NCBI GenBank assembly: GCA_937981765.1
Contig: CALJOM010000011.1
Coordinates: 1-64,000 of the forward strand
Origin: an uncultured Bacteroidales bacterium
GTDB lineage: Bacteria > Bacteroidota > Bacteroidia > Bacteroidales > Salinivirgaceae
Reading direction: 5' to 3'
Length of the DNA: 64,000 nucleotides
Below the pieces are notes generated by a model that worked only from the letters and a program-made list of their open reading frames with translations, searched no databases and was not told the DNA's origin. A program made the translations under genes and the position numbers. Below are positions 1 through 64,000 of the stretch, piece after piece (positions within the stretch are counted from its first letter, which is position 1; the number at the start of each line of letters is the position of its first letter).

Positions 1-81
1 TATAATTTTGAAGTTGACCCGATTGGTAAGTTCTCGTCAATACCATTTGACGGTATGACAACCCACAACCCAACGACTTGA
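1..81 (+). CDS. Possible C-terminal tail of a protein gene cut by the window edge
   Basis: Frame 1 is open from the first base to a TGA at 79-81, giving 26 residues ending in ...DGMTTHNPTT. The codons look protein-like, but the piece is too short to identify. It lies upstream of an attC-like repeat, so it could be the end of a cassette-type gene. This is an inference from an open frame alone. Confidence 0.25.
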   Translation, partial: YNFEVDPIGKFSSIPFDGMTTHNPTT

Positions 82-324
82 CAAAGTTTTCAGTTTTGGA
101 AATAAACCGACAATGCCTACAAAACCTGACGGTTAGACAAAAAACAAAATTCCCAAAACATCAAAAAAATTAGAGACCTATAAAACGGATTACAAACTTT
201 TCGACGGAACAAAACAAATTTTCTCCAAGAAAAACAACCTGATAACTTGAAAGTAAAACAATTCCTTTACCCTACCCTGAATGGTTGAGAACCTAATGCT
301 CTAATAAAAACACCAAACCAGACA
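82..324. other. Intergenic stretch, no gene supported
   Basis: A-rich sequence with no ORF of useful length. Short coding-like stretches occur in two plus frames but are interrupted by stops (for example TAA and TGA codons between 100 and 300), so it may be a decayed gene. No promoter or terminator is evident. Confidence 0.3.
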
Positions 325-481
325 GCTAACAGCGGCTTGCTGCAATTTCAGTAAAAATTTAAAAAAAAACCGTAAAAAAAATTGAAGGCTTCGGAAATAT
401 ATCCTAAATTTAAATTGCGGTTTTGCCATGAAGAGAGATAAGAGATGATAGTAACTGCAGCAAGCCGCGGAACGATAAGGC
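325..481. repeat. attC-like inverted repeat
   Basis: A perfect 13-base inverted repeat (GCGGCTTGCTGCA at 332-344, TGCAGCAAGCCGC at 456-468) encloses about 110 bases of A/T-rich sequence. Just outside the arms lie GCTAAC (325-330) and GATAAGGC (474-481). These resemble the R-box core sites of integron attC recombination sites, where GTTRRRY would be expected, but the right core does not match exactly. The layout (core, stem arm, variable centre, stem arm, core) is that of an attC hairpin. No integrase is in the window. It could also be a dispersed Bacteroidota repeat of unknown function. Confidence 0.4.
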
Positions 482-592
482 TTGATTTTAGAACTTTAAT
501 TTTTGACGGTTTTAAATATTTAAAATCAAATAATCATGTAAAAAAATCGAGGTGTTATTTATTCATAATCAATTAATAATAGGGGGACTTTT

Positions 593-2496
593 ATGAAATT
601 AAAAGATCTAAAAATTGGCACACGGCTTAATACTGTAATGACTATTTTTTTGGTAACAGTTTTTGTTGTCCTTGGATTGTATGTAAACTCAGTAATTCAT
701 GAGCAGATTTATTCTTAAACCGAAGAAAAAGTATCTCAACTATTGACCACATTGATTGAAACCTTGGACATACAAATAAAGGAAAAAAGGGAAAAAGTAA
801 AGATTGGGTTACATGCAGCAAGAAATTTTTTAAAAAGTCAAGGGGAATTTGTTATTTCTTCTAACGAAACTATTTCAATGGTGGCTGTTGACCAATTTTC
901 AGGAGAAAAACATACAGTAGAATTGAATAAATGGTATCTGAATAATAAGCTAGTTCATAACAACACAGAATTTGTAGATGCTATAAAAAACATGGGGATT
1001 GCCACTGCAACTATATTTCAAAAAATTCCACAAGGATATCTTCGAATTTCAACAAATGTTATCAATAATGAAGGTACACGAGCTGTTGGAACTTATATTC
1101 CAAATAGTTCTCCAGTAGCACAGACTGTAGATAAGGGGCAAAAGTATTACGGCAGAGCATGGGGGTTAATGATTGGTATGTTACAGCTTATGAACCAATT
1201 ATAGTGAATGGGCAAATTGTGGGGATGTTATATACAGGAATTCCGGAGAAAGATCTTGTATCCGTGAAAGATTTTTTTTCTACAATTTATATTTTTAATT
1301 CTGGGTACCCCTATATCGTTTCTTCCTCTGGTGAAATAATTGTTCATCCAAATGCTGTTGGAAAGAATATCAGCAACGAAGACTTTTTTCAACAAATGAT
1401 GAAAAATAAAACAGGGCAAATTTCTCGTTCAGAATATATTTGGGAGGGAGAAGGCAAGGTGCAGTTTTTTAAATATTATGAACCGATTGACTCATTTGTA
1501 GCTATAACTTTCTATAAAAAGGAGATGGAAGCTTTGCTTTATGATGTTCGTTTTGGGATTTTGATGGTTATGGTTATAGCAATGACTTTATCAATACTAC
1601 TGTTGCGCTTTATTGTTACAGATGTTGTTAGATCGTTGGAAAAGGGAGTGAGTTTTTCTCAACATGTAGCTCTGGGAGATTTAACTGTATCCTTAGATAT
1701 ACAACAAAAAGATGAAATGGGTGTGCTAGCGGATGCCTTAAGAAATCAGGTAGATAAACTTAAACAAGTTATTGAAGGCATTCAGTTAGGTGCTGAAAAT
1801 ATTTTAGATGCTAGTACGCAATTGAGTTCTACAAGTCAACAAATTTCTCAAGGTGCAAGTGAACAAGCATATGCCTTGGAGGAGGTTAAAAGTTCCATTG
1901 AAAAAATGACTAGCAGTGTTCAACAAAATGCAGATAATTGCAGAGAGGCTGAGAAAATAGCTCTGGTTGGAGCCAAAGGTATAAGCGAACGCTCTAAAGT
2001 CACAATTGCAGTAGTTGACAAAATGAAGATGATTGTTGAAAAAAATTCGTTTATCGATGAAATTGCATGTCAAACTAATATTCTTGCTCTTAATGCAGCC
2101 ATTGAAGCTGCTCGTGCAGGAGAACATGGACGAGGATTTGCTGTAGTTGCTGAAGAGGTGCGTAAATTAGCTGAGCGTAGTCGGTTTGCGGCTCAGGAGA
2201 TTAACATTATTTCAAAAAATGGAATAGAGCTTGCCGAAGAAGCAGGGCAAATGCTTTTAGACCTTGTGCCAAAAATTCAGCGAACCGCTCAGTTAGTTCA
2301 GGAGGTTTCAGCAACAACTAATGAGCAAAGCAGTGGGGCAAATCAAATCAATAATGCAATAAAACAGCTAAATTCCGTTACCCAACAAAATGCGGCTGCC
2401 AGTGAGCAAATGGCCACAGCTTCTGAGGAATTAGCAGCACAGACCCAACAATTGAAAGAGCTAATAGACTTTTTTAAAACACATAAAAATGCTTGA
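593..2496 (+). pseudogene. Methyl-accepting chemotaxis protein, broken by a stop and a frameshift
   Basis: Joined, the reading frames give a full transmembrane chemoreceptor of about 630 residues. It starts at ATG 593 (MKLKDLKIGTRL) with a first membrane helix at about residues 15-37. A Cache-type extracellular sensor follows (motifs [43 protein letters not shown]). A second helix near base 1550-1615, a HAMP region and a cytoplasmic signalling domain with the conserved hairpin [18 protein letters not shown] end the protein. Two lesions break it. TAA at 716-718 replaces codon 42. A base is missing in the G run at 1161-1165, so the frame changes between GRAWG and VNDWY. A strong Shine-Dalgarno-like AGGGGGAC precedes the start, unlike neighbouring genes. 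The receptor stands alone, with no che genes in view. As read it cannot make a full receptor; a homopolymer sequencing error could explain the frameshift but not the stop. Confidence 0.85.
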
Positions 2497-2565
2497 TATG
2501 GGGAAAAACTCCAGCTCTTCGATTAAAGATGTTTGCAACAAACATTTTATAACTAATTTATATTT

Positions 2566-2607
2566 AGAGCTATGAATTAACTGAAAAATTCATGGCGCTA
2601 ATTTTTT
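2566..2607 (+). terminator. Rho-independent terminator after the chemoreceptor gene
   Basis: A stem of about 12 pairs with one mismatch (left arm 2566-2578, right arm 2587-2599), an 8-base loop, then AA and six T (2602-2607). A weaker 7-bp hairpin with a 3-base loop lies just upstream at 2529-2545. Confidence 0.6.
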
Positions 2608-2853
2608 AACTAACCTTGGGTCTGGTATATTTTATGTTACTTGTTTTTAAGACACAAGGGCTAAGTTACTCCTCAATTCAAACTTCTAAAGGTTCTTTCA
2701 AAAAACCTTAAAATTTCTTTAATTATTTTTAACCTACCCTAAAAATTTAGTTATTACCTTTAGAGTGGTTAGGAAGAGGGGAAGGTAAGTTACGCTAACT
2801 AAGGAACTTTGTATTCAACTAGTAATCAAAGTTTAGGGACAAAATATTTCTAT

Positions 2854-5800
2854 ATGGAAACCTTTTTTACAGTTTTTAAAAAGTGCACGCTTTTTAGCTT
2901 TTTAATTATGGGTTCTTCGATTGTTTCGGCACAGTATGTTGTAAATTTTGAAGGGCCTGGAGAAATAAAAACTAGTTATGCAGCAGCAAATGTGAATCTT
3001 TCGGGGATTGACTGGAATTTAACCGAAGCTCTTATTGGAACTGAGCCGACTGATTGGAAAAACGGTGCCCGATCGGCAAGGTTACGAGGATATGGGGCTT
3101 CTAGCATGACCATGCTTGCCGACAAATCGGGAGGTGTTGGAACCATTACGTTCAAATATCGGCGATATGGAACCGATTTTCAGGTGGATTGGAAAGTGGA
3201 ATATTCCACCGACGGAGGAACTACGTGGACACAAGCCGGATCATCTTTTACTGCTCCGGATGACGATGTGGTTCAAACTTTTTCGGCCATAGTAAATCAG
3301 CCCGGGAATGTTCGAATTCGTATCAAAAGGGCTACCGAGAATGGAGCGGCAAACCGAAGGCTTAATGTTGACGATATTGAAATTACGGATTACAGTGCAG
3401 TTGTTCCTACACTCAGCGTTTCACCAACTTCTTTAAGTGGCTTCGAATACTTAATTAACGAAGGCCCCAGCACACCACAATCCTTTACTGTTTCAGGGAC
3501 AAATTTAACGGGTATTATTACCGTATCATCTCCCCTGGCTTATGAAGTGTCTTTAAACTCATCTTCAGGATATACATCAACATTAGATCTGACACCAACG
3601 AACTCAACGTTGGATGCTACCACAATCTATATAAGGTTAAAAGCCGGATTGCCTGCCAACGCTTACCATCAAACGGTTAATGTTACTTCTTCGGGAGCAA
3701 CGCCACAGACGGTTAATTGCCAGGGTATGGTAACCCGTTTCAGGTTAGTAAATTTTGATGATGCTTCAAAATGGGTCCAAGGGTCTGTTTCTCTTAGTTC
3801 CTATGCTACCAATCATACATATACCGATTATGAGGGGCAATTGGTTGCAACTGGTGGTCCAGCCTTGAGAAATTCTACTTTCGCACAGGATGGTTTCCCG
3901 GGGGCTCTGGGCACATATTCGTGGAGATTACGCGACGACGAAAATGTCGATTGGCGGATTACCATCACCTCGGGAGGCGTTGGTCAGTTTAAACTTAAAA
4001 TACGTCGGTGGGATGGAAGCCCGTCGCCGAATTACAGCCTCCAATACTCTATTGACGAGGGTAGTACATGGACCAATGTTGATATAATAAATAACACCAC
4101 GCTTAACAATTCCAGCGATTGGAAGCAATTTACCGGAACCATAAATAGCTCTGTTGACAACATAATTATTCGGTTAAAAGCCAACGGGACCACGGAACGA
4201 ATTATGATTGACGATTTTGAATGGGAGGATTATGCTGAAATTTGTACAGCTCCGGATATTGTTTCTTCTGGAATTTCGTTCTCCTCCGTAACAACTACTT
4301 CAGCAACTATAAACTTTACCAAAGGGAATGGTAGTCGTAGGTTAGCAATTATCAGATCTAGCTTTGCAGTAACAGTAGCACCTGTTAACAATACCACCTA
4401 TTTGGCCTCTTCAATTTTTGGTGAGGGACAGGAGATTGCTCCCGAGCAATTTGTGGTTTATAATGGCACATCCAATACATTTAATCTTTCAGGACTCACT
4501 CCTGGGACAGATTATTATCTTGCAATTTACGAATATCGGTGTAGTCATGGAAACGAAACCTATGCTACCACAGGGGCTACCTTTAATTTCTCCACGGCAG
4601 TGGCTCCGGTTACTAATTTAAAACTTACCTGTACAACTCCAAACACGGCAACACTGCAGTGGACAAATCCTGTCGGGAATTTTGAGGGAGTGGTGATAGG
4701 AATTCGACAGGGGACACTCGATGCCCATACGCTCACGGTAAATCCGGGAGTTATTAATGCAAGCTCTACCTTTGGATTGGGATATGAGTATGGATCAACC
4801 ACCCCGTATAGTTATGTGGTTTACAAAGGGACAGGCAACACCGTAACCGTTACATTTCCGGATCCCACAGCGCCGTTCAAGGTAAAGACTTATGCGTATC
4901 GTGGTACAACATGGTCGGCAACTCAACCCACATTAACCATTAGTAAGTTTGGGGTTCCTGATGTAACAAATCTCATGGCAACAGCAAAAAACGCTTCGGT
5001 TGAAATTGGTTGGACAAATCCATCTGCTGGGTGCTTCGACGAAGTTATCATTGTTGCCCATACTTCCTCTATCAATGATATTCCCTCAGGAACTTACGAG
5101 GCTAATTCGCTAAACTTTACCGATCCTCTTAACCCCTCGTTTCCCTCTGGTGGGAAAGTGGTTTATAACGGAGTGGCATTTCCCCAAACGGTTACCGGGT
5201 TAATCAACGGGCAAACCTATTATTTTAAAATTTTTGTCAGGCGAGACATCAACTGGTCGGAAGGAGTTCAAACCGTGGCGGTACCCGATAACGTAACTAT
5301 TCTCGATTATGCCGATTTGGCAATTCTTGGCATAAATACCAACATTAATGGTAGTTACGACGATGAGTTGATTTTTACCATGTTCAAAGATTTTACGCCA
5401 AACTCTACCTTAGATTTCACAGATAACGGCTATGAACGTGAAGTGGCTAATTATTGGGGAACTACTGAGGGCGTTGTTCGATTAAAGCGTAAAAATACAA
5501 CATTACCAGCTGGGACAGTAGTGACGGTCCAGGGGAAAAATTTAACCTTTAATGTCTATGCAAATGGTTCGAACGATAATGCCAATTGGGAAATCAGTCA
5601 ACTTGGGTCAGGGGCCGGATTCGATTTAAACGTAGAAGACCAGATTTGGTTTATGCAAGGAGGTGTGTGGGATGCCACCCAAGGAACGCATCGTGGGGTT
5701 TACACCGGAAAAATACTTTTTGGTTGGACTGCTACCGGATGGCAATCTTCCCCTGGCTATGCGAGCACAAAAGGTTCGACCAGATACCCCGGTTCTGAGT

Positions 5801-8124
5801 GCTCCAGTACAAACGTTTCGAGTACTATTAATAAGGATAAAGTAAAATACACCGGGCCAACTACCGCGGCTACTCGACGCCAATGGATCGGAAGAATTAA
5901 CAACCCTGAGAATTGGACCGGCTATCCCAGTAATACTGATTACTTTGCTGCAAATCCCTTTGGAAGTAGCCTAATCATTCTTCCATCCTCAGAAACAGGA
6001 GATGAGTGGATTGGGGATGATAACCTGGAGTGGGCAAACTGTCGCAATTGGGGGAACCTACGCGTACCAAGGGCAGAGAGTAGGGTTGTTATTCCCTCTT
6101 CTGCACTAAACTCTGTTGAGATTACCCAACCCGGAGCCCAATGCTATTCGCTTGTAATAAAACCTGGAACATCGGTAACTTTAAAAAATTCTGCAACACT
6201 TCAGGTAGAAACAACTCTAGAGAATGAATCCGGGGCAACTTTTACACAACAATCTGGCGAATTGATTCTCCGCGGCGATTTTAGCAATCATGGAACATTC
6301 ACTCAAAGCGATGGTAAGGTTACACTTAAGGGCGATTTACATCAAACCATTCATTCGGACAATCCTTTGGTTTTAAAGCAATTGGAACTCGATAACATTC
6401 ATGGAGCAACGTTTAACACAGCGGTAAATGTCTCCGATAACCTTATTTTGAAACAGGGACCCTACATCCCTCTAGGGAATTTTGTATTAGGCCAATCGGC
6501 AGCTCAGCCCGGAACTCTAACCTATACGGGAGGCCACATTGCCGGCACATTCCGACGCTGGTTTTCGGCATCTGTAAATTCAGGGAACAGCGGTCTTATG
6601 CCTATTGGTGTGGACAATAAGTTTCGTGGGCTTCGCGTTGAATTTACTGCACCTTTGGCGGCTGGAGGAATTCTTTCGGCGGCTTATCAAACCACTCTTC
6701 CAGCCAATTATTTTCAATACGATACGTTAACCGTTGACGGCATAGTACTCAACAACCTTTCAACGGAAGGAGTCTGGGTTATTGAACCCGAAAACGGATT
6801 AATTCCAAACACTTACACCTTATCGTTAACGGCAGATGGTTTGGTTGGAGCCAATAATCCATTGCGGATACGAATTTTAAAGCGCACCAATAACGTAGAC
6901 AAAGGATCAAATTACAATGGTGCCTGGGCAAACGGAAGCAACGGAGGCAAAGGTTTTGGCCCGTGGCTACTTACTGTCGACGGGGCAAACTCAGGGTATT
7001 TTATAGGTTCCAGTAACGCTTTTGGCCATGCCAATATTGGCGAATCTTTCGGTCTTTTCGGACATTCAGGCCAATGGGCATCAGCACAGAGAAGTATTAC
7101 ATCCTGGGGAAATAAATTTGTTTTCTCTTTCGACATGGCAGTTCAGCTCAGAGACCAGTCTAAGGGAATAATACTCTTTAACCAGGGGGGATTCGCCCCG
7201 GAAAACGAAATTTGGAACTTTAACATTTCTAATGACGGTTACGGAACCACAGGCTGGAGCTATCGCCCCGACATGTTTCTCCGATTCCGGATTAAACAAA
7301 ACGGAAACAATCTGCATATTCAGATCATTGGACAAAGCCCTTCAACAGCATGGCGTGATACAGTTAACTATACAATATTGACTCAAACGCTCGGTGGATT
7401 TCGGTTCTACACCGGAGGAGCCTCCTCAAATCAGGGGCAACACAACCTTTATTTCAACAATCTTGTTGTTGCCGGTCCGTGGGAAATGAAAGGCACGTTC
7501 AACTATGCCGACGGTTATTATTCACAAAGTGGAATCGATGGCTTTTCTGAGTTTACCCTTGCAGGAAATTCATCAGAAAATCCTTTGCCCGTAGATTTGC
7601 TCTATTTCGATGCTTATCTGACCTATCACAACATGGTTCAATTGAAATGGGGAACTGCCACCGAATACAATAGCAGTTATTTTACGGTGGACCGAAGTTT
7701 CGATGCAAGAAGCTGGACTCTGGTTGGAGTGGTTGGTGCTGCGGGAAACTCACTAACGCCACGCCATTATGATTTAACCGATTCCCTTCCGTTGAAACAG
7801 GTAACCTACTACAGACTAAAACAAACCGATTATGATGGAAAATGGAAGTATCTTAAAATGGCAACAGTGGGTGGAATTCGATTCAATGAAAGTCAATTAT
7901 CCCTATATCCCAACCCATCTATAGGAATATTGGCTATTAACGGGGTATCATCCATCGCCAAGCTCACAATTTTTACTCTATATGGCAAGAAAATGGCAGT
8001 TTATAACCTGCATCCAGGTGAGAATTCAATCGATATTTCCAACCTGCCCAACGGTGTTTATCTAGTTGCTATTGAAGGCTATGAAGGTTTTACTACCCGC
8101 AAAATTGTTCTTAACAAGCCCTAA
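2854..8124 (+). CDS. Giant secreted multidomain protein with T9SS type A sorting domain
   Basis: A secreted or surface protein of 1756 residues with no recognised catalytic domain. The start at ATG 2854 is chosen because it opens a signal peptide (METFFTVFKK, hydrophobic core, cleavage near VSAQ); the frame is open 15 codons further up. In order: a jelly-roll-like domain ending RRLNVDDIEITDY, an Ig-like domain, a second copy of the jelly-roll domain ending MIDDFEWEDY, and three fibronectin-III-like domains around residues 480-840. Next come a lamin-tail-like segment (ILDYADLAILGINTN) and a beta-helix-like stretch rich in short repeats (SATLQVETTLENES, DFSNHGTFTQSDGKVTLKGD). The end has the familiar PVDLLYFDAYL...VQLKWGTATE module, and the last 75 residues form the sorting domain (SLYPNPSIG, LPNGVYLVAI). 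Role in adhesion or substrate binding is inference. It has its own transcription unit. Confidence 0.88.
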   Translation: METFFTVFKKCTLFSFLIMGSSIVSAQYVVNFEGPGEIKTSYAAANVNLSGIDWNLTEALIGTEPTDWKNGARSARLRGYGASSMTMLADKSGGVGTITFKYRRYGTDFQVDWKVEYSTDGGTTWTQAGSSFTAPDDDVVQTFSAIVNQPGNVRIRIKRATENGAANRRLNVDDIEITDYSAVVPTLSVSPTSLSGFEYLINEGPSTPQSFTVSGTNLTGIITVSSPLAYEVSLNSSSGYTSTLDLTPTNSTLDATTIYIRLKAGLPANAYHQTVNVTSSGATPQTVNCQGMVTRFRLVNFDDASKWVQGSVSLSSYATNHTYTDYEGQLVATGGPALRNSTFAQDGFPGALGTYSWRLRDDENVDWRITITSGGVGQFKLKIRRWDGSPSPNYSLQYSIDEGSTWTNVDIINNTTLNNSSDWKQFTGTINSSVDNIIIRLKANGTTERIMIDDFEWEDYAEICTAPDIVSSGISFSSVTTTSATINFTKGNGSRRLAIIRSSFAVTVAPVNNTTYLASSIFGEGQEIAPEQFVVYNGTSNTFNLSGLTPGTDYYLAIYEYRCSHGNETYATTGATFNFSTAVAPVTNLKLTCTTPNTATLQWTNPVGNFEGVVIGIRQGTLDAHTLTVNPGVINASSTFGLGYEYGSTTPYSYVVYKGTGNTVTVTFPDPTAPFKVKTYAYRGTTWSATQPTLTISKFGVPDVTNLMATAKNASVEIGWTNPSAGCFDEVIIVAHTSSINDIPSGTYEANSLNFTDPLNPSFPSGGKVVYNGVAFPQTVTGLINGQTYYFKIFVRRDINWSEGVQTVAVPDNVTILDYADLAILGINTNINGSYDDELIFTMFKDFTPNSTLDFTDNGYEREVANYWGTTEGVVRLKRKNTTLPAGTVVTVQGKNLTFNVYANGSNDNANWEISQLGSGAGFDLNVEDQIWFMQGGVWDATQGTHRGVYTGKILFGWTATGWQSSPGYASTKGSTRYPGSECSSTNVSSTINKDKVKYTGPTTAATRRQWIGRINNPENWTGYPSNTDYFAANPFGSSLIILPSSETGDEWIGDDNLEWANCRNWGNLRVPRAESRVVIPSSALNSVEITQPGAQCYSLVIKPGTSVTLKNSATLQVETTLENESGATFTQQSGELILRGDFSNHGTFTQSDGKVTLKGDLHQTIHSDNPLVLKQLELDNIHGATFNTAVNVSDNLILKQGPYIPLGNFVLGQSAAQPGTLTYTGGHIAGTFRRWFSASVNSGNSGLMPIGVDNKFRGLRVEFTAPLAAGGILSAAYQTTLPANYFQYDTLTVDGIVLNNLSTEGVWVIEPENGLIPNTYTLSLTADGLVGANNPLRIRILKRTNNVDKGSNYNGAWANGSNGGKGFGPWLLTVDGANSGYFIGSSNAFGHANIGESFGLFGHSGQWASAQRSITSWGNKFVFSFDMAVQLRDQSKGIILFNQGGFAPENEIWNFNISNDGYGTTGWSYRPDMFLRFRIKQNGNNLHIQIIGQSPSTAWRDTVNYTILTQTLGGFRFYTGGASSNQGQHNLYFNNLVVAGPWEMKGTFNYADGYYSQSGIDGFSEFTLAGNSSENPLPVDLLYFDAYLTYHNMVQLKWGTATEYNSSYFTVDRSFDARSWTLVGVVGAAGNSLTPRHYDLTDSLPLKQVTYYRLKQTDYDGKWKYLKMATVGGIRFNESQLSLYPNPSIGILAINGVSSIAKLTIFTLYGKKMAVYNLHPGENSIDISNLPNGVYLVAIEGYEGFTTRKIVLNKP

Positions 8125-8195
8125 AACATTCAATGATTTGTCAATAGTATTTTTCGTTTAGACTCTTGCTTATTGACACTTAGTAGGCACATGTT

Positions 8196-10820
8196 TTACA
8201 GATTCAGAAGGGCGTTAAAAATCAACCTGAACGTTGCAGGGGTTTGTCCGCGGTAGTGTGGACTGAACCCGTAAAACACAAACTGTCCGCGGTTTTTCTT
8301 TAACCAAACCATAATAGCTTTATCCTCAAGTAGTTTTCCGTTTTTAAGATAACCACTAACGGCTTTGTCGGTCTCTGGGAAAGATAGTAAAACCCGGCGG
8401 TCGGTGTCGAATTGAGGAATGGTTGTTTCAAAAAGAGCATAGTCGTCGAGGAAAACCGGAAACGATCGAGGAAAACCGTAGGTTAGCGGATGATTTTCAA
8501 CAGCATTCACCATTAGGTGGGTACCACTGATTTCAAGGCCTTGTTTGGTTAGATTTTCTGTAACGTTAACTATGGGGAGTTTGAACTCTTCTATGTTGTC
8601 CTTGTCCACTTCTAATTCCAATATTCCAGTAAACAGGTTTACCGATTTCCCCCAGGTAAGAACGGTACCACCATTATCTACAAATTTTAGAACTTTCGAA
8701 AGGCCCTTTTTACCCATCCCTTTGGCATATTGAGGTTCGAGGTTAACCGGGAAATAGTCGTCTTCGTGTTTTCGTTTGCCCGATAGTATGAGGTCGGCTT
8801 CCTGATTCGGGAAAATCAAAATCTGAAAATTTTGCTGAAGGTTGATATATGCAAGCTCTGATGGGCGAATAATTGTATACGGAACAGAATAGCTGTCGAA
8901 CAAAAATCGTGTCCATCCGGCATCCATATCGTGGAAATACGATTCAACGAGGCCAATTCGGGGCAACTTTAATTCCGCAAGAATATTGGAGGGTATTTGT
9001 TGTATAAACTGTGGTGGATCAGCTACATTTAATCCTTTCACAAGGCTCTCACCCGACTTTCGTAGTACAAAACTGCCGGCTGCATAGGTTATGCCCCCGT
9101 AGGTGTAGTCTGACGTAACCCGAAATACCTTTTCACCTTTGGATAGTGCAGAAAATACTATTTTATAGCTTTCGTTGTTGGCTGGCGGGAAAATTAGGAA
9201 ATCACCCTGCGATTGGGCTGCTTGGGGTAATGTAATACCGGTGATCGAAACCAACGATTTCTCAAGTTCGGGAGATTTGGTGTTTATTTCAAATGCTTCA
9301 AGGCCAAAATTCAGCGGGAACGACCAGCTAGTGATATCGTACGGTTTAATTATTTCGCCGTTAGGGGTGTAGTGTCGTTCGGGATAATGTTGATTTTCCA
9401 TAACTTCCTTAATGAATGCACGGAAAGGATGGGCAAGTGAAATTACCACGTCGCCGGAATGAAACACTCGCCGGTCGATAACTACATCGGAGGCTAATTG
9501 CGAAACGCGAATTCCATGTTCCTGCATCAGAGCAACAAAATCGCGAAGGCCGCTTTTATTTATGGTTGCAATGGGAAGAATATAGTAGTAGGGCGGGGTG
9601 TTTTTACCTTTTTGGTATTCTTTCTGGCAGAGGTCGTTCCGGAATTTAAGAATTGCGTTTTTATGCAACGAAGCTGTTTTTAGCATGGAGAAAGTAGAGC
9701 TGATTTCATAGCTGACAATATCTCCCAAACGCCACCATCCGCCTTCCCATGGAGCGATAAAGTTAACTCCCTTTTTGTATTCCGAAAGTCCTTTTCCCAA
9801 AACTTTTAGTTCGATTTTTTCGATATAAATCGGGGTGGCTGTTTTTACTGAGGCAGCTTCGGTGAGCAGGCTGATAACATTTTTCCACAGGCATGTTTCC
9901 GTGGAGCCCGGCCAATAGTTGTCGAAAACATACCGTTGAGCAATTCCTGTCAGACCGTCGGTGATCATATCGTTCAGCATGTTCGACCCAAACAAACCCA
10001 CCCAGCTCCACATGGTTTCGTCAATGTTCATGGCAATGGGGTCGTGGTTTGGTTGGACGAAATAGCGCGGGCCGTTGGCACCCATCTGATGCTTTTCCAC
10101 CATCACTTGCGGAAACCATTCGCGCGATGTTAACGCCGATACGGCTCGGTTTTCGGATTGGGTAAGCATCAAAAAATCGCGGTTTATATTGTGCCCTACA
10201 TATTTGTGATAAACTCCCGGAAAATTGGTCCCTTCGTATTTTGTGCCCACTTTACTGAGGTAGTGTTTGTTCAGCATATCCATGCCGTCGGGGTTGTGGC
10301 AGGGAATCATCATATAAACCACATTGTCCAGAATGGCGAGGGTATCGGCTCCGTTAGCGGCTACAAGCCGATAGGCAATGTTAGGAGAGGCTTGGCTGGG
10401 CCCCACTTCGTTGGAGTGCATCGATAAAGCACCCAGGACAAAAACCTTTCCTTCGGATGTTAATTTTTCTTTTTCGTCAGGAGTTAATGAATGGTTGAGC
10501 GCCAATTGACGGTTAATTTCTTTTAAACGTTCAAGATTTGCCAGATTTTTTTCCGACGAAATGCACACCATATACAACGGTTTGCCCATTGCAGTTTGCC
10601 CGATAATAAAAGTTTTCAGCCGGTTTGTTTCGGCCTCTAGTTTTTTGAAATAGGCAATCAATGGGTCGTAAAACACTAATTTTCGGTCGTCTCCCGGATT
10701 GAATCCAAAATGCTCGCGAGGTGTGGTTACTTTTTGAGCCTGGGCAGACATTATGGCAACGCCAAACAATAGTGTGAAAATCTGGCAGTAGCCGCGGGTG
10801 TAAACGAAAAAACGGTTCAT
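8196..10820 (-). CDS. M14 family zinc carboxypeptidase, exported
   Basis: An 874-residue protein of the large M14 metallocarboxypeptidase type common in Bacteroidota. A signal peptide (residues 1-29, ending SAQAQ) targets it to the periplasm or beyond. The zinc-binding HxxE lies in MHSNEVGP at about residue 135. A downstream IPCHNPDGMDML matches the M14 substrate-binding region, and HQMGANGPRYFV follows. LLTEAAS at about residue 318 is a candidate for the catalytic Glu. The C-terminal half resembles the glutamine-amidotransferase-like region seen in these long members. It cleaves C-terminal residues or amides from peptides; the substrate is not predictable. It is a single gene convergent with the upstream T9SS cargo gene, with a TAnnTTTG promoter at 10862-10869. 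Confidence 0.88.
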   Translation of the reverse strand: MNRFFVYTRGYCQIFTLLFGVAIMSAQAQKVTTPREHFGFNPGDDRKLVFYDPLIAYFKKLEAETNRLKTFIIGQTAMGKPLYMVCISSEKNLANLERLKEINRQLALNHSLTPDEKEKLTSEGKVFVLGALSMHSNEVGPSQASPNIAYRLVAANGADTLAILDNVVYMMIPCHNPDGMDMLNKHYLSKVGTKYEGTNFPGVYHKYVGHNINRDFLMLTQSENRAVSALTSREWFPQVMVEKHQMGANGPRYFVQPNHDPIAMNIDETMWSWVGLFGSNMLNDMITDGLTGIAQRYVFDNYWPGSTETCLWKNVISLLTEAASVKTATPIYIEKIELKVLGKGLSEYKKGVNFIAPWEGGWWRLGDIVSYEISSTFSMLKTASLHKNAILKFRNDLCQKEYQKGKNTPPYYYILPIATINKSGLRDFVALMQEHGIRVSQLASDVVIDRRVFHSGDVVISLAHPFRAFIKEVMENQHYPERHYTPNGEIIKPYDITSWSFPLNFGLEAFEINTKSPELEKSLVSITGITLPQAAQSQGDFLIFPPANNESYKIVFSALSKGEKVFRVTSDYTYGGITYAAGSFVLRKSGESLVKGLNVADPPQFIQQIPSNILAELKLPRIGLVESYFHDMDAGWTRFLFDSYSVPYTIIRPSELAYINLQQNFQILIFPNQEADLILSGKRKHEDDYFPVNLEPQYAKGMGKKGLSKVLKFVDNGGTVLTWGKSVNLFTGILELEVDKDNIEEFKLPIVNVTENLTKQGLEISGTHLMVNAVENHPLTYGFPRSFPVFLDDYALFETTIPQFDTDRRVLLSFPETDKAVSGYLKNGKLLEDKAIMVWLKKNRGQFVFYGFSPHYRGQTPATFRLIFNALLNL

Positions 10821-10861
10821 AGTCGCAGTTTTAAGATGGTTGCATTATGGGTTGATAGTGA

Positions 10862-10869
10862 CAAAAGTA
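10862..10869 (-). promoter_or_regulatory. Bacteroidetes -7 box of the M14 carboxypeptidase gene
   Basis: On the minus strand the bases read TACTTTTG, an exact TAnnTTTG, 41 bases before the ATG at 10820. No clear -33 TTTG is visible. Confidence 0.45.
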
Positions 10870-11103
10870 AAAAAGTTTTTTATGGATGTTTCGAAACGCC
10901 GGGTTAATTTTGCGTTGATAGCGAAACATGCCGTATTGAGAGGAGAAAAATACTCATTGAAAACATGGAAATAATAGATTTAAACAAATGCGTTATTGAA
11001 ATGTTTGCGTTGTAGGTTAGCTAGGGGAGTTATTTTGCAATGATTTCGGAATATGCCAAAAAACGACAACAATTTTTCATAATAAAAAATGGAATGGTTT
11101 GTG

Positions 11104-11111
11104 TATTTTTG
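11104..11111 (+). promoter_or_regulatory. Bacteroidetes -7 box of the small winged-helix gene
   Basis: TATTTTTG matches TAnnTTTG exactly. It lies 24 bases before ATG 11136 and inside the longer open frame from 11040, which supports 11136 as the true start. The rest of the 315-base gap 10821-11135 shows no gene. Confidence 0.5.
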
Positions 11112-11135
11112 GTTGGTTCAATAAAAAATACGAAC

Positions 11136-11312
11136 ATGAGCGCAGAAAAAGTTCTTGAAACTATGAAAAAAGCCGGACGTCCGCTACGTTCGGGAGAAAT
11201 AGCCCATCTTTCCGGATTAGACAAAAAGGAAGTTGAAAAGGCTATGAAAGTTTTACAGAAAGAGGGTAAAATTGAGTCGCCAGCCCGTTGTGTGTGGCAG
11301 CCGAAACAGTAG
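11136..11312 (+). CDS. Small winged-helix DNA-binding protein
   Basis: A 58-residue protein starting MSAEKVLETMKK. It consists of almost nothing but a winged helix-turn-helix: EIAHLSGLDKKEVEKAMKVL reads as helix-turn-recognition helix, and GKIESPARCVWQPKQ as the wing. The fold resembles the MarR/Sso10a type of small regulators. The frame is open upstream to 11040, but a promoter box at 11104-11111 falls within that part. A terminator follows at 11339, so it is probably a single-gene unit. It stands just ahead of an ABC exporter and could regulate it; that is inference from position only. Confidence 0.7.
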   Translation: MSAEKVLETMKKAGRPLRSGEIAHLSGLDKKEVEKAMKVLQKEGKIESPARCVWQPKQ

Positions 11313-11338
11313 TTTAACTTTTACCACTGCCTTGTGTA

Positions 11339-11370
11339 GCCTCCCATAAAAGGGAGGTAGTTATTTTTTT
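11339..11370 (+). terminator. Terminator between the winged-helix gene and the ABC exporter
   Basis: Six G-C-rich pairs (CCTCCC at 11340-11345, GGGAGG at 11352-11357) with a six-base loop, followed by TAG and a T-rich run to 11371. Confidence 0.5.
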
Positions 11371-11422
11371 TACCATTATATACTTGAAAAATTTGAGTCA
11401 CACAACTTTATAATCGAACTGT

Positions 11423-12364
11423 ATGAACACCCTTGTAGCAGAAAAAATTTCCAAAAGTTTTATCAAACATCGGGCACTCGACAATGTTTCGATCACCGTT
11501 CCTGAAGGGTCGATCTTTGGATTGCTTGGGCCTAATGGAGCAGGGAAAACAACCTTGATTCGTATTATTAACCAGATTTACGCAGCCGATAGTGGCCAGA
11601 TTTATTTCGATGGTCGTCCGATGAAACTCAGCGATGTGGAACACATTGGGTATCTCCCTGAAGAACGCGGACTCTATAAAAAAATGAAGGTGGGTGAGCA
11701 GGCCATTTATCTTGCGCAGATGAAGGGCTTAAGCCGCAACGATGCTTTAAGGCGATTAAAATACTGGTTCGAAAAATTTGAAATTCAAAACTGGTGGGAC
11801 AAAAAGGTCGAAGAACTGTCTAAGGGGATGGCACAGAAGGTGCAGTTTATTGTAACCGTAATTCATAATCCCCGACTGTTGATTTTTGATGAACCGTTTA
11901 GCGGATTCGACCCAATCAATGCCGCATTGCTCAAAGATGAGATGCTGGAGCTAAAACGTAAGGGGACTACCATAATTTTTTCAACCCATAACATGAGTTC
12001 GGTGGAAGAGTTATGCGAACACGTGGCTTTAATTAACAAATCGAAGAAAATTCTTGATGGGAAGGTGGATGAAATTCGTGAGCGATACAAAGCCAACATG
12101 TTTCAGGTTGATTATATCGGATCATTAAATGAAAATCTGTTCAATAACACATTGCTTAAGATTTTGAAAAGCGAAGTTAACGGAAAATATCAACGGATAG
12201 TGCTTCAGGCCAATGTAGAAACACCGGCAAACGATATTCTCCGAGAGCTTATTCAACATGTTGAAATTCACGCATTTCAGGAGGTTTTGCCTTCCATGAA
12301 CGATATTTTTATCCGTGTTGTAAAAGAGTTCGAAAACGTTCCGCAACAAGTACAAACCGTTTAA
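11423..12364 (+). CDS. ABC transporter ATP-binding protein, NatA-like
   Basis: A 313-residue ATPase subunit of an ABC-2 type exporter. It shows the Walker A GPNGAGKTT (about residues 36-44), the signature ELSKGMAQKVQ (about 132), Walker B LLIFDEPFSGFDP (about 152) and the switch His in STHN. A C-terminal region of about 90 residues after the ATPase core corresponds to the accessory domain of NatA-like proteins (DUF4162 type). The permease gene follows after 43 bases, so the pair is an operon. NatAB exporters in other bacteria pump sodium or other solutes; the substrate here is unknown. Confidence 0.88.
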   Translation: MNTLVAEKISKSFIKHRALDNVSITVPEGSIFGLLGPNGAGKTTLIRIINQIYAADSGQIYFDGRPMKLSDVEHIGYLPEERGLYKKMKVGEQAIYLAQMKGLSRNDALRRLKYWFEKFEIQNWWDKKVEELSKGMAQKVQFIVTVIHNPRLLIFDEPFSGFDPINAALLKDEMLELKRKGTTIIFSTHNMSSVEELCEHVALINKSKKILDGKVDEIRERYKANMFQVDYIGSLNENLFNNTLLKILKSEVNGKYQRIVLQANVETPANDILRELIQHVEIHAFQEVLPSMNDIFIRVVKEFENVPQQVQTV

Positions 12365-12407
12365 TCCTTTTGTTAGAAAAATCAGATTTACGTAAAAACC
12401 GAAAACC

Positions 12408-14030
12408 ATGAACAAAATAATTCATATCATTCAACGCGAGTATTTAAGCAGGGTACGCAAGAAGTCGTTTATAATTATGACAATCCTTGGCCCGTTACTT
12501 TTTGCTGCTATGATAATGGCACCGATCTTTATCAGCAGAATAGAAGATTCAAGCCGCCGACAGATTGCCGTTATCGACAGCAGCAGCATTTTCGATTACA
12601 CCAAGATATTGAAGGAGGTGGTGTATCTTAACACTCTTCAATTGAGAACCGACCTGATAAAAATCAACCCAAATGTTGCCCGCGAGAACGAGACTTTTCG
12701 TGTAATGGCCGAACAGTTGGATGCCATTGTGGTGCAGCGTGATGAGAACATGGTTGAAAACATTAAAATTACGCTTCGCAACAATCTATCTAAATTGCAG
12801 TTTAACAACAGAATATCGAAAGCAGTTGCCGATAGCGTTTATCAACACCATGCTGCCTATTACGATCTTTTGATCCAGGAGTTCGAAAGTGTACGAGGAA
12901 AAATCCCCGACGATGGAAACACTTCCTTTGTGTATGTTGACATGAGTGTTGAACAGGCAAAAAAGGTCATTGAAAACGATGGTTTTTATGCCGTTGTTTT
13001 TATACCGCAGAACATTCTTGCATCGCAGCAGATTCAGATTTTGTCGAAAAAAGCCTTTCCGATAGGTCTTCGTACACACATTACAGCAAGTATAGAGCGC
13101 GCCATAGAAAAGCACAAAATGATTGAGGTAGGCATTTCGATGCAGGATTTGAGTAGAATTAAAACAAAAATCAATGCTCAAACAATTCAGCTAACCGAGA
13201 GCGGAGAGATGAAAGAAAGCCGTTCGGAGATTCCTATGGTTGTTGGATATCTTTCGGGGTTTCTGATCTATTTTGCCATCTTTTTCTTCGGAGCTATGGT
13301 TATGCGAGGCATTATTGAGGAAAAATCGAACCGGATAATAGAGGTAATTCTTTCGTCGGTTAAACCCATGCAACTTATGTTCGGTAAAATTGTGGGAGTT
13401 GGATTAGTTGGATTGACTCAGTTCCTGCTTTGGATTGTAATCACTGTTTCATTGGTTCAGGTTGTTGGAACAGCATTAACAGAAACACCAAAAATCCATC
13501 AGGAGCTGCAGGCAGTTGAGATGTTCGATATCGGAGGTATGCACGAAGCTGTGGCCGAACAACCCAATAATCCATCGGTTTTGGCTTCTGCGCTTAAAAG
13601 TATCTCGGTAATAAATTTCCCTGTGGTTTTGGGTTTATTTTTATTCTATTTTATCGGCGGATATCTTCTTTACGGAGCCATGTTTGCTGCAGTTGGCGCT
13701 GCCGTAGACAATGAGGCCGATACTCAGCAATTTATGCTGCCGATAACCATTCCGTTAGTTATAGGGCTGATTGTAATGTTGAATGTAATGAATAATCCCG
13801 ATAGCACTATTGCCTATTGGTTTTCAATCATACCGTTTACATCTCCGATAGTGATGATGGTACGCGTGCCGTTCGGAGTTCCTGTGAGTGATGTTTTGCT
13901 ATCCATGCTGTTATTAATTTTAACATTTGTATTTATGGCCTGGGTGGCAGCGCGAATCTACAGGGCAGGGATTTTGTTTTATGGATCAAAAATTTCATGG
14001 AAAGATCTCTGGAAATGGCTCCGTTATTAA
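12408..14030 (+). CDS. ABC-2 type transporter permease, NatB-like
   Basis: A 540-residue permease. One membrane helix lies near the N-terminus (about residues 21-43). A long extracytoplasmic domain of some 230 residues follows, then a cluster of about five hydrophobic helices in the last 260 residues (for example YLSGFLIYFAIFFFGAMVM and GFLFYFIGGYLLYGAMF-like segments). The motif IIEEKSNRIIEVILSSVKP is characteristic of NatB-type permeases. It follows its ATPase gene at 11423-12364 and ends at a strong bidirectional terminator. Confidence 0.88.
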   Translation: MNKIIHIIQREYLSRVRKKSFIIMTILGPLLFAAMIMAPIFISRIEDSSRRQIAVIDSSSIFDYTKILKEVVYLNTLQLRTDLIKINPNVARENETFRVMAEQLDAIVVQRDENMVENIKITLRNNLSKLQFNNRISKAVADSVYQHHAAYYDLLIQEFESVRGKIPDDGNTSFVYVDMSVEQAKKVIENDGFYAVVFIPQNILASQQIQILSKKAFPIGLRTHITASIERAIEKHKMIEVGISMQDLSRIKTKINAQTIQLTESGEMKESRSEIPMVVGYLSGFLIYFAIFFFGAMVMRGIIEEKSNRIIEVILSSVKPMQLMFGKIVGVGLVGLTQFLLWIVITVSLVQVVGTALTETPKIHQELQAVEMFDIGGMHEAVAEQPNNPSVLASALKSISVINFPVVLGLFLFYFIGGYLLYGAMFAAVGAAVDNEADTQQFMLPITIPLVIGLIVMLNVMNNPDSTIAYWFSIIPFTSPIVMMVRVPFGVPVSDVLLSMLLLILTFVFMAWVAARIYRAGILFYGSKISWKDLWKWLRY

Positions 14031-14053
14031 CAAGACCACACTCTAGATGAAAC

Positions 14054-14087
14054 AAAAAAGGGCTTAATGATATTAAAGCCCTTTTTT
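14054..14087. terminator. Bidirectional terminator between convergent genes
   Basis: A 12-bp stem (AAAAAAGGGCTT at 14054-14065 with AAGCCCTTTTTT at 14076-14087) and a ten-base loop. The A and T runs make it work for the plus-strand ABC operon and the minus-strand S9 peptidase gene alike. Confidence 0.8.
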
Positions 14088-14100
14088 GTTGATTAGCAGG

Positions 14101-16212
14101 CTATTGTGTTATTCCCAGAATTTTAAACATAAAGGCGTATTCAAACGCTACGTCGCGAAGGGGTTTAAATCGTCCGGAGGCTCCTCCGTGGCCTGCATCC
14201 ATGTCGATTTTGAAGAGTAACAGATTGTTATCGGTTTTCATTTCGCGGAGTTTAGCTACCCATTTGGCGGGTTCCCAGTATTGCACTTGTGAATCGTGGT
14301 AGCCAGTGGTTACCAGCATGTTGGGGTAGCTTTGCTTTTTAACCTGATCGTAGGGTGAATACGACTTCATGTAGAAATAATATTCTTTGTTGTTTGGATT
14401 GCCCCATTCGTCGTATTCGGAGGTGGTGAGAGGTATGGTTTCGTCGAACATGGTGGTTACAACATCTACAAACGGCACCTGAGCAATTATGCCACGGAAA
14501 AGATCTGGGCGCATGTTGGCTACTGCCCCAACTAGCAAACCCCCGGCACTACCGCCCTGAGCATACAAGAGGTTGGTATTTGTGTATTTTTCTTGTATCA
14601 GAAATTCGGCGCAAGCAATAAAATCAGTAAACGTGTTCATTTTTTTCAACAGTTTACCATCTTCGTACCAGTATCTTCCCATTTCCTGCCCACCCCGGAT
14701 GTGTGCCATGGCAAAAACAAAACCACGATCAAGAAGGCTTATGCGTGATACGCTGAAATAAGGGTTAAGTGAATAACCATACGAACCATAGCCATAAAGG
14801 AGAGCCGGATTGTTGCCGTTGCGCTCCAACCCTTTGCGATAAACTATGGATAACGGGATTTTAGTTCCGTCAGTGGCGATTGCCCATAGGCGCTTGGTTT
14901 CGTAATTCTGTGGATCGTATCCTCCTAGAACTTCGGTTTGTTTGAGTAGTATTTTTTCACGGGTATCGAGGTTGTATTCATAGGTGGTGAAGGGAGTAGT
15001 GAGTGAGGTATAGGTGAAACGGAAAAGATTGGTATTGAATTCAGGATTGTATGAACTAAGAAGGGCGTAAACTTCTTCGTCAAAGGCCATAAAATGTTCT
15101 TTTCCGGAAGATAGGTCTATTATGCGTATTTGTTCAAGAGCATTGGTGCGCTCTTCGATCACAAGGTGGTTTTTAAACAGGTTGAATCCTTCGAGCAAAA
15201 CGTCGGAGCGGTGCGGGATAACTTCGGCCCAAAATTTTTTCTCGGTTTTACCAACCGGGGTTCTCATCAGGCGGAAGTTTTGTGCCTGAAGGTTGGTTAA
15301 CACATAGAAGTGGGTTGAGTGATGATCGATTGAATATTCCAGACCTCGTTCCCGTGGTTGAAAAATTTTAAACTCACCGTTCGGTGTATTAGCATCGAGG
15401 TATCGATATTCGTTGGAGAGTGTGCTGTTGCTGTTAATGAAAATATAGGCTTTCGACCTAGATTTAGACACGCTTACGCTGAATGTTTCATCGGGTTCTT
15501 CGTAAACAAGGATGTCTTTATTGGAAGCTGGGTCGTTGATATTGTGGCGAAGAATTTTGTTGGAGCGGAGGGTGATGGTGTCTTTCATGGTGTAGAATAC
15601 CGTCAGATTATCGTTTGCCCAAATTGCAGCTCCGGTGGTGTTATCGATTTTTGTGTTAAGCAGTTGCCCGGTTTCGAGGTTTTTAAAAAATATTGCATAG
15701 CGTCGGCGGCTTACAGTGTCAACCCCATAGGCAAGAATTTTATTGTTGGGTGAAACGGATATCCCGGCAACATGGTAGTAGGGATGTTTTTTAGCCATGG
15801 AGTTTACATCAAGAAGTATCTCCTCAGGTTCCTGCATGGAGTTTTTTCTGCGGCAATAGATTGGGTATTCATTTCCGGCTTCGTAACGAGTGTAATAGTA
15901 GTATCCGTTTTCGAAATAGGGAACCGATTCGTCTTGTTCTTTTATTCTGCCTTTTATTTCCTCAAAGAGTTTTTTCTGAAGGGGTTCGGTATCCTTCATG
16001 ACGTATGCCGTGTAATTGTTTTCGGCTTTGAGGTAATTAAGCACATCGGGGTGATTGCGTTGATTCATCCAGAAGTAGTTGTCAATTCGTGTGTCTTCAT
16101 GGATGGTCAATTCCTGGGGTATTTTTTTTGCCACAGGCGGGGTTGGTGATTTTTGACAACCGGCAAAAACAAGCACTAAAGAGAGCACCAATAGTTTTAA
16201 TCCGTTTTTCAT
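14101..16212 (-). CDS. S9A prolyl oligopeptidase family protease (oligopeptidase B type), lipoprotein
   Basis: A 703-residue serine peptidase that cleaves oligopeptides. A lipoprotein signal ends at VLVFAGC, so it is probably anchored in the envelope. An N-terminal seven-bladed propeller (about residues 75-430) filters substrates by size. The alpha/beta-hydrolase domain has the nucleophile in GGSAGGLL (Ser about 556), the Asp in YHDSQVQYWEP (about 639) and the His in DAGHGG (about 674). MAHIRGGQEMGRYWYEDGK upstream of the Ser is typical of oligopeptidase B, which prefers Arg/Lys at P1. It follows the MvaD-like gene by 27 bases and is probably co-transcribed. Confidence 0.9.
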   Translation of the reverse strand: MKNGLKLLVLSLVLVFAGCQKSPTPPVAKKIPQELTIHEDTRIDNYFWMNQRNHPDVLNYLKAENNYTAYVMKDTEPLQKKLFEEIKGRIKEQDESVPYFENGYYYYTRYEAGNEYPIYCRRKNSMQEPEEILLDVNSMAKKHPYYHVAGISVSPNNKILAYGVDTVSRRRYAIFFKNLETGQLLNTKIDNTTGAAIWANDNLTVFYTMKDTITLRSNKILRHNINDPASNKDILVYEEPDETFSVSVSKSRSKAYIFINSNSTLSNEYRYLDANTPNGEFKIFQPRERGLEYSIDHHSTHFYVLTNLQAQNFRLMRTPVGKTEKKFWAEVIPHRSDVLLEGFNLFKNHLVIEERTNALEQIRIIDLSSGKEHFMAFDEEVYALLSSYNPEFNTNLFRFTYTSLTTPFTTYEYNLDTREKILLKQTEVLGGYDPQNYETKRLWAIATDGTKIPLSIVYRKGLERNGNNPALLYGYGSYGYSLNPYFSVSRISLLDRGFVFAMAHIRGGQEMGRYWYEDGKLLKKMNTFTDFIACAEFLIQEKYTNTNLLYAQGGSAGGLLVGAVANMRPDLFRGIIAQVPFVDVVTTMFDETIPLTTSEYDEWGNPNNKEYYFYMKSYSPYDQVKKQSYPNMLVTTGYHDSQVQYWEPAKWVAKLREMKTDNNLLLFKIDMDAGHGGASGRFKPLRDVAFEYAFMFKILGITQ

Positions 16213-16239
16213 AGGTTTGATTTTTTATTGGGAAGAAAA

Positions 16240-17259
16240 TTACCAAATCTCATCTTTTATTTTGTAGGGGCCTTTGCCTATGTAGTCGTGAAGAACTAAG
16301 GCGGAGGCGGGAATAATATTTGGGATTTCCTGCAGAAGACTTTTTTGGGCAATAGGTGGGTAAATCAGGTGTAAGCGCATTTCGCGGTCGATTGAGAAAG
16401 CTATCGGACATTGGCAATCGTTTCTAAAGTTGCGTAGTTTGCGAATGGTGTCAATCATTGCTCCATCGGGGAAAAACTGTGAGTTTTCCAGAGAGAGGAG
16501 TAGGCCCGCAAAGGTTAAGGCTTCGTTTTCGGTAACCTGTTCAAACACATCCCATTGTCCTTCGTCTAGTGCGCGTGTAAACTTGGTGAAGTTTAATTGT
16601 GCATGCCGTTGTCTTACTTCCATGTAGAAATGTTCGGTAAGTAAATCAGGATTGGGAATGTCGATTTTCCCATCGTTAAATATTATAATGGTATCCTGCA
16701 GTTTTTCGTAAATCATTGCCCGTCGCTGATACGGTGTGGCATATTTGTCGGACGACCATTGTATAGCATCGCTTTTTCCAAGAGAAACAAAACCTGCATA
16801 AACCGAGCGGGCTGCATTTTCTGAATCGAGCAGTGCCAAGCTGCTAATCGTTTGAAGGTTGATTTTTTGGTCGAATTTTCCAAAGCGTCCGGCTATTTCG
16901 GCAACACAGAAGGCTAGGGAACACATGGCGGTATAGATTCCAACAAATGGCTCTACACTGGCATCGATTAAAACATCAATTTCAAACGCTGTTTTTTGTA
17001 TCCAGGGATATATTGCTATAGCCTTGTTGAACCATTGTTGTGTTCTGAAATTCAAATATTCAGAATCTCTTCCGTTGATTTTGGCAACTAGCTTCAAGGT
17101 TTTACCTTCGTCATAGTGGTAACGTACTACTGTTTCCGAACGCGATTTCTCTAAGGTCATAGAGATTGTGGGGCTGCCTTGAACCCGTTTGCGGAAACTG
17201 CCAAAATTCTTCACCAGTGAAATGTTGGTGGGACTGCTGTAGGATATGACTCCTTTCAT
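16240..17259 (-). CDS. Divergent diphosphomevalonate decarboxylase-like GHMP protein
   Basis: A 339-residue protein that aligns along its whole length with diphosphomevalonate decarboxylase (MvaD). SSPTNISLVKNFGS matches the usual NIALVKYWGK, SPTISMTL matches NPSISFTL, and AARSVYAGFV matches the CRSxYGG region. AFSIDREMRLHLIYP matches the TLDAGPNVHLLYP region and keeps the catalytic Asp. Several active-site elements are changed. The lysine of KYWGK is Asn, the Gly/Ser-rich nucleotide loop (GIASSASG) reads VGIYTAMC, GSGSA before the Arg is DSENA, and AGPN is REMR. It may be a decarboxylase with altered mechanism or a non-catalytic or re-purposed paralogue. It is the first gene of a likely two-gene unit with the S9 peptidase; a TATTTTTG box lies at 17282-17289. 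Confidence 0.65.
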   Translation of the reverse strand: MKGVISYSSPTNISLVKNFGSFRKRVQGSPTISMTLEKSRSETVVRYHYDEGKTLKLVAKINGRDSEYLNFRTQQWFNKAIAIYPWIQKTAFEIDVLIDASVEPFVGIYTAMCSLAFCVAEIAGRFGKFDQKINLQTISSLALLDSENAARSVYAGFVSLGKSDAIQWSSDKYATPYQRRAMIYEKLQDTIIIFNDGKIDIPNPDLLTEHFYMEVRQRHAQLNFTKFTRALDEGQWDVFEQVTENEALTFAGLLLSLENSQFFPDGAMIDTIRKLRNFRNDCQCPIAFSIDREMRLHLIYPPIAQKSLLQEIPNIIPASALVLHDYIGKGPYKIKDEIW

Positions 17260-17281
17260 GGTTATGGTTATTTCCTTTGCT

Positions 17282-17289
17282 CAAAAATA
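17282..17289 (-). promoter_or_regulatory. Bacteroidetes -7 box of the MvaD-like gene
   Basis: Minus-strand TATTTTTG, an exact TAnnTTTG, 22 bases before the ATG at 17259. No clear -33 element. Confidence 0.45.
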
Positions 17290-18079
17290 CAATTTTTTGT
17301 TTAAATGTTCATTTGCTTGTGAATTAAATTCAATGGGCATTGTATGGCTGTGGAAAAACACTCATAGGGTTATGGTGTTGGATAGTGGGTAAAAATTGTT
17401 AGTTTCGTAGAGAGAAATTTGGTGGTATAGGCCAAATTCAAAAAATCTTAACCGCAAAGAATCTGTTCTTTGGGAAGACAAACCGAAGTTCGGCTCCTTT
17501 TTTGCCCCTATGTTGTTGGGTCAATTCATTTTTGATGTACTATAACTAATTTTTTGCAGGCTTTCTTTAAATCATTTTCTTTGCCTCGGGGCATGTTCCT
17601 TTCTCGGCACTAATGAAACTCCTCGAAAGAGCTTTTGCCATTACCGTTTTTGGGGAGTTTTTTGGAAAGTTATCGGGAAACCTGTCTATAGCGCACTCGA
17701 GTATCGGTGAATCTATTACTCTATCACCAATCGTAGGACAATTGTACATTGGGGGTTAATCGGCAGTGAACTTCGTTTGGTTGAACTGGATTTAATTAAA
17801 TAACCTATATCTTTCCTTTTGGAAATATTGGTTGGTAATTCAGGAATGCTGATTATAAAATCTGAAAACATTTACCACTTGTTTCTTGTAGGAAATCCTC
17901 ATCAAGGTTATAGCCTACTTACCGAAAAAAGTTTCGAACAGCGCCGAGAGATTAAGTTTCCTTCCTTGGGGCAGAGTTTATCTGACCAGATTTAATTCTT
18001 GAAGCTGGTAATCGTTAAAAGAAGTAGCTTTCCGGTGCGAGGTCGTAGGGTGTATGTAACACGCGAAACAATAGGCTAA
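17290..18079. other. 790-base gap with possible decayed coding fragments
   Basis: No convincing gene. Two plus-strand open stretches look protein-like. One at 17613-17759 (48 codons from ATG, ending GQLYIGG) extends open upstream to about 17580. The other at 17846-17995 (49 codons, ending LGQSLSDQI) extends open to 17819. A minus-strand 60-codon frame overlaps the first (17567-17749). A 7-bp hairpin lies at 17455-17472, and a short hairpin followed by six T lies near 17481-17502. These may be remnants of a lost gene. Confidence 0.25.
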
Positions 18080-20113
18080 TTAATCCAATGAATTGCTCTG
18101 CGGGGCTTCATTCTTTTTTAGAACAATGGCTGATCGTGGCGGCAAATATACCAGAATTCCAAAGGTTTGTCTCTGGTCGGGAAGTTTTATGGGAAGCGTA
18201 AAGTAGGTTTGCGGTTCTTGGATTAGGCCAAATCCACCATAAAGGGGTGAATCGGTATTCAGAACCAGATGGTATTCGCCCGGATCGGTTTCGATGGGGA
18301 AATCTACTACCGGACGAGTTGGACTGAAATTGAAGATAAACAAAAGGTTTTTGCGTTTGAAGGCTAGGATTTGGTTCTCAATGTGTTCGTAAACTTTATA
18401 AGGATAATGTCCCTCCAGGGCATGATTTTGTTTCATAACTTCAATCATTGCCACATCAAAATCGGCCAGATAGTGGTATTTGAGCAATGTATCGTCGCGT
18501 AAGCTCCACTGTCGACGAGCATACCAATACGACCAGTTGTTTCCTTCCCTAGGGAAATCGATCCATTCCGGATGGCCAAATTCGTTCCCCATAAAATTGA
18601 GGTATCCGCCTCCGGAGCAAGCCAGGGTTATAAGGCGTATCATTTTATGAAGGGCAATACCTCTGTCCACAATTAGGCTGGGGAAGAGCTTGCTCATGTG
18701 GGTGTACATGTCGGCATCAATAAGGCGGAAAATTATGGTTTTATCACCCACAAGCGCCTGGTCGTGCGATTCGGCATAGCTTACAACTTTTTCTTCCAAT
18801 CGTTTATTGGTGAGTTGATAGTAGATATCGCCCACGTGCCAGGCTTCGTCGGGAAGTTCTTTGATAATCTTTATCCAATAGTCGGGGGTCCCCATGGCTA
18901 AACGGTAATCGAATCCCAGGCCTCCGTCGAGAACAGGAGTGGCAAGTCCGGGCATCCCGCTCATATCTTCGGCAATGGTTATGGCCGTGGGTTTTACCTG
19001 GTGAATCAATAGATTAGCCAGTGATAGGTAGACAATAGCATCTTCATCCTGATTGCCATTGTAATACATATTGTAATCGACGAAGTTGGATCCTAGACCG
19101 TGATCGTAATAAAGCATTGAAGTTACTCCATCGAAACGGAACCCGTCGAAATTGTACTCCTCGAGCCAGTATTTGCAGTTCGACAAGAGAAAATGCAGTA
19201 CGTTGTTTTTGCCGTAATCAAAGCATAGGGAATCCCAGGCAATGTGTTCTCTTCGTGGTCCATCGTGAAAATAGAGTGTTTTGCTGCCGTCGAATTCGCC
19301 AAGGCCCTCTTCGATGTTTTTTACACTGTGGGAGTGAACCAGATCCATAACTACGGCAAGTCCGTACTGGTGGGCAGTGTCGACAAGGAATTTCAGATCG
19401 TCGGCCGTTCCAAACCTCGACGAAACTGCGAAAAAGTTCGACACATGATAGCCAAACGATCCATAGTAAGGATGTTCCATGATTGCCATCAGTTGAATGG
19501 TATTGTAACCGGCCTTGGCTATCATTGGAATACGGTTATCGGCAAATTCGCGGAAGGTTCCCACGCGTTCTTCTTCTACGGCCATCCCAACATGGGCTTC
19601 ATAAATTAGAGGATAGGTTATTTTTGGCCCGTTGGTTTTTTTCCAACGGTAGGGCTTTAAAGGTGCATAAACCTGAGCGGCAAAGAGTTTGGTGTCGGGG
19701 TCTTGTATGGCATAGCGTATGTAAGAGGGAAGCCTTAAGCCCTGCCCATTTTCCCAGTGCATGGAAAGCTTGAATAATTGTCCGTGCTGGAGTTTATCGA
19801 TAGGAAGAATTAATTGCCAATCGCCATGATTATTGATGCGGGTTAGTTGATACTCGGGCGTTTCTCGCCATTGGTTAAAATCGCCTATGAGGTAAATGGC
19901 TGTCGCATTGGGGGCATGTTCTCTGAGATACCAGGAGTGTTTGTCGCGATGCAGTCCATAATAATGGTGCCCATTGGCAAAATCTATCAGTCGTTGTTCA
20001 GACCCGCATAGCTCAATAGCTTTGTTGAGCACTTTGTGAAATCTTCGTTCAATTACTTCACGATAGGGTCTAAGATAGGGGTCGTGTTCAATTATTTTAG
20101 GGCCTTGACTCAT
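18080..20113 (-). CDS. glgB: 1,4-alpha-glucan branching enzyme (GH13 with CBM48)
   Basis: A 677-residue enzyme that makes alpha-1,6 branches in glycogen. An N-terminal CBM48-type domain (about residues 50-160: HYYGLHRDK, YLIGDFNQW) precedes the GH13 barrel. The nucleophile Asp is in FDGFRFDGVTSM (about 329), the general acid Glu in IAEDMSG (about 380), and the third acid in ESHDQ (about 449). GNEFGHPEWIDFPREGNNWS and the overall length resemble the eukaryotic-type branching enzymes found in Bacteroidota rather than the longer enterobacterial GlgB. It follows the M1 peptidase gene by 19 bases. No other glycogen gene is nearby. Confidence 0.93.
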   Translation of the reverse strand: MSQGPKIIEHDPYLRPYREVIERRFHKVLNKAIELCGSEQRLIDFANGHHYYGLHRDKHSWYLREHAPNATAIYLIGDFNQWRETPEYQLTRINNHGDWQLILPIDKLQHGQLFKLSMHWENGQGLRLPSYIRYAIQDPDTKLFAAQVYAPLKPYRWKKTNGPKITYPLIYEAHVGMAVEEERVGTFREFADNRIPMIAKAGYNTIQLMAIMEHPYYGSFGYHVSNFFAVSSRFGTADDLKFLVDTAHQYGLAVVMDLVHSHSVKNIEEGLGEFDGSKTLYFHDGPRREHIAWDSLCFDYGKNNVLHFLLSNCKYWLEEYNFDGFRFDGVTSMLYYDHGLGSNFVDYNMYYNGNQDEDAIVYLSLANLLIHQVKPTAITIAEDMSGMPGLATPVLDGGLGFDYRLAMGTPDYWIKIIKELPDEAWHVGDIYYQLTNKRLEEKVVSYAESHDQALVGDKTIIFRLIDADMYTHMSKLFPSLIVDRGIALHKMIRLITLACSGGGYLNFMGNEFGHPEWIDFPREGNNWSYWYARRQWSLRDDTLLKYHYLADFDVAMIEVMKQNHALEGHYPYKVYEHIENQILAFKRKNLLFIFNFSPTRPVVDFPIETDPGEYHLVLNTDSPLYGGFGLIQEPQTYFTLPIKLPDQRQTFGILVYLPPRSAIVLKKNEAPQSNSLD

Positions 20114-20132
20114 AGTTTAATGGGTTTAGATT

Positions 20133-22058
20133 CTATTGCGAAACTATTCGTATAACGGTTGTTTTGCCAAATTCTTCATAAATTTTCAGCAGGTAAATAC
20201 CTTGGGGAACCGTAATTTCCACTTTGTGTTGGTTGGGTTGCATTTGAAAAATTAATTTCCCTGATAACGAATATAGTAAAATTTCGCGAAGTATTTTTTC
20301 GGACGAGAGTATTATTTTTTGATGCGAAGTAGGATTGGGATGTACTTTCACAGATTGGGAATTTAGCTCTTCAATAGAAACAAGTTGCCCTTGGGTAACA
20401 CTGTTGTATCTGGTGATAAGATGATAATCTGGATCGAACATTACGGAAGTGGGGACAAATTGGGTTTGGATTAAAAAGAGCTGGTTATTGTGGATGTTGT
20501 GGAGCCAGACAGTAGTGTCGCTGTTGGGGCGACTGATTTTAATGGGAATTTTCATTTCGAAAAAAGATACCGAGGTGTGCGACTGGGTTTGGTTAACTCG
20601 AAGGTAAACATAGGGGGCAGCGTATTGCCAAACAATGTTATAGGAGGGATATCCTTGATTATAAATCCAGTCGTTAAAAAAATCCACCAGGTTGGTGTCG
20701 GCGGCTTGTTCAAAATGTGCTTTCAATTGCGGGGTTCGGGCAAAGTTATTGATAAGATTTGGGTTGGTTAAATAATTTTTAATGGCTGCAAAAAAAACAC
20801 TGTCGCCAATTTGTTTTCGCAACATGTGAAGAACCATGGCTCCTTTATCGTAAACTAGACGGCTGTTGAATATTGTGTTTATGGAGGTGGTGTCGTAAAC
20901 GTATACCGAGCCGTCGGGAGCGGAGGTGATGTTGCTTATTCGTGTCATACGCCAGCTCTTGAATTGGGCCGGATAGAAGGTTTCGGTGTATAACCCTTCA
21001 CAGTATCTGGCAAAACTTTCATTGAGCCAAATATCCGACCAGCTACCACAGGTAATGTAATTTCCAAACCATTGGTGCGATAGTTCGTGCACAACTAGCA
21101 TTTCACCCAAATTGTACATAAAACTCATGGTTTGATGTTCCATTCCACCGCCCCAACCAAATTGGGCATGACCATATTTTTCGTTTCGGAAGGGATAGGG
21201 GATAAATTGCTGGCTAAAAAATACCATAGCATTATTGACATTAGTGCCGTTGGATTGCCATTCGTTTTGAGATTCCGGATAACAATAATCAACAATTAAA
21301 ACGGTTTCGCCCGTATGCAAGGTAACGGTTCGGGTTAGTTCAACATAATTGGTTACGGCAATGGCCACTAGATAAACGGCTATCGGGTGGCGGTGTTTCC
21401 AATGATAGGTAACTTGGTTGGCGTCGTAGGTAACCCCGTGTAAAATACCATTAGATGCGGCTTTATTTCCGGGTGTGGTGCGTATAATTATGTCGATACT
21501 ATCGGCTTTGTCGGTGAGATTGTTTTTGCAAGGCCACCAAGTGTAGGCTCCATAGGGTTCGCTTAAGGTCCAGATAATTCCGGCACCATTATGAGTGGTT
21601 TGTGCCCATGCCCCAAAACCTTGAGTTACCGGTGTTCCACTGTAGCGGATTTCCAGTGTTCCTAAGGTTGGGGGGGATAAGGTAGTTCCTACATTTACTG
21701 TAACCACATGATTCAGGCGTGTAAATGTTACGGGTTGATCATTCCAACGGATTTCTGAAATGACCATATTATCTCGCAGGTCAAACGTTAGAAACGATGT
21801 GGTGTTGGTGATTTGTATCCCTATGAAAACTGTCCCCGAAATGGCATTTACATTAGGATTTAGGGTCAAATCAAGAACATAGTGTTTTACATCGTACATG
21901 TTACCCGATATCGACAGCGGGGTTTGTAAAAACTTTTCAAGCCAGCGTGTCTTAGATTCTGTTTCGTCAACCTGCGAAATGGGTTGCGCTATCGAGAAAA
22001 AACAGCCAATTGTGAATTTCAATACCAAGGCAATAAAAAAAATATTCTGAGATTTCAT
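20133..22058 (-). CDS. M1 family aminopeptidase with T9SS sorting domain
   Basis: A 641-residue secreted zinc aminopeptidase. The signal peptide covers about residues 1-25. The N-terminal beta domain is followed by GGGMEHQTMSFM (the GxMEN-like substrate motif). The zinc site HELSHQWFGN (about residues 323-332) has the third ligand Glu in WLNESFARYCE. After the catalytic domain the last 75 residues form a type A sorting domain (VKVHPNPTSHQ, VPQGIYLLKI), so the enzyme is exported by the T9SS and placed on the surface or released. The C-terminal helical domain of cytosolic M1 enzymes is absent, as usual for this short secreted type. It is the first gene of a probable pair with glgB. Confidence 0.92.
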   Translation of the reverse strand: MKSQNIFFIALVLKFTIGCFFSIAQPISQVDETESKTRWLEKFLQTPLSISGNMYDVKHYVLDLTLNPNVNAISGTVFIGIQITNTTSFLTFDLRDNMVISEIRWNDQPVTFTRLNHVVTVNVGTTLSPPTLGTLEIRYSGTPVTQGFGAWAQTTHNGAGIIWTLSEPYGAYTWWPCKNNLTDKADSIDIIIRTTPGNKAASNGILHGVTYDANQVTYHWKHRHPIAVYLVAIAVTNYVELTRTVTLHTGETVLIVDYCYPESQNEWQSNGTNVNNAMVFFSQQFIPYPFRNEKYGHAQFGWGGGMEHQTMSFMYNLGEMLVVHELSHQWFGNYITCGSWSDIWLNESFARYCEGLYTETFYPAQFKSWRMTRISNITSAPDGSVYVYDTTSINTIFNSRLVYDKGAMVLHMLRKQIGDSVFFAAIKNYLTNPNLINNFARTPQLKAHFEQAADTNLVDFFNDWIYNQGYPSYNIVWQYAAPYVYLRVNQTQSHTSVSFFEMKIPIKISRPNSDTTVWLHNIHNNQLFLIQTQFVPTSVMFDPDYHLITRYNSVTQGQLVSIEELNSQSVKVHPNPTSHQKIILSSEKILREILLYSLSGKLIFQMQPNQHKVEITVPQGIYLLKIYEEFGKTTVIRIVSQ

Positions 22059-22291
22059 AGATTAACGTTAGGTTGGTAATTTGGGCTTAAATGTAAGGAA
22101 AATTTGGCATGAAATCCACAAGCATAATGGATAAATCCATCTAAAAACTTGTTGTAAAGCCTCCGGAAGGTTTTGTGAATTTGTGAGAAGTTAATTTATA
22201 TTCTTCAGAGCGGCGGCCCAAAGGATTGGCTTCTAAAAATCGTATTTCTAACCATAGTGAAACATTCATCAAAATTTGAATCAAAATCAGT

Positions 22292-22299
22292 ATCTTTGC
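22292..22299 (+). promoter_or_regulatory. Bacteroidetes -7 box of cysS-asnS
   Basis: TATCTTTG, an exact TAnnTTTG, 50 bases before the cysS ATG. The remaining gap from 22059 shows no gene. Confidence 0.5.
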
Positions 22300-22349
22300 C
22301 ATTAGTTTTTTTAAAAAAAAGGGTATAAAAGGTAATAACCGAAATCACA

Positions 22350-23834
22350 ATGAAGATTTTTCTTTACAATTCACTCACTCGATTAAAAGAAGAATTTCGG
22401 CCGCTGGTGGAAGGACATGTGGGGATGTACGTTTGCGGGCCTACGGTAAGTGGCGAAAGCCATTTAGGACATGCCCGACCCTACATTACTTTCGATTTGC
22501 TTTACCGACTTCTCATACAGTTGGGTTACAAGGTTCGCTATGTTCGTAATATTACCGACGCAGGTCATTTTGAGGAAGAGGGACGCGAGGGAGAAGATAA
22601 AATATCAACCAAAGCCGTGCTCGAAAAGCTCGAACCTATGGAACTGGTTACCAAATACACAAACCTGTTTCATTGGGCAATGCATCGGTTTAATAATCTC
22701 GACCCTAGCATCGAGCCCACGGCAACCGGACATATCATTGAGCAGATAGAGATGATAAAAAAAATTATTGCCGAAGGATATGCCTACGAAGTGAATGGAA
22801 ATGTATATTTCGATCTGAAAAAATACGCCGCCGATTTTGCTTCTAAAACGCCCTACGGAAAATTAAGCGGAAGAGTGTTGGAAGAAATGCTCGAAACTAC
22901 CCGCGATCTGGAGGGACAAGACGAAAAACGCAACAAAGCCGATTTTGCTCTGTGGAAAAGAGCCCCCAAAAAACACATTATGCGCTGGCCAAGTCCCTGG
23001 GGCGAAGGGTTTCCCGGATGGCACATCGAATGTTCGGCCATGAGTAAAAAATATCTCGGCGAACAATTCGACATTCATGGAGGCGGAATGGATTTGCAAT
23101 TCCCGCACCACGAAAGCGAGATAGCTCAAAGCAGCGTTTGTCATGGCGGAAAGCTGATGGCCCGTTATTGGATTCATAACAACATGATTACCATTAATGG
23201 CAAAAAAATGGGAAAAAGCTACAACAATGTAATCAAGCTCACCGAAATGTTTTCGGGGACTAATCCATTGTTGGAACAACCCTATCACCCAATGATTATC
23301 CGGTTTTTCATACTCCAAAGTCACTATCGAAGCACTCTCGATTTTAGTAACGAAGGATTAAAAGCTGCGGAAAAAGGATTGGAAAAGTTGATGCGTGCCT
23401 ACGCACGTATTGAAAAACTACCGGTTTCCTCCACAACAACATTCGACATTAACGCTTTTGAACAACAATGCTGGGAAGCCATTCTCGACGATTTGAACGC
23501 TCCGGTGATGATTGCCAATTTGTTTGAAGCCGTAAAATTTATCAACAGCGTTGCCGATGGAACCGAAACTATTTCTCCGGACGATAGAACAAAGCTAAAA
23601 ACCCTTTTTAAAACCTTTGTAGAAGATATTTTAGGCCTTTTACCAACAACAGGTGATAACTCGTTGCTCGACAAGGTTAATCAATTGGTAGCCATGTTGG
23701 TGGAGTTTCGTGCCAAAGCCCGCGCCAACAAAGACTACTCTACCAGCGATCAAATTCGCGACCAATTAGCAAACATAGGGATTGTGCTTAAGGATACCAA
23801 AAATGGTGTTGAATGGGAAATTAAAGATTTGTAA
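22350..23834 (+). CDS. cysS: Cysteinyl-tRNA synthetase
   Basis: A 494-residue class I aminoacyl-tRNA synthetase charging tRNA-Cys. The N-terminus has the zinc-site motif [19 protein letters not shown], including the HIGH-equivalent LGHA (about residues 27-45). WHIECSAMS and [18 protein letters not shown] carry further zinc ligands. [10 protein letters not shown] (about 283-292) is the KMSKS loop, here KMGKS. The C-terminal DALR-type helical domain is complete. asnS follows after 19 bases, so the two form an operon. Confidence 0.97.
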
Positions 23835-23853
23835 ACATAACAAACCTGATTAT

Positions 23854-25296
23854 ATGAAACGAATTGAAATTGCAACCCTAATACAATCCGAAGAATTTGG
23901 AAAAGAAGTTATCGTAATGGGCTGGGTTCGAACCGTAAGAATCAGCAAGAATGTAGCTTTTATAGCCCTAAACGACGGTTCGTGTCTGAAAAACGCTCAG
24001 ATAGTAGCCGATTTAAGCGTTATTGAACCCACGGTTTTCGATCGTATACATACCGGAACATCCCTGAAGATTGTGGGAAAATTGGTTGAATCCATAGGGA
24101 AAGAGCAAATAAATGAAGTGCACGCCACCGCTATCGACGTTTTGGGCGAAGCCAATCCAGACCATTATCCCATTCAGCCTAAAAAACATTCGCTCGAGTT
24201 TTTGCGCGAAAATGCCCATTTGCGCTTTCGCACCAACCTTTTCGGAGCCATTAACAGGGTGCGTCACCACATGATTTTTGCCATACACAAATACTTCAAC
24301 GACCGTGGATTCTACAACATTCACACTCCAATTATCACCGCCAGCGACTGTGAGGGGGCCGGAGAGATGTTCCATGTTACCACACTTAATCTGAACAACA
24401 TTCCCAAAACCCAAACCGGAGCCGTCGACTGGAGTCAGGATTTCTTTGGCCGAGAAACCAACCTAACGGTAAGCGGTCAGCTCGAAGCCGAATTGGCAGC
24501 TCTCGCATTATCGAAAGTTTACACCTTCGGGCCAACCTTCCGCGCCGAAAATTCTAATACAAGTCGTCACCTTGCCGAATTCTGGATGATTGAACCCGAA
24601 GTGGCTTTTTCCGATATCCACGACAACATGGACTTGGCCGAAGATATGCTCAAATATCTAGTTCAATACGCGTTAGACCATTGCGCCGAAGATATTGAGT
24701 TCCTCGAACAACGGCTTATCAATGAAGAAAAAAGCAAGCCGCAAAACGAACGTTCTACCATGACACTTCGCCAAAAACTCCGGTTTGTGCTCGATAACAC
24801 CTTTGAACGTCTTACCTATTCCGAGGCCATAGAAATCCTCAAAAACAGTCCCGACCAAAAGAAAAACAAATTTGTTTATCCTATCAAAGAGTGGGGAGCC
24901 GACCTGCAATCGGAACACGAGCGTTACCTGGTGGAAAAACATTTCAAAAAGCCAGTAATTCTCACCGACTATCCAAAAGAGATAAAAGCATTCTACATGA
25001 AACAAAATCCCGACGGGAAAACTGTTGCAGCCATGGATGTTTTGTTCCCGCAAATTGGTGAAATTATCGGAGGCTCCCAACGCGAAGAAAACTACGATAA
25101 ACTCCTCCAGCGTATCAATGAACTGGGTATGTCGAAAAAAACTCTATGGTGGTATCTCGATACCCGTCGGTTTGGAACGGTGGTGCACTCAGGATTTGGG
25201 CTTGGTTTTGAACGTCTGATGTTGTTTATCACCGGAATGGGCAACATACGCGATGTTATACCATTCCCACGCACTCCAAAATCGGCAGAGTTTTAA
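23854..25296 (+). CDS. asnS: Asparaginyl-tRNA synthetase
   Basis: A 480-residue class II synthetase charging tRNA-Asn. The start is ATG 23854 (MKRIEIATL); the open frame continues upstream into cysS but only as overlap. An N-terminal OB-fold anticodon-binding domain (about residues 15-110: [17 protein letters not shown]) is followed by the catalytic core. Motif 2 is [21 protein letters not shown] and motif 3 is [12 protein letters not shown]. The presence of asnS indicates direct charging of tRNA-Asn. Confidence 0.96.
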
Positions 25297-25437
25297 GAAC
25301 CCTTCTCCTGAAACCAATGGGCGTTTATCTCGTACAATTACAATGGCGGGAGGGATTATTTATTCCGAAATTTGCAGCGTTTATCATAAAACCGGGGCAA
25401 TTAATCACAAATTTTTTCAACCGTTCGCAAAACGTAG

Positions 25438-25445
25438 TATCTTTG
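25438..25445 (+). promoter_or_regulatory. Bacteroidetes -7 box of the HU/SPOR gene
   Basis: TATCTTTG, an exact TAnnTTTG, 16 bases before ATG 25462, leaving a very short leader. Confidence 0.5.
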
Positions 25446-25461
25446 AGAAAAACATAGGAAA

Positions 25462-26394
25462 ATGTACAGAAGGTTGAGTGAACATATAACTGAGTTACTG
25501 AAAAAACATTCCTGTGTTATAGTTCCGGGATTGGGAGGATTTGTAACCAACTATAAGCCTGCAGTTATTAATCACAAAACCGATATTTTTTCCCCTCCTT
25601 CGCTTGAGGTTGCTTTCAATACTGCCTTAACGCACAACGACGGGCTACTGCTGGAGAGCCTAAGCAAGTATGAGAAGTGCACACTTGCAGAGGCAGAAAC
25701 AAAGTTAAACCAAGCAATAACTGCCCTTAGAAGAGAGCTTTTTACTAATGGTTCTGTTGAGTTAGAGGGGCTTGGCCTGCTATATCTTGATAAGAATTTG
25801 AATATCAATTTTAGGTCGGCTTTAAAGGCAAATTTGCATCCTCAAAGCTTTGGCCTGAAAAGTTTCAGGCTTCCATCTATAAAAAACCGCCGTCAGTCGG
25901 CAACGTACGAGTTTGAATATATGACCAGAGAGAAAAACAACCGCAGTTTAGTGGCAAGCGTTGTGGCCGCCTCTATTGTTGTAGTATTAGGATTAGCCAT
26001 TCTTATTAACGATAAAATCAGCCCCCATAAATCTCAGGAAGCGTCAATGGTAACAGTTACCGAAAGCTCACCGGCATCATCAGAAGCCGGGGTGAAGAAA
26101 TCCGGTTTTGCCGAAATAAGTACATCGAAAAAGCAGGCTTTATTTTATTCCGGAAATGACGACCCTGTAGAGTATCATATCATAGCCGGAAGTTTTAACA
26201 ATAGGGCTGCAGCGGAAAAGGTTCTTACCACCTTCTCCGGCGAGGGAATGCATGCAACTATTCTGGAAGATGCTCATAAATACAGGATCTCCATTTATTC
26301 ATCTTCCGACAAGTACGAAGCCCTCCGACAGCTCGATTTTTATCGCCTTACAGTTAGCAAAGATCTGTGGCTTCTTAAGCGTAATCCTAATTAG
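25462..26394 (+). CDS. HU-like/SPOR domain membrane protein
   Basis: A 310-residue protein with three parts. The first about 140 residues match the paired HU-related domains known from Bacteroidota (HU-CCDC81 type: IVPGLGGFVTNYKPA, FTNGSVELEGLGLLYL). One membrane helix follows at about 173-192. After a linker, a SPOR domain at about 233-305 (YHIIAGSFNNRAAAEKVL) is a fold that binds denuded peptidoglycan glycans. By topology the HU-like part is cytoplasmic and SPOR periplasmic. A role at the division site is inferred from SPOR; the HU-like part may bind DNA or protein. It is a single gene with its own promoter and a likely terminator at 26478-26506. Confidence 0.85.
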   Translation: MYRRLSEHITELLKKHSCVIVPGLGGFVTNYKPAVINHKTDIFSPPSLEVAFNTALTHNDGLLLESLSKYEKCTLAEAETKLNQAITALRRELFTNGSVELEGLGLLYLDKNLNINFRSALKANLHPQSFGLKSFRLPSIKNRRQSATYEFEYMTREKNNRSLVASVVAASIVVVLGLAILINDKISPHKSQEASMVTVTESSPASSEAGVKKSGFAEISTSKKQALFYSGNDDPVEYHIIAGSFNNRAAAEKVLTTFSGEGMHATILEDAHKYRISIYSSSDKYEALRQLDFYRLTVSKDLWLLKRNPN

Positions 26395-26477
26395 AGAAAC
26401 ATTTTTCCGAATTTTCTCTTGATGAGTATATTGTTTTAAAAAAAACGGATTGGGTGTTGAACTTAATTCGGAAAGGA

Positions 26478-26506
26478 GAGCCTTTAAATAACAGGCTCCG
26501 TCTTTT
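26478..26506 (+). terminator. Probable terminator of the HU/SPOR gene
   Basis: GAGCCT (26478-26483) pairs with AGGCTC (26493-26498) across a nine-base loop, followed by a T-rich run. It also overlaps the 3' remnant of the GH114-like pseudogene on the other strand. Confidence 0.4.
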
Positions 26507-27442
26507 AATGATACAAAAAATAATAAGCTTCAACATTGACGAGGTAGGCACCGTCGAAACCTGCATCGATTATCTTTTTCAACTATGAATCGGAGTTGCC
26601 GTAGATAATGTTTTGCCATTCCGAGTTCCAGAATTCAAACCAAAACTCATTGTCGTAGCCCTAGTAAGGTTTTTTATCCAACGGGATCTGGATAGGTTCC
26701 AGCTATTTTGCCAATAGTATCGGAATATTTCGGCTGCGCCAGTGTTAATATAACAAATTACCAACCTTGTAGACCCGTTCGGTTTATGCTTAAGTTGATT
26801 AACTTGGGCTGGAGAGAGAGCCGTGCCTTTAAAAAAAAGGTCAATAAGAATACGATCGTAATTAGTTGCGGCTATGGCATTCAACATTTCCTGAGCTGTA
26901 GAAAAGTTGTCGTAGCTTATTAAGTATAAATAGTTTAGGGCTGCAGAAATGGAAGATATGGGATTGGGGTTGTTGTTGGGCATTTCGGTAGGAATCAGCT
27001 TATAATGATAGTTATCACCGGTTCGCACAAAGCAAATAAACCCTTCGTTGCTATTTCGGGCTATGGCATCGGTTACATTGACGTTTTGAGAGACAAACTC
27101 TGAAACCATTACTTTTTTGGTTGCTTTACGTTGCTGCAACATGCCTAAGCGTTTGTTGTCAGGGGCGAAAGAGCCGTTGTAGAATAGTTCTTCAAGGCTA
27201 ATTGCATCGATTGCCGACATGTAGGCTGTATGCGGTCCGTTTCCCGGTTCAATTTGGTTAAAGGCCAGTTCTATTCGGTTTTGAGGAACGATTAAAAAGT
27301 TTGGATTCAACGTTCGGGCGTAGGCTGAAATGTTTGCTACAAACTCCTGCATTTTTCTGGCCACATTTTCGAAGGGGTCTTCCTTGGAGCAGCGGGCGAA
27401 AATAACAATTAATCCCAAGGCTAAAATGGCGATGTTTTTCAT
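26505..27442 (-). pseudogene. GH114/TM1410-like lipoprotein gene with several lesions
   Basis: The gene starts at 27442 with a lipoprotein-like signal (MKNIAILALG...FARC). It encodes a protein of the TM1410/GH114 (endo-alpha-1,4-polygalactosaminidase-like) family, with ILIDLFFKGTALSPAQVNQL, RLVICYINTGAAEIFRYYW and SRWIKN. The frame read by simple translation ends at 26579 with an unrelated tail. Shifting frame in the T6 run at 26670-26675 (A6 on the coding strand) restores a family-like sequence: KKPY, stop, GYDNEFWFEFWNSEWQNIIYGNSDS, stop, LKKIIDAGFDGAYLVNVEAYYFLYH. The stops are TAG at 26661-26663 and TAG at 26583-26585. The usual Asp of AYLDNVE is Val (26538-26540). One frameshift, two stops and a lost key residue mark a true pseudogene. 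Confidence 0.8.
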
Positions 27443-27451
27443 AATGGTTAA

Positions 27452-27664
27452 ATTTTCAGCCGAAGAATATACCCGTCTGACGTATATTTTAAGAGGGAGT
27501 TTTCTCTGACGGTGTCAGTGGGTTCTGTCGATATCTCCCAATTGCTACATAGAATTTATGGAGTTTTCGGGTTCGAAGGTTATCATCGTGTTGGCATAGG
27601 TTATACAAGGTATTTCGGTTTGTCTAATGGAATAAAAAATGGATTACATGATATCTCGAACTAA
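27452..27664 (+). other. Open frame of 70 codons without ATG, possible gene remnant
   Basis: The plus frame is open from 27452 to TAA at 27662-27664 and reads like a protein (SVDISQLLHRIYGVF, RVGIGYTRYFGLSNG), with the Gly/Tyr/Phe pattern of an outer-membrane strand region. No ATG is present; a GTG lies near 27510. It lies between two pseudogenes and may be a remnant. No family is recognised. Confidence 0.2.
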
Positions 27665-27679
27665 AATTCTGCTCAGGAA

Positions 27680-27841
27680 ATGTCGAAAAAGCGGTTAAAC
27701 AATTTGGCTAAACGGTTGAGTACATTTTTGCGGGTTTTGGTAGGTTCGCCGCCTGATGAGAACCTCGATACCGGAGGTAAAATTTTTGCAAGGTTGGTTC
27801 CTACTCTCGGGACATTTCCGTTGCGGAAAACATTACTCTAA
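27680..27841 (+). CDS. Small basic hypothetical protein
   Basis: A 53-codon frame from ATG 27680, preceded by CAGGA, encoding MSKKRLNNLAKRLSTFLRV and ending FPLRKTLL. It is rich in Lys/Arg in its first 20 residues. No family is recognised. It may be a real small protein or the intact start of a lost longer gene, since it lies in a zone of pseudogenes. Confidence 0.3.
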   Translation: MSKKRLNNLAKRLSTFLRVLVGSPPDENLDTGGKIFARLVPTLGTFPLRKTLL

Positions 27842-27903
27842 TGAAAAAAAATTACCTTTGGTTCCTCCTTAACTAAATCCACAGGCTCTTTGAGGTTAAT
27901 TGT

Positions 27904-28568
27904 TTAATCTTCGCTTCGATATCGGATCATAATTTCCTTAAACAGTTCGGCGGTGGTTGGAGGAGTGTAGGAAATTGCGTTGGCTCCTGCTTCTATTGCC
28001 GATTGAATGGTTTCTACGGTTTTGCCGCCCGTGGCAATTACCGCAATTTCGGGGTCGATGTCGCGGATTTTCTTAATAATGTTGTTGGTTTTATCGGCTC
28101 CCGAAACATTCAGAATGTCAACTCCCGCCAGAATTCTTCCCCGGATATCTTCGGTTTCGGATACCACGGTGATTACTATCGGAATGTCGATTTTTTCCTT
28201 CAGGCGTTTAATCAAATCGTTGGGTGTAGGTTTGTTTAAAACTACGCCAAGCGCGCCTGGAATTCGGCATCAACAGCCAGCGAAATGGCTCTCTCGCCGG
28301 TGGTGATTCCGCCCCCAACACCGCAAAAAATGGGTTTATCGGCTGCCAGAATCAAGGCATGAGAAATCATAGGTTGTGAAGTAAACGGATAAACGGCAAT
28401 AATGGCATCGGCATTAGTGTTGCGGATAATAGCAACGTCGGTACTGAATAGAAACGATTTTAAAAGTCTTCCAAAAACACGAATTCCATTGCAGGTGTTA
28501 ATTATTTCTGGAATCTCTACGATATTTTTACGTAACCGGTCGATGAAGTTGGGAGGTGTTTTAATGGC
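27904..28568 (-). pseudogene. TIM-barrel 'hydrolase' family gene, frameshifted and without start codon
   Basis: Joined, the frames encode a ribulose-phosphate-binding-barrel-like protein that databases usually call only 'hydrolase'. The 5' part reads FSTDVAIIRNTNADAIIAVYPF and KPIFCGVGGGITTGERAISLAVDAEF. The 3' part (from 28215) reads DIPIVITVVSETEDIRGRILAG, IAVIATGGKTVETIQSAIEAGA and YTPPTTAELFKEIM. A G is missing near 28256-28257, so ...DAEFQ runs to a TAG instead of continuing GALGVVLNKPTPNDL. At the 5' end the frame is closed by TGA at 28569-28571 with no ATG, GTG or TTG in between. Only the 103-residue 3' part could be translated as it stands. Confidence 0.75.
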
Positions 28569-28768
28569 TCAACCCTTTTTTGATTTATGACAGTAGAAAA
28601 ATAACTCTAATCATTAAAAAATATTGCTTTTGCTGCGAGTTTTTTGGATACACAGGCATGAGTCATCCTATTTATACAGGACCTTCTTCGCATAGGTTTA
28701 CTTAAAATGGGAATTCATCAACCAGATCCCAAAAATTTGAAGTGGATACAAAAATAAAAGCGCTAAAA
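28569..28768. other. Intergenic, nothing recognised
   Basis: A/T-rich sequence between the TIM-barrel pseudogene and the promoter of the candidate RNA. No ORF beyond 16 codons from an ATG and no clear hairpin. Confidence 0.3.
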
Positions 28769-28801
28769 TTTGGAAAATACAGATAGTTACCACTATATTT
28801 G
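28769..28801 (+). promoter_or_regulatory. Full Bacteroidetes promoter for the candidate RNA
   Basis: TTTG at 28769-28772 and TATATTTG at 28794-28801 are separated by 21 bases, which is the consensus TTTG-N19..21-TAnnTTTG. It is one of the two best promoters in the window, yet no coding sequence follows before the terminator at 28878. Confidence 0.7.
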
Positions 28802-28802
28802 C

Positions 28803-28909
28803 AATGCTGTCGGTATAGAGCCGCAAGGGGACTGCAGTTCTGGTTAAAGACAGTTAGTCAGCATTTTAAGGTTGTTGGGCTGTTTCGGGTCACCGGAACA
28901 GCCTTTTTT
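28803..28909 (+). ncRNA. Candidate structured small RNA, about 100 nt
   Basis: This segment lies between a full promoter and a strong terminator and has no ORF. It can fold into a branched structure. AATGCTG (28803-28809) pairs with CAGCATT (28859-28865) as a closing stem. CGG (28811-28813) pairs with CCG (28821-28823), and GACT/AGTC plus CTG/CAG pairs lie in the middle. The 3' end is the terminator hairpin. The start site would be at about 28805-28809. No known family was recognised: it lacks the SRP RNA internal loop, and it is too short for 6S. It could instead be a leader with a premature terminator, but the following gene has its own promoter at 28945. Confidence 0.5.
28878..28909 (+). 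terminator. Terminator of the candidate RNA
   Basis: A nine-pair stem (GGCTGTTTC 28878-28886 with GGAACAGCC 28895-28903, one T-G wobble) followed by six T (28904-28909). Confidence 0.75.
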
Positions 28910-28944
28910 GTTGGAGCTGTTGTTAACTTACAATGTTAATTTTT

Positions 28945-28952
28945 TATATTTG
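28945..28952 (+). promoter_or_regulatory. Bacteroidetes -7 box of the S46 peptidase gene
   Basis: TATATTTG, an exact TAnnTTTG, 37 bases before ATG 28990. A TTG at 28920-28922 could be the -33 element at a spacing of 22. Confidence 0.55.
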
Positions 28953-28989
28953 TGGCATTCAACATTGATTAACCGTTAAACATAACATC

Positions 28990-31146
28990 ATGAGAAAATT
29001 CTTTTCATCAATTGTTGCCGCGGCACTGTTGTTAATAAATACTACAGTACGTGCCGACGAAGGAATGTGGCTGCCTATGCTGATTAATAAGCTCAACATT
29101 GGGCACATGACCAGCTTAGGACTCAAACTCACAGCCGAAGATATTTATTCCATAAATCAGGCGAGCTTAAAAGATGCTATTGTGCACCTCCATGGCTGTA
29201 CGGGGGAATTTATCTCCGATCAGGGGTTGCTGCTAACCAACCACCATTGTGCTTATGGCGATATTCAAAGCCACAGTACCGTGGAAAAGGACTATTTGAC
29301 TAACGGATTTTGGGCCATGACGCGCGAAGAAGAGCTTGCCAATCCGGGTAAAATGGCCTCTATCCTTGTAAAAGCCGAAGACGTTACCGCCCGAATAATG
29401 TCGCATCTTAACGAAGAAATGTCCGAGTCGGTGCGCTATAAAATTATCGATAGCCTGATCCGCGATATTCGCGCGGAAGTCCGGAAAGAGATGCCCAACT
29501 ATCGAGCTATTGTAACCCCGCTGTTGCATTACAATCAGTTTGTTTTGTTTATCTATCAAGATTTTAGCGATGTTCGTCTTGTAGGCGCCCCCCCAGAGTC
29601 GATCGGAAAATTTGGTGCCGATACCGACAACTGGATGTGGCCTCGTCACACAGGCGATTTTTCTCTTTATAGAGTGTATGCCAACAAAAATAACGAACCC
29701 GCACCCTATTCGCCCGACAATGTTCCTTACCGCCCCAAAAGCTACCTGAAAATCAGCTTGTCCGGAATTGAAGAAGGCGACTATGCCATGATTATGGGAT
29801 ATCCCGGAAGAACTAACCGCTATCTGACATCATGGGGAGTAAAAAACCTGATGGAAAATTCCAACGCCATGCGTGCCTACATACGTGGCGTGAAACAAGA
29901 CGTTTGGATGAAACACATGAAAGCCGATGATGCAGTCCGTATTAAATACGCTTCGAAATATGCCAGTTCGTCGAACTATTGGAAATACTCCATTGGACAG
30001 AATCAAGGGCTGGAACGTCTTAACGTCATAGGGCAGAAACAAACGCTTGAAGCTGAATTTTCCCAGTGGATTATAAACTTTGACGATGGGAAAAAATATC
30101 AGGGAGTTTTGGATAATATTCGTACGGCAGTTCAGGCAAGCGAACCCTACACTCGCGCCAACACCATCGTTGTGGAAACCATACTTTCAGGAAGCGATGC
30201 CTTTTTGCAAGGATTCAGAGTTTATCGTCAACTAGTGCAACCCATGCGCGATAAGGCCGACAGCGCAACCATTGAACGCGGTAGAAAACGGCTGATAAGC
30301 GCTGCCGATGGCTTTTACAAAGACTTCGATGCAGCACTTGATAAAGACGCCACAGTGGCTCTTATTCAAATCTGTATGAAAGAGCTCGACCCGGCTTATC
30401 ATCCACCATTTTTCAGCGTCATTAAAAAGAAATATAAAGGCAATGTAGCTCGATATGTGGAAAAAGAACTGGCAAAATCGTCCGTTTATGAGTTAGATAA
30501 ATTTGTGCCGTTAATCGAAAAGGGCTCTCTGAAAGATCTTGAGAAGGATCCGCTTATTATTATAGGCGCCCAGATTTCCGATGTTTACACAAAAATTAAC
30601 GATGAATTGGGGAAACTTGAGGAAACCTTGGCTCGTAACAATCGCCTGTTTGTAGAAGGCTTAATGAAAATGAAACCGGAACAAAGCTTTTATCCTGACG
30701 CCAACAGCACTCTACGCTTAACCTTCGGGACAGTTGGCGGATACGAACCTCGCGACGCTGTTTATTACAAACACTACACCACTCTCGACGGAGTTATGGA
30801 AAAAGAAAACCCCAACGAACGCGAGTTTAACGTTCCTGCTAAGTTGAAAGAACTTTATCAAAACCAAGATTTTGGCCCTTACGCCAACAAAGACGGAAAA
30901 ATGGTTGTTGCGTTCCTTGCCAACACCGATATTACCGGAGGTAACTCGGGAAGTCCCATTATGAATGCTAAAGGAGAATTAATTGGTTGCGCATTCGATG
31001 GTAACTGGGAAGCCATGAGCGGCGATATTGCCTTCGAACCCAAATACCAACGAACCATCAGTGTCGATATTCGATATGTGTTATTTATCATCGATAAATT
31101 TGCCGGGGCAAAGCATCTGATCGATGAAATGACCATAGTACGATAA
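28990..31146 (+). CDS. S46 family dipeptidyl-peptidase, DPP7-like
   Basis: A 718-residue exported serine peptidase that releases dipeptides from peptide N-termini in the periplasm. The signal peptide covers residues 1-22 (ending VRA). The split chymotrypsin-fold triad is visible: His in LLTNHHCAYGDIQ (about 86), Asp in RHTGDFSLYR (about 223), and Ser in TGGNSGSPI (about 653). Between these lies the helical domain that caps the active site. The residue 18 positions after the catalytic Ser, which sets P1 preference, is Gly (FDGNWE). In this family Gly goes with DPP7 (hydrophobic P1) and Arg with DPP11 (acidic P1). It has its own promoter and terminator. Confidence 0.94.
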   Translation: MRKFFSSIVAAALLLINTTVRADEGMWLPMLINKLNIGHMTSLGLKLTAEDIYSINQASLKDAIVHLHGCTGEFISDQGLLLTNHHCAYGDIQSHSTVEKDYLTNGFWAMTREEELANPGKMASILVKAEDVTARIMSHLNEEMSESVRYKIIDSLIRDIRAEVRKEMPNYRAIVTPLLHYNQFVLFIYQDFSDVRLVGAPPESIGKFGADTDNWMWPRHTGDFSLYRVYANKNNEPAPYSPDNVPYRPKSYLKISLSGIEEGDYAMIMGYPGRTNRYLTSWGVKNLMENSNAMRAYIRGVKQDVWMKHMKADDAVRIKYASKYASSSNYWKYSIGQNQGLERLNVIGQKQTLEAEFSQWIINFDDGKKYQGVLDNIRTAVQASEPYTRANTIVVETILSGSDAFLQGFRVYRQLVQPMRDKADSATIERGRKRLISAADGFYKDFDAALDKDATVALIQICMKELDPAYHPPFFSVIKKKYKGNVARYVEKELAKSSVYELDKFVPLIEKGSLKDLEKDPLIIIGAQISDVYTKINDELGKLEETLARNNRLFVEGLMKMKPEQSFYPDANSTLRLTFGTVGGYEPRDAVYYKHYTTLDGVMEKENPNEREFNVPAKLKELYQNQDFGPYANKDGKMVVAFLANTDITGGNSGSPIMNAKGELIGCAFDGNWEAMSGDIAFEPKYQRTISVDIRYVLFIIDKFAGAKHLIDEMTIVR

Positions 31147-31159
31147 TCTTTTCATCCGA

Positions 31160-31197
31160 ACGAGGTACACAGAATTTTTTCTAAGGTACCTCGTTTT
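31160..31197 (+). terminator. Terminator of the S46 peptidase gene
   Basis: A nine-bp perfect stem (ACGAGGTAC 31160-31168 with GTACCTCGT 31186-31194), a 17-base loop, then TTTT. Confidence 0.6.
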
Positions 31198-31200
31198 GTT

Positions 31201-31208
31201 TATATTTG
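31201..31208 (+). promoter_or_regulatory. Bacteroidetes -7 box of the aminopeptidase P gene
   Basis: TATATTTG, an exact TAnnTTTG, 25 bases before ATG 31233 and directly after the preceding terminator. Confidence 0.5.
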
Positions 31209-31232
31209 TAAAAAACTGTAAAATCAAACAAT

Positions 31233-32624
31233 ATGTTCAGCGCAGAAGTGTATCAAAACCGCCGCAATGCTCTTAAAGAAAAAGTTAGCAGTGGAATAGG
31301 GCTTTTTCTTGGCAATGCCGACGCTTCTATGAACTATCCTGCAAACACCTACCACTTTCGTCAGGATAGCAATTTTCTCTATTTTTTCGGTCTCGATTTC
31401 CCCGATTTAGCTGCAATAATTGATTTCGAATCCGGTGAAGAAATTATTTTTGGCGACGATCTCACCATCGACGATATTATATGGACAGGTAAGCAGCCAT
31501 CTATCCACGATAGAGCTTTACTAGTGGGGGTAAAAGAAACCCGGCCTTTTTCGAAGCTGCAAGAATATTTGTCACAAGCCTTTCGCCATGGACGTAGGAT
31601 TCACTTCACACCACCCTACCGCGGCGAGAAGAAAATGTTGCTTGAACAATTGCTTGGAATACGCGCTGCCATTGTGCGCGATTATGCCTCTACCGAACTT
31701 ATCAAAGCAATAATTGCACTGCGCAGTATAAAAGAACCCTGTGAAATTGAAGAGCTTGAGAGAGCTGCATCAGTTGGCTATCAGATGCACGTTACGGCTA
31801 TGCGCATGGCCAAACCCGGCCGATTTGAACAAACCCTGGCCGGAATTATCGAAGGAATATCGCTCTCCAACGGTGGAATGGTATCGTTTCCCGTAATCCT
31901 CTCGCAGAACGGGCAAATCCTCCACAACCACGACCATAGCCAAATTCTTCAAGCAGGCCGCCTCATGCTTTGCGATGCCGGAGCCGAAACCCCGCTACAT
32001 TATGCTTCCGACCACACACGTACTATCCCCATTGGAGGTAAATTCTCGCAACGCCAGAAAGAGATTTACGAAATTGTTCTCAATGCCAATAACACGGCGA
32101 TGAATGCCGTTAAACCGGGTGTTACTTATCAGCAGGTGCACCTGATTGCTTGCAAGGTAATTGCGGAGGGATTAGTGCAATTGGGGTTAATGAAAGGAAA
32201 CCCCGACGAGATTGTCAACGCCGGCGCTCACGCTATGTTTTTCCCCCATGGCCTGGGCCACATGATTGGGCTCGACGTTCACGATATGGAAGATCTGGGG
32301 CAAAACCTAGTGGGTTACGACGACGAAACCAAGCCAATCAGCCAGTTTGGCACGGCCTACCTCCGTATGGGCCGCAAACTGCAACCCGGATTCTGCATAA
32401 CCAACGAGCCGGGAATATATTTTATCCCCGATTTAATCGATCTTTGGAAATCGGAAAACAAGCACGCTGAGTTTATAAACTATGCTGAGGTTGATAAATA
32501 TTGCGATTTTGGCGGAATACGTCTGGAAGATATGCTTTTAGTGACCGAAACCGGATGTAACATTATCGGAACCCGTCCTCCGATAACCGTTGCAGAAGTT
32601 GAAGCCATTGCTGCAACCGAATAA
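31233..32624 (+). CDS. pepP: Xaa-Pro aminopeptidase (aminopeptidase P), M24B family
   Basis: A 463-residue cytosolic dimetal peptidase that removes an N-terminal residue preceding proline. The N-terminal creatinase-like domain covers about residues 1-165. The pita-bread catalytic domain shows metal ligands in LCDAGAE and SDHTRTIP (two Asp), HGLGHMIGLDVHD (His), NEPGIYF (Glu) and GGIRLEDMLLV (Glu). No signal peptide. It complements the S46 dipeptidyl-peptidase next door in breaking down proline-containing peptides. Confidence 0.95.
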   Translation: MFSAEVYQNRRNALKEKVSSGIGLFLGNADASMNYPANTYHFRQDSNFLYFFGLDFPDLAAIIDFESGEEIIFGDDLTIDDIIWTGKQPSIHDRALLVGVKETRPFSKLQEYLSQAFRHGRRIHFTPPYRGEKKMLLEQLLGIRAAIVRDYASTELIKAIIALRSIKEPCEIEELERAASVGYQMHVTAMRMAKPGRFEQTLAGIIEGISLSNGGMVSFPVILSQNGQILHNHDHSQILQAGRLMLCDAGAETPLHYASDHTRTIPIGGKFSQRQKEIYEIVLNANNTAMNAVKPGVTYQQVHLIACKVIAEGLVQLGLMKGNPDEIVNAGAHAMFFPHGLGHMIGLDVHDMEDLGQNLVGYDDETKPISQFGTAYLRMGRKLQPGFCITNEPGIYFIPDLIDLWKSENKHAEFINYAEVDKYCDFGGIRLEDMLLVTETGCNIIGTRPPITVAEVEAIAATE

Positions 32625-32648
32625 ATTGTTAAACGAAATAGTAGTAGG

Positions 32649-32681
32649 GGCTATCTTCAACGGAGATAGCCTTTCTTTTTT
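32649..32681 (+). terminator. Terminator of the aminopeptidase P gene
   Basis: An eight-bp perfect stem (GGCTATCT 32649-32656 with AGATAGCC 32664-32671), a seven-base loop, then a run of T broken by one C. Confidence 0.75.
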
Positions 32682-32741
32682 CAGATTTGCCTGCCGAAAA
32701 CATAAAAAACAGAGACTGAACTTTATAATTCCTCATAAAAG

Positions 32742-32773
32742 TTTGTGAACCATACAAAACTCTTTTATTTTTG
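32742..32773 (+). promoter_or_regulatory. Full Bacteroidetes promoter of the alanine symporter gene
   Basis: TTTG (32742-32745), 20 bases, TATTTTTG (32766-32773). It overlaps the upstream part of the open frame and so places the real start codon downstream at 32796. Confidence 0.65.
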
Positions 32774-32795
32774 TTCCGTATCAAAACCAAACCCT

Positions 32796-34187
32796 ATGCA
32801 AGTTTTTCTTGACTATCTGAATACACTCATTAAAGCCTACAACGATTATGTGGGAGGATATCTCATTCTGGCACTTTTGCTTCCTACTGGGATCTATTTC
32901 TCCATAAAACTTAGGTTTTTGCAGATCACAGGATTCAAACACGCGATCGATTTAGTAAGGGGAAAGTACACTAAAAAAGAGGATACGGGCGATGTGAGCC
33001 ACTTTAAGGCGCTTACAACGGCATTGTCAGGAACGGTTGGAACGGGAAATATCGTGGGTGTTGCTCTGGCAATCTATTACGGTGGGCCGGGGGCAGTGTT
33101 CTGGTTATGGGTTACCGGGTTTTTGGGCATGATGTTGAAAATGGTAGAGTGTACCTTAGCCCAAAAATACCGAAAAATTAATGCCGATGGCACTGTGTCG
33201 GGTGGACCAATGTATTACATTGAAAACGGACTAAAAGAGAAACTCGGCAAATATGCCCACTACCTAGCATTGATTTTTGCGGGAGCAACGGCGTTGTGTA
33301 CCCTAGGTACGGGCAATATGGCACAGGCAAACTCCATTTCCGATGTGTTAAGCACGAGTTACAGTGTTCCGGTTTGGCTTACTGGGGCTATTGTTGCATC
33401 GCTGGTTTTCATAATTATTGTTGGAGGACTGCGGCGGATTGCTAACGTAACATCAAGGCTAGTTCCCTTTATGGCAGTAGTTTATTTTCTGGCAGCTATT
33501 ATTGTTATTTTGGCACATTGGAAAGATATCCCCGCAACCTTTGCCCTTATCTTTAAAAGCGCCTTCACCGGAGCGGCTGCCACAGGCGGATTTGTTGGTT
33601 CAACCATTATGATGACCATGATTTGGGGTATTCGTCGGGGGTTGTTCTCTAACGAAGCCGGACAAGGCTCGGCTCCTATGGCTCACGCTGCGGCAAAAAC
33701 TCAACACCCCATGCGTGAAGGATATGTGGCGTCGCTCGAACCGTTTATTGATACCATTGTAATTTGCTCACTTACGGCACTTGTAGTTTTGGTTACCGGT
33801 GCCTGGACAACTGGAATTCCTGGTGTTGGAATGACTGTCTATGCCTTCGAAGAGGGGCTTGGGAAAATTGGAATTGGCTTTGTTGCCAGGCATGTGGTTG
33901 CCCTGGGGTTGTTTTTATTTGCTTTTTCTACCATAATAGGGTGGTCGTATTACGGAAGTCGGGCAGTTCAATTCTTATGGGGCGATCGTTGGATTAAACC
34001 CTATTACGCCCTTTTTACCATTTTTACTTTTTTGGGCTCAATCTGGGGGCTCGAACTGGTTTGGAATTTTGTCGATATGGTTATCACCTTTATGACAATA
34101 CCCAACCTTATTTCTTTGATATTACTGGCACCGGTGGTTATCGAGGAGTATCGCAGGTATAAAACCAACGTTTTGGGCATGCCGTAA
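32796..34187 (+). CDS. Sodium:alanine/glycine symporter, AGCS family
   Basis: A 463-residue inner-membrane transporter that takes up alanine or glycine with sodium. The start is ATG 32796 (MQVFLDYLNTL) because the promoter covers the longer frame from 32745. About eleven hydrophobic segments are visible. Family motifs include ALSGTVGTGNIVGVALAIYYGGPGAVFW, GGPMYYIENGL and RRGLFSNEAGQGSAPMAHAAAKT. It follows peptidase genes, which fits uptake of amino acids after proteolysis. A single-gene unit. Confidence 0.94.
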   Translation: MQVFLDYLNTLIKAYNDYVGGYLILALLLPTGIYFSIKLRFLQITGFKHAIDLVRGKYTKKEDTGDVSHFKALTTALSGTVGTGNIVGVALAIYYGGPGAVFWLWVTGFLGMMLKMVECTLAQKYRKINADGTVSGGPMYYIENGLKEKLGKYAHYLALIFAGATALCTLGTGNMAQANSISDVLSTSYSVPVWLTGAIVASLVFIIIVGGLRRIANVTSRLVPFMAVVYFLAAIIVILAHWKDIPATFALIFKSAFTGAAATGGFVGSTIMMTMIWGIRRGLFSNEAGQGSAPMAHAAAKTQHPMREGYVASLEPFIDTIVICSLTALVVLVTGAWTTGIPGVGMTVYAFEEGLGKIGIGFVARHVVALGLFLFAFSTIIGWSYYGSRAVQFLWGDRWIKPYYALFTIFTFLGSIWGLELVWNFVDMVITFMTIPNLISLILLAPVVIEEYRRYKTNVLGMP

Positions 34188-34287
34188 TAGAATAGATTCT
34201 TTGTTACGAAATAATTTTGTCTCTTAATATTTTTGTGCGCCTTATGATAACGTAGGGGCGTTCTAAAAAGCGATGCACTAGGAGAGG

Positions 34288-35550
34288 CTAGTTTGTGGCA
34301 ATAGTCATTTCTACGGTTGAAATCTGATTCCCAGTAGCTTTTAGAATTTTAAACTGAAAGCGGTCAAGAGCAATGGTTTGGTTGGTTTTAGGAATGGTTC
34401 GAAGGTGGTGAATTATGTAACCGGCAAGGGTTTCGTAATGGTCACTTTCTTCAAGGCTAAAACCATACTTTTCGTTCAGATAGTCAATTTCCAAGCGACC
34501 TGAAAAGATATAACGGTTTTGATCAACTTGCTTTTCCTCTAGGGTAGTAATATCGTGTTCGTCGCGAATCTCTCCCAATATCTCTTCCAGAATGTCCTCC
34601 AGGGTTACAATTCCGCTGGTACCTCCAAATTCATCAACCACCAGAGCTATGCTTTTATGCTGCTTAATGAGTTTTTGTAGTAGTTTGTTAGCAGGCATCG
34701 ATTCCGGAACAATCGGAATTTGATGTATAATGCCTTTGAGCGAAGTGGGATTAGAAAACATATCGCTTACATGAACATACCCCAATATGTTATCTGTATT
34801 GCCTTCAAATACAAGAATTCTTGAAAACCCGGACTGATTGAATTTTTGGATAATTTCGGGTATTTCTGTATCGATGCTAACGGCCAATAGTTCTTTTCGC
34901 GGAACCATACATTCTCTAACGGTGATGTCTTTAAACTCAAGTGCTTTTTGAAGCATAGTTGCATTGGTGGAGCTACTTCCTGCAGCTTTATGTTTCTGAG
35001 TATTTTGTGCCACCAAGTCGCTAAGGTCGTCGCGGTCGAAGGCTGAGTTGAATTCTGTGGCTAATTCCCCCGATTTATCAACCATTCTGACAAAGGTTTT
35101 CGACAGCCAGGTAGTTAATAGTGCCAATGGATAAAGTAGGAGGTAGAACAGGTAGATAGGTAACGAAAAAAGTTTCAGGGTTTTGTTGGGATTAATACGA
35201 AATAGTATTTTCGGTAAAAACTCTCCCAGAAAAAGTATGATGATGGTAGAAATAATAGTTTGCACCACCAGCATAAACCATACATTGGGATTTATAATCT
35301 CTATAATGGGTTCAATCAAAATGGCCAGAGAAATCCCGTAAATTACCAGTGCTAAATTGTTACCAATCAACAATGTGGAAATAAATTGCTCAGGTTTGTT
35401 GAGGTAAATACTGAGCATTGGTGACAAAAAACGGTTTTTATTACGTTCGAGCTCAAGTTTTAGCCGGTTTGATGAAAGGAAGGCTATTTCCATTCCTGAA
35501 AAAAAAGCCGACAGGATAATAGCAACCATTGTTAAGGTAACGTAAACCAT
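34288..35550 (-). CDS. CNNM/CorC-type membrane protein with CBS pair (hemolysin family)
   Basis: A 420-residue protein with the CNNM (DUF21) membrane domain of about four helices in the first 150 residues (FFSGMEIAFLSSNRLKLE, FLGEFLPKILFR). A CBS pair follows (about 205-325: VRECMVPRKELLAVS, IALVVDEFGGTSGIVTLEDILEEILGEI), then a C-terminal CorC/HlyC domain. Relatives are linked to magnesium/cobalt transport; in Bacteroidota one branch is called GldE. It is the last gene of the coaX-lptC run, 149 bases after lptC, and has a possible promoter of its own at 35574-35581. Confidence 0.88.
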   Translation of the reverse strand: MVYVTLTMVAIILSAFFSGMEIAFLSSNRLKLELERNKNRFLSPMLSIYLNKPEQFISTLLIGNNLALVIYGISLAILIEPIIEIINPNVWFMLVVQTIISTIIILFLGEFLPKILFRINPNKTLKLFSLPIYLFYLLLYPLALLTTWLSKTFVRMVDKSGELATEFNSAFDRDDLSDLVAQNTQKHKAAGSSSTNATMLQKALEFKDITVRECMVPRKELLAVSIDTEIPEIIQKFNQSGFSRILVFEGNTDNILGYVHVSDMFSNPTSLKGIIHQIPIVPESMPANKLLQKLIKQHKSIALVVDEFGGTSGIVTLEDILEEILGEIRDEHDITTLEEKQVDQNRYIFSGRLEIDYLNEKYGFSLEESDHYETLAGYIIHHLRTIPKTNQTIALDRFQFKILKATGNQISTVEMTIATN

Positions 35551-35573
35551 AGTGTGTGGTCAGGGTTTCATTA

Positions 35574-35581
35574 CAAAATTA
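35574..35581 (-). promoter_or_regulatory. Possible -7 box of the CNNM/CorC gene
   Basis: Minus-strand TAATTTTG, an exact TAnnTTTG, 23 bases before ATG 35550, in a 149-base gap. Confidence 0.4.
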
Positions 35582-35699
35582 TAAAAAACGAGTTTGCTAG
35601 TAAAATTTTTCAGGAATTTCGTTTAGTGATGATTTTAAACCAAAGGTTTGTAAAGATCAAAATTGTTTAATTGTTTCATTGAGCCGTAAGCGTGGGGAA

Positions 35700-36263
35700 T
35701 TATTGCTCAACGCTCAAGATTCCTGTTGGCCGGAGAATTTTCCAGTCGGTAAAATCTTGTTTTGCGGTAAATCCTGTGCCAACTATAATTGCGTCTTTAT
35801 CGGTTACCTTAATGTATTTATCGCTTTGAATAATGCCTTTTCGTTCGTCCCATTCAATGTATTCAGTGTTGAAAATGGTGCCTTCGCTGTTCATTGCTTC
35901 CACGTTTCCGGTGGCTTCCCAGCGTGCCTCTTTTTCGTAATAGATGGCGTGGTTGGCCTTAAGAAATGAGATTACGGTTTGGTCGTCCGAAAGGAATTCT
36001 ACATAGATTCCATGGGGGAATTCGGTTTTTGAGTTTTCTTTGAAAGAGTATAAATTCACCGTTTGACTTTTGATCTTAAGGCGTACTCTCCCATGTTGAC
36101 TATGAAGCAATTCCATATTTTTCACCGAAAGGGTTGGCATTTCAGTGATATCTGGGATGTTGCGCACCTCATCGATTCCGGGAGCACAGGTGGTAAAAAG
36201 AGTAAAGACGACTGTTGAGAAAACAGTTATCTTTACTCTATGTTGGAAACCATTAAATATCAT
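35700..36263 (-). CDS. lptC: LPS export periplasmic protein LptC
   Basis: A 187-residue protein of the lipopolysaccharide transport bridge, anchored at the inner membrane with a beta-jellyroll in the periplasm. The N-terminus has a hydrophobic segment (about residues 10-28). Recognisable LptC features are YVEFLSDDQTVISFLKANHAIYYEKEARWEATGNVEAMNSEG (fragmented here over about 40 residues) followed by LNTEYIEWDE-like FNTEYIEWDERKGII. Its ATG overlaps the stop of the TPR gene by four bases, so the two are translationally coupled. Confidence 0.88.
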   Translation of the reverse strand: MIFNGFQHRVKITVFSTVVFTLFTTCAPGIDEVRNIPDITEMPTLSVKNMELLHSQHGRVRLKIKSQTVNLYSFKENSKTEFPHGIYVEFLSDDQTVISFLKANHAIYYEKEARWEATGNVEAMNSEGTIFNTEYIEWDERKGIIQSDKYIKVTDKDAIIVGTGFTAKQDFTDWKILRPTGILSVEQ

Positions 36264-37603
36264 TTTCTGATACGAACTCTTGTAACTTCGTTAATCCAGC
36301 CTGGAACAGTATATTCTTGTCCTTCGCGAAGATCGTTGAAAAAGGCATCTTCCTGACTTGGGAAATAGGCTGAGAAGGTTGCAATCAACTGATCAGCTTC
36401 AGCAGCAACGCTGGGATCGACTCGTTTTGCCTGAATAAACTTGTCAACGGCTGCCCAGTAGGCGGTATTTTGTTCAAAGGGTTTATCGCTGATCGATTTG
36501 TTGAACGAAGCATAGAGTCGACCGATTGTAATGTAAGAGCGTCCGTCGTTAGGATTATATTCTATAGCTCTGAGGGCTATTTTCCTGGTTTCTACAGGAG
36601 GTCGGCCTGCGGCAAAATAGATTAATGCTAACTCGGATAAATATTTCGCTTTCTCATCGTTAGATTCTTCCATATCAATGGCTTGTTGATAGTATGGTAT
36701 GGCCTTGTCGAAATCTTTACGAACAAGAAAATATTTTCCTAAACTATACGCTGAACTTGCCGAGGGTTGCATTTTATGAAGGTTTTCAGCCAAGGTTGCG
36801 TATAAGGGTGAATCTTCACATTTAACAGTTTGCATAAGCCCTAAGCTGCTTTTTAGATTTTCGATATCGTTTGGGGCCGCCTTGTATTTTCGGTCAACAA
36901 CTGGTATTAAGGCATCACAGGTTGCTGCTGATGAGCTTGAGAAGGCAGCTTGAACGTTATCTAGTGCAGTTTTTATTGTTTCCTTGTCTTTAGCTTCGAT
37001 TGCGTTTTTAAGTTGGGTTTCGAGAATTTCTACTGACTTTGAGAAATTTGCTACAACTTCATCGGGAGTTATTTGCTTTTTATTAAGGAGTTCAACAGAG
37101 AGTTGCATAAAGAGTGTTAATCCAAATTCCGGAACGGAAACACCTTCTTTTTTTACGTTTTCAGCTATGATTTGATAAGCCTCTGCCTCTCTTTCGGGGG
37201 CTAGACCATAGAGTTCAACGGCTTTTCTCGCCATAACTTCTCCACGTTTGCCAAAATATTGTGCCCGACGGTCGTATATCATCATGATGGTGTCAACATA
37301 CGCTTTCCTTAATGCGGGATCTTTTGTCTCGTCGATTAATATTTTGTACATCACCACTCCGTGGATATACATATTTTGACTTGCTCTTGGAGCTTCGTTA
37401 AACAATATTCTCCACGAGGGAAGGGCATCTTTAAAAGCTTTTTGTTTAACAAATTGTTGGTACAGCGATAGATTGGTAACTGCACGAACACTATCAGCTC
37501 CTTTTCCAAAGCGAGACCCATCTTCTATTCCTTTTTGTGCAATTGCCATTGTGGCTACCAGTAGGCTTCCGATAACTGCTGTCAAGACTCTTTTCAGCAT
37601 CAT
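36260..37603 (-). CDS. Exported TPR-repeat protein
   Basis: A 447-residue protein with a signal peptide (residues 1-22, ending AIAQ) and helical repeats. TPR-like units are clearest at about residues 280-360 (SAYSLGKYFLVRKDFDKAIPYYQQAIDM, SELALIYFAAGRPPVETRKIALRAIEYNPND). No catalytic motif. It lies between the outer-membrane protein gene and lptC in a gene order found in many Bacteroidota, and probably serves as an envelope scaffold. The precise role is unknown. Confidence 0.75.
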   Translation of the reverse strand: MMLKRVLTAVIGSLLVATMAIAQKGIEDGSRFGKGADSVRAVTNLSLYQQFVKQKAFKDALPSWRILFNEAPRASQNMYIHGVVMYKILIDETKDPALRKAYVDTIMMIYDRRAQYFGKRGEVMARKAVELYGLAPEREAEAYQIIAENVKKEGVSVPEFGLTLFMQLSVELLNKKQITPDEVVANFSKSVEILETQLKNAIEAKDKETIKTALDNVQAAFSSSSAATCDALIPVVDRKYKAAPNDIENLKSSLGLMQTVKCEDSPLYATLAENLHKMQPSASSAYSLGKYFLVRKDFDKAIPYYQQAIDMEESNDEKAKYLSELALIYFAAGRPPVETRKIALRAIEYNPNDGRSYITIGRLYASFNKSISDKPFEQNTAYWAAVDKFIQAKRVDPSVAAEADQLIATFSAYFPSQEDAFFNDLREGQEYTVPGWINEVTRVRIRK

Positions 37604-37627
37604 ATACTTTTGTTTTTAGAAAGTTGG

Positions 37628-38899
37628 TTAATCGTATTTGGGTTTATAGAACCATATTTCGCTAAATCTGAACTTTAAACTCATACGGGCGTAAAAATCT
37701 TTAATCTGGTCATTGGTGTGGGTTCCCATTTGTCCGAGTTGGCAGTCTATGTCTAACGAGTATATTCCTCTTTTAATTGGCATTCCTACTCCAACTCCTA
37801 TTCCGGCAATGTTAATGTTAGTTTCTTTGACTCTTATGTTGGATGATTCAAAAAATGCACCAAACTTGTAAGTGGTTCGTTTAAAATAGCTTGTTGCAGA
37901 GTTCCATTGAGGAATATACGATATTCCAGCTGCTATGCGGTGAAGATTTTTTGTGTTTTCAAAATTGGTAGATTCCCAATTCTGAAACGTGTAGTCGATT
38001 CCGTAGCTGTAGCGATTCATTATTGTCTTACCAATTCCGAGGGCAATAGAGAATGGTTTGTCGTACGAGATGGTTTTGTTGGTATCGGCTGCAATAATAT
38101 CGATAAAGATGTTGTCGTCGGTCGACCAGAGGTTTGTGCCTTTGGTTGTTCCTTTTATTGAATTTCTTTTTCCTGAAATATTGGACTTTGGTGTAAATAC
38201 AACGCCTATTGAATAGCTGGAGTTTTCGGCATCCGGGATACGATACCGCAGCCCGATTTGATAGTCAAAATCACTAATCTGATCTTTGATTCCTTGTTGG
38301 GTGTTGTAGCTGGTTCCGATGTTTTGAAGTATCAGGGTGTTGGTTTCTTCAAGTTTACCAAAAAGGTAGCGCACTGAAATACCCGCTGAAAAATCTGGGG
38401 TTATGTCGAAATTGTTAGCTACTGCAATAGCATTTAACCCACCTGAACCAACGTAGTATTTATCGATGGTTCCTATGGTAGAAGCGGTTTCGCGGTCGAG
38501 TATTTTATAGCCTCTGGAGGTTATCGGAATTAGGCTAATTCCGGCTGTCCAGTGTTTGGTGCCTCTAAAGCCGAAGGAGAAGTAGTTTAAATTTGCCTGG
38601 CTTGTGCTTCGTGAGGCTCCCGGAATGCTCATATACGAAAATTGGTTCTTAATACCCATTTCCAGCACAAAAGTTAGGGTATCGAGCAAACTGAGCGAAG
38701 CGGGATTGGAAATGTTTAGGGCATTACGGTTAGACATCCATAGGGTTGAACCCCCCATTCCCGGATTGGAAATATTGCCTACATTTTCCAGGAGGCCCAG
38801 ACCTGTTTTGGAATATGGGTTTAAGGTTAACGTTTGTCCCGATAGTTGAATAACGGGTATTAAAGTTATAAGGCTTATAGTGACTGCAATTTTATACAT
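37628..38899 (-). CDS. Outer-membrane beta-barrel protein (FadL/OmpP1-like pattern)
   Basis: A 423-residue protein with a signal peptide (residues 1-21) and an N-terminal segment NPYSKTGLGLLENVGNISNPGMGG, followed by alternating strands rich in Gly, Tyr and Phe (YFSFGFRGTKHWTAGISLIP, YSIGVVFTPKSNISGK). The C-terminal end (ARMSLKFRFSEIWFYKP) is strand-like. The pattern fits an outer-membrane porin/transport barrel of the FadL/OmpP1 type; the family assignment is tentative. It overlaps coaX by eight bases. Confidence 0.7.
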   Translation of the reverse strand: MYKIAVTISLITLIPVIQLSGQTLTLNPYSKTGLGLLENVGNISNPGMGGSTLWMSNRNALNISNPASLSLLDTLTFVLEMGIKNQFSYMSIPGASRSTSQANLNYFSFGFRGTKHWTAGISLIPITSRGYKILDRETASTIGTIDKYYVGSGGLNAIAVANNFDITPDFSAGISVRYLFGKLEETNTLILQNIGTSYNTQQGIKDQISDFDYQIGLRYRIPDAENSSYSIGVVFTPKSNISGKRNSIKGTTKGTNLWSTDDNIFIDIIAADTNKTISYDKPFSIALGIGKTIMNRYSYGIDYTFQNWESTNFENTKNLHRIAAGISYIPQWNSATSYFKRTTYKFGAFFESSNIRVKETNINIAGIGVGVGMPIKRGIYSLDIDCQLGQMGTHTNDQIKDFYARMSLKFRFSEIWFYKPKYD

Positions 38900-39605
38900 T
38901 TTCCTGAAGTATTCGGTTTAGTCCAATCAACACCAGATTTGGTTCTACAAAGATGGTTTTTTTTATTTTATTCTCAAAATATTGAGCATCGCCGCCGGTG
39001 GCAAGAATTTTAATCCCTTTATGTTTTTGACTAAAAATTTCAATGGTTTGGTCAATTTCATAAATAAGTCCGTTAACTACGCCAAAGGCAATTGCCTCAA
39101 AGGTGTTTTTGCCATAAAGGTCGGTTTCTTTGGGTGGTGATACCAAAGGAAGCCTTTCGGTGTAGATGTTTAAGGCTTTAAAACGTAACGATAATCCGGG
39201 TGAGATATTGCCTCCCATAAATGTTTGATTTAGTACCAAGTCGTAGGTTATGGCGGTTCCGGCATCGATAATAAGTAGTGATTCGCTGTCGAAGAGTGTG
39301 CATGCTCCAACGGCCGCAGCTAATCGGTCATGTCCGAGGGTTTCGGGAGTTTCGTAGCTATTGGCTATAGGTATCTTGCTTTTTATGGAGAGGCGATGAA
39401 AAAATATTCCGAGTTTTTGACAGGGTTCTTCTATTTCGGGTAGTAGCTTTCCACTTCCTGCCAACAATACAGCTTTGCATTCGGGATGGATTATTTCGTC
39501 CCAATGGTAAAAGTCGGTTGGGAGGACTTCTTTGCGGATTAGTTGGTTGTTTTTAAAATATCCGGCTTTGATGTTGCTGTTTCCAATGTCGAAGACGAGG
39601 TTCAC
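38892..39605 (-). CDS. coaX: Type III pantothenate kinase
   Basis: A 237-residue kinase that phosphorylates pantothenate in the first committed step of coenzyme A synthesis. The ASKHA-fold phosphate loop is FDIGNSNIKAG at the N-terminus. GHDRLAAAVGA and IIDAGTAITYD (catalytic Asp) follow, then GGNISPGLSLRFKAL. Length is typical. With panB two genes upstream, and coaD elsewhere in the window, three CoA-pathway genes are present. Confidence 0.94.
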   Translation of the reverse strand: MNLVFDIGNSNIKAGYFKNNQLIRKEVLPTDFYHWDEIIHPECKAVLLAGSGKLLPEIEEPCQKLGIFFHRLSIKSKIPIANSYETPETLGHDRLAAAVGACTLFDSESLLIIDAGTAITYDLVLNQTFMGGNISPGLSLRFKALNIYTERLPLVSPPKETDLYGKNTFEAIAFGVVNGLIYEIDQTIEIFSQKHKGIKILATGGDAQYFENKIKKTIFVEPNLVLIGLNRILQENV

Positions 39606-39647
39606 AGGTAGGTGGTTGTTAACGGTTAATGATTTATAGCTAATTGG

Positions 39648-40352
39648 TTATAAGGAGTTAGCAATGGGTGTAAATTCTCTCCAGAGTGCATCGTCGGTAG
39701 GCAGTGGGGCTGTTAGTTCTATTGGGGTTTGTTGCACCGGGTGTTTGAATATTAATTTAAACGAGTGCAAATTGATTCCTCCGTTGGGATTCGAACGTGG
39801 AAATCCATATTTTAGGTCGCCTCGGATGGGGCACCCAATGCGGGCAAGTTGGCATCGTATCTGATGATGGCGGCCGGTTTCCAAGTTGATTTTCAGAAGA
39901 AAGTAGTTGTCGGTTCGTCCAACCATTTCATAGGTGAGCGTTCCCAACTTACTGCCTTTCTTGGCGCTGGTATGTGCGTGTGATTTGTTGGTTTTGGAAT
40001 CGCGTAAAATGTAATGTTCCAATCTGCCGGAGAGTTCTGCGGGTTGTGTTCCTACTACTGCCAAGTAGATTTTTTCTACGTCGCGGTTTTGAAACATGGT
40101 GTTTAAGCGTGCCAGCGCTTTCGATGTTTTGGCAAAAAGCACTATTCCGCTTACAGGGCGGTCGATACGATGTGTCAGGCCAATAAAAACATTTCCGGGT
40201 TTTTGATAGGTTTCTTTGATATATTCAGCAACAATATCTACCAGAGGAGGGTCGCCGCTTTCGTCCCCCTGAACGGGTAGTCCGGCAGGTTTGTTTACTG
40301 CTATAAGGTGGTTGTCTTCGTAAAGAATTTCTATTTTCTTTGGGTTGATCAT
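39648..40352 (-). CDS. RluA family pseudouridine synthase
   Basis: A 234-residue RNA-modifying enzyme. The catalytic Asp sits in GLTHRIDRPVSGIVLFAK (about residues 60-78). LKINLETGRHHQIRCQLARIG is the RluA C-terminal motif. It starts directly with the catalytic domain (EILYEDNHLIAVNKPAGLPV) and lacks the S4 domain of RluC/RluD, so it resembles the short RluA/TruC-type enzymes. Target RNA is not predictable. It lies between panB and coaX. Confidence 0.9.
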   Translation of the reverse strand: MINPKKIEILYEDNHLIAVNKPAGLPVQGDESGDPPLVDIVAEYIKETYQKPGNVFIGLTHRIDRPVSGIVLFAKTSKALARLNTMFQNRDVEKIYLAVVGTQPAELSGRLEHYILRDSKTNKSHAHTSAKKGSKLGTLTYEMVGRTDNYFLLKINLETGRHHQIRCQLARIGCPIRGDLKYGFPRSNPNGGINLHSFKLIFKHPVQQTPIELTAPLPTDDALWREFTPIANSL

Positions 40353-40403
40353 TGTTATACTTCTTGGACTAGTTAGGAGTTTGTTTGATGATTAGTAAAG
40401 CGA

Positions 40404-41219
40404 TTAGTATTGTTCGTTTTCGTTGGGGAAGTCCTGACGTTTTACATCGTTAATGTAATTTTGTACTGCTGCGGTGATTTCCAGAAATAGGTTGTGGTAT
40501 CGTCGTAAAAAACGGGGAGAAAATTCGGTGGTAATTCCAAGCATGTCGTGAAGTACCAAAACTTGACCATCGACGTATTTCCCTGCCCCGATTCCTATAA
40601 TGGGTATTTTGGCATTTTCGGTGACAACTTTGGCCAATTGGGCAGGAATTTTTTCGAGAATAATGGAGAAACATCCAACTTCTTCCAATTTTTTGGCGTC
40701 TTCGATAAGTTTCTTTGCCTCTTGCTCGTCGCGTGCTCTTACAACGTAGGTGCCGAATTTGTTGATCGATTGGGGGGTTAATCCTAAATGTCCCATTACG
40801 GGGATTCCTGCCGAAAGAATTCGTTGTACCGACTCTAAAATTTCTTCCCCGCCTTCCATTTTTATTGCCTGAGCTCCGGTTTCTTTCATAATTCGTATGG
40901 CTGAATGCAGAGCTTCTTTGCTGTTACCCTGATAGGTCCCAAAGGGCAGGTCGACAACCACAAGTGCCCGCTCTACTCCACGAACAACGGATTGTGCGTG
41001 ATAAATCATTTGGTCGAGGGTAATAGGCAGGGTAGTTTTATGTCCGGCCATAACGTTGCTGGCGGAGTCTCCAACAAGAATAACGTCAATTCCTGCACGG
41101 TCGAGTATCTTTGCCATGGAATAGTCGTAAGCTGTAAGCATGGAGATTTTTTCTCCACGGAGCTTCATGGCCGCCAGTACGTGAGTGGTTACTGCTTTTA
41201 TGTGAGATTCTGTGGACAT
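40404..41219 (-). CDS. panB: 3-methyl-2-oxobutanoate hydroxymethyltransferase
   Basis: A 271-residue enzyme that makes ketopantoate from 3-methyl-2-oxobutanoate and methylene-tetrahydrofolate, the first step of pantothenate synthesis. Motifs are [34 protein letters not shown] with the metal-binding Asp, [21 protein letters not shown] and [24 protein letters not shown]. Length is normal. It is 15 bases after the hypothetical gene and 51 before the RluA gene. Its partner panC is not in the window. Confidence 0.95.
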
Positions 41220-41234
41220 GATGTTTGGCTTTTA

Positions 41235-41933
41235 TTAATGTAGGGAAAGGTTTTTTAAATTTTTGTGCAATTCATTAATGGCAAGGGTGTGAAAATGTGG
41301 GTAAAGTCGTTTATCGCGTAACCTGGAGTGGCTTTGAAAGTGGGAGGAGTGTTCAATAACTGTGCCACCATCTCCGGAATCGTAGAATCGAAGCCTTTGT
41401 TTTCCGATTGATTTACCGCCTTTTAGGTAGCAAAACTCGAATATTCCGTTTTCTCTATCAAGCAGGGTAACTTTCAAGGCGGTGTTGAGTTTATAGATAC
41501 CGGCAAAATATCGTAGTGTGATAAAGAGAATTTGCTCTTCTTTTAGTTGAAAGTCGGAATCGGGTGATACGAAACATAAACTATCGGTATGCGGAGCGTA
41601 AATCATGTTTAACTGAAGTATCTGGCTATTCCAAAGTTTCGCCGGATTCGCTTTCAAACAAGCATCAATGAGTTTCGATGTTGGTAGTGGATAATAGAAG
41701 GTTACCAGATGTTCGAAACCGTGGCTTAGGGTCGATGGTTCAAGTTCAGAAAAAAACTGCACACCATTTTTCCGATATCCAAGAATATATTTTTTGGTTT
41801 TTTGTGAAATTCGGGGTTCGTTTGATATGTCAATCAGCTTGCGTTGTGCAAATGTTGAGGGATAAAAGCCCAGATATACAACCAAAATAAGGGGTATTAA
41901 TTTTGCCTGTAGGTGCATTGCTTTTTTATGCAA
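41235..41933 (-). CDS. Exported hypothetical protein
   Basis: A 232-residue protein with an N-terminal signal (about residues 1-29, ending STFAQ); translation may start at the second Met (residue 6). The rest has alternating hydrophobic strands and a C-terminal helix. GFEHLVTFYYPLPTSKLIDACLK and GTVIEHSSHFQS recall a START/polyketide-cyclase-like fold, but this is only a guess from pattern. No catalytic motif is clear. It heads the panB-RluA-coaX run and was not recognised as a named family. Confidence 0.6.
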   Translation of the reverse strand: MHKKAMHLQAKLIPLILVVYLGFYPSTFAQRKLIDISNEPRISQKTKKYILGYRKNGVQFFSELEPSTLSHGFEHLVTFYYPLPTSKLIDACLKANPAKLWNSQILQLNMIYAPHTDSLCFVSPDSDFQLKEEQILFITLRYFAGIYKLNTALKVTLLDRENGIFEFCYLKGGKSIGKQRLRFYDSGDGGTVIEHSSHFQSHSRLRDKRLYPHFHTLAINELHKNLKNLSLH

Positions 41934-41950
41934 AATTATGCCATTTTTAT

Positions 41951-41985
41951 AAAAAGAAAAGAGACTGCCTAAAAAGACAGCCTCT
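41951..41985 (-). terminator. Terminator of the gld/DUF4340 operon
   Basis: On the minus strand an eight-pair stem with one G-U wobble (41960-41967 with 41978-41985) and a ten-base loop, followed by TTTTCTTTTT. Confidence 0.6.
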
Positions 41986-42000
41986 CAGGTATGAATTGCT

Positions 42001-42921
42001 TTAGTTTTTAAATTTTTGCTTTGAAACGAAAATTCGTTTAAAGAGGTATTCTGCATCGGTTAAAATTGCTTCGTTTTGGGTGGTGATAAACATATAACGG
42101 TCTTGATGTTTAAATGCTTTAACCGTAATGGGCGGAAGGTTGTTTATAGAGATTTTCAACTGAAATTGCTCCATTTGTTCGGGAGTTGTTTCGGCAATGC
42201 TGCTGGCGTGGGTGTCTTTAATATCATAAAGGTAATTGTTAACCTTGCCGGCTGATACGGTGTCTACTCCCATTAGCCATTGGTTATTGTTTTTACTTAG
42301 GGTAAATGAACTATCGCCCGGATAGGAGAATTCTATTTGTTGAACGACGCTAGGATCGATGTTGAGGATAGTTTTGTCGCGGAAGTTTTGAAAATCGCGT
42401 TTAATAGAGAAGCTTAAAGCCCCCTCAACGCTATAAACATCGTTGTTTTTGGGTTGGCGTACCATGGTGGAGAGTTGAACTCCTCCATAGCCCGATTGCC
42501 GGTAGCTGAACCGACCGATTACGATTTCACCAAGGTTCTTTTTGTTGTGAAAGAGAGTCACTTTAGTGCCTAGGCTATCGTCTACTTCGTATTCTTTCCA
42601 TTGGGATTTATCGCGTGAAACAAGGCGTTCGATTTTTATGTTCGATAAGTCTTTTAGAATGTTTTCTACGCTGGATTGGTCGGCACGGTATTTTTGGTTC
42701 TCTTTGTTGGATACCATCCAAACACCCGAAACTTTTTCGAAAGTAATGACATCATCGCTGTGAGAGATCACCAGGGAGCTTACGTTTTGAGGGTCAAAAC
42801 TAAGTAATTCGTCTGCAAATGAGCGTTCGCCTCGCAGGTTGTCTCGGATTAGATTTACTGCCACCACTAGGGCTAATACTCCAAGAATGATGTAGAGTGT
42901 TTTGTTTTTCGTTTTCAGCAT
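42001..42921 (-). CDS. DUF4340 domain protein, membrane-anchored
   Basis: A 306-residue protein with one N-terminal membrane helix (about residues 8-27) and an extracytoplasmic beta-rich domain of the DUF4340 type (SSLVISHSDDVITFEKVSGVWMVS, NLGEIVIGRFSYRQSGYGGVQL, DKTILNIDPSVVQQIEFSYPG). DUF4340 genes usually stand next to GldG-type ABC genes, as here, 18 bases after gldG. It is probably an accessory part of that complex. The molecular role is unknown. Confidence 0.8.
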   Translation of the reverse strand: MLKTKNKTLYIILGVLALVVAVNLIRDNLRGERSFADELLSFDPQNVSSLVISHSDDVITFEKVSGVWMVSNKENQKYRADQSSVENILKDLSNIKIERLVSRDKSQWKEYEVDDSLGTKVTLFHNKKNLGEIVIGRFSYRQSGYGGVQLSTMVRQPKNNDVYSVEGALSFSIKRDFQNFRDKTILNIDPSVVQQIEFSYPGDSSFTLSKNNNQWLMGVDTVSAGKVNNYLYDIKDTHASSIAETTPEQMEQFQLKISINNLPPITVKAFKHQDRYMFITTQNEAILTDAEYLFKRIFVSKQKFKN

Positions 42922-42939
42922 GGTGTAGAAATTTTATAA

Positions 42940-44460
42940 TTAGTCTACAAAGTTTTTTTGCATACGTTTAATTCGCATAATCTTACGACGCTGTAAGCGG
43001 TAAATACCGTAAAAGAGTATGAGCAATATCGGAAGCAGGAAGTTAAGATACTTTAAAAATGCTTTTTTGCCGTCTTCAATATTTTCGAGCGGACGATCGG
43101 TTATGGATTTGGTACGTAAAAGTATTAGTCCTGTATCGTCGGAGAGGTAGTCCAGGGCGTTGGCAAAAAGGTTTATGTTGTCGGGTTGCTGTTGTTGAGC
43201 TTTTTGCTCCGAGCCGTTAACGGCAAAATTTCCATCGCCAAATACTACCATTTTGAATGGTTTGGCTGAGTTTTTTGATTCGATTAGCGCTCCGGCTACA
43301 ATTGATTTTCGCGGGAAATCGTTTTTTGTCCACCGACGCTGTACATCAAAATAGGTGGTGGAGGGATGGGTATTAGCATTGGCTGATGAAACCATTAGCG
43401 GGGTGTATACTACTTGCGTTGTGTCGCCAATGAAATTTAACGGACTGGCAAATTGTAAAACTACCGACTCCAATCCGGAGACTATCGGGTGCGAATTAAA
43501 GTTTGTGATAATTGGCAGATAGGGGAACATAACCTGGGTTTGCATACGGAAGAATCCGGATTGTTGCTGTACGGTTACATTGGCACATTGGGCGTCAATG
43601 AGAAACGCATTTTCTACCTTAATTCCGTAGCTTTCAAGTAAGGATTCGAGTCCTGTATTAACAGGGAATCCCCGCACTTGTTGAAAATCTCCATCAACAC
43701 GGTCGATAGCAGCTATTAGTTTTCCGCCTTTTTCGAGAAACTGGCGTATTTGTTCCAGATGTGTTTGTGGAAAGGAGTCGCGTGGGGATACAATGGCTAA
43801 CGTGTTGTATTTCAAAAGGTTGTTAACAGTGTCGTTAAGTGTTATGAAATCAACATTGTAGAGCACTTCAATTTCTTCCATTAATTGCGGCATCTCGTAG
43901 CGTCCCGGTTCCCCATGGCCTTGAAGAAAGGCAATGGTTTGTTTATTTTCGAGGCTTATTTTTTTTATGGCTTTGGAAAGCGAATATTCCATGGCGCCAC
44001 CTACGGGAATAAACGGCAGGATTTCTTCCTTATTGCCATATTGTATCACAGCCCCCATGTAGGCTTTTTTCTGGGTTAACTGATCTTTTTCACGAACGTT
44101 AATAAGGAATGGTTGTATTCCTTTTTGAACGGCTTTTTGTTCGTATTCGGGTTTTTCCGAAGGATTAATGAATTCAAAAACCACATTGCCCCGAGAGATG
44201 GCGTTGTACTCTTCGAGCATCTCTTTAAAATCCTGACGGTTTTTTGCTACGTTTGGGGGAAGGTCTTTGCTAAAAAAGGCCGTCACGGTAACCGGTTCTT
44301 TAAGGTTCCGCAAAATATTTTTGGTGGCTTTGCTTAGCGTATATCGGTTGTCTTGAGTAAAATCGAGTCGGTAAAATAGCCCGGTAGATGCAATATTTGC
44401 CAGTATTACTATAGCTCCTATTAGGGCAAGATTATAGAGAAGTTTTTTTCTGGTTTTCAT
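42940..44460 (-). CDS. gldG: GldG family ABC-associated protein
   Basis: A 506-residue protein with an N-terminal helix (about residues 9-30), then RLDFTQDNRYTLSKATKNILRNL, which is the hallmark of GldG. A long soluble ABC_transp_aux-like domain follows (QTIAFLQGHGEPGRYEMPQL, NTLAIVSPRDSFPQTHLEQIRQFLEKGGKLIAAID). A C-terminal helix (about 470-492) is followed by a basic tail. In gliding Bacteroidota GldA, GldF and GldG form one ABC complex; homologues occur in non-gliding species too. Confidence 0.85.
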   Translation of the reverse strand: MKTRKKLLYNLALIGAIVILANIASTGLFYRLDFTQDNRYTLSKATKNILRNLKEPVTVTAFFSKDLPPNVAKNRQDFKEMLEEYNAISRGNVVFEFINPSEKPEYEQKAVQKGIQPFLINVREKDQLTQKKAYMGAVIQYGNKEEILPFIPVGGAMEYSLSKAIKKISLENKQTIAFLQGHGEPGRYEMPQLMEEIEVLYNVDFITLNDTVNNLLKYNTLAIVSPRDSFPQTHLEQIRQFLEKGGKLIAAIDRVDGDFQQVRGFPVNTGLESLLESYGIKVENAFLIDAQCANVTVQQQSGFFRMQTQVMFPYLPIITNFNSHPIVSGLESVVLQFASPLNFIGDTTQVVYTPLMVSSANANTHPSTTYFDVQRRWTKNDFPRKSIVAGALIESKNSAKPFKMVVFGDGNFAVNGSEQKAQQQQPDNINLFANALDYLSDDTGLILLRTKSITDRPLENIEDGKKAFLKYLNFLLPILLILFYGIYRLQRRKIMRIKRMQKNFVD

Positions 44461-44521
44461 AGTTCAATGTTTTTGTTTAGCTGATAAACAATTGGTATTT
44501 CCGGATTATATCTAACATGTT

Positions 44522-45247
44522 TTATTCCGAGAGATTTCTGCGGGTTAGCACAGCTTCAGTGCCAATTAGTCCCAGAAAAATCAAACTGGCAAAGTAAACC
44601 AGGTTGCGTGTGTCAATTACCCCGCGTGCAATACTGTTAAAGTGGGTTTGAATACTCAGGTAGTTGAATAGTTGAGAAGACCATCCACTAACACTTTGAC
44701 TTATAACATTGCTAATAATGTGGAAAAATATCCCGATAAAAAGGGTGATTAAAAAGGCAACGAGCTGATTGTTAGTGATGCTGCTTGCAAAAAGCCCTAT
44801 GCTGATGTAGGCAGCACTCATAAGTAACAGGCCGAAATATCCGGTTAGAACAGCTCCGTGATCAACGTTTCCAAGATTTGTTACGGTTATGTAATATGGA
44901 ATGGTGAGTGCCAAGGCTATAACAATCAAAATCAATGTTGAAAGATATTTTCCCACAACTACCTGCCAGTCGGTTACCGGTTTAGTTAGCAGCAATTCAA
45001 TAGTCCCTACACGGTTTTCTTCGGCAAGCAACCGCATGGTTAAAGCTGGAATAAAAAAGAACAAAGTCCAGTAGGAAATTTCAAAAAATACCTGAAGACT
45101 GGCTTGTCCAATAAAAAATATGTCGGAGCCGTAGATCCAGGTAAAAAAGCCTGTAAAACCTACAAAGGCTATTAGCATGATGTAGGCAATCAGTGAATCG
45201 AAAAACGATTTTAATTCACGTTTGGCAATTATCCAGATGGGTTTCAT
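44522..45247 (-). CDS. gldF: ABC transporter permease, GldF-like
   Basis: A 241-residue integral membrane protein with about six hydrophobic segments. RELKSFFDSLIAYIMLIAFVGFTGFF opens it, then LTMRLLAEENRVGTIELLLTKPVTDWQVVVGKYLST, the conserved ABC-2 permease cytoplasmic motif. Length and context, between gldA and gldG, identify it as the GldF type. Confidence 0.87.
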   Translation of the reverse strand: MKPIWIIAKRELKSFFDSLIAYIMLIAFVGFTGFFTWIYGSDIFFIGQASLQVFFEISYWTLFFFIPALTMRLLAEENRVGTIELLLTKPVTDWQVVVGKYLSTLILIVIALALTIPYYITVTNLGNVDHGAVLTGYFGLLLMSAAYISIGLFASSITNNQLVAFLITLFIGIFFHIISNVISQSVSGWSSQLFNYLSIQTHFNSIARGVIDTRNLVYFASLIFLGLIGTEAVLTRRNLSE

Positions 45248-45330
45248 AGATTCTGAGTTTTGTTTAATGAAACTGATGTAACGTTTAGAAACTGGTGTCC
45301 TATTGGGCGTTTTCCAGAAAAGTTTTTAAA

Positions 45331-46260
45331 CTAGTTTGCAGTTAAGTTGCGGAAGATGTCTTCCAGTTTAGTTTCTACCGGGGTTAATCGGGTAAGGTAC
45401 CAATGGTTTTCTACGCATAGGTCGAAAATGGGTTTTATCGACGATTCTCCTTCCTTCGAGCGAACTTCAAAAATAAAGTCGGTGGCTGAAACAACATCCG
45501 TCATGGCAACGGTTGGTAGGGATTTTAGTTTTTGATAAGCATCGTCGAACGAACAACCTCCGATACCTACGGTGAGAATTTCGTCGCTTGTGGCTCTGCG
45601 GCTTAGCTCTTCATAGGTTCCGTCGGCCACAATCACTCCTTTGTTGATGATAAGAATTCGGTCGCAGGTTGCCTGAACTTCAGCCAGGATATGGGAACTC
45701 AATATCACTGTTTTTTCTTTTCCCAGCTTTTTGATCAGTTCCCGAATTTCGATAATCTGATTAGGGTCGAGGCCTGTTGTGGGCTCGTCGAGAATTAAAA
45801 CCTGTGGGTCGTGTATCATGGCTTGTGCCAGCCCTACTCGTTGACGATATCCTTTAGACAGTTCGCCGATATTTTTATGTTTTTCTTCTTCCAATCCACA
45901 AACCTCTATCATGTGGGCTACGCGCGATCGTAATTTTTCCCGTGGAATATTTTGAAGTTCGGCCACGTACTTTAAATATTCTATTACATTCATTTCCGTA
46001 TATAACGGATTGCTTTCCGGCAGATATCCCAGCAACGATTTCACTTTTTCGGGATTTTCTTTGACGGAGTAACCGCCTACTAAAATATCTCCGGAGGTTG
46101 GTGCAGTAAAGCATGTAATTGCTTTCATGGTGGTTGTTTTTCCGGCACCATTGGGGCCAAGAAATCCTACAATTTCTCCTGGTTTTAGCTGAAAGGAGAT
46201 ATTGTCAACCGCCTTTTGGGTTCCATAAACTTTGGTAAAATTTTTAACCACTATATCCAT
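45331..46260 (-). CDS. gldA: ABC transporter ATP-binding protein, GldA-like
   Basis: A 309-residue ATPase. Walker A GPNGAGKTTT (about 35-44), signature ELSKGYRQRVGLAQAM (about 133), Walker B VLILDEPTTGLDP (about 152) and the switch His in LSSHIL are complete. The C-terminal part of about 90 residues is typical of GldA. First gene of the gldA-gldF-gldG-DUF4340 operon. Its start codon directly abuts an inverted repeat holding the promoter box. Confidence 0.88.
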   Translation of the reverse strand: MDIVVKNFTKVYGTQKAVDNISFQLKPGEIVGFLGPNGAGKTTTMKAITCFTAPTSGDILVGGYSVKENPEKVKSLLGYLPESNPLYTEMNVIEYLKYVAELQNIPREKLRSRVAHMIEVCGLEEEKHKNIGELSKGYRQRVGLAQAMIHDPQVLILDEPTTGLDPNQIIEIRELIKKLGKEKTVILSSHILAEVQATCDRILIINKGVIVADGTYEELSRRATSDEILTVGIGGCSFDDAYQKLKSLPTVAMTDVVSATDFIFEVRSKEGESSIKPIFDLCVENHWYLTRLTPVETKLEDIFRNLTAN

Positions 46261-46295
46261 AGCCTGTATTAATTTTTCACAAAATTACACAGGCT
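46261..46295 (-). promoter_or_regulatory. gldA promoter box inside an inverted repeat, possible operator
   Basis: AGCCTGT (46261-46267) and ACAGGCT (46289-46295) are perfect 7-base inverted arms around a 21-base centre. Within it, at 46280-46287, the minus strand reads TAATTTTG, an exact TAnnTTTG box. The inner arm touches the ATG at 46260. A protein binding the arms would cover the promoter; equally the RNA could fold over the start codon. Confidence 0.4.
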
Positions 46296-46354
46296 TTTAG
46301 CGGTGTGAAAATTTTTAAGATAATTTTAACACATCTCGGTAGAAGCTGAGGAGG

Positions 46355-47815
46355 TTAATTCTTTTGTGTTGGTTCGTTTTGTTGGCGTAGTCGCTGAATT
46401 CGTTGTTCCCGCAAAATCCTCAGTAGATAGATTTCGAAATACTCGTTAGGGCCTGGCGCCGGCGATAATTTTAAGCGGAGATTAGTATCGAGCAAGTAGC
46501 AAAATGGTGTAGCTCTGACACGATATTGCTTTTGAAGTTCGTGGGCTTCGGTGCCATTGAGCAGTGTCCACTGGTAGTTTTTTTCTATGAAATGGTTGCG
46601 AAACTGTTCCCAGGTTCCATGTCCAACAGCAATGGTTATTATGTTGAGTTGGTTTTTGTGTTTTTGGTGAAGAATGTTAAGGGTTTCAAGGTCAGCTGAG
46701 GCTGTAAATCCATTAATGTTGATAAAGGTTATGTAGGTAAGTTTTCCTTTAAATTGCGACAGAGACACTTTGTTGTTATTAATGTCGGTAAGGGTAAAAT
46801 CCGGGGCTTTTGTGCCCGGGGCAAAATATAAGGTTTGAGCTTTTATTTCATCAACAATTTTTCGGTGTCGCTCTATGGGGGTGAGAATTTTTATAGAGTC
46901 GAGAAGTTGGTAACAGCTTGAGGCTGGTGCTGTTTCTTCTACCAAAAGATCGTAGATGCCTTTTATGAGTACAAGTTCTCTTAGAGCTAATGGTTCGAGC
47001 AATGGATTTCTTTCCAGGGTTTCCATAGCATAGCGATAGCTTTTTGAGCGAACGATATCGGTTAAAATCCGTTTCCCTTCATTAGTCTCGGCGTAATAAG
47101 GAATATAGTTTTTAAACAATTCGCTAAACAAGGAGGTGTAGGCTGGATTGTTGTATAGAATGGGTTTGTTGTAGAAAAAATCTTTTATGGTTGTTTTGTG
47201 GCTGTTTTTCAATGTTATAGTTAGGAGGTAGGCTATGCTGTAGTCTTTGTAGTTATTGAAAAATGGGTGGGTTACGTCGTTGAACAACGAATCGAAAAAG
47301 GGTTTCAGGGTGTCAATTTTAGTATAGTAACGATAAACGTACACATCGTAGAATTTTTCAGATATGAAGGTGTTAAATATGGACTCAAAGTTTGCAATGG
47401 CATCGTTAAGTTCGGGTATGACTGGATTCTTTATTTTAAGGAAAAATATTTCGGGTTCGTAGTATGGGTTTAAACTGTCGGCAATGGTCATTTCGGCGTA
47501 TTTAGGTAAAACTAAATCGTAGTTACGCCCTGGTTCAGCATAGAGGACACCTTTATATTTTCCAAAAGTTATAAAAACTTTAGTTATTTCGGATAAGTTG
47601 ATAGTAAAGCTAAAACCTCCCTTTTGGTCGGCTGAGCCAGCGGCAAGTGTGTCGATGGTTTCGGTGATAAAATCTTTTTCTGTGGTTATAGTGATGGTTT
47701 TTCCGGCAAAACTTGGGTCTATGCCCCGAATAATTGTTTTTTCGGGTTGTCCTTGAGAGATTTGGTTATAAGAGAATAGGGCAAGAAATACAATGAGTTT
47801 GTAACGGAATAGCAT
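46355..47815 (-). CDS. Thioredoxin-fold (TlpA-like) exported protein lacking CxxC
   Basis: A 486-residue protein starting at MLFRYKLIVFLALF (47815), which opens a signal peptide; the frame extends 11 codons further up. The N-terminal beta domain (about 25-110) resembles DUF4369. A helical middle follows, and the last 150 residues have the AhpC/TSA-redoxin fold: GTKAPDFTLTDINNNKVSLSQFKGKLTYITF, then FININGFTASADLETLN where the active WCxxC should be, and the cis-Pro motif RVRATPFCYLLD. Both active cysteines are missing, so thiol redox function is unlikely. It follows coaD by 89 bases. Confidence 0.8.
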   Translation of the reverse strand: MLFRYKLIVFLALFSYNQISQGQPEKTIIRGIDPSFAGKTITITTEKDFITETIDTLAAGSADQKGGFSFTINLSEITKVFITFGKYKGVLYAEPGRNYDLVLPKYAEMTIADSLNPYYEPEIFFLKIKNPVIPELNDAIANFESIFNTFISEKFYDVYVYRYYTKIDTLKPFFDSLFNDVTHPFFNNYKDYSIAYLLTITLKNSHKTTIKDFFYNKPILYNNPAYTSLFSELFKNYIPYYAETNEGKRILTDIVRSKSYRYAMETLERNPLLEPLALRELVLIKGIYDLLVEETAPASSCYQLLDSIKILTPIERHRKIVDEIKAQTLYFAPGTKAPDFTLTDINNNKVSLSQFKGKLTYITFININGFTASADLETLNILHQKHKNQLNIITIAVGHGTWEQFRNHFIEKNYQWTLLNGTEAHELQKQYRVRATPFCYLLDTNLRLKLSPAPGPNEYFEIYLLRILREQRIQRLRQQNEPTQKN

Positions 47816-47904
47816 GTTTTTCAAAGTCGCTCTGCACTGCTTCAACATGGTAATTGTTTGCTACGGTTTTTAGGAATAAGGTTAGAAACGGTGGTTGGTG
47901 TATC

Positions 47905-48384
47905 TCACTGCATGAATTTTTCTATTAATGGAATAATTGTCTTGGGTACAAACTGGGTGATATCGCCCCCATTCCTGTATATATCTCGAATAATGGTTGA
48001 GTTTACCGGAGTTAAATCAGGAGTTGAAAGCAGAAAAACGGTATCTATGTGTGGGTGCATTTTTTTGTTCATTTGAGCAATTCCCCGTTCGAATTCAAAA
48101 TCTGCACTGGTTCGCAACCCACGAAGAATGAAGCGTGCGTTTACTTTTCGGCAGAAATCTACGGTGAGTCCTTCAAAGGAAACTACATCTACCTTGGGAT
48201 AACTGGCAAAGGTAGTTCGAAGAAACTCTAGGCGGGTTTCCAGTGAAAAATAGGTGTGTTTGCCCGAGTTTTTGCCGATGGCAATAATAATTTTATCGAA
48301 TAGGTCGAGCGAACGTAGTACAATCGACTCATGTCCCAAGGTTACAGGATCGAATGATCCGGGGAAAACGGCAATTTTTTCCAT
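47905..48384 (-). CDS. coaD: Phosphopantetheine adenylyltransferase
   Basis: A 159-residue enzyme of the penultimate step of coenzyme A synthesis, joining ATP and phosphopantetheine. The nucleotidyltransferase motif is FPGSFDPVTLGHESIV with the GH pair at the N-terminus; RGLRTSADFEFERGIAQMN and VNSTIIRD are the further conserved motifs. Length is standard. It is 61 bases after pyrH on the same strand. Confidence 0.95.
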   Translation of the reverse strand: MEKIAVFPGSFDPVTLGHESIVLRSLDLFDKIIIAIGKNSGKHTYFSLETRLEFLRTTFASYPKVDVVSFEGLTVDFCRKVNARFILRGLRTSADFEFERGIAQMNKKMHPHIDTVFLLSTPDLTPVNSTIIRDIYRNGGDITQFVPKTIIPLIEKFMQ

Positions 48385-48445
48385 ATTTCTAAAATTAAAA
48401 AACGATAGAACCCGGTCAATTTTGGTTAGGGTTGTAGAGGTGAAA

Positions 48446-49150
48446 TTATTCCGAAACTATCGTTCCGATTTTTTCTCCTTGGAGTATTTTGAGTATATTA
48501 TCAGGATCTTCACCATTGTAAACGATGATGGGCATTTTATTTTCGGCGCATAATGCAAAGGCTGTCAGATCCATCACTTTAAGATTGCGTTTTAACGCCT
48601 CGGTGTAGGTTATGCGATCGAATTTTGTGGCGGTAGGGTCTTTTTCGGGATCTGCACTGTAAACTCCGTCAACGCGTGTAGCCTTAAAATATCCGTCGGC
48701 TTCCAACTCAATTGCCCGTAATGCAGAGGCAGTATCGGTGGTGAAATATGGGTTGCCGGTGCCTCCGGCAATAATTACTACATAGCCATTGTTTAATGCT
48801 TCAATAGCTTTGGTTTTGGTGTAAAATTCGCCTACAGGTTCCATGCGTATTGAGGTAAATACTTTGCATGGAATATCTAAGGTTTGTAGAGCTGTTTGTA
48901 GTGCAAGGCTGTTAATCACCGTTGCCAGCATTCCCATTTGATCGCCTATTACACGGTCGAATCCTTTACCAACACTTTGCAATCCTCGAAAAATATTTCC
49001 GCCACCAATCACAATGCCTAGTTGAACGTTTTGCTGAACGATGGTTTTGATTTGTTGTGCGTAGTTTAAAAGGGACTTTTCATCAATTCCCTTCCCAGAA
49101 TCGCCGCCTAGCGATTCGCCACTAAGTTTTAGAAGGATGCGTTTATACAT
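48446..49150 (-). CDS. pyrH: UMP kinase
   Basis: A 234-residue amino-acid-kinase-fold enzyme phosphorylating UMP to UDP. Motifs: LKLSGESLGGDSGKGID, IVIGGGNIFRGLQ, GDQMGMLATVINSLALQTAL, VIIAGGTGNPYFTTDTASALRAIE and DGVYSADPEKDP. Length is normal for bacterial PyrH. Here it follows an ArsR-type regulator by 19 bases and precedes coaD; the common neighbour frr is absent. Confidence 0.96.
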   Translation of the reverse strand: MYKRILLKLSGESLGGDSGKGIDEKSLLNYAQQIKTIVQQNVQLGIVIGGGNIFRGLQSVGKGFDRVIGDQMGMLATVINSLALQTALQTLDIPCKVFTSIRMEPVGEFYTKTKAIEALNNGYVVIIAGGTGNPYFTTDTASALRAIELEADGYFKATRVDGVYSADPEKDPTATKFDRITYTEALKRNLKVMDLTAFALCAENKMPIIVYNGEDPDNILKILQGEKIGTIVSE

Positions 49151-49169
49151 GATGCATTTTTCCAGAAAA

Positions 49170-49469
49170 TTATTTATTGGTACACGATAATATGCAATGG
49201 ATTATTTGGGCTAAAACCTGGTGTTTGAGTTCGTAGTAGATTTTTTTCCCTTCCCGTTTGCATGTTAAAATGCCTTTGTCTTTTAAAATTCCCAAATGAT
49301 GTGACGTAGCCGACTGGCTTAACTCCAGGGCTTGCTGAATTTCGGTTACCGTCATGCGGGTATTTTGTTGCATCAGGTTTAAAATTTCGATACGTTGAGG
49401 GTGGGCAATTGCTTTAAGCATATTGGCCGCTTGTTCCAGAATCTCGAACTCTAATTTCTTGACTTCCAT
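49170..49469 (-). CDS. ArsR family transcriptional regulator
   Basis: A 99-residue winged-helix regulator. KAIAHPQRIEILNLM, VTEIQQALELSQSATSHHLGILKDKGIL (helix-turn-helix) and REGKKIYYELKH (wing) are clear. The ELCVCDL metal site of classical ArsR/SmtB is absent. Two Cys occur near the C-terminus (CILSCTNK), which could sense a metal or redox state. It is the first gene ahead of pyrH-coaD, with a promoter box at 49490-49497. Its target is unknown. Confidence 0.88.
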   Translation of the reverse strand: MEVKKLEFEILEQAANMLKAIAHPQRIEILNLMQQNTRMTVTEIQQALELSQSATSHHLGILKDKGILTCKREGKKIYYELKHQVLAQIIHCILSCTNK

Positions 49470-49489
49470 TGCTATTTTGTTCTGCGGGG

Positions 49490-49497
49490 CAAAGATA
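49490..49497 (-). promoter_or_regulatory. Bacteroidetes -7 box of arsR-pyrH-coaD
   Basis: Minus-strand TATCTTTG, an exact TAnnTTTG, 20 bases before the ATG at 49469. No clear -33 element. Confidence 0.5.
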
Positions 49498-49538
49498 CAA
49501 AATGTTTATATTATTCTATACCTTAGTTGGGCTAGATT

Positions 49539-49569
49539 AAAAAAGGCTGCCTAAGAGCAGCCTTTTTTT
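49539..49569. terminator. Terminator of the SusC/SusD operon
   Basis: A perfect stem AAAAAAGGCTGC (49539-49550) with GCAGCCTTTTTT (49557-49568) and a six-base loop. A and T runs on both sides make it bidirectional; it lies just after the susD-like stop. Confidence 0.8.
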
Positions 49570-49586
49570 AAATTAGCCATTAATGA

Positions 49587-50951
49587 TTAATAGCCTGAAT
49601 TCTGAACAAGTACAACGGGCAGATAGGCCTGGATTTCACGAGCCGGAATGGGCAGGGTGAGTTTAGGATGGTCGTAAGGTCTAGTTCCTACATTCATCCG
49701 GAGGCGCTTAACATCGTGAAGTTTGTGTCCTTCATGAGCAAGCTCCAATCTTCGTTGAAGAAGAATGTCGCTGAGAGTAATTGTTGTGTAATAATTTGGG
49801 CCTAACCCTGCTCTTTGACAAATTAGGTTGATATCGTTAAGAGGAGTGTCGCCAATTGCAGTTCCTAAACGGAAATTGGCTTCGGCGCGAATTAAATACA
49901 TCTCGGCAAGACGAATGATAACTACCGTACCATATTGGTTGTTCCATTTGCCCGAACGCATAGCTCCATTTCCATTGAAGAACAAGGCACGTCTTGTATC
50001 TCCGGTTGGGTATAGGTTGAGGTGTCCATTCAAAATATCGATGTCGCCATCACGACCACCATATTGAGGTACAGACCAGTATTCAGTCATGGCGCTAAAA
50101 CGTGTTTGGGGCGTGAATTTGTTCACAAAGATATCTTCGGTGGTTTTTTCGTTTTGATTGAAAACATCCGCGTAGTTAGGAACTAAGGAGTATTGCTCGG
50201 AACGGATTACACTGTCGGCATAGTCACGGGCTAAGGCATACTTTTGCATTTGTAGATATACTCTCGCCAGTAATGCTTGTGCAGCTCCTTTGGTGGCGTA
50301 ATAATTGTTGGTTAACGGAAGTAGGTTAGCAGCTTTGGTAAGGTCTTCAATAACCGCATCGTAGACTTGTTGAATGGTAGCGCGGGGTATTTTGAACGCA
50401 TTGGGATTTCCCCGTGTAGGGTTAAGGGAGAGCGGAACGCCCAAATCTTGATTATTGTCTGTGTCTCCATCTATGTATGTTTTATTTCCATAGAGGCGTA
50501 CTAAATCGAAATAGATCAATGCTCTTAAGAAACGAGCTTCTCCTTCAACTCTGGCTTTGTTTCCCTGATTTACCACATCTAGTGCTGAAAGAACGTTGTT
50601 ACAAATGTTGATAAGTCGGTAAGCTTGCAACCATGTGGCCCGAGCATTTTCATTGGAGGATACCAGGGTTTCTTTATTAAAAATTTGACGTAATCCGCTA
50701 TAGGTCCCCACAAATTGTATTTCACCATCGCCTGCCAAAAGTTCTGATATGGTCTGGATTAGACCTCCGTAGAGGTTTTGGTTGTTCATGGCAGCGTAAG
50801 CTCCCACCAAAACGGCCTGTACGTTTCGATCGGTTGATAGTGACATCTCTTCCGATATCTCTTGATATGGGTCTTGATCAAGATATCGGTCGCAAGCTGC
50901 AATGGCTATTATGCTTGCGAAAATTATGGTTAGATATTTTAATGTTTTCAT
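49587..50951 (-). CDS. SusD/RagB family nutrient-binding outer-membrane lipoprotein
   Basis: A 454-residue lipoprotein starting MKTLKYLTIIFASI (50951), with a lipobox ending AIAAC; the frame is open 17 codons further up into SusC. Family motifs: DQDPYQEISEEM, RATWLQAYRLINICNNVL, GEARFLRALIYFDLVRLYG and AARVY-type helical repeats (AQALLARVYLQMQKYALARDYADSVI). The C-terminal RLAEMYLIRAEANFRLG and RRLELAHEGHKLHDVKRL are typical. It caps the SusC pore and binds the incoming substrate. It follows SusC by 28 bases. Confidence 0.94.
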   Translation of the reverse strand: MKTLKYLTIIFASIIAIAACDRYLDQDPYQEISEEMSLSTDRNVQAVLVGAYAAMNNQNLYGGLIQTISELLAGDGEIQFVGTYSGLRQIFNKETLVSSNENARATWLQAYRLINICNNVLSALDVVNQGNKARVEGEARFLRALIYFDLVRLYGNKTYIDGDTDNNQDLGVPLSLNPTRGNPNAFKIPRATIQQVYDAVIEDLTKAANLLPLTNNYYATKGAAQALLARVYLQMQKYALARDYADSVIRSEQYSLVPNYADVFNQNEKTTEDIFVNKFTPQTRFSAMTEYWSVPQYGGRDGDIDILNGHLNLYPTGDTRRALFFNGNGAMRSGKWNNQYGTVVIIRLAEMYLIRAEANFRLGTAIGDTPLNDINLICQRAGLGPNYYTTITLSDILLQRRLELAHEGHKLHDVKRLRMNVGTRPYDHPKLTLPIPAREIQAYLPVVLVQNSGY

Positions 50952-50979
50952 GTTAAATGATTTTTTGGTTAAAAGTTGC

Positions 50980-53900
50980 TTAGAACGACATATTAACACC
51001 AAAGACTAAACTACGAGGTTGTGGTGGTGAATAGAAATCAATTCCGGAACGTAGGTTGTTGACAAAAGCATCGCTAGACACTTCGGGATCCCACCCGGTG
51101 TATTTGGTAAAGGTTAACAGGTTATGGCCAGTAACAAATAGGCGTATGTTATTAACCTTGTATTGATTTAACAGGCTTTTGGGTAAAGTAATTCCAAATT
51201 GAACTGTTCTCAGTTTTACATACGAGCCATCTTCCAAATAGCGGCTGCTTCTACTTTCGGTTCCGTTGGCAAAGATAAGACGTGCTTCGGGAACATTGGT
51301 GTTTTTATTGGTAGGTGTCCATGCATTCAACTGGCTGCGAAGTTGATTGTCGAACCACTCTCCAGAAGCTGCCATATAAGGGTCTCCCGCCAAGTGAATT
51401 TTATTACCAAACACTCCCTGGAACATAAAGGATAAATCGAGCTTGAACCCGGCTACAGTATATTCAAAACTGTTGGTTATGGAGAACATCTTATCGGGCA
51501 TTGGGCTGCCTAGCACTACAAAGTTTGCTTCATCAAATTGGTTGGTGGTTAATCTGTTTCCTAGAGAATCCACTCCGTTGGGGCCGTTTACATACCATAG
51601 AGCATCTCCATTTGTGGGGTCAACGCCTGCATATTCAGCACCATAAAATACACCTATAGGTTGACCTAACATGAGAACATTCATAAACCGTGAACTTCCT
51701 GGATCTACAATTTCTTGTTCTGCAAGATTGGTTACTTTATTCTTGAGGTAGGAGAAGTTAACGTTGGTATTCCATTTCAGATTTCCTGTAAGAATGTTGG
51801 CGGTTAAACTGATTTCAAAACCTTTATTTTCGGTAGCAGCAATATTCTTGAGCATGGTAGAATATCCACTAACTCCGGGAACAGGAACTTCAAACAGCAA
51901 ATCGGAGGTTTTTTTCATAAAGTAATCAATTTCTCCGGTCAGGCGATTGTTGAGCAATCCAAAATCAATACCGGCATTATATTGATTGGTGGTTTCCCAG
52001 GTAAGATCTGCATTAGGAACGTTGTAGGGTGTTAATCCAGCCACATTGTTGTATTGAGTTGAGGTAAATGTCCCAAGGTGACGGTAGTTTCCAATTTCGG
52101 CATTCCCTGTTTTACCAAAACTTAATCGGGGCTTGAGGAAACTAATGGTTGAATTATCGGCTAAAAATTCTTCTTTCGTGAGTATATATCCAACTGAGGC
52201 GGCTGGGAAGAATCCATAGCGGTTGTTTTTCCCGAAACGTGATGATCCGTCAATCCGACCACTAATGGATAGGAGAATTTTTTCTTGATAATCGAGGGTT
52301 GCTCTACTTATATAGGATAGGAAGCTGTATTTTTCTAAGGTTTGTTTACCTTCGGTAATGCTTCCTGCGGCGTCTAAGGTAATAAATGCATCCATCGGGA
52401 ATCGTTCACCGGTAACCCAGGTCCTGTCTCTAACGGCGTAGAGTAGCTCGGTTCCTGCTATGGCTGAAACTCCAAAATCTCCAAAAGTGCCTTTAAAATC
52501 CAACAGCGACTTGGTAACAAAGGTTTGTAGTTGTCCGTAGTTGGAGAAACCATAACCGCCATTTTGGCCATCGTTGGTTAACTCACCAAGTTTGTGGTTT
52601 TCTTTGAGGGTATACAAATCATATCCAATTTCGTTTTGCCAAGTTAACATTTTGTTAAATTTTATGTTGGCGTAGGCATTGGTGATATTTCTGTACTCGT
52701 TAATTTTTCTGTGTGCATATTCAGAATGTCTCAGAGGATTGTAGTAGGTAGTGGTTGGGCGGTCATAAAGGATTCCGTTAGTGTCGCGAACAGGGGTTAT
52801 AGGAGCAAGAGCTACTGCTTGGATTGGGTTGGCAAATGCGTTATCGGCATTAATTTGTTTCAAGTCGGTTACCGACATTGTCATGTTTACTCCTAAGTCT
52901 ACCCATTCACGGGCATTGTTTTCCAGATTTAAACGCCCGCTCATCCGCTTGAATCCATTCGAAATTACAATTCCCTCTTGTTCGGTAAAGCCCAGAGAGG
53001 TAAAATACCGTAATTTATCGGAACCTCCACGAGCCGAGAAATCAACAGAGGTGTTTTTAGCTGTTTGGAATACAAGGTCTTGCCAATCGGTATTCACAGC
53101 AGAACCAAGGTAATTACCATTTTCATCCAGAATGGCAGCATGTCCTGAGTACCGTTTCAACCGTTTTTCCACAAATGTTTGCCAAAAATCATAATTGATA
53201 GAATCTTCTTCTGGAGCGTTATCAAGCCTCATTTCATATCTGTCGGCATTTCTACCTGCCATTCTGAAGAATTTGATGTATTCCTCTGCATTCATGAAGT
53301 CGCGACGGTTAGAGGCAACAGATACCCCTCGTTGGTAGTTAAATTCAAAGGTAGCTTCGCCTTTTTTACCTTTTTTGGTAGTGATAAGAACAACTCCGTT
53401 AGCACCACGGGCACCATAGATTGCTGCTGCTGCGGCGTCTTTGAGAATTTCAATAGATTCCACATCGTTGAAATTTATGGATGCCAGAGGGTTAATAGCT
53501 CCGCCGTGTAGGTTTAGCGCTTCGTTGTTTATGGGAATACCGTCGATTACATATAGAGGTTCGTTTCCTCCGGATAGAGAGGTTGTGCCTCGAATACGAA
53601 CCCGGGTTGCACTGGTTGCTTTTCCTGTTACCGATTCAATAAAAACCCCTGCAGCTTTCCCTTGCATAGCTAACTCTACTGAAGGTACGGGCATGTTTTT
53701 AATTTCCTCACCGCCTACCTTGGCAATGTTGCCGGTTACTTTCGATTTAATTTGTGTGCCATATCCAACAACGATAATTTCACTTAGAGTTTCGATGTCG
53801 GGGAATAGATTTATCGACAGTTGGGTTTGTGCACCAACCAGAACTTCCTCAGTTTTGTATCCGAGGAGCCGGAACATCAACACATCTTCCGGTGCAGCAG

Positions 53901-54084
53901 AAATTTCGAATTTTCCGTTTGCATCGGTGATGGTTCCGGTTGTTGTGCCTTTTATGAGCACGTTAACTCCGGGGATGGGTGTGTTTTCAGACGCATCCAC
54001 AACAGTCCCCGTCACTTTCCTTTGTTGGGCATACACGCTACCCAACAAAACCAGCGCAAAGATTAATGAGCAGATCTTTTTCAT
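50980..54084 (-). CDS. SusC/RagA family TonB-dependent outer-membrane transporter
   Basis: A 1034-residue transporter. Signal peptide (residues 1-19), then the carboxypeptidase-regulatory-like N-terminal domain (VTGTVVDASENTPIPGVNVLIKGTTTGTITDANGKFEI, about 22-100, given as its ends only: VTGTVVD and NGKFEI). The plug follows with VVGYGTQ, the SusC signature GGNEPLYVIDGIPI and IEILKDAAAAAIYGARGANG. A large barrel ends in VFGVNMSF. With its SusD partner it imports oligosaccharides or peptides. No glycoside hydrolase, sigma/anti-sigma pair or SusR-like regulator is adjacent, so the substrate cannot be told from context. Confidence 0.95.
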   Translation of the reverse strand: MKKICSLIFALVLLGSVYAQQRKVTGTVVDASENTPIPGVNVLIKGTTTGTITDANGKFEISAAPEDVLMFRLLGYKTEEVLVGAQTQLSINLFPDIETLSEIIVVGYGTQIKSKVTGNIAKVGGEEIKNMPVPSVELAMQGKAAGVFIESVTGKATSATRVRIRGTTSLSGGNEPLYVIDGIPINNEALNLHGGAINPLASINFNDVESIEILKDAAAAAIYGARGANGVVLITTKKGKKGEATFEFNYQRGVSVASNRRDFMNAEEYIKFFRMAGRNADRYEMRLDNAPEEDSINYDFWQTFVEKRLKRYSGHAAILDENGNYLGSAVNTDWQDLVFQTAKNTSVDFSARGGSDKLRYFTSLGFTEQEGIVISNGFKRMSGRLNLENNAREWVDLGVNMTMSVTDLKQINADNAFANPIQAVALAPITPVRDTNGILYDRPTTTYYNPLRHSEYAHRKINEYRNITNAYANIKFNKMLTWQNEIGYDLYTLKENHKLGELTNDGQNGGYGFSNYGQLQTFVTKSLLDFKGTFGDFGVSAIAGTELLYAVRDRTWVTGERFPMDAFITLDAAGSITEGKQTLEKYSFLSYISRATLDYQEKILLSISGRIDGSSRFGKNNRYGFFPAASVGYILTKEEFLADNSTISFLKPRLSFGKTGNAEIGNYRHLGTFTSTQYNNVAGLTPYNVPNADLTWETTNQYNAGIDFGLLNNRLTGEIDYFMKKTSDLLFEVPVPGVSGYSTMLKNIAATENKGFEISLTANILTGNLKWNTNVNFSYLKNKVTNLAEQEIVDPGSSRFMNVLMLGQPIGVFYGAEYAGVDPTNGDALWYVNGPNGVDSLGNRLTTNQFDEANFVVLGSPMPDKMFSITNSFEYTVAGFKLDLSFMFQGVFGNKIHLAGDPYMAASGEWFDNQLRSQLNAWTPTNKNTNVPEARLIFANGTESRSSRYLEDGSYVKLRTVQFGITLPKSLLNQYKVNNIRLFVTGHNLLTFTKYTGWDPEVSSDAFVNNLRSGIDFYSPPQPRSLVFGVNMSF

Positions 54085-54131
54085 TTAGGTTTAATTTTAG
54101 GTTAATACTAAAATGTAGCTTGTGATGCTAT

Positions 54132-54139
54132 CAAACATA
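54132..54139 (-). promoter_or_regulatory. Bacteroidetes -7 box of the SusC/SusD operon
   Basis: Minus-strand TATGTTTG, an exact TAnnTTTG, 47 bases before the ATG at 54084. The rest of the gap to 54290 is A/T-rich without a gene. Confidence 0.5.
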
Positions 54140-54290
54140 CAATTTTTTTTATTCATAACGAAAAAAAATTAACAAAAAATTAACAATTTTTGTATGAACA
54201 ATCTGTATGATATTGATTTTCAGCTTACAAACCATTTGGCGTAAAAAAAAGCATTTTGGCAAAATCGTTTACACTTGGGTGTCTGTAATC

Positions 54291-56090
54291 TTATTGCTTT
54301 TGGGCGAAATAATTCGAAATAAGAATGGCCTTACTTTTCCCAATTACTTTTTCAAGAGAATCAAACGGTTGTTGCTTTATGGCATCAACAGTTTTGAATG
54401 TTGTTAGCAATTTCTGTCTGGTTGCATCGCCAATGCCTTTAATATTATTAAGCTCGGAGTTAAGTGATTGTTTAGTTCGGGTTTTTCGATGAAAGGTTAT
54501 TCCGAACCGATGCGCTTCATCTCGTATGTGCTGGATGACCTTTAATGTTGTGCTGTTCTTGTCTAAATATAGAGGTATAGGGTCGTTGGGAATAAAAATT
54601 TCTTCCAGACGCTTGGCAATCGAAATAATTTGAATCTGGGTATCAATTCCTAATTCCCGAAGAGCCGAAAGAGCTGAGAGTAATTGTCCTTTACCGCCGT
54701 CGATTACAATGAGGTTGGGGAGTGGGGCGTTTTCTTCCAGAAGTCTTGAATATCGGCGCAAAACAACTTCGTACATTGTGGCGTAATCGTCGGGTCCAAC
54801 TACAGATTTAACATGAAACATACGATATTCTTTCTTACTTGGCTTAGTATTCCGGAATACAACACAGGCCGATACCGGATTGGTTCCTTGCAGATTGGAG
54901 TTATCGAAACATTCTATGTGGCGTGGGAGAGTATTGAGGCGCAAATCTTTTTGCATTTGTAGTAATAGTTGTTCCAGTTTGTCTTTTGAAGGTGCTTTTT
55001 GCTTTTGCTTGAGCCGCTCGATTTTATAATATCGAGCGTTTTTTTCCGAAAGTTCTAATAGTTTTTTCTTATCTCCTCTTTGTGGGACTGTAATTTTTAT
55101 TTTTTCGTCGGGATAATCTATGGGGAAAGGCACAATCAGTTCGTCGGAAGTACTACCAAATCGGCTGCGTATTTCAATTATAGCCATCAACAAAATTTCC
55201 TCGGGTGTTTCGTCCAGTTTTTTTTGCAATTCTAAAGTGAACGATTGGATTACAGAGCCATGGATAACTTTAAGGTAGTTTACAAAAATATTTTGGTCTT
55301 CCTCTTTTATGTAAGAGAATACATCAATGTTATTAATGGTTGGATGTACCACCGTGGAGCGGTTTTGATATTTCTCAAGCATCAGCATCTTCTGTTTGGC
55401 TTCTTCAGCCGCCTCAAATTTCAGTTCGGCGGCAGCTTTTAACATTTTTTCTCTAAAATAGTGGATGGTCTCCGAAATGTTGCCGCGCAATACACTGCGA
55501 AGTTGGGCTATCGATTGGTTATATTCCTCCTCACTTTGAAATTGTTCGCAAGGGCCTTTGCAGTTACCAATTTGATATTCCAGACAAACTTTGAATTTAT
55601 GCGCCTTAATATTTTGTTCGGACAGATTAAGATTGCAGGTTCTTACATTATAGGTTTTGCGCAGGAATTCAATAAGGGTTTTTACCATAAAGCCTGAAGT
55701 GTAGGGGCCAAAATATTCACCGAGGTTTTTATCGTGTTCTCTGGTTATAATCACACGCGGAAATCTTTCTTTAAGGATACAAATCCAAGGGTAAGTTTTG
55801 TCGTCTTTCAACCGAATGTTATACTGGGGTTGATACTTTTTAACCAGATTGTTTTCCAATAAAAGCGCGTCGATTTCCGTGTCAACTACAATGTGTTGTA
55901 TATCGGCTATTCGGTTAACCATTATTCGGAGCTTTGCGCTTTCGTGATTTTTGGTAAAATACGATAAAACCCGTTTACGTAGGTTTTTGGCCTTTCCAAT
56001 ATAAATTATGGTATTGTTTTTATCATAAAACTGGTACACTCCAGGCACTTCAGGCAGATTTCGAGCCTTTTCTTTGAGTTGTTCTAGCAT
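54291..56090 (-). CDS. uvrC: Excinuclease ABC subunit C
   Basis: A 599-residue nuclease of nucleotide excision repair that cuts on both sides of a DNA lesion with UvrB. GIY-YIG domain at the N-terminus (PGVYQFYDKNNTIIYIGKAKNLRKR, about 15-40). UVR domain near 205 (KAAAELKFEAAEEAKQKM), RNase H-like endonuclease domain with IECFDNSNLQGTNPVSACVVF (about 385) and VIDGGKGQLLSAL. Tandem helix-hairpin-helix at the end (LNNIKGIGDATRQKLLTTF). Single gene; promoter box at 56117-56124. Confidence 0.96.
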   Translation of the reverse strand: MLEQLKEKARNLPEVPGVYQFYDKNNTIIYIGKAKNLRKRVLSYFTKNHESAKLRIMVNRIADIQHIVVDTEIDALLLENNLVKKYQPQYNIRLKDDKTYPWICILKERFPRVIITREHDKNLGEYFGPYTSGFMVKTLIEFLRKTYNVRTCNLNLSEQNIKAHKFKVCLEYQIGNCKGPCEQFQSEEEYNQSIAQLRSVLRGNISETIHYFREKMLKAAAELKFEAAEEAKQKMLMLEKYQNRSTVVHPTINNIDVFSYIKEEDQNIFVNYLKVIHGSVIQSFTLELQKKLDETPEEILLMAIIEIRSRFGSTSDELIVPFPIDYPDEKIKITVPQRGDKKKLLELSEKNARYYKIERLKQKQKAPSKDKLEQLLLQMQKDLRLNTLPRHIECFDNSNLQGTNPVSACVVFRNTKPSKKEYRMFHVKSVVGPDDYATMYEVVLRRYSRLLEENAPLPNLIVIDGGKGQLLSALSALRELGIDTQIQIISIAKRLEEIFIPNDPIPLYLDKNSTTLKVIQHIRDEAHRFGITFHRKTRTKQSLNSELNNIKGIGDATRQKLLTTFKTVDAIKQQPFDSLEKVIGKSKAILISNYFAQKQ

Positions 56091-56116
56091 GGCCGTAGAG
56101 ATTAATTTGTTGTAAA

Positions 56117-56124
56117 CAAAAGTA
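56117..56124 (-). promoter_or_regulatory. Bacteroidetes -7 box of uvrC
   Basis: Minus-strand TACTTTTG, an exact TAnnTTTG, 26 bases before the ATG at 56090, just after the terminator of the upstream receptor gene. Confidence 0.5.
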
Positions 56125-56130
56125 CTTGAA

Positions 56131-56165
56131 AAAAGAAAAGGCTACCATGACGATGGCAGCCTTTT
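56131..56165 (-). terminator. Terminator of the TonB-dependent receptor gene
   Basis: AAAAGGCTACCA (56136-56147) pairs with TGGCAGCCTTTT (56154-56165) with one mismatch and a six-base loop; a T-rich run follows on the minus strand. Confidence 0.65.
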
Positions 56166-56183
56166 CTTCTTTTTGAGGGGTTA

Positions 56184-58304
56184 TTAAAAGGTGGCATTGA
56201 TTCCAAACAGGGTTAGGGTGTAAATATTATCGGTAAAGGCAAATTGCCTTTTATCTTTTAAATCGAGCTTATCATTGGTTAAATCGCGCAACAGATTTAA
56301 ATTTCGTAGATTAAAAAACACCGACAAATTTTCGGTTACGTAATAGCTAAGCTTTGTTGAAAACAGTAGGGCAGGATTAAGGGTTGTTGTGTTTTGATAA
56401 CTTGCAGAATAATAGAAGGTTTGTTTGGTGTAGCCATAAAGTCCTATTCCAATCTGAACTTTTTTGAATACTGTGCTCCCGAAATTTAATCCATAGATTA
56501 TGGATGGAGTCCATTCATGGGTGTAACTGGTGTCGGATTGGCTGGTGCTTCCTTTAGGATCGTCGATTGTGGTTTTTTGAAATGTTACAAATGGATTAAT
56601 GTTGGTATTTTCGTTGAAGAAATATCTTGCCGAAAGGGATAGACCTATTTGTGAAGCTTTCAAATCGATGTTACGAGTGCTATAGTAGTGTGTATTACCA
56701 ACCAGGCTGTCTTTGGAGATTTTTGTTAAATTATCTAGGGTTTGATAAAATGCTTCTGCATCAAAATTTAACCGGTTAAATAGTTTGGCTCGATAACCCA
56801 ACTCAATCATGTTGGTGGTAGCAAGATTTAGATTTTTATTTCCCCTGTAAATAATGTTTATCATTGGAGATATAACCGAATAGTTTAAATAATTGTCAAC
56901 AATGGTGCTTCCTTTGTTTGCACGTGAGGCTACTAGGCGAAACAAATGGTTGTGTACAGGTTTAAATGTCCCTCCCACTTGAAAGCTGAAATAGGGGTCG
57001 CTGGGATGGTTGTATTTATCGAACCGAATGGATGAAATGAGTCGTATTTTTTCCTGTATTTGGTAGTCAACCCGAAGTAGCCCTGCCAAATTATCCAAGG
57101 TTGCGTTACGGTTATTAATTAACCCATTGCTCATATTGATCTGACTAAGTGTGTCGTCATAAATAGTGGATCTGTAATTAAATCCTGGACGAACGGAAAG
57201 TTTTTTATCGAGCAACAAAAAATCATATTCAAGTATTAAGTCAGAGGTGGCATATTCAAACTCCCACCCTCTGATTCCAAAGGAGTTTTGATATCCTTTC
57301 AGGTGTGAGGCTTGAAACATAAAAGCATTTATCTTGGCTTGCAGGTTAGCGTATTGACTTTCTGATTTTTCCGTTATCCAGGGAGTATAAAAATTGTCGC
57401 TGTAAATTTTTTGCCCTACCGAATTTTGAATTCCAAGACTAAGGTCGATGCTTATTTTATCGTTGGGAGTATACCCTACAAAGGTGTTCAAACCCCATTT
57501 GTCAACCGCTAATTCGGGATTAGGATATCGCTTGGCAAGGGTGTTGAAGAATGTGCTCGAGGTGTTGGTTGCTGAGAGATTACTGTAGGGTGTGTATTGA
57601 CTGTCTTTAAATGTGTAATAAAATTGTTCAAACCGGTTACGATAGGAATGGTTTGCGCTCATACCTACATAGAAGTTGTCTTTTCGAAATCCTGCGTTAA
57701 CTCCGTATAGCTTGGTGTTAAAGTTTCCTTGGGTTAGGTTGGCTTGAACGTAGGTGTCGTTTTTGTTGGGCTTTTTGGTAATGATATTGATAATTCCGGC
57801 CACGGCGTTAGCCCCATACATGGAAGAAGACGGACCTCTTACCACTTCAATTCGCTCAATATCGTTAAGGTCGATCGGTAGGGCTTCCCAATAAGTTCCT
57901 CCTTGAAAATCTCGGAATACAGGTCTATTATCAATCATTACTAGGGTTATTGTATTTATGGAAGATTGATAGCCGCCGGGCAATATATGGTCAAGGCCCC
58001 GCAAATGAATGTCGTAAACCCCGTTGGTTTGTTCTCGCACAATAACTCCCGGAACTAATCTAAGAGCTTCGGCAATGGTGGTTGCACCGCTTTTAATAAT
58101 ATCGTCGTAGGCAATTACGCTCGACGAAAGAGGTGCATCAAAGGTACTCTCCGCTCGTTTCGATACCGATACAATTTCAAGGTTCATCAACTCTTCAAGA
58201 CTCATTTGGAACAGGTCTTGATAACTAATCTCATCAGATTGCCCATAAACTTTTGGAAAAACTAATACACTGGTAATCACCAATAAAAGGAATACTTTTT
58301 TCAC
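56184..58304 (-). CDS. TonB-dependent outer-membrane receptor
   Basis: A 706-residue receptor. Signal peptide (residues 1-21), a short leader with VSVSKRAESTFDAPLSSSVIAYDDI (TonB-box-like start of the plug), plug domain about 50-165 (ALRLVPGVIVREQTNGVYDIHLRGL, DIERIEVVRGPSSSMYGANAVAGIINIITKKP) and a 22-strand-type barrel ending TLFGINATF. It has no SusD partner and no carboxypeptidase-like N-terminal domain. Such receptors take up siderophores, vitamins or metals; nothing nearby tells which. Single-gene unit divergent from porZ. Confidence 0.92.
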   Translation of the reverse strand: MKKVFLLLVITSVLVFPKVYGQSDEISYQDLFQMSLEELMNLEIVSVSKRAESTFDAPLSSSVIAYDDIIKSGATTIAEALRLVPGVIVREQTNGVYDIHLRGLDHILPGGYQSSINTITLVMIDNRPVFRDFQGGTYWEALPIDLNDIERIEVVRGPSSSMYGANAVAGIINIITKKPNKNDTYVQANLTQGNFNTKLYGVNAGFRKDNFYVGMSANHSYRNRFEQFYYTFKDSQYTPYSNLSATNTSSTFFNTLAKRYPNPELAVDKWGLNTFVGYTPNDKISIDLSLGIQNSVGQKIYSDNFYTPWITEKSESQYANLQAKINAFMFQASHLKGYQNSFGIRGWEFEYATSDLILEYDFLLLDKKLSVRPGFNYRSTIYDDTLSQINMSNGLINNRNATLDNLAGLLRVDYQIQEKIRLISSIRFDKYNHPSDPYFSFQVGGTFKPVHNHLFRLVASRANKGSTIVDNYLNYSVISPMINIIYRGNKNLNLATTNMIELGYRAKLFNRLNFDAEAFYQTLDNLTKISKDSLVGNTHYYSTRNIDLKASQIGLSLSARYFFNENTNINPFVTFQKTTIDDPKGSTSQSDTSYTHEWTPSIIYGLNFGSTVFKKVQIGIGLYGYTKQTFYYSASYQNTTTLNPALLFSTKLSYYVTENLSVFFNLRNLNLLRDLTNDKLDLKDKRQFAFTDNIYTLTLFGINATF

Positions 58305-58332
58305 ACTGGTTTCATGATTTACGGTTCAATTT

Positions 58333-58340
58333 CAAAATTA
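58333..58340 (-). promoter_or_regulatory. Possible -7 box of the TonB-dependent receptor gene
   Basis: Minus-strand TAATTTTG, an exact TAnnTTTG, 28 bases before the ATG at 58304. Confidence 0.4.
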
Positions 58341-58442
58341 TATATATTTTTTTTTTAAAAGAAAAATTTTACCGTCAAATTTTATCCATTTTTTACAATA
58401 AATTCGAAGGCTGAAAGTTTTTATCATTGATTAGTCCTTGTT

Positions 58443-60755
58443 ATGCAGTTTCGATCCATTTTATTTGGTTTTTTGATCTCGGGTTCTCTTCTATTATCGG
58501 CTCAAGATGAGTTTAAAATTGGAACCTGGCGAGTTCATTTGCCATACCACCGCTGCCATTCTGTAGTTTACATGCCTCCATATGTCTATGGAGGGAGCTA
58601 TTCAGGAATATTCTCCTACCATTTGCAAGATCTTACTTTGGAGCGCTTAAACAAACTTAACAGTTTGTCGGATGTCGGAGTAACGGCAATGCGCGCTCAC
58701 AGGCCCAGCCAATCGCTTCTGGTTGGATACGAATCGGGCATTATCGACATTCTGAAAAAAGGCAAAGTTACGGTTATCAACGATATAGCTCGGGCCGATT
58801 TTCTGGGGAGTAAAGCAATACGGATTTTTAAGGTCTATGGAGATACAGTTTTTGTGTTCACATCCTATGGTGCGTCGCTTTTATCGCTTAGCAACCGTGC
58901 TATTTTAACTACAATTCGGTTTGAAACTTCACAGCAAAACATCCCGATTAATGATGTAACACTAACTAGCGACTCCATTTATTTGGCAACAGGAGCTGGT
59001 GTTTTTACTGCCCCTCGAACCGGAGTTAACCTTATGGATTTCTCGAACTGGAAACGAATGTTACAACTGCCTAATCCATATCAAAACTACAACTTTTGTG
59101 AATTCTGGGCCGATACGTTATGGTTTGGCAAGACAGTCCCCGGCTATCAGAACGATACCCTGGTGCTTTTTAAAAATGGACAATTCCGAACCTTTAATTT
59201 TCCAAGCCATGGAGCCGATATTCGGAGAATATATGTAGACATGAACTACTTGCATTTATTGACCAATAACTACATCTTTTACTTTGGAAGGCACAATCAG
59301 TTGATTGTTGCCCAATATTACGGTGGAACTTTATGGCAAGGAGCCAAGGATTTTGCTGCTGTCGACGATTGGGTATATTATCTGGCAGATCCTTTTAATG
59401 GGGTGATTCGAAAGATTAAATGGAGTGAAAAAACAGATACCCTAAAACCGAATGGCCCGGATACCTACAAGGCATACCATATCAACATTGCTAACGACGA
59501 GGTTTGGGTTTCGGCGGGTAGTCCCGGCGAGCCGTGGAATGGCTATGGTATTTATCGTTTTAAAGGTAACGAATGGATAAATTTTACCTCCGATAACACC
59601 CAGGATTTAGATTCCATAGGGAATATCTCCATATCTATTACCAATCCTCTTAATTCTAAACACATTATTGCCGGTTCATACGGATACGGAGTAATTGAAT
59701 TTGAAAACGACAAAGTAACCAAACGGTGGAATATATTCAACAGTCCCTTGGAGTCGGAAGAAAATCTTGGGCAAGGATATAACCGAATCACTGGCCTGGC
59801 ATTCGATAAAAACCGTAATTTGTGGATAGTTCAGAGGTATACAAATAATCCGTTAGTTGTTAAGAAGGCCAACGGGGAATGGGAATCTTTTAATCTTGGA
59901 GGTCTTGTGTCCCGTCAACGTACCGGAGAAATAATCAATACCCCCTGGGGTGATATGTGGTTCCTGGTGCCCGGAAAAGGAATTGCAGTTTTCAATCCCG
60001 AAAAACTCCTTAATAATCAGCCAAACGCCTTTCGGGTCTTCCCACTTCGACGCTCTGATGGTAATATTATAAACGATGTGTCGGCTATTGCAGTTGATAA
60101 CGATGAAACCATTTGGGTTGGTGCAAAAACCGGTGGAATTTTTGTCTATTATAACCCCAAAGTTGCTTTGACTAGAGACATTCTTGCTTCTCAATTAATT
60201 GTTGAGGTAGACGATCGGGTAGAATATCTTTTCGGCAACGAGTCTATTACCGACATTACTGTAGATGGCGGAAACAGGAAGTGGATTGCAACTGCCGGAG
60301 GAGGAGTTTATCTAATTAACCGGGGAGGCAGTAAGCAAATTTTAAACCTGAATACCCAAAATAGCCCGCTTCTATCCAATGAGGTTTACTCTGTGGATAT
60401 AAACCGAAAAACCGGTGAAGTTTTCTTTGCAACATCGTTAGGAGTTGTTTCCTACGTTGGAAGTGCTACGGAGGGAAATAAAACGTTGACACAAATTGAT
60501 ATTTATCCGAATCCGGTACGGGAGGATTATAACAGCTCTGTGATTATTCGCGGATTGATGGAAGATACTACGGTTAAAATTACCGACCTATCAGGCCGCT
60601 TGGTTTATGAGACCTATTCCAACGGAGGAACCGGCATTTGGAATCTTCGTGATTTCGATGGGAAACGGGTTCCTACAGGAGTTTATTTAATTTATTGTGC
60701 ATCACCCAACGCCGACTATTCTTCTCCGGTAAAGCTATTGGTGGCTACACGTTAA
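58443..60755 (+). CDS. porZ: PorZ-like T9SS component, two-domain beta-propeller
   Basis: A 770-residue protein, close to the 776 residues of Porphyromonas gingivalis PorZ. Signal peptide (residues 1-20, ending LLSAQ). The N-terminus has the PorZ hallmark GTWRVHLPYHRCHSVVYMP, followed by two beta-propellers built of short WD/two-component-regulator-like repeats (NRNLWIVQRY, NRKWIATAGGGVYLIN, DETIWVGAKTGGIFVY). The last 80 residues are a type A sorting domain (IDIYPNPVRED, VPTGVYLIYC). In P. gingivalis PorZ is on the cell surface and helps the sortase PorU attach A-LPS to cargo. No other por genes are in the window. Confidence 0.87.
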   Translation: MQFRSILFGFLISGSLLLSAQDEFKIGTWRVHLPYHRCHSVVYMPPYVYGGSYSGIFSYHLQDLTLERLNKLNSLSDVGVTAMRAHRPSQSLLVGYESGIIDILKKGKVTVINDIARADFLGSKAIRIFKVYGDTVFVFTSYGASLLSLSNRAILTTIRFETSQQNIPINDVTLTSDSIYLATGAGVFTAPRTGVNLMDFSNWKRMLQLPNPYQNYNFCEFWADTLWFGKTVPGYQNDTLVLFKNGQFRTFNFPSHGADIRRIYVDMNYLHLLTNNYIFYFGRHNQLIVAQYYGGTLWQGAKDFAAVDDWVYYLADPFNGVIRKIKWSEKTDTLKPNGPDTYKAYHINIANDEVWVSAGSPGEPWNGYGIYRFKGNEWINFTSDNTQDLDSIGNISISITNPLNSKHIIAGSYGYGVIEFENDKVTKRWNIFNSPLESEENLGQGYNRITGLAFDKNRNLWIVQRYTNNPLVVKKANGEWESFNLGGLVSRQRTGEIINTPWGDMWFLVPGKGIAVFNPEKLLNNQPNAFRVFPLRRSDGNIINDVSAIAVDNDETIWVGAKTGGIFVYYNPKVALTRDILASQLIVEVDDRVEYLFGNESITDITVDGGNRKWIATAGGGVYLINRGGSKQILNLNTQNSPLLSNEVYSVDINRKTGEVFFATSLGVVSYVGSATEGNKTLTQIDIYPNPVREDYNSSVIIRGLMEDTTVKITDLSGRLVYETYSNGGTGIWNLRDFDGKRVPTGVYLIYCASPNADYSSPVKLLVATR

Positions 60756-60790
60756 ATAGCCGATTGCAGATATTGTTTGTTACAAACACA

Positions 60791-60817
60791 AAAAGCCCCC
60801 AAGATATTTGGGAGCTT
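60791..60817 (-). terminator. Terminator of rpmE
   Basis: On the minus strand a nine-pair stem with one U-G wobble (60794-60802 with 60808-60816), five-base loop, then TTTTT. Confidence 0.6.
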
Positions 60818-60839
60818 GTGCTGTATTTTGTTTGGATTC

Positions 60840-61103
60840 TTACTTCTTGTTGTTTTCGAAATGCTTCGCGTAACGGTTACGGAATTTGTCTACACGTCCG
60901 GCAGAGTCAACAAGTTTCATTTTTCCGGTGTAGAAAGGATGAGATGTATTGGATATCTCAAGTTTAATCAATGGATACTTCACACCGTCAATTTCAATCT
61001 CTTCTTTACTGTTTGCTGTGGAGCGTGTGATAAACGTAAAACCGTTTGACATATCGCGAAATGCTACCAAACGATAATTTTCCGGATGTATTCCCTTTTT
61101 CAT
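60840..61103 (-). CDS. rpmE: 50S ribosomal protein L31 type B
   Basis: An 87-residue ribosomal protein. [24 protein letters not shown] and [28 protein letters not shown] are the conserved features. It has no cysteines, so it is the zinc-independent type B (often named rpmE2). In many bacteria type B is induced by zinc starvation, but in Bacteroidota it is the usual form. Promoter box at 61142-61149; single-gene unit with terminator. Confidence 0.95.
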
Positions 61104-61141
61104 AGGTTTATGTTTTTATCAAAAATTACAATTTCGGGCTG

Positions 61142-61149
61142 CAAAGATA
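61142..61149 (-). promoter_or_regulatory. Bacteroidetes -7 box of rpmE
   Basis: Minus-strand TATCTTTG, an exact TAnnTTTG, 38 bases before the ATG at 61103. Confidence 0.5.
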
Positions 61150-61192
61150 ATGTTTTTTATCCAAAATCAAAAACGTACTACTATTTTTTGAG

Positions 61193-62404
61193 CTATGCTG
61201 CTTTGAGTCGAGACACATCGGCTTTTCTCATCTTTTCCTGCGCATACTCCAGAGTGATTGTCAACGATTTTTTCTTCGAGGTAGGAAGTTCAAACATGGC
61301 ATCGATCATAATAATTTCGCATATTGAACGAAGTCCGCGAGCTCCTAGTTTAAACTCTATAGCTTTGTCAACAATAAAGTCGAGCACGGCTTCTTCAAAT
61401 TCAAGTGAAATTCCATCTAACTCGAACAATTTTACGTATTGTTTAATTAATGAGTTTTTAGGTTCGGTTAAAATACGGCGAAGCGAATCCCTGTCCAGCG
61501 GGTTCAAATAGGTCAAAACAGGCAATCTACCTATGAGTTCGGGAATTAGTCCGAATGTTTTGAGGTCCTGTGGTGTGATGTATTGAATCAAGTTCGATCG
61601 ATCGATTACGGCTGTTTCTTTGGCAGAGTTGAAGCCAACTACCGTCGTGTTGAGCCTTTGGGCAATTTTGCGTTCAATGCCATCGAATGCTCCGCCACAG
61701 ATGAACAGAATATTTTTGGTGTCAACCGAAATGTATCGCTGCTCGGGATGTTTACGTCCTCCCTGGGGTGGAACATTTACAATGGAGCCTTCCAATAGCT
61801 TAAGCAAGCCTTGCTGAACGCCTTCACCTCCTACATCACGGGTTATTGAAGGATTGTCGCCTTTTCGTGCAATTTTATCGATTTCGTCGATGAATACAAT
61901 TCCACGCTCTGCTGCTTTTACATTATAATCGGCTGCCTGCAGCAATCTCGACAGTATGCTTTCAACATCTTCTCCTACATAGCCCGCTTCGGTGAAAACA
62001 GTAGCGTCGACTATGGTAAAAGGTACGTTTAATAGTTTAGCGATGGTACGTGCCAGCAATGTTTTGCCGGTTCCGGTAGGGCCTACCATAATAATGTTCG
62101 ACTTCTCAATCTCTACAGGGTCGCTGGCAGAGGGGGTGAGAATCCGTTTAAAATGATTGTAAACAGCTACTGAAAGATATTTTTTAGCGTCGTCCTGTCC
62201 TATAACGTATTGATCAAGAAACTCTTTGATTTGCTTTGGTTTGTATATCTTAAGCTTATGGTCGTTTGAGATTTTGCCTTTAAATTCCTGTTCAATGATC
62301 TCTTTAGCCTGTTCGACACAGGAATCGCAAATATGTCCACTAATCCCACTGATTAGGAAATTAACTTCTTTTTGACTACGTCCGCAAAAGGAACATCGGT
62401 TCAT
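61193..62404 (-). CDS. clpX: ATP-dependent Clp protease ATP-binding subunit ClpX
   Basis: A 403-residue AAA+ unfoldase that feeds proteins to ClpP. The N-terminal zinc-binding domain has four Cys ([11 protein letters not shown] and HICDSC). Walker [12 protein letters not shown] (about residue 111), the pore loop GYVGEDV, Walker [12 protein letters not shown], and [18 protein letters not shown] follow. [12 protein letters not shown] and the arginine finger region [10 protein letters not shown] complete the AAA+ core. It is the third gene of tig-clpP-clpX. Confidence 0.97.
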
Positions 62405-62449
62405 AGGTTTTAAATTTAGTGCCCATTACTGATTTAATATTTAATACTA

Positions 62450-62485
62450 ATGAATTCCCCAGTTGAGGAGAATTCATTTTTTTTA
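62450..62485. other. Strong hairpin in the clpP-clpX gap
   Basis: AATGAATTC (62450-62458) pairs perfectly with GAATTCATT (62471-62479), followed on the plus strand by a T run to 62485. The genes here run on the minus strand, where no U run follows the stem, so it is not a normal terminator for them. It may stabilise or process the clpP-clpX transcript, or end an antisense transcript. Confidence 0.45.
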
Positions 62486-62522
62486 GTCAGTTCCCAAATA
62501 GTTTTATCCTTGGGATGGCTGT

Positions 62523-63206
62523 TTACTTTTTAGGTTTAATGCGTTCTAAAACTTCATCAATCATGCCATATTCAACAGCTTCGCGGGCGGTCATCCAATA
62601 GTCGCGGTCGCTATCTTTTTCAACTTTTTCGTATGGATTTCCGGAGTGAAGTGCTATGATTTCGTAAAGTTCGCGTTTTAGTTTCTGAATTTCGCGTGCA
62701 GTTATCTCAATGTCGGAAGCCTGCCCCTGTGCACCTCCCATAGGTTGATGAATCATGATACGGCTATGGGGAAGGGCAGAGCGTTTTCCTTTAGCTCCGG
62801 CACATAACAAAACGGCTCCCATGCTGGCAGCTATTCCTGTACAAATGGTTGCCACATCGGCACTTATGAACTGCATGGTGTCGTATATTCCTAACCCCGC
62901 ATAAACACTACCGCCTGGTGTGTTGAAATAGATTTGAATGTCTTTAGTTGGGTCGGACGATTCCAGGAAGAGCAGTTGTGCCTGGATGATGTTGGCTACA
63001 TCGTCGTCGATTGGAAGCCCCAGAAAGATAATTCTGTCCATCATCAGACGCGAAAATACATCCATAGTGGCAACATTCAGTTGTCTCTCCTCAATAATGG
63101 TGGGAGAAATATAACTGTTGTGCAGCGATGTGTATTGGTCGTAAACCATACTGCTTATGCCTTTTTTCTTGATGGCATATCTTCTGAATTCATCTTTCGG
63201 GAACAT
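62523..63206 (-). CDS. clpP: ATP-dependent Clp protease proteolytic subunit ClpP
   Basis: A 227-residue serine peptidase forming the ClpP barrel. Catalytic Ser in [14 protein letters not shown], His in [11 protein letters not shown], Asp in [11 protein letters not shown]. The N-terminal about 30 residues ([18 protein letters not shown]) are longer than in most ClpP and are probably a propeptide. The gene lies 11 bases after tig and 118 before clpX, the usual order. Confidence 0.97.
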
Positions 63207-63217
63207 AGGCTTCGATT

Positions 63218-64000
63218 TTAAAATTTATCAACGGTTACGGTCTTTTCTTTTAGCTGTATCTTTTCCTTAACGTTTTCCAGTACTTTTTGTTCAAGGGTGC
63301 GCCAATAGTAGTAATTTACGTCGTCTTCTTTTTCAAGTTTCGATTTTGCCAGGCGCATAAGGGTTTCGGACGGGATATTGCTAAGCCCATACATCCGGAA
63401 ACTGGCTTCAACATCTTCTGCAGCTATGGTGAGTAGGTCTTCTTGTTCGATTTTTATTTGAGCCTCTTCAGCAATTTTATCCACTATGAGCTGCCATTGA
63501 TACATTTTTCTGAGTTCATGCCATTCGTTTTCAACTCTTTCCGGTGTGTATTTCTGGTTGGTTTCGGATAAATACCTCTTTAAGAATGATTCGGGTAGTT
63601 CTGGATTGATTTTCTCAAGCAGATACTCTTTAATTTTCTGATAAAGTTTATTGGTTTCTGCTTTGAGATACAGTTTTTCGATTTCTGATTTAATTTGTTG
63701 GCGGAACTCTTCCGTGGTTTCTATTTCTACATTTGGGAAAGCTTTGCTAAACAAATCTTTATTTAGCTCTGCCAAAGTGAAACGGCGAACCTGAGTTATT
63801 TCGAAGCTGAAATTGCAATCAAGATTCTCGGCATCTTCTTTTTGGATGTTTAGTAGCCGGGCTATCTCTTCTGTGGTTTCTAAGATTTTTTTAGGATTAA
63901 AAGTCAACGTGTCGCCGACTTTTTTCCCAATAAAGATATCTTTTTGTTTTTTGATTTGTTCCAGGCTTAAGAAACCAGCGTCAACCTTTATCCCATCCTC
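63218..64000 (-). CDS. tig: Trigger factor, C-terminal part, cut by the window edge
   Basis: The minus-strand frame is open to the last base of the window, giving 260 residues of what is normally a protein of about 430-450. The missing part is the ribosome-binding domain and most of the PPIase domain. Visible are the end of the PPIase region ([31 protein letters not shown]) and the helical chaperone domain ([48 protein letters not shown], in part). The apparent TTG start at 63907 is only an artefact of the cut. It is the first visible gene of tig-clpP-clpX. Confidence 0.9.

Follow-up and report, generated by a model that had tools for sequence, protein, structure and literature searches.

Positions 28769-28909 of the window (the whole 64,000-nt stretch of DNA analysed, from the Salinivirgaceae genome G000, to which all window coordinates refer) probably carry a gene for a small RNA of about 105 nt, one that either originated at the 3' end of a protease mRNA or is shared with it, and that has here outlived the mRNA. 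Judging from the sequence, a functional RNA from about 28805 to 28909 would be transcribed from a Bacteroidetes-type promoter and end at an intrinsic terminator. Within this RNA the conserved portion would be a single-stranded linker together with the terminator, preceded by a hairpin that drifts in sequence and keeps its shape. In G001, a Salinivirgaceae metagenome-assembled genome (MAG) of the same genus, the same unit would cover the final ~20 codons of a C25-type protease gene as well as its 3' UTR, an arrangement known from 3'-end-derived small RNAs whose promoter lies inside the coding region; in G000 the coding sequence appears to have decayed, leaving the RNA unit. The first-pass annotation had proposed a small-RNA gene at this site, and that proposal is backed by 96% identity of the 3' 54 bases, by the kept promoter boxes and by the like folds of the two copies, which make it probable. 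The features are:

28738-28857, plus strand: C-terminal codons, now decayed, of a secreted C25-type protease (EVDTKIKALKFGKYR*LPLYLQCCRYR / frameshift / RKGTAVLVKDS*), placed by anchored DNA and frameshift protein alignments
28769-28772, plus strand: -33 box TTTG, seen in the sequence, within AAAATTTGG, which is identical in G001 and there codes for KFG of the C25 protease
28794-28801, plus strand: -7 box TATATTTG, seen in the sequence, 8/8 identical in G001 and there coding for VYL
28805-28809, plus strand: start of transcription as expected from the -7 box and the Bacteroides promoter architecture (PMC7366714)
28806-28854, plus strand: 5' hairpin with outer stem 28806-28811/28849-28854 and inner stem 28816-28821/28837-28842
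28856-28877, plus strand: conserved linker AGTCAGCATTTTAAGGTTGTTG, candidate pairing region, 22/22 identical in G001
28878-28909, plus strand: intrinsic terminator with an 11-bp stem, a 4-nt loop and six T
28945-28952, plus strand: -7 box belonging to the next gene, the S46 peptidase, a separate unit, seen in the sequence

The sole counterpart of the element lies at 10750-10803 of G001 contig C176, where 52 of 54 bases (96%) are identical to window 28856-28909, including a run of 34 consecutive bases. One of the two differences is a loop base and the other turns a G-U into an A-U pair, or the reverse, in the terminator stem. All comparisons of the element use these two sequences, the window copy and the G001 copy. 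When 838 kb of G000 was compared with 684 kb of G001, the 54-bp element was the most conserved stretch of at least 40 bp, above tRNA genes; four matches of that length reached 86% identity, namely the element (96%), tRNA genes (93% and 88%) and a 40-bp match (87.5%). The best-conserved long coding DNA reached 78% in a 20-kb comparison, and comparable identity is not seen at other terminators of the two genomes. No further counterpart was found in the nearest 99 genomes, in 393 genomes of the order, among 84,980 species scanned for exact 21-mers or in IMG/VR. Weak BLAST matches in G021, G028 and G098 fall within unrelated genes or next to them and were set aside as chance; apart from the two copies, everything that covariance model R2 picked up was an ordinary terminator. 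The 3' element is also missing from the protease gene end of G002, a third genome of the genus, though the boxes occur in the G002 coding frame. Among the tRNA genes, tRNA-Arg(cct) and ~38 bp upstream of it are conserved at 88% (L116 1890-2000 and L043 6025-6137), in differing gene neighbourhoods.

Strict conservation and patchy distribution also fit a recent exchange, in which a short piece of DNA (3' UTR plus terminator) passed or was inserted between lineages and the near-identity reflects recency, not function. The very high identity, the absence from G002 and from every other genome searched, and the different gene neighbourhoods of the G000 and G001 loci are as this explanation would have them. 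We nevertheless hold it to be quite improbable: the element is single copy in both G000 and G001, a mobile-element or phage origin was rejected after plasmids, phages and IMG/VR gave no match, and the upstream 118 bp are colinear, homologous and strongly diverged, which is not expected from recent transfer of the whole unit.

That diverged sequence points to the history of the locus. Window 28738-28857 is most likely the decayed end of a C25-type protease gene, because its alignments to G001 beat shuffled controls: the score of the anchored DNA alignment was reached by 3 of 1000 shuffles, and none of 300 shuffles did as well as the frameshift-tolerant alignment to the G001 protein C-terminus. 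The relic is colinear with the final codons of the G001 protease (C176; 1239 aa, intact, with a Peptidase_C25 domain), which ends EVGKIVVEKFGFVQKNGVYLLDYQFGTCKGTTVLIID*, and MAFFT aligns the two gene ends with one gap. Directly after the stop codon of this intact, secreted C25-type protease gene the G001 copy of the element begins. In C25 genes with a secretion-type C-terminal domain (C176 in G001; C23 in G002, an intact ortholog at 51%), the last ~35 codons align with the relic; unlike in these genes, the window frame is broken by one internal stop (in frame, 28784-28786) and one frameshift before the old stop codon at 28855-28857, and the rest of the gene is gone. Alignment of the relic to the more distant G002 C-terminus alone was not significant (59/300 shuffles), and a search of G000 for an ortholog of the G001 protease returned only partial best matches of 27-32%. 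The description of the unit as stand-alone therefore holds in the window but not in G001, where the element sits at the 3' end of the protease gene, and the window copy itself resembles a gene-end leftover.

The promoter pair that had been described, TTTG and TATATTTG separated by 21 bases, is present in the sequence. Since TTTG-N18-23-TANNTTTG occurs four times in the window against 3.8 expected, the box pair alone is no evidence of a promoter. Between the window and G001, all 10 of the 10 key promoter positions and the spacing of the boxes are kept, while only 4 of 20 spacer positions agree and the decayed part outside the boxes has 44% identity; this box conservation was noticed only after alignment and had not been predicted beforehand. 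Both boxes coincide with relic codons, KFG and VYL, that are still in use in G001; consensus boxes are kept in both genomes, but coding constraint accounts for them in G001.

These observations bear on the main rival, according to which the site is only a decayed C25-type C-terminus followed by an ordinary terminator, with the boxes as leftover codons and no separate RNA. The coding relic itself, the placement of both boxes on it and the chance-level frequency of the box pair all speak for such a dead gene end, as does the finding that terminators of the form GGCTGTT...AACAGCC-TTTTTT are common after genes of the order, other secreted-protein genes included. A dead gene end would not, however, be expected to keep 22 of 22 linker bases and 34 consecutive bases while neighbouring codons drop to 44%, and the other terminators of both genomes lack such identity; we regard this rival as unlikely. 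Retention of the linker cannot be explained by service to the protease mRNA, because the frame is dead and G000 has no ortholog. As a dead mRNA end has no need of a linker, we infer a function in trans: the putative RNA would most likely act through base pairing between its linker and mRNA leaders.

The predicted fold is consistent with a small-RNA gene. Region 28803-28915 folds better than all of 200 dinucleotide shuffles (z -3.9), and the part before the terminator, taken alone, has z -2.7 (matched by 3/200 shuffles) against z -2.9 for its G001 counterpart. In both copies the order is 5' hairpin, 22-nt linker, terminator. The hairpin has a similar shape in G000 and G001 though only about half of the 5' bases agree; three double changes between the copies are compensatory, and two pairs are broken. 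An alifold column-shuffle test of the hairpin gave P 0.017; a column-slide control also favours the structure, but 68 of 500 pair shuffles score equally well. The terminator of the first-pass annotation is real, with TTTTTT at 28904-28909, but stronger than the nine pairs claimed, its stem having 11-12. The proposed closing stem AATGCTG/CAGCATT can be drawn (28803-28809/28858-28864), but it lies outside the minimum-energy fold, and it was rejected as a conserved element because its 5' arm differs in G001. The statement that the stretch holds no ORF is true of ATG starts; a TTG-started frame of 46 codons does cross the stretch and the terminator, and its G001 counterpart contains stops. No tRNA was found at the element. 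The suggested Rfam search produced no covariance-model match at the gathering score in the window, and a relaxed threshold added one match there, judged to be chance.

The S46 peptidase gene that follows the element was confirmed to have its own -7 box past the terminator (again TATATTTG). An alternative raised earlier makes the element a leader with a premature terminator (an attenuator or riboswitch) governing this gene, and its position immediately upstream on the same strand would suit that role. Against it, the S46 -7 box follows the terminator, the S46 genes of G001, G002 and G003 have no such element upstream, the G001 copy lies on another contig behind a different gene, and Rfam gives no match; the leader explanation is thus unsupported and, in our judgement, very improbable. 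Conservation had been expected in relatives that keep the S46 gene. Its failure in these three genomes, which have nothing similar at that place, refutes the synteny link with S46, and a conserved tandem location was rejected, but it does not refute the RNA itself.

To our knowledge, small RNAs of Bacteroidota beyond Bacteroides are almost unmapped, and the phylum does not offer the classical Hfq-dependent setting. MicX of Vibrio cholerae is a 3'-end-derived small RNA with its promoter inside a coding sequence (review PMC9438474). The G001 locus is alike in having putative promoter boxes in the last codons of an mRNA, an RNA that would run through the 3' UTR, and a terminator shared with the mRNA. 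The window copy differs in that the coding gene is dead, with only a vestige of its end left, and the putative unit is free-standing. GibS, an intergenic Bacteroides sRNA of 145 nt with a 5' single-stranded seed (PMC7366714), offers a second comparison: like the window copy, it is intergenic and combines a promoter of its own (putative in the window copy) with hairpins, a linear stretch and a Rho-independent terminator. No search returned homology to GibS, however, and the conserved linear region of the window copy is 3', adjoining the terminator. If real, the window RNA would represent a new family, seen as part of an mRNA 3' end in one species and as an independent unit in another, and would reveal one route by which stand-alone small RNAs arise.

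Candidate pairing targets were sought with the linker. In G000 a pattern search located sites complementary to it in an M28 peptidase start region (-25 to -2), and in G001 it located such sites in the DPP IV and S46 leaders. When 598 G000 leaders were ranked by duplex, the top three places went to M28, M14 and a secreted peptidyl-arginine deiminase, the M28 start region being best at -26.8 kcal/mol, an energy that 5 of 300 shuffled seeds attain. The start codon of a SpoU-type methyltransferase gene is a predicted pairing site in both genomes (-24.4 and -17.7), within the range of chance best hits. Complementary sites were not shared by orthologs, and a prediction set beforehand, that peptidases would also head the leaders of other G001 contigs, failed, with no peptidase at the top. 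Because shuffled seeds reach the M28 energy, orthologs are without the sites and the G001 prediction failed, the predicted targets are suggestive leads only. We see some chance, tentatively a small one, of a fuller scenario in which a 3'-UTR-derived RNA outlived its decayed protease mRNA, its promoter, hairpin and pairing region remained under selection, and it now controls other secreted peptidases. The M14 carboxypeptidase gene whose start region ranks second among the 598 leaders lies in the window itself (8199-10820, minus strand).

The window is rich in peptidase genes. Loci at 20133-22058 (minus strand), 14101-16212 (minus strand) and 31233-32624 (plus strand) include an M1 peptidase carrying a type IX secretion tail, together with what look by eye like a prolyl oligopeptidase and an Xaa-Pro aminopeptidase. 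An aldolase-like gene of the KDPG-aldolase type (27904-28552, minus strand) has a single frameshift near 28262, reflecting either decay or a sequencing error. The DUF4494 genes of both genomes (L103 17593-18093 and L139 7672-8163) have a GC-rich hairpin, AAGCCCGGCAA..GTCGGGCTT, that overlaps the start or lies immediately ahead of it; the hairpin is terminator-like and is possibly an attenuator or the end of an upstream unit.
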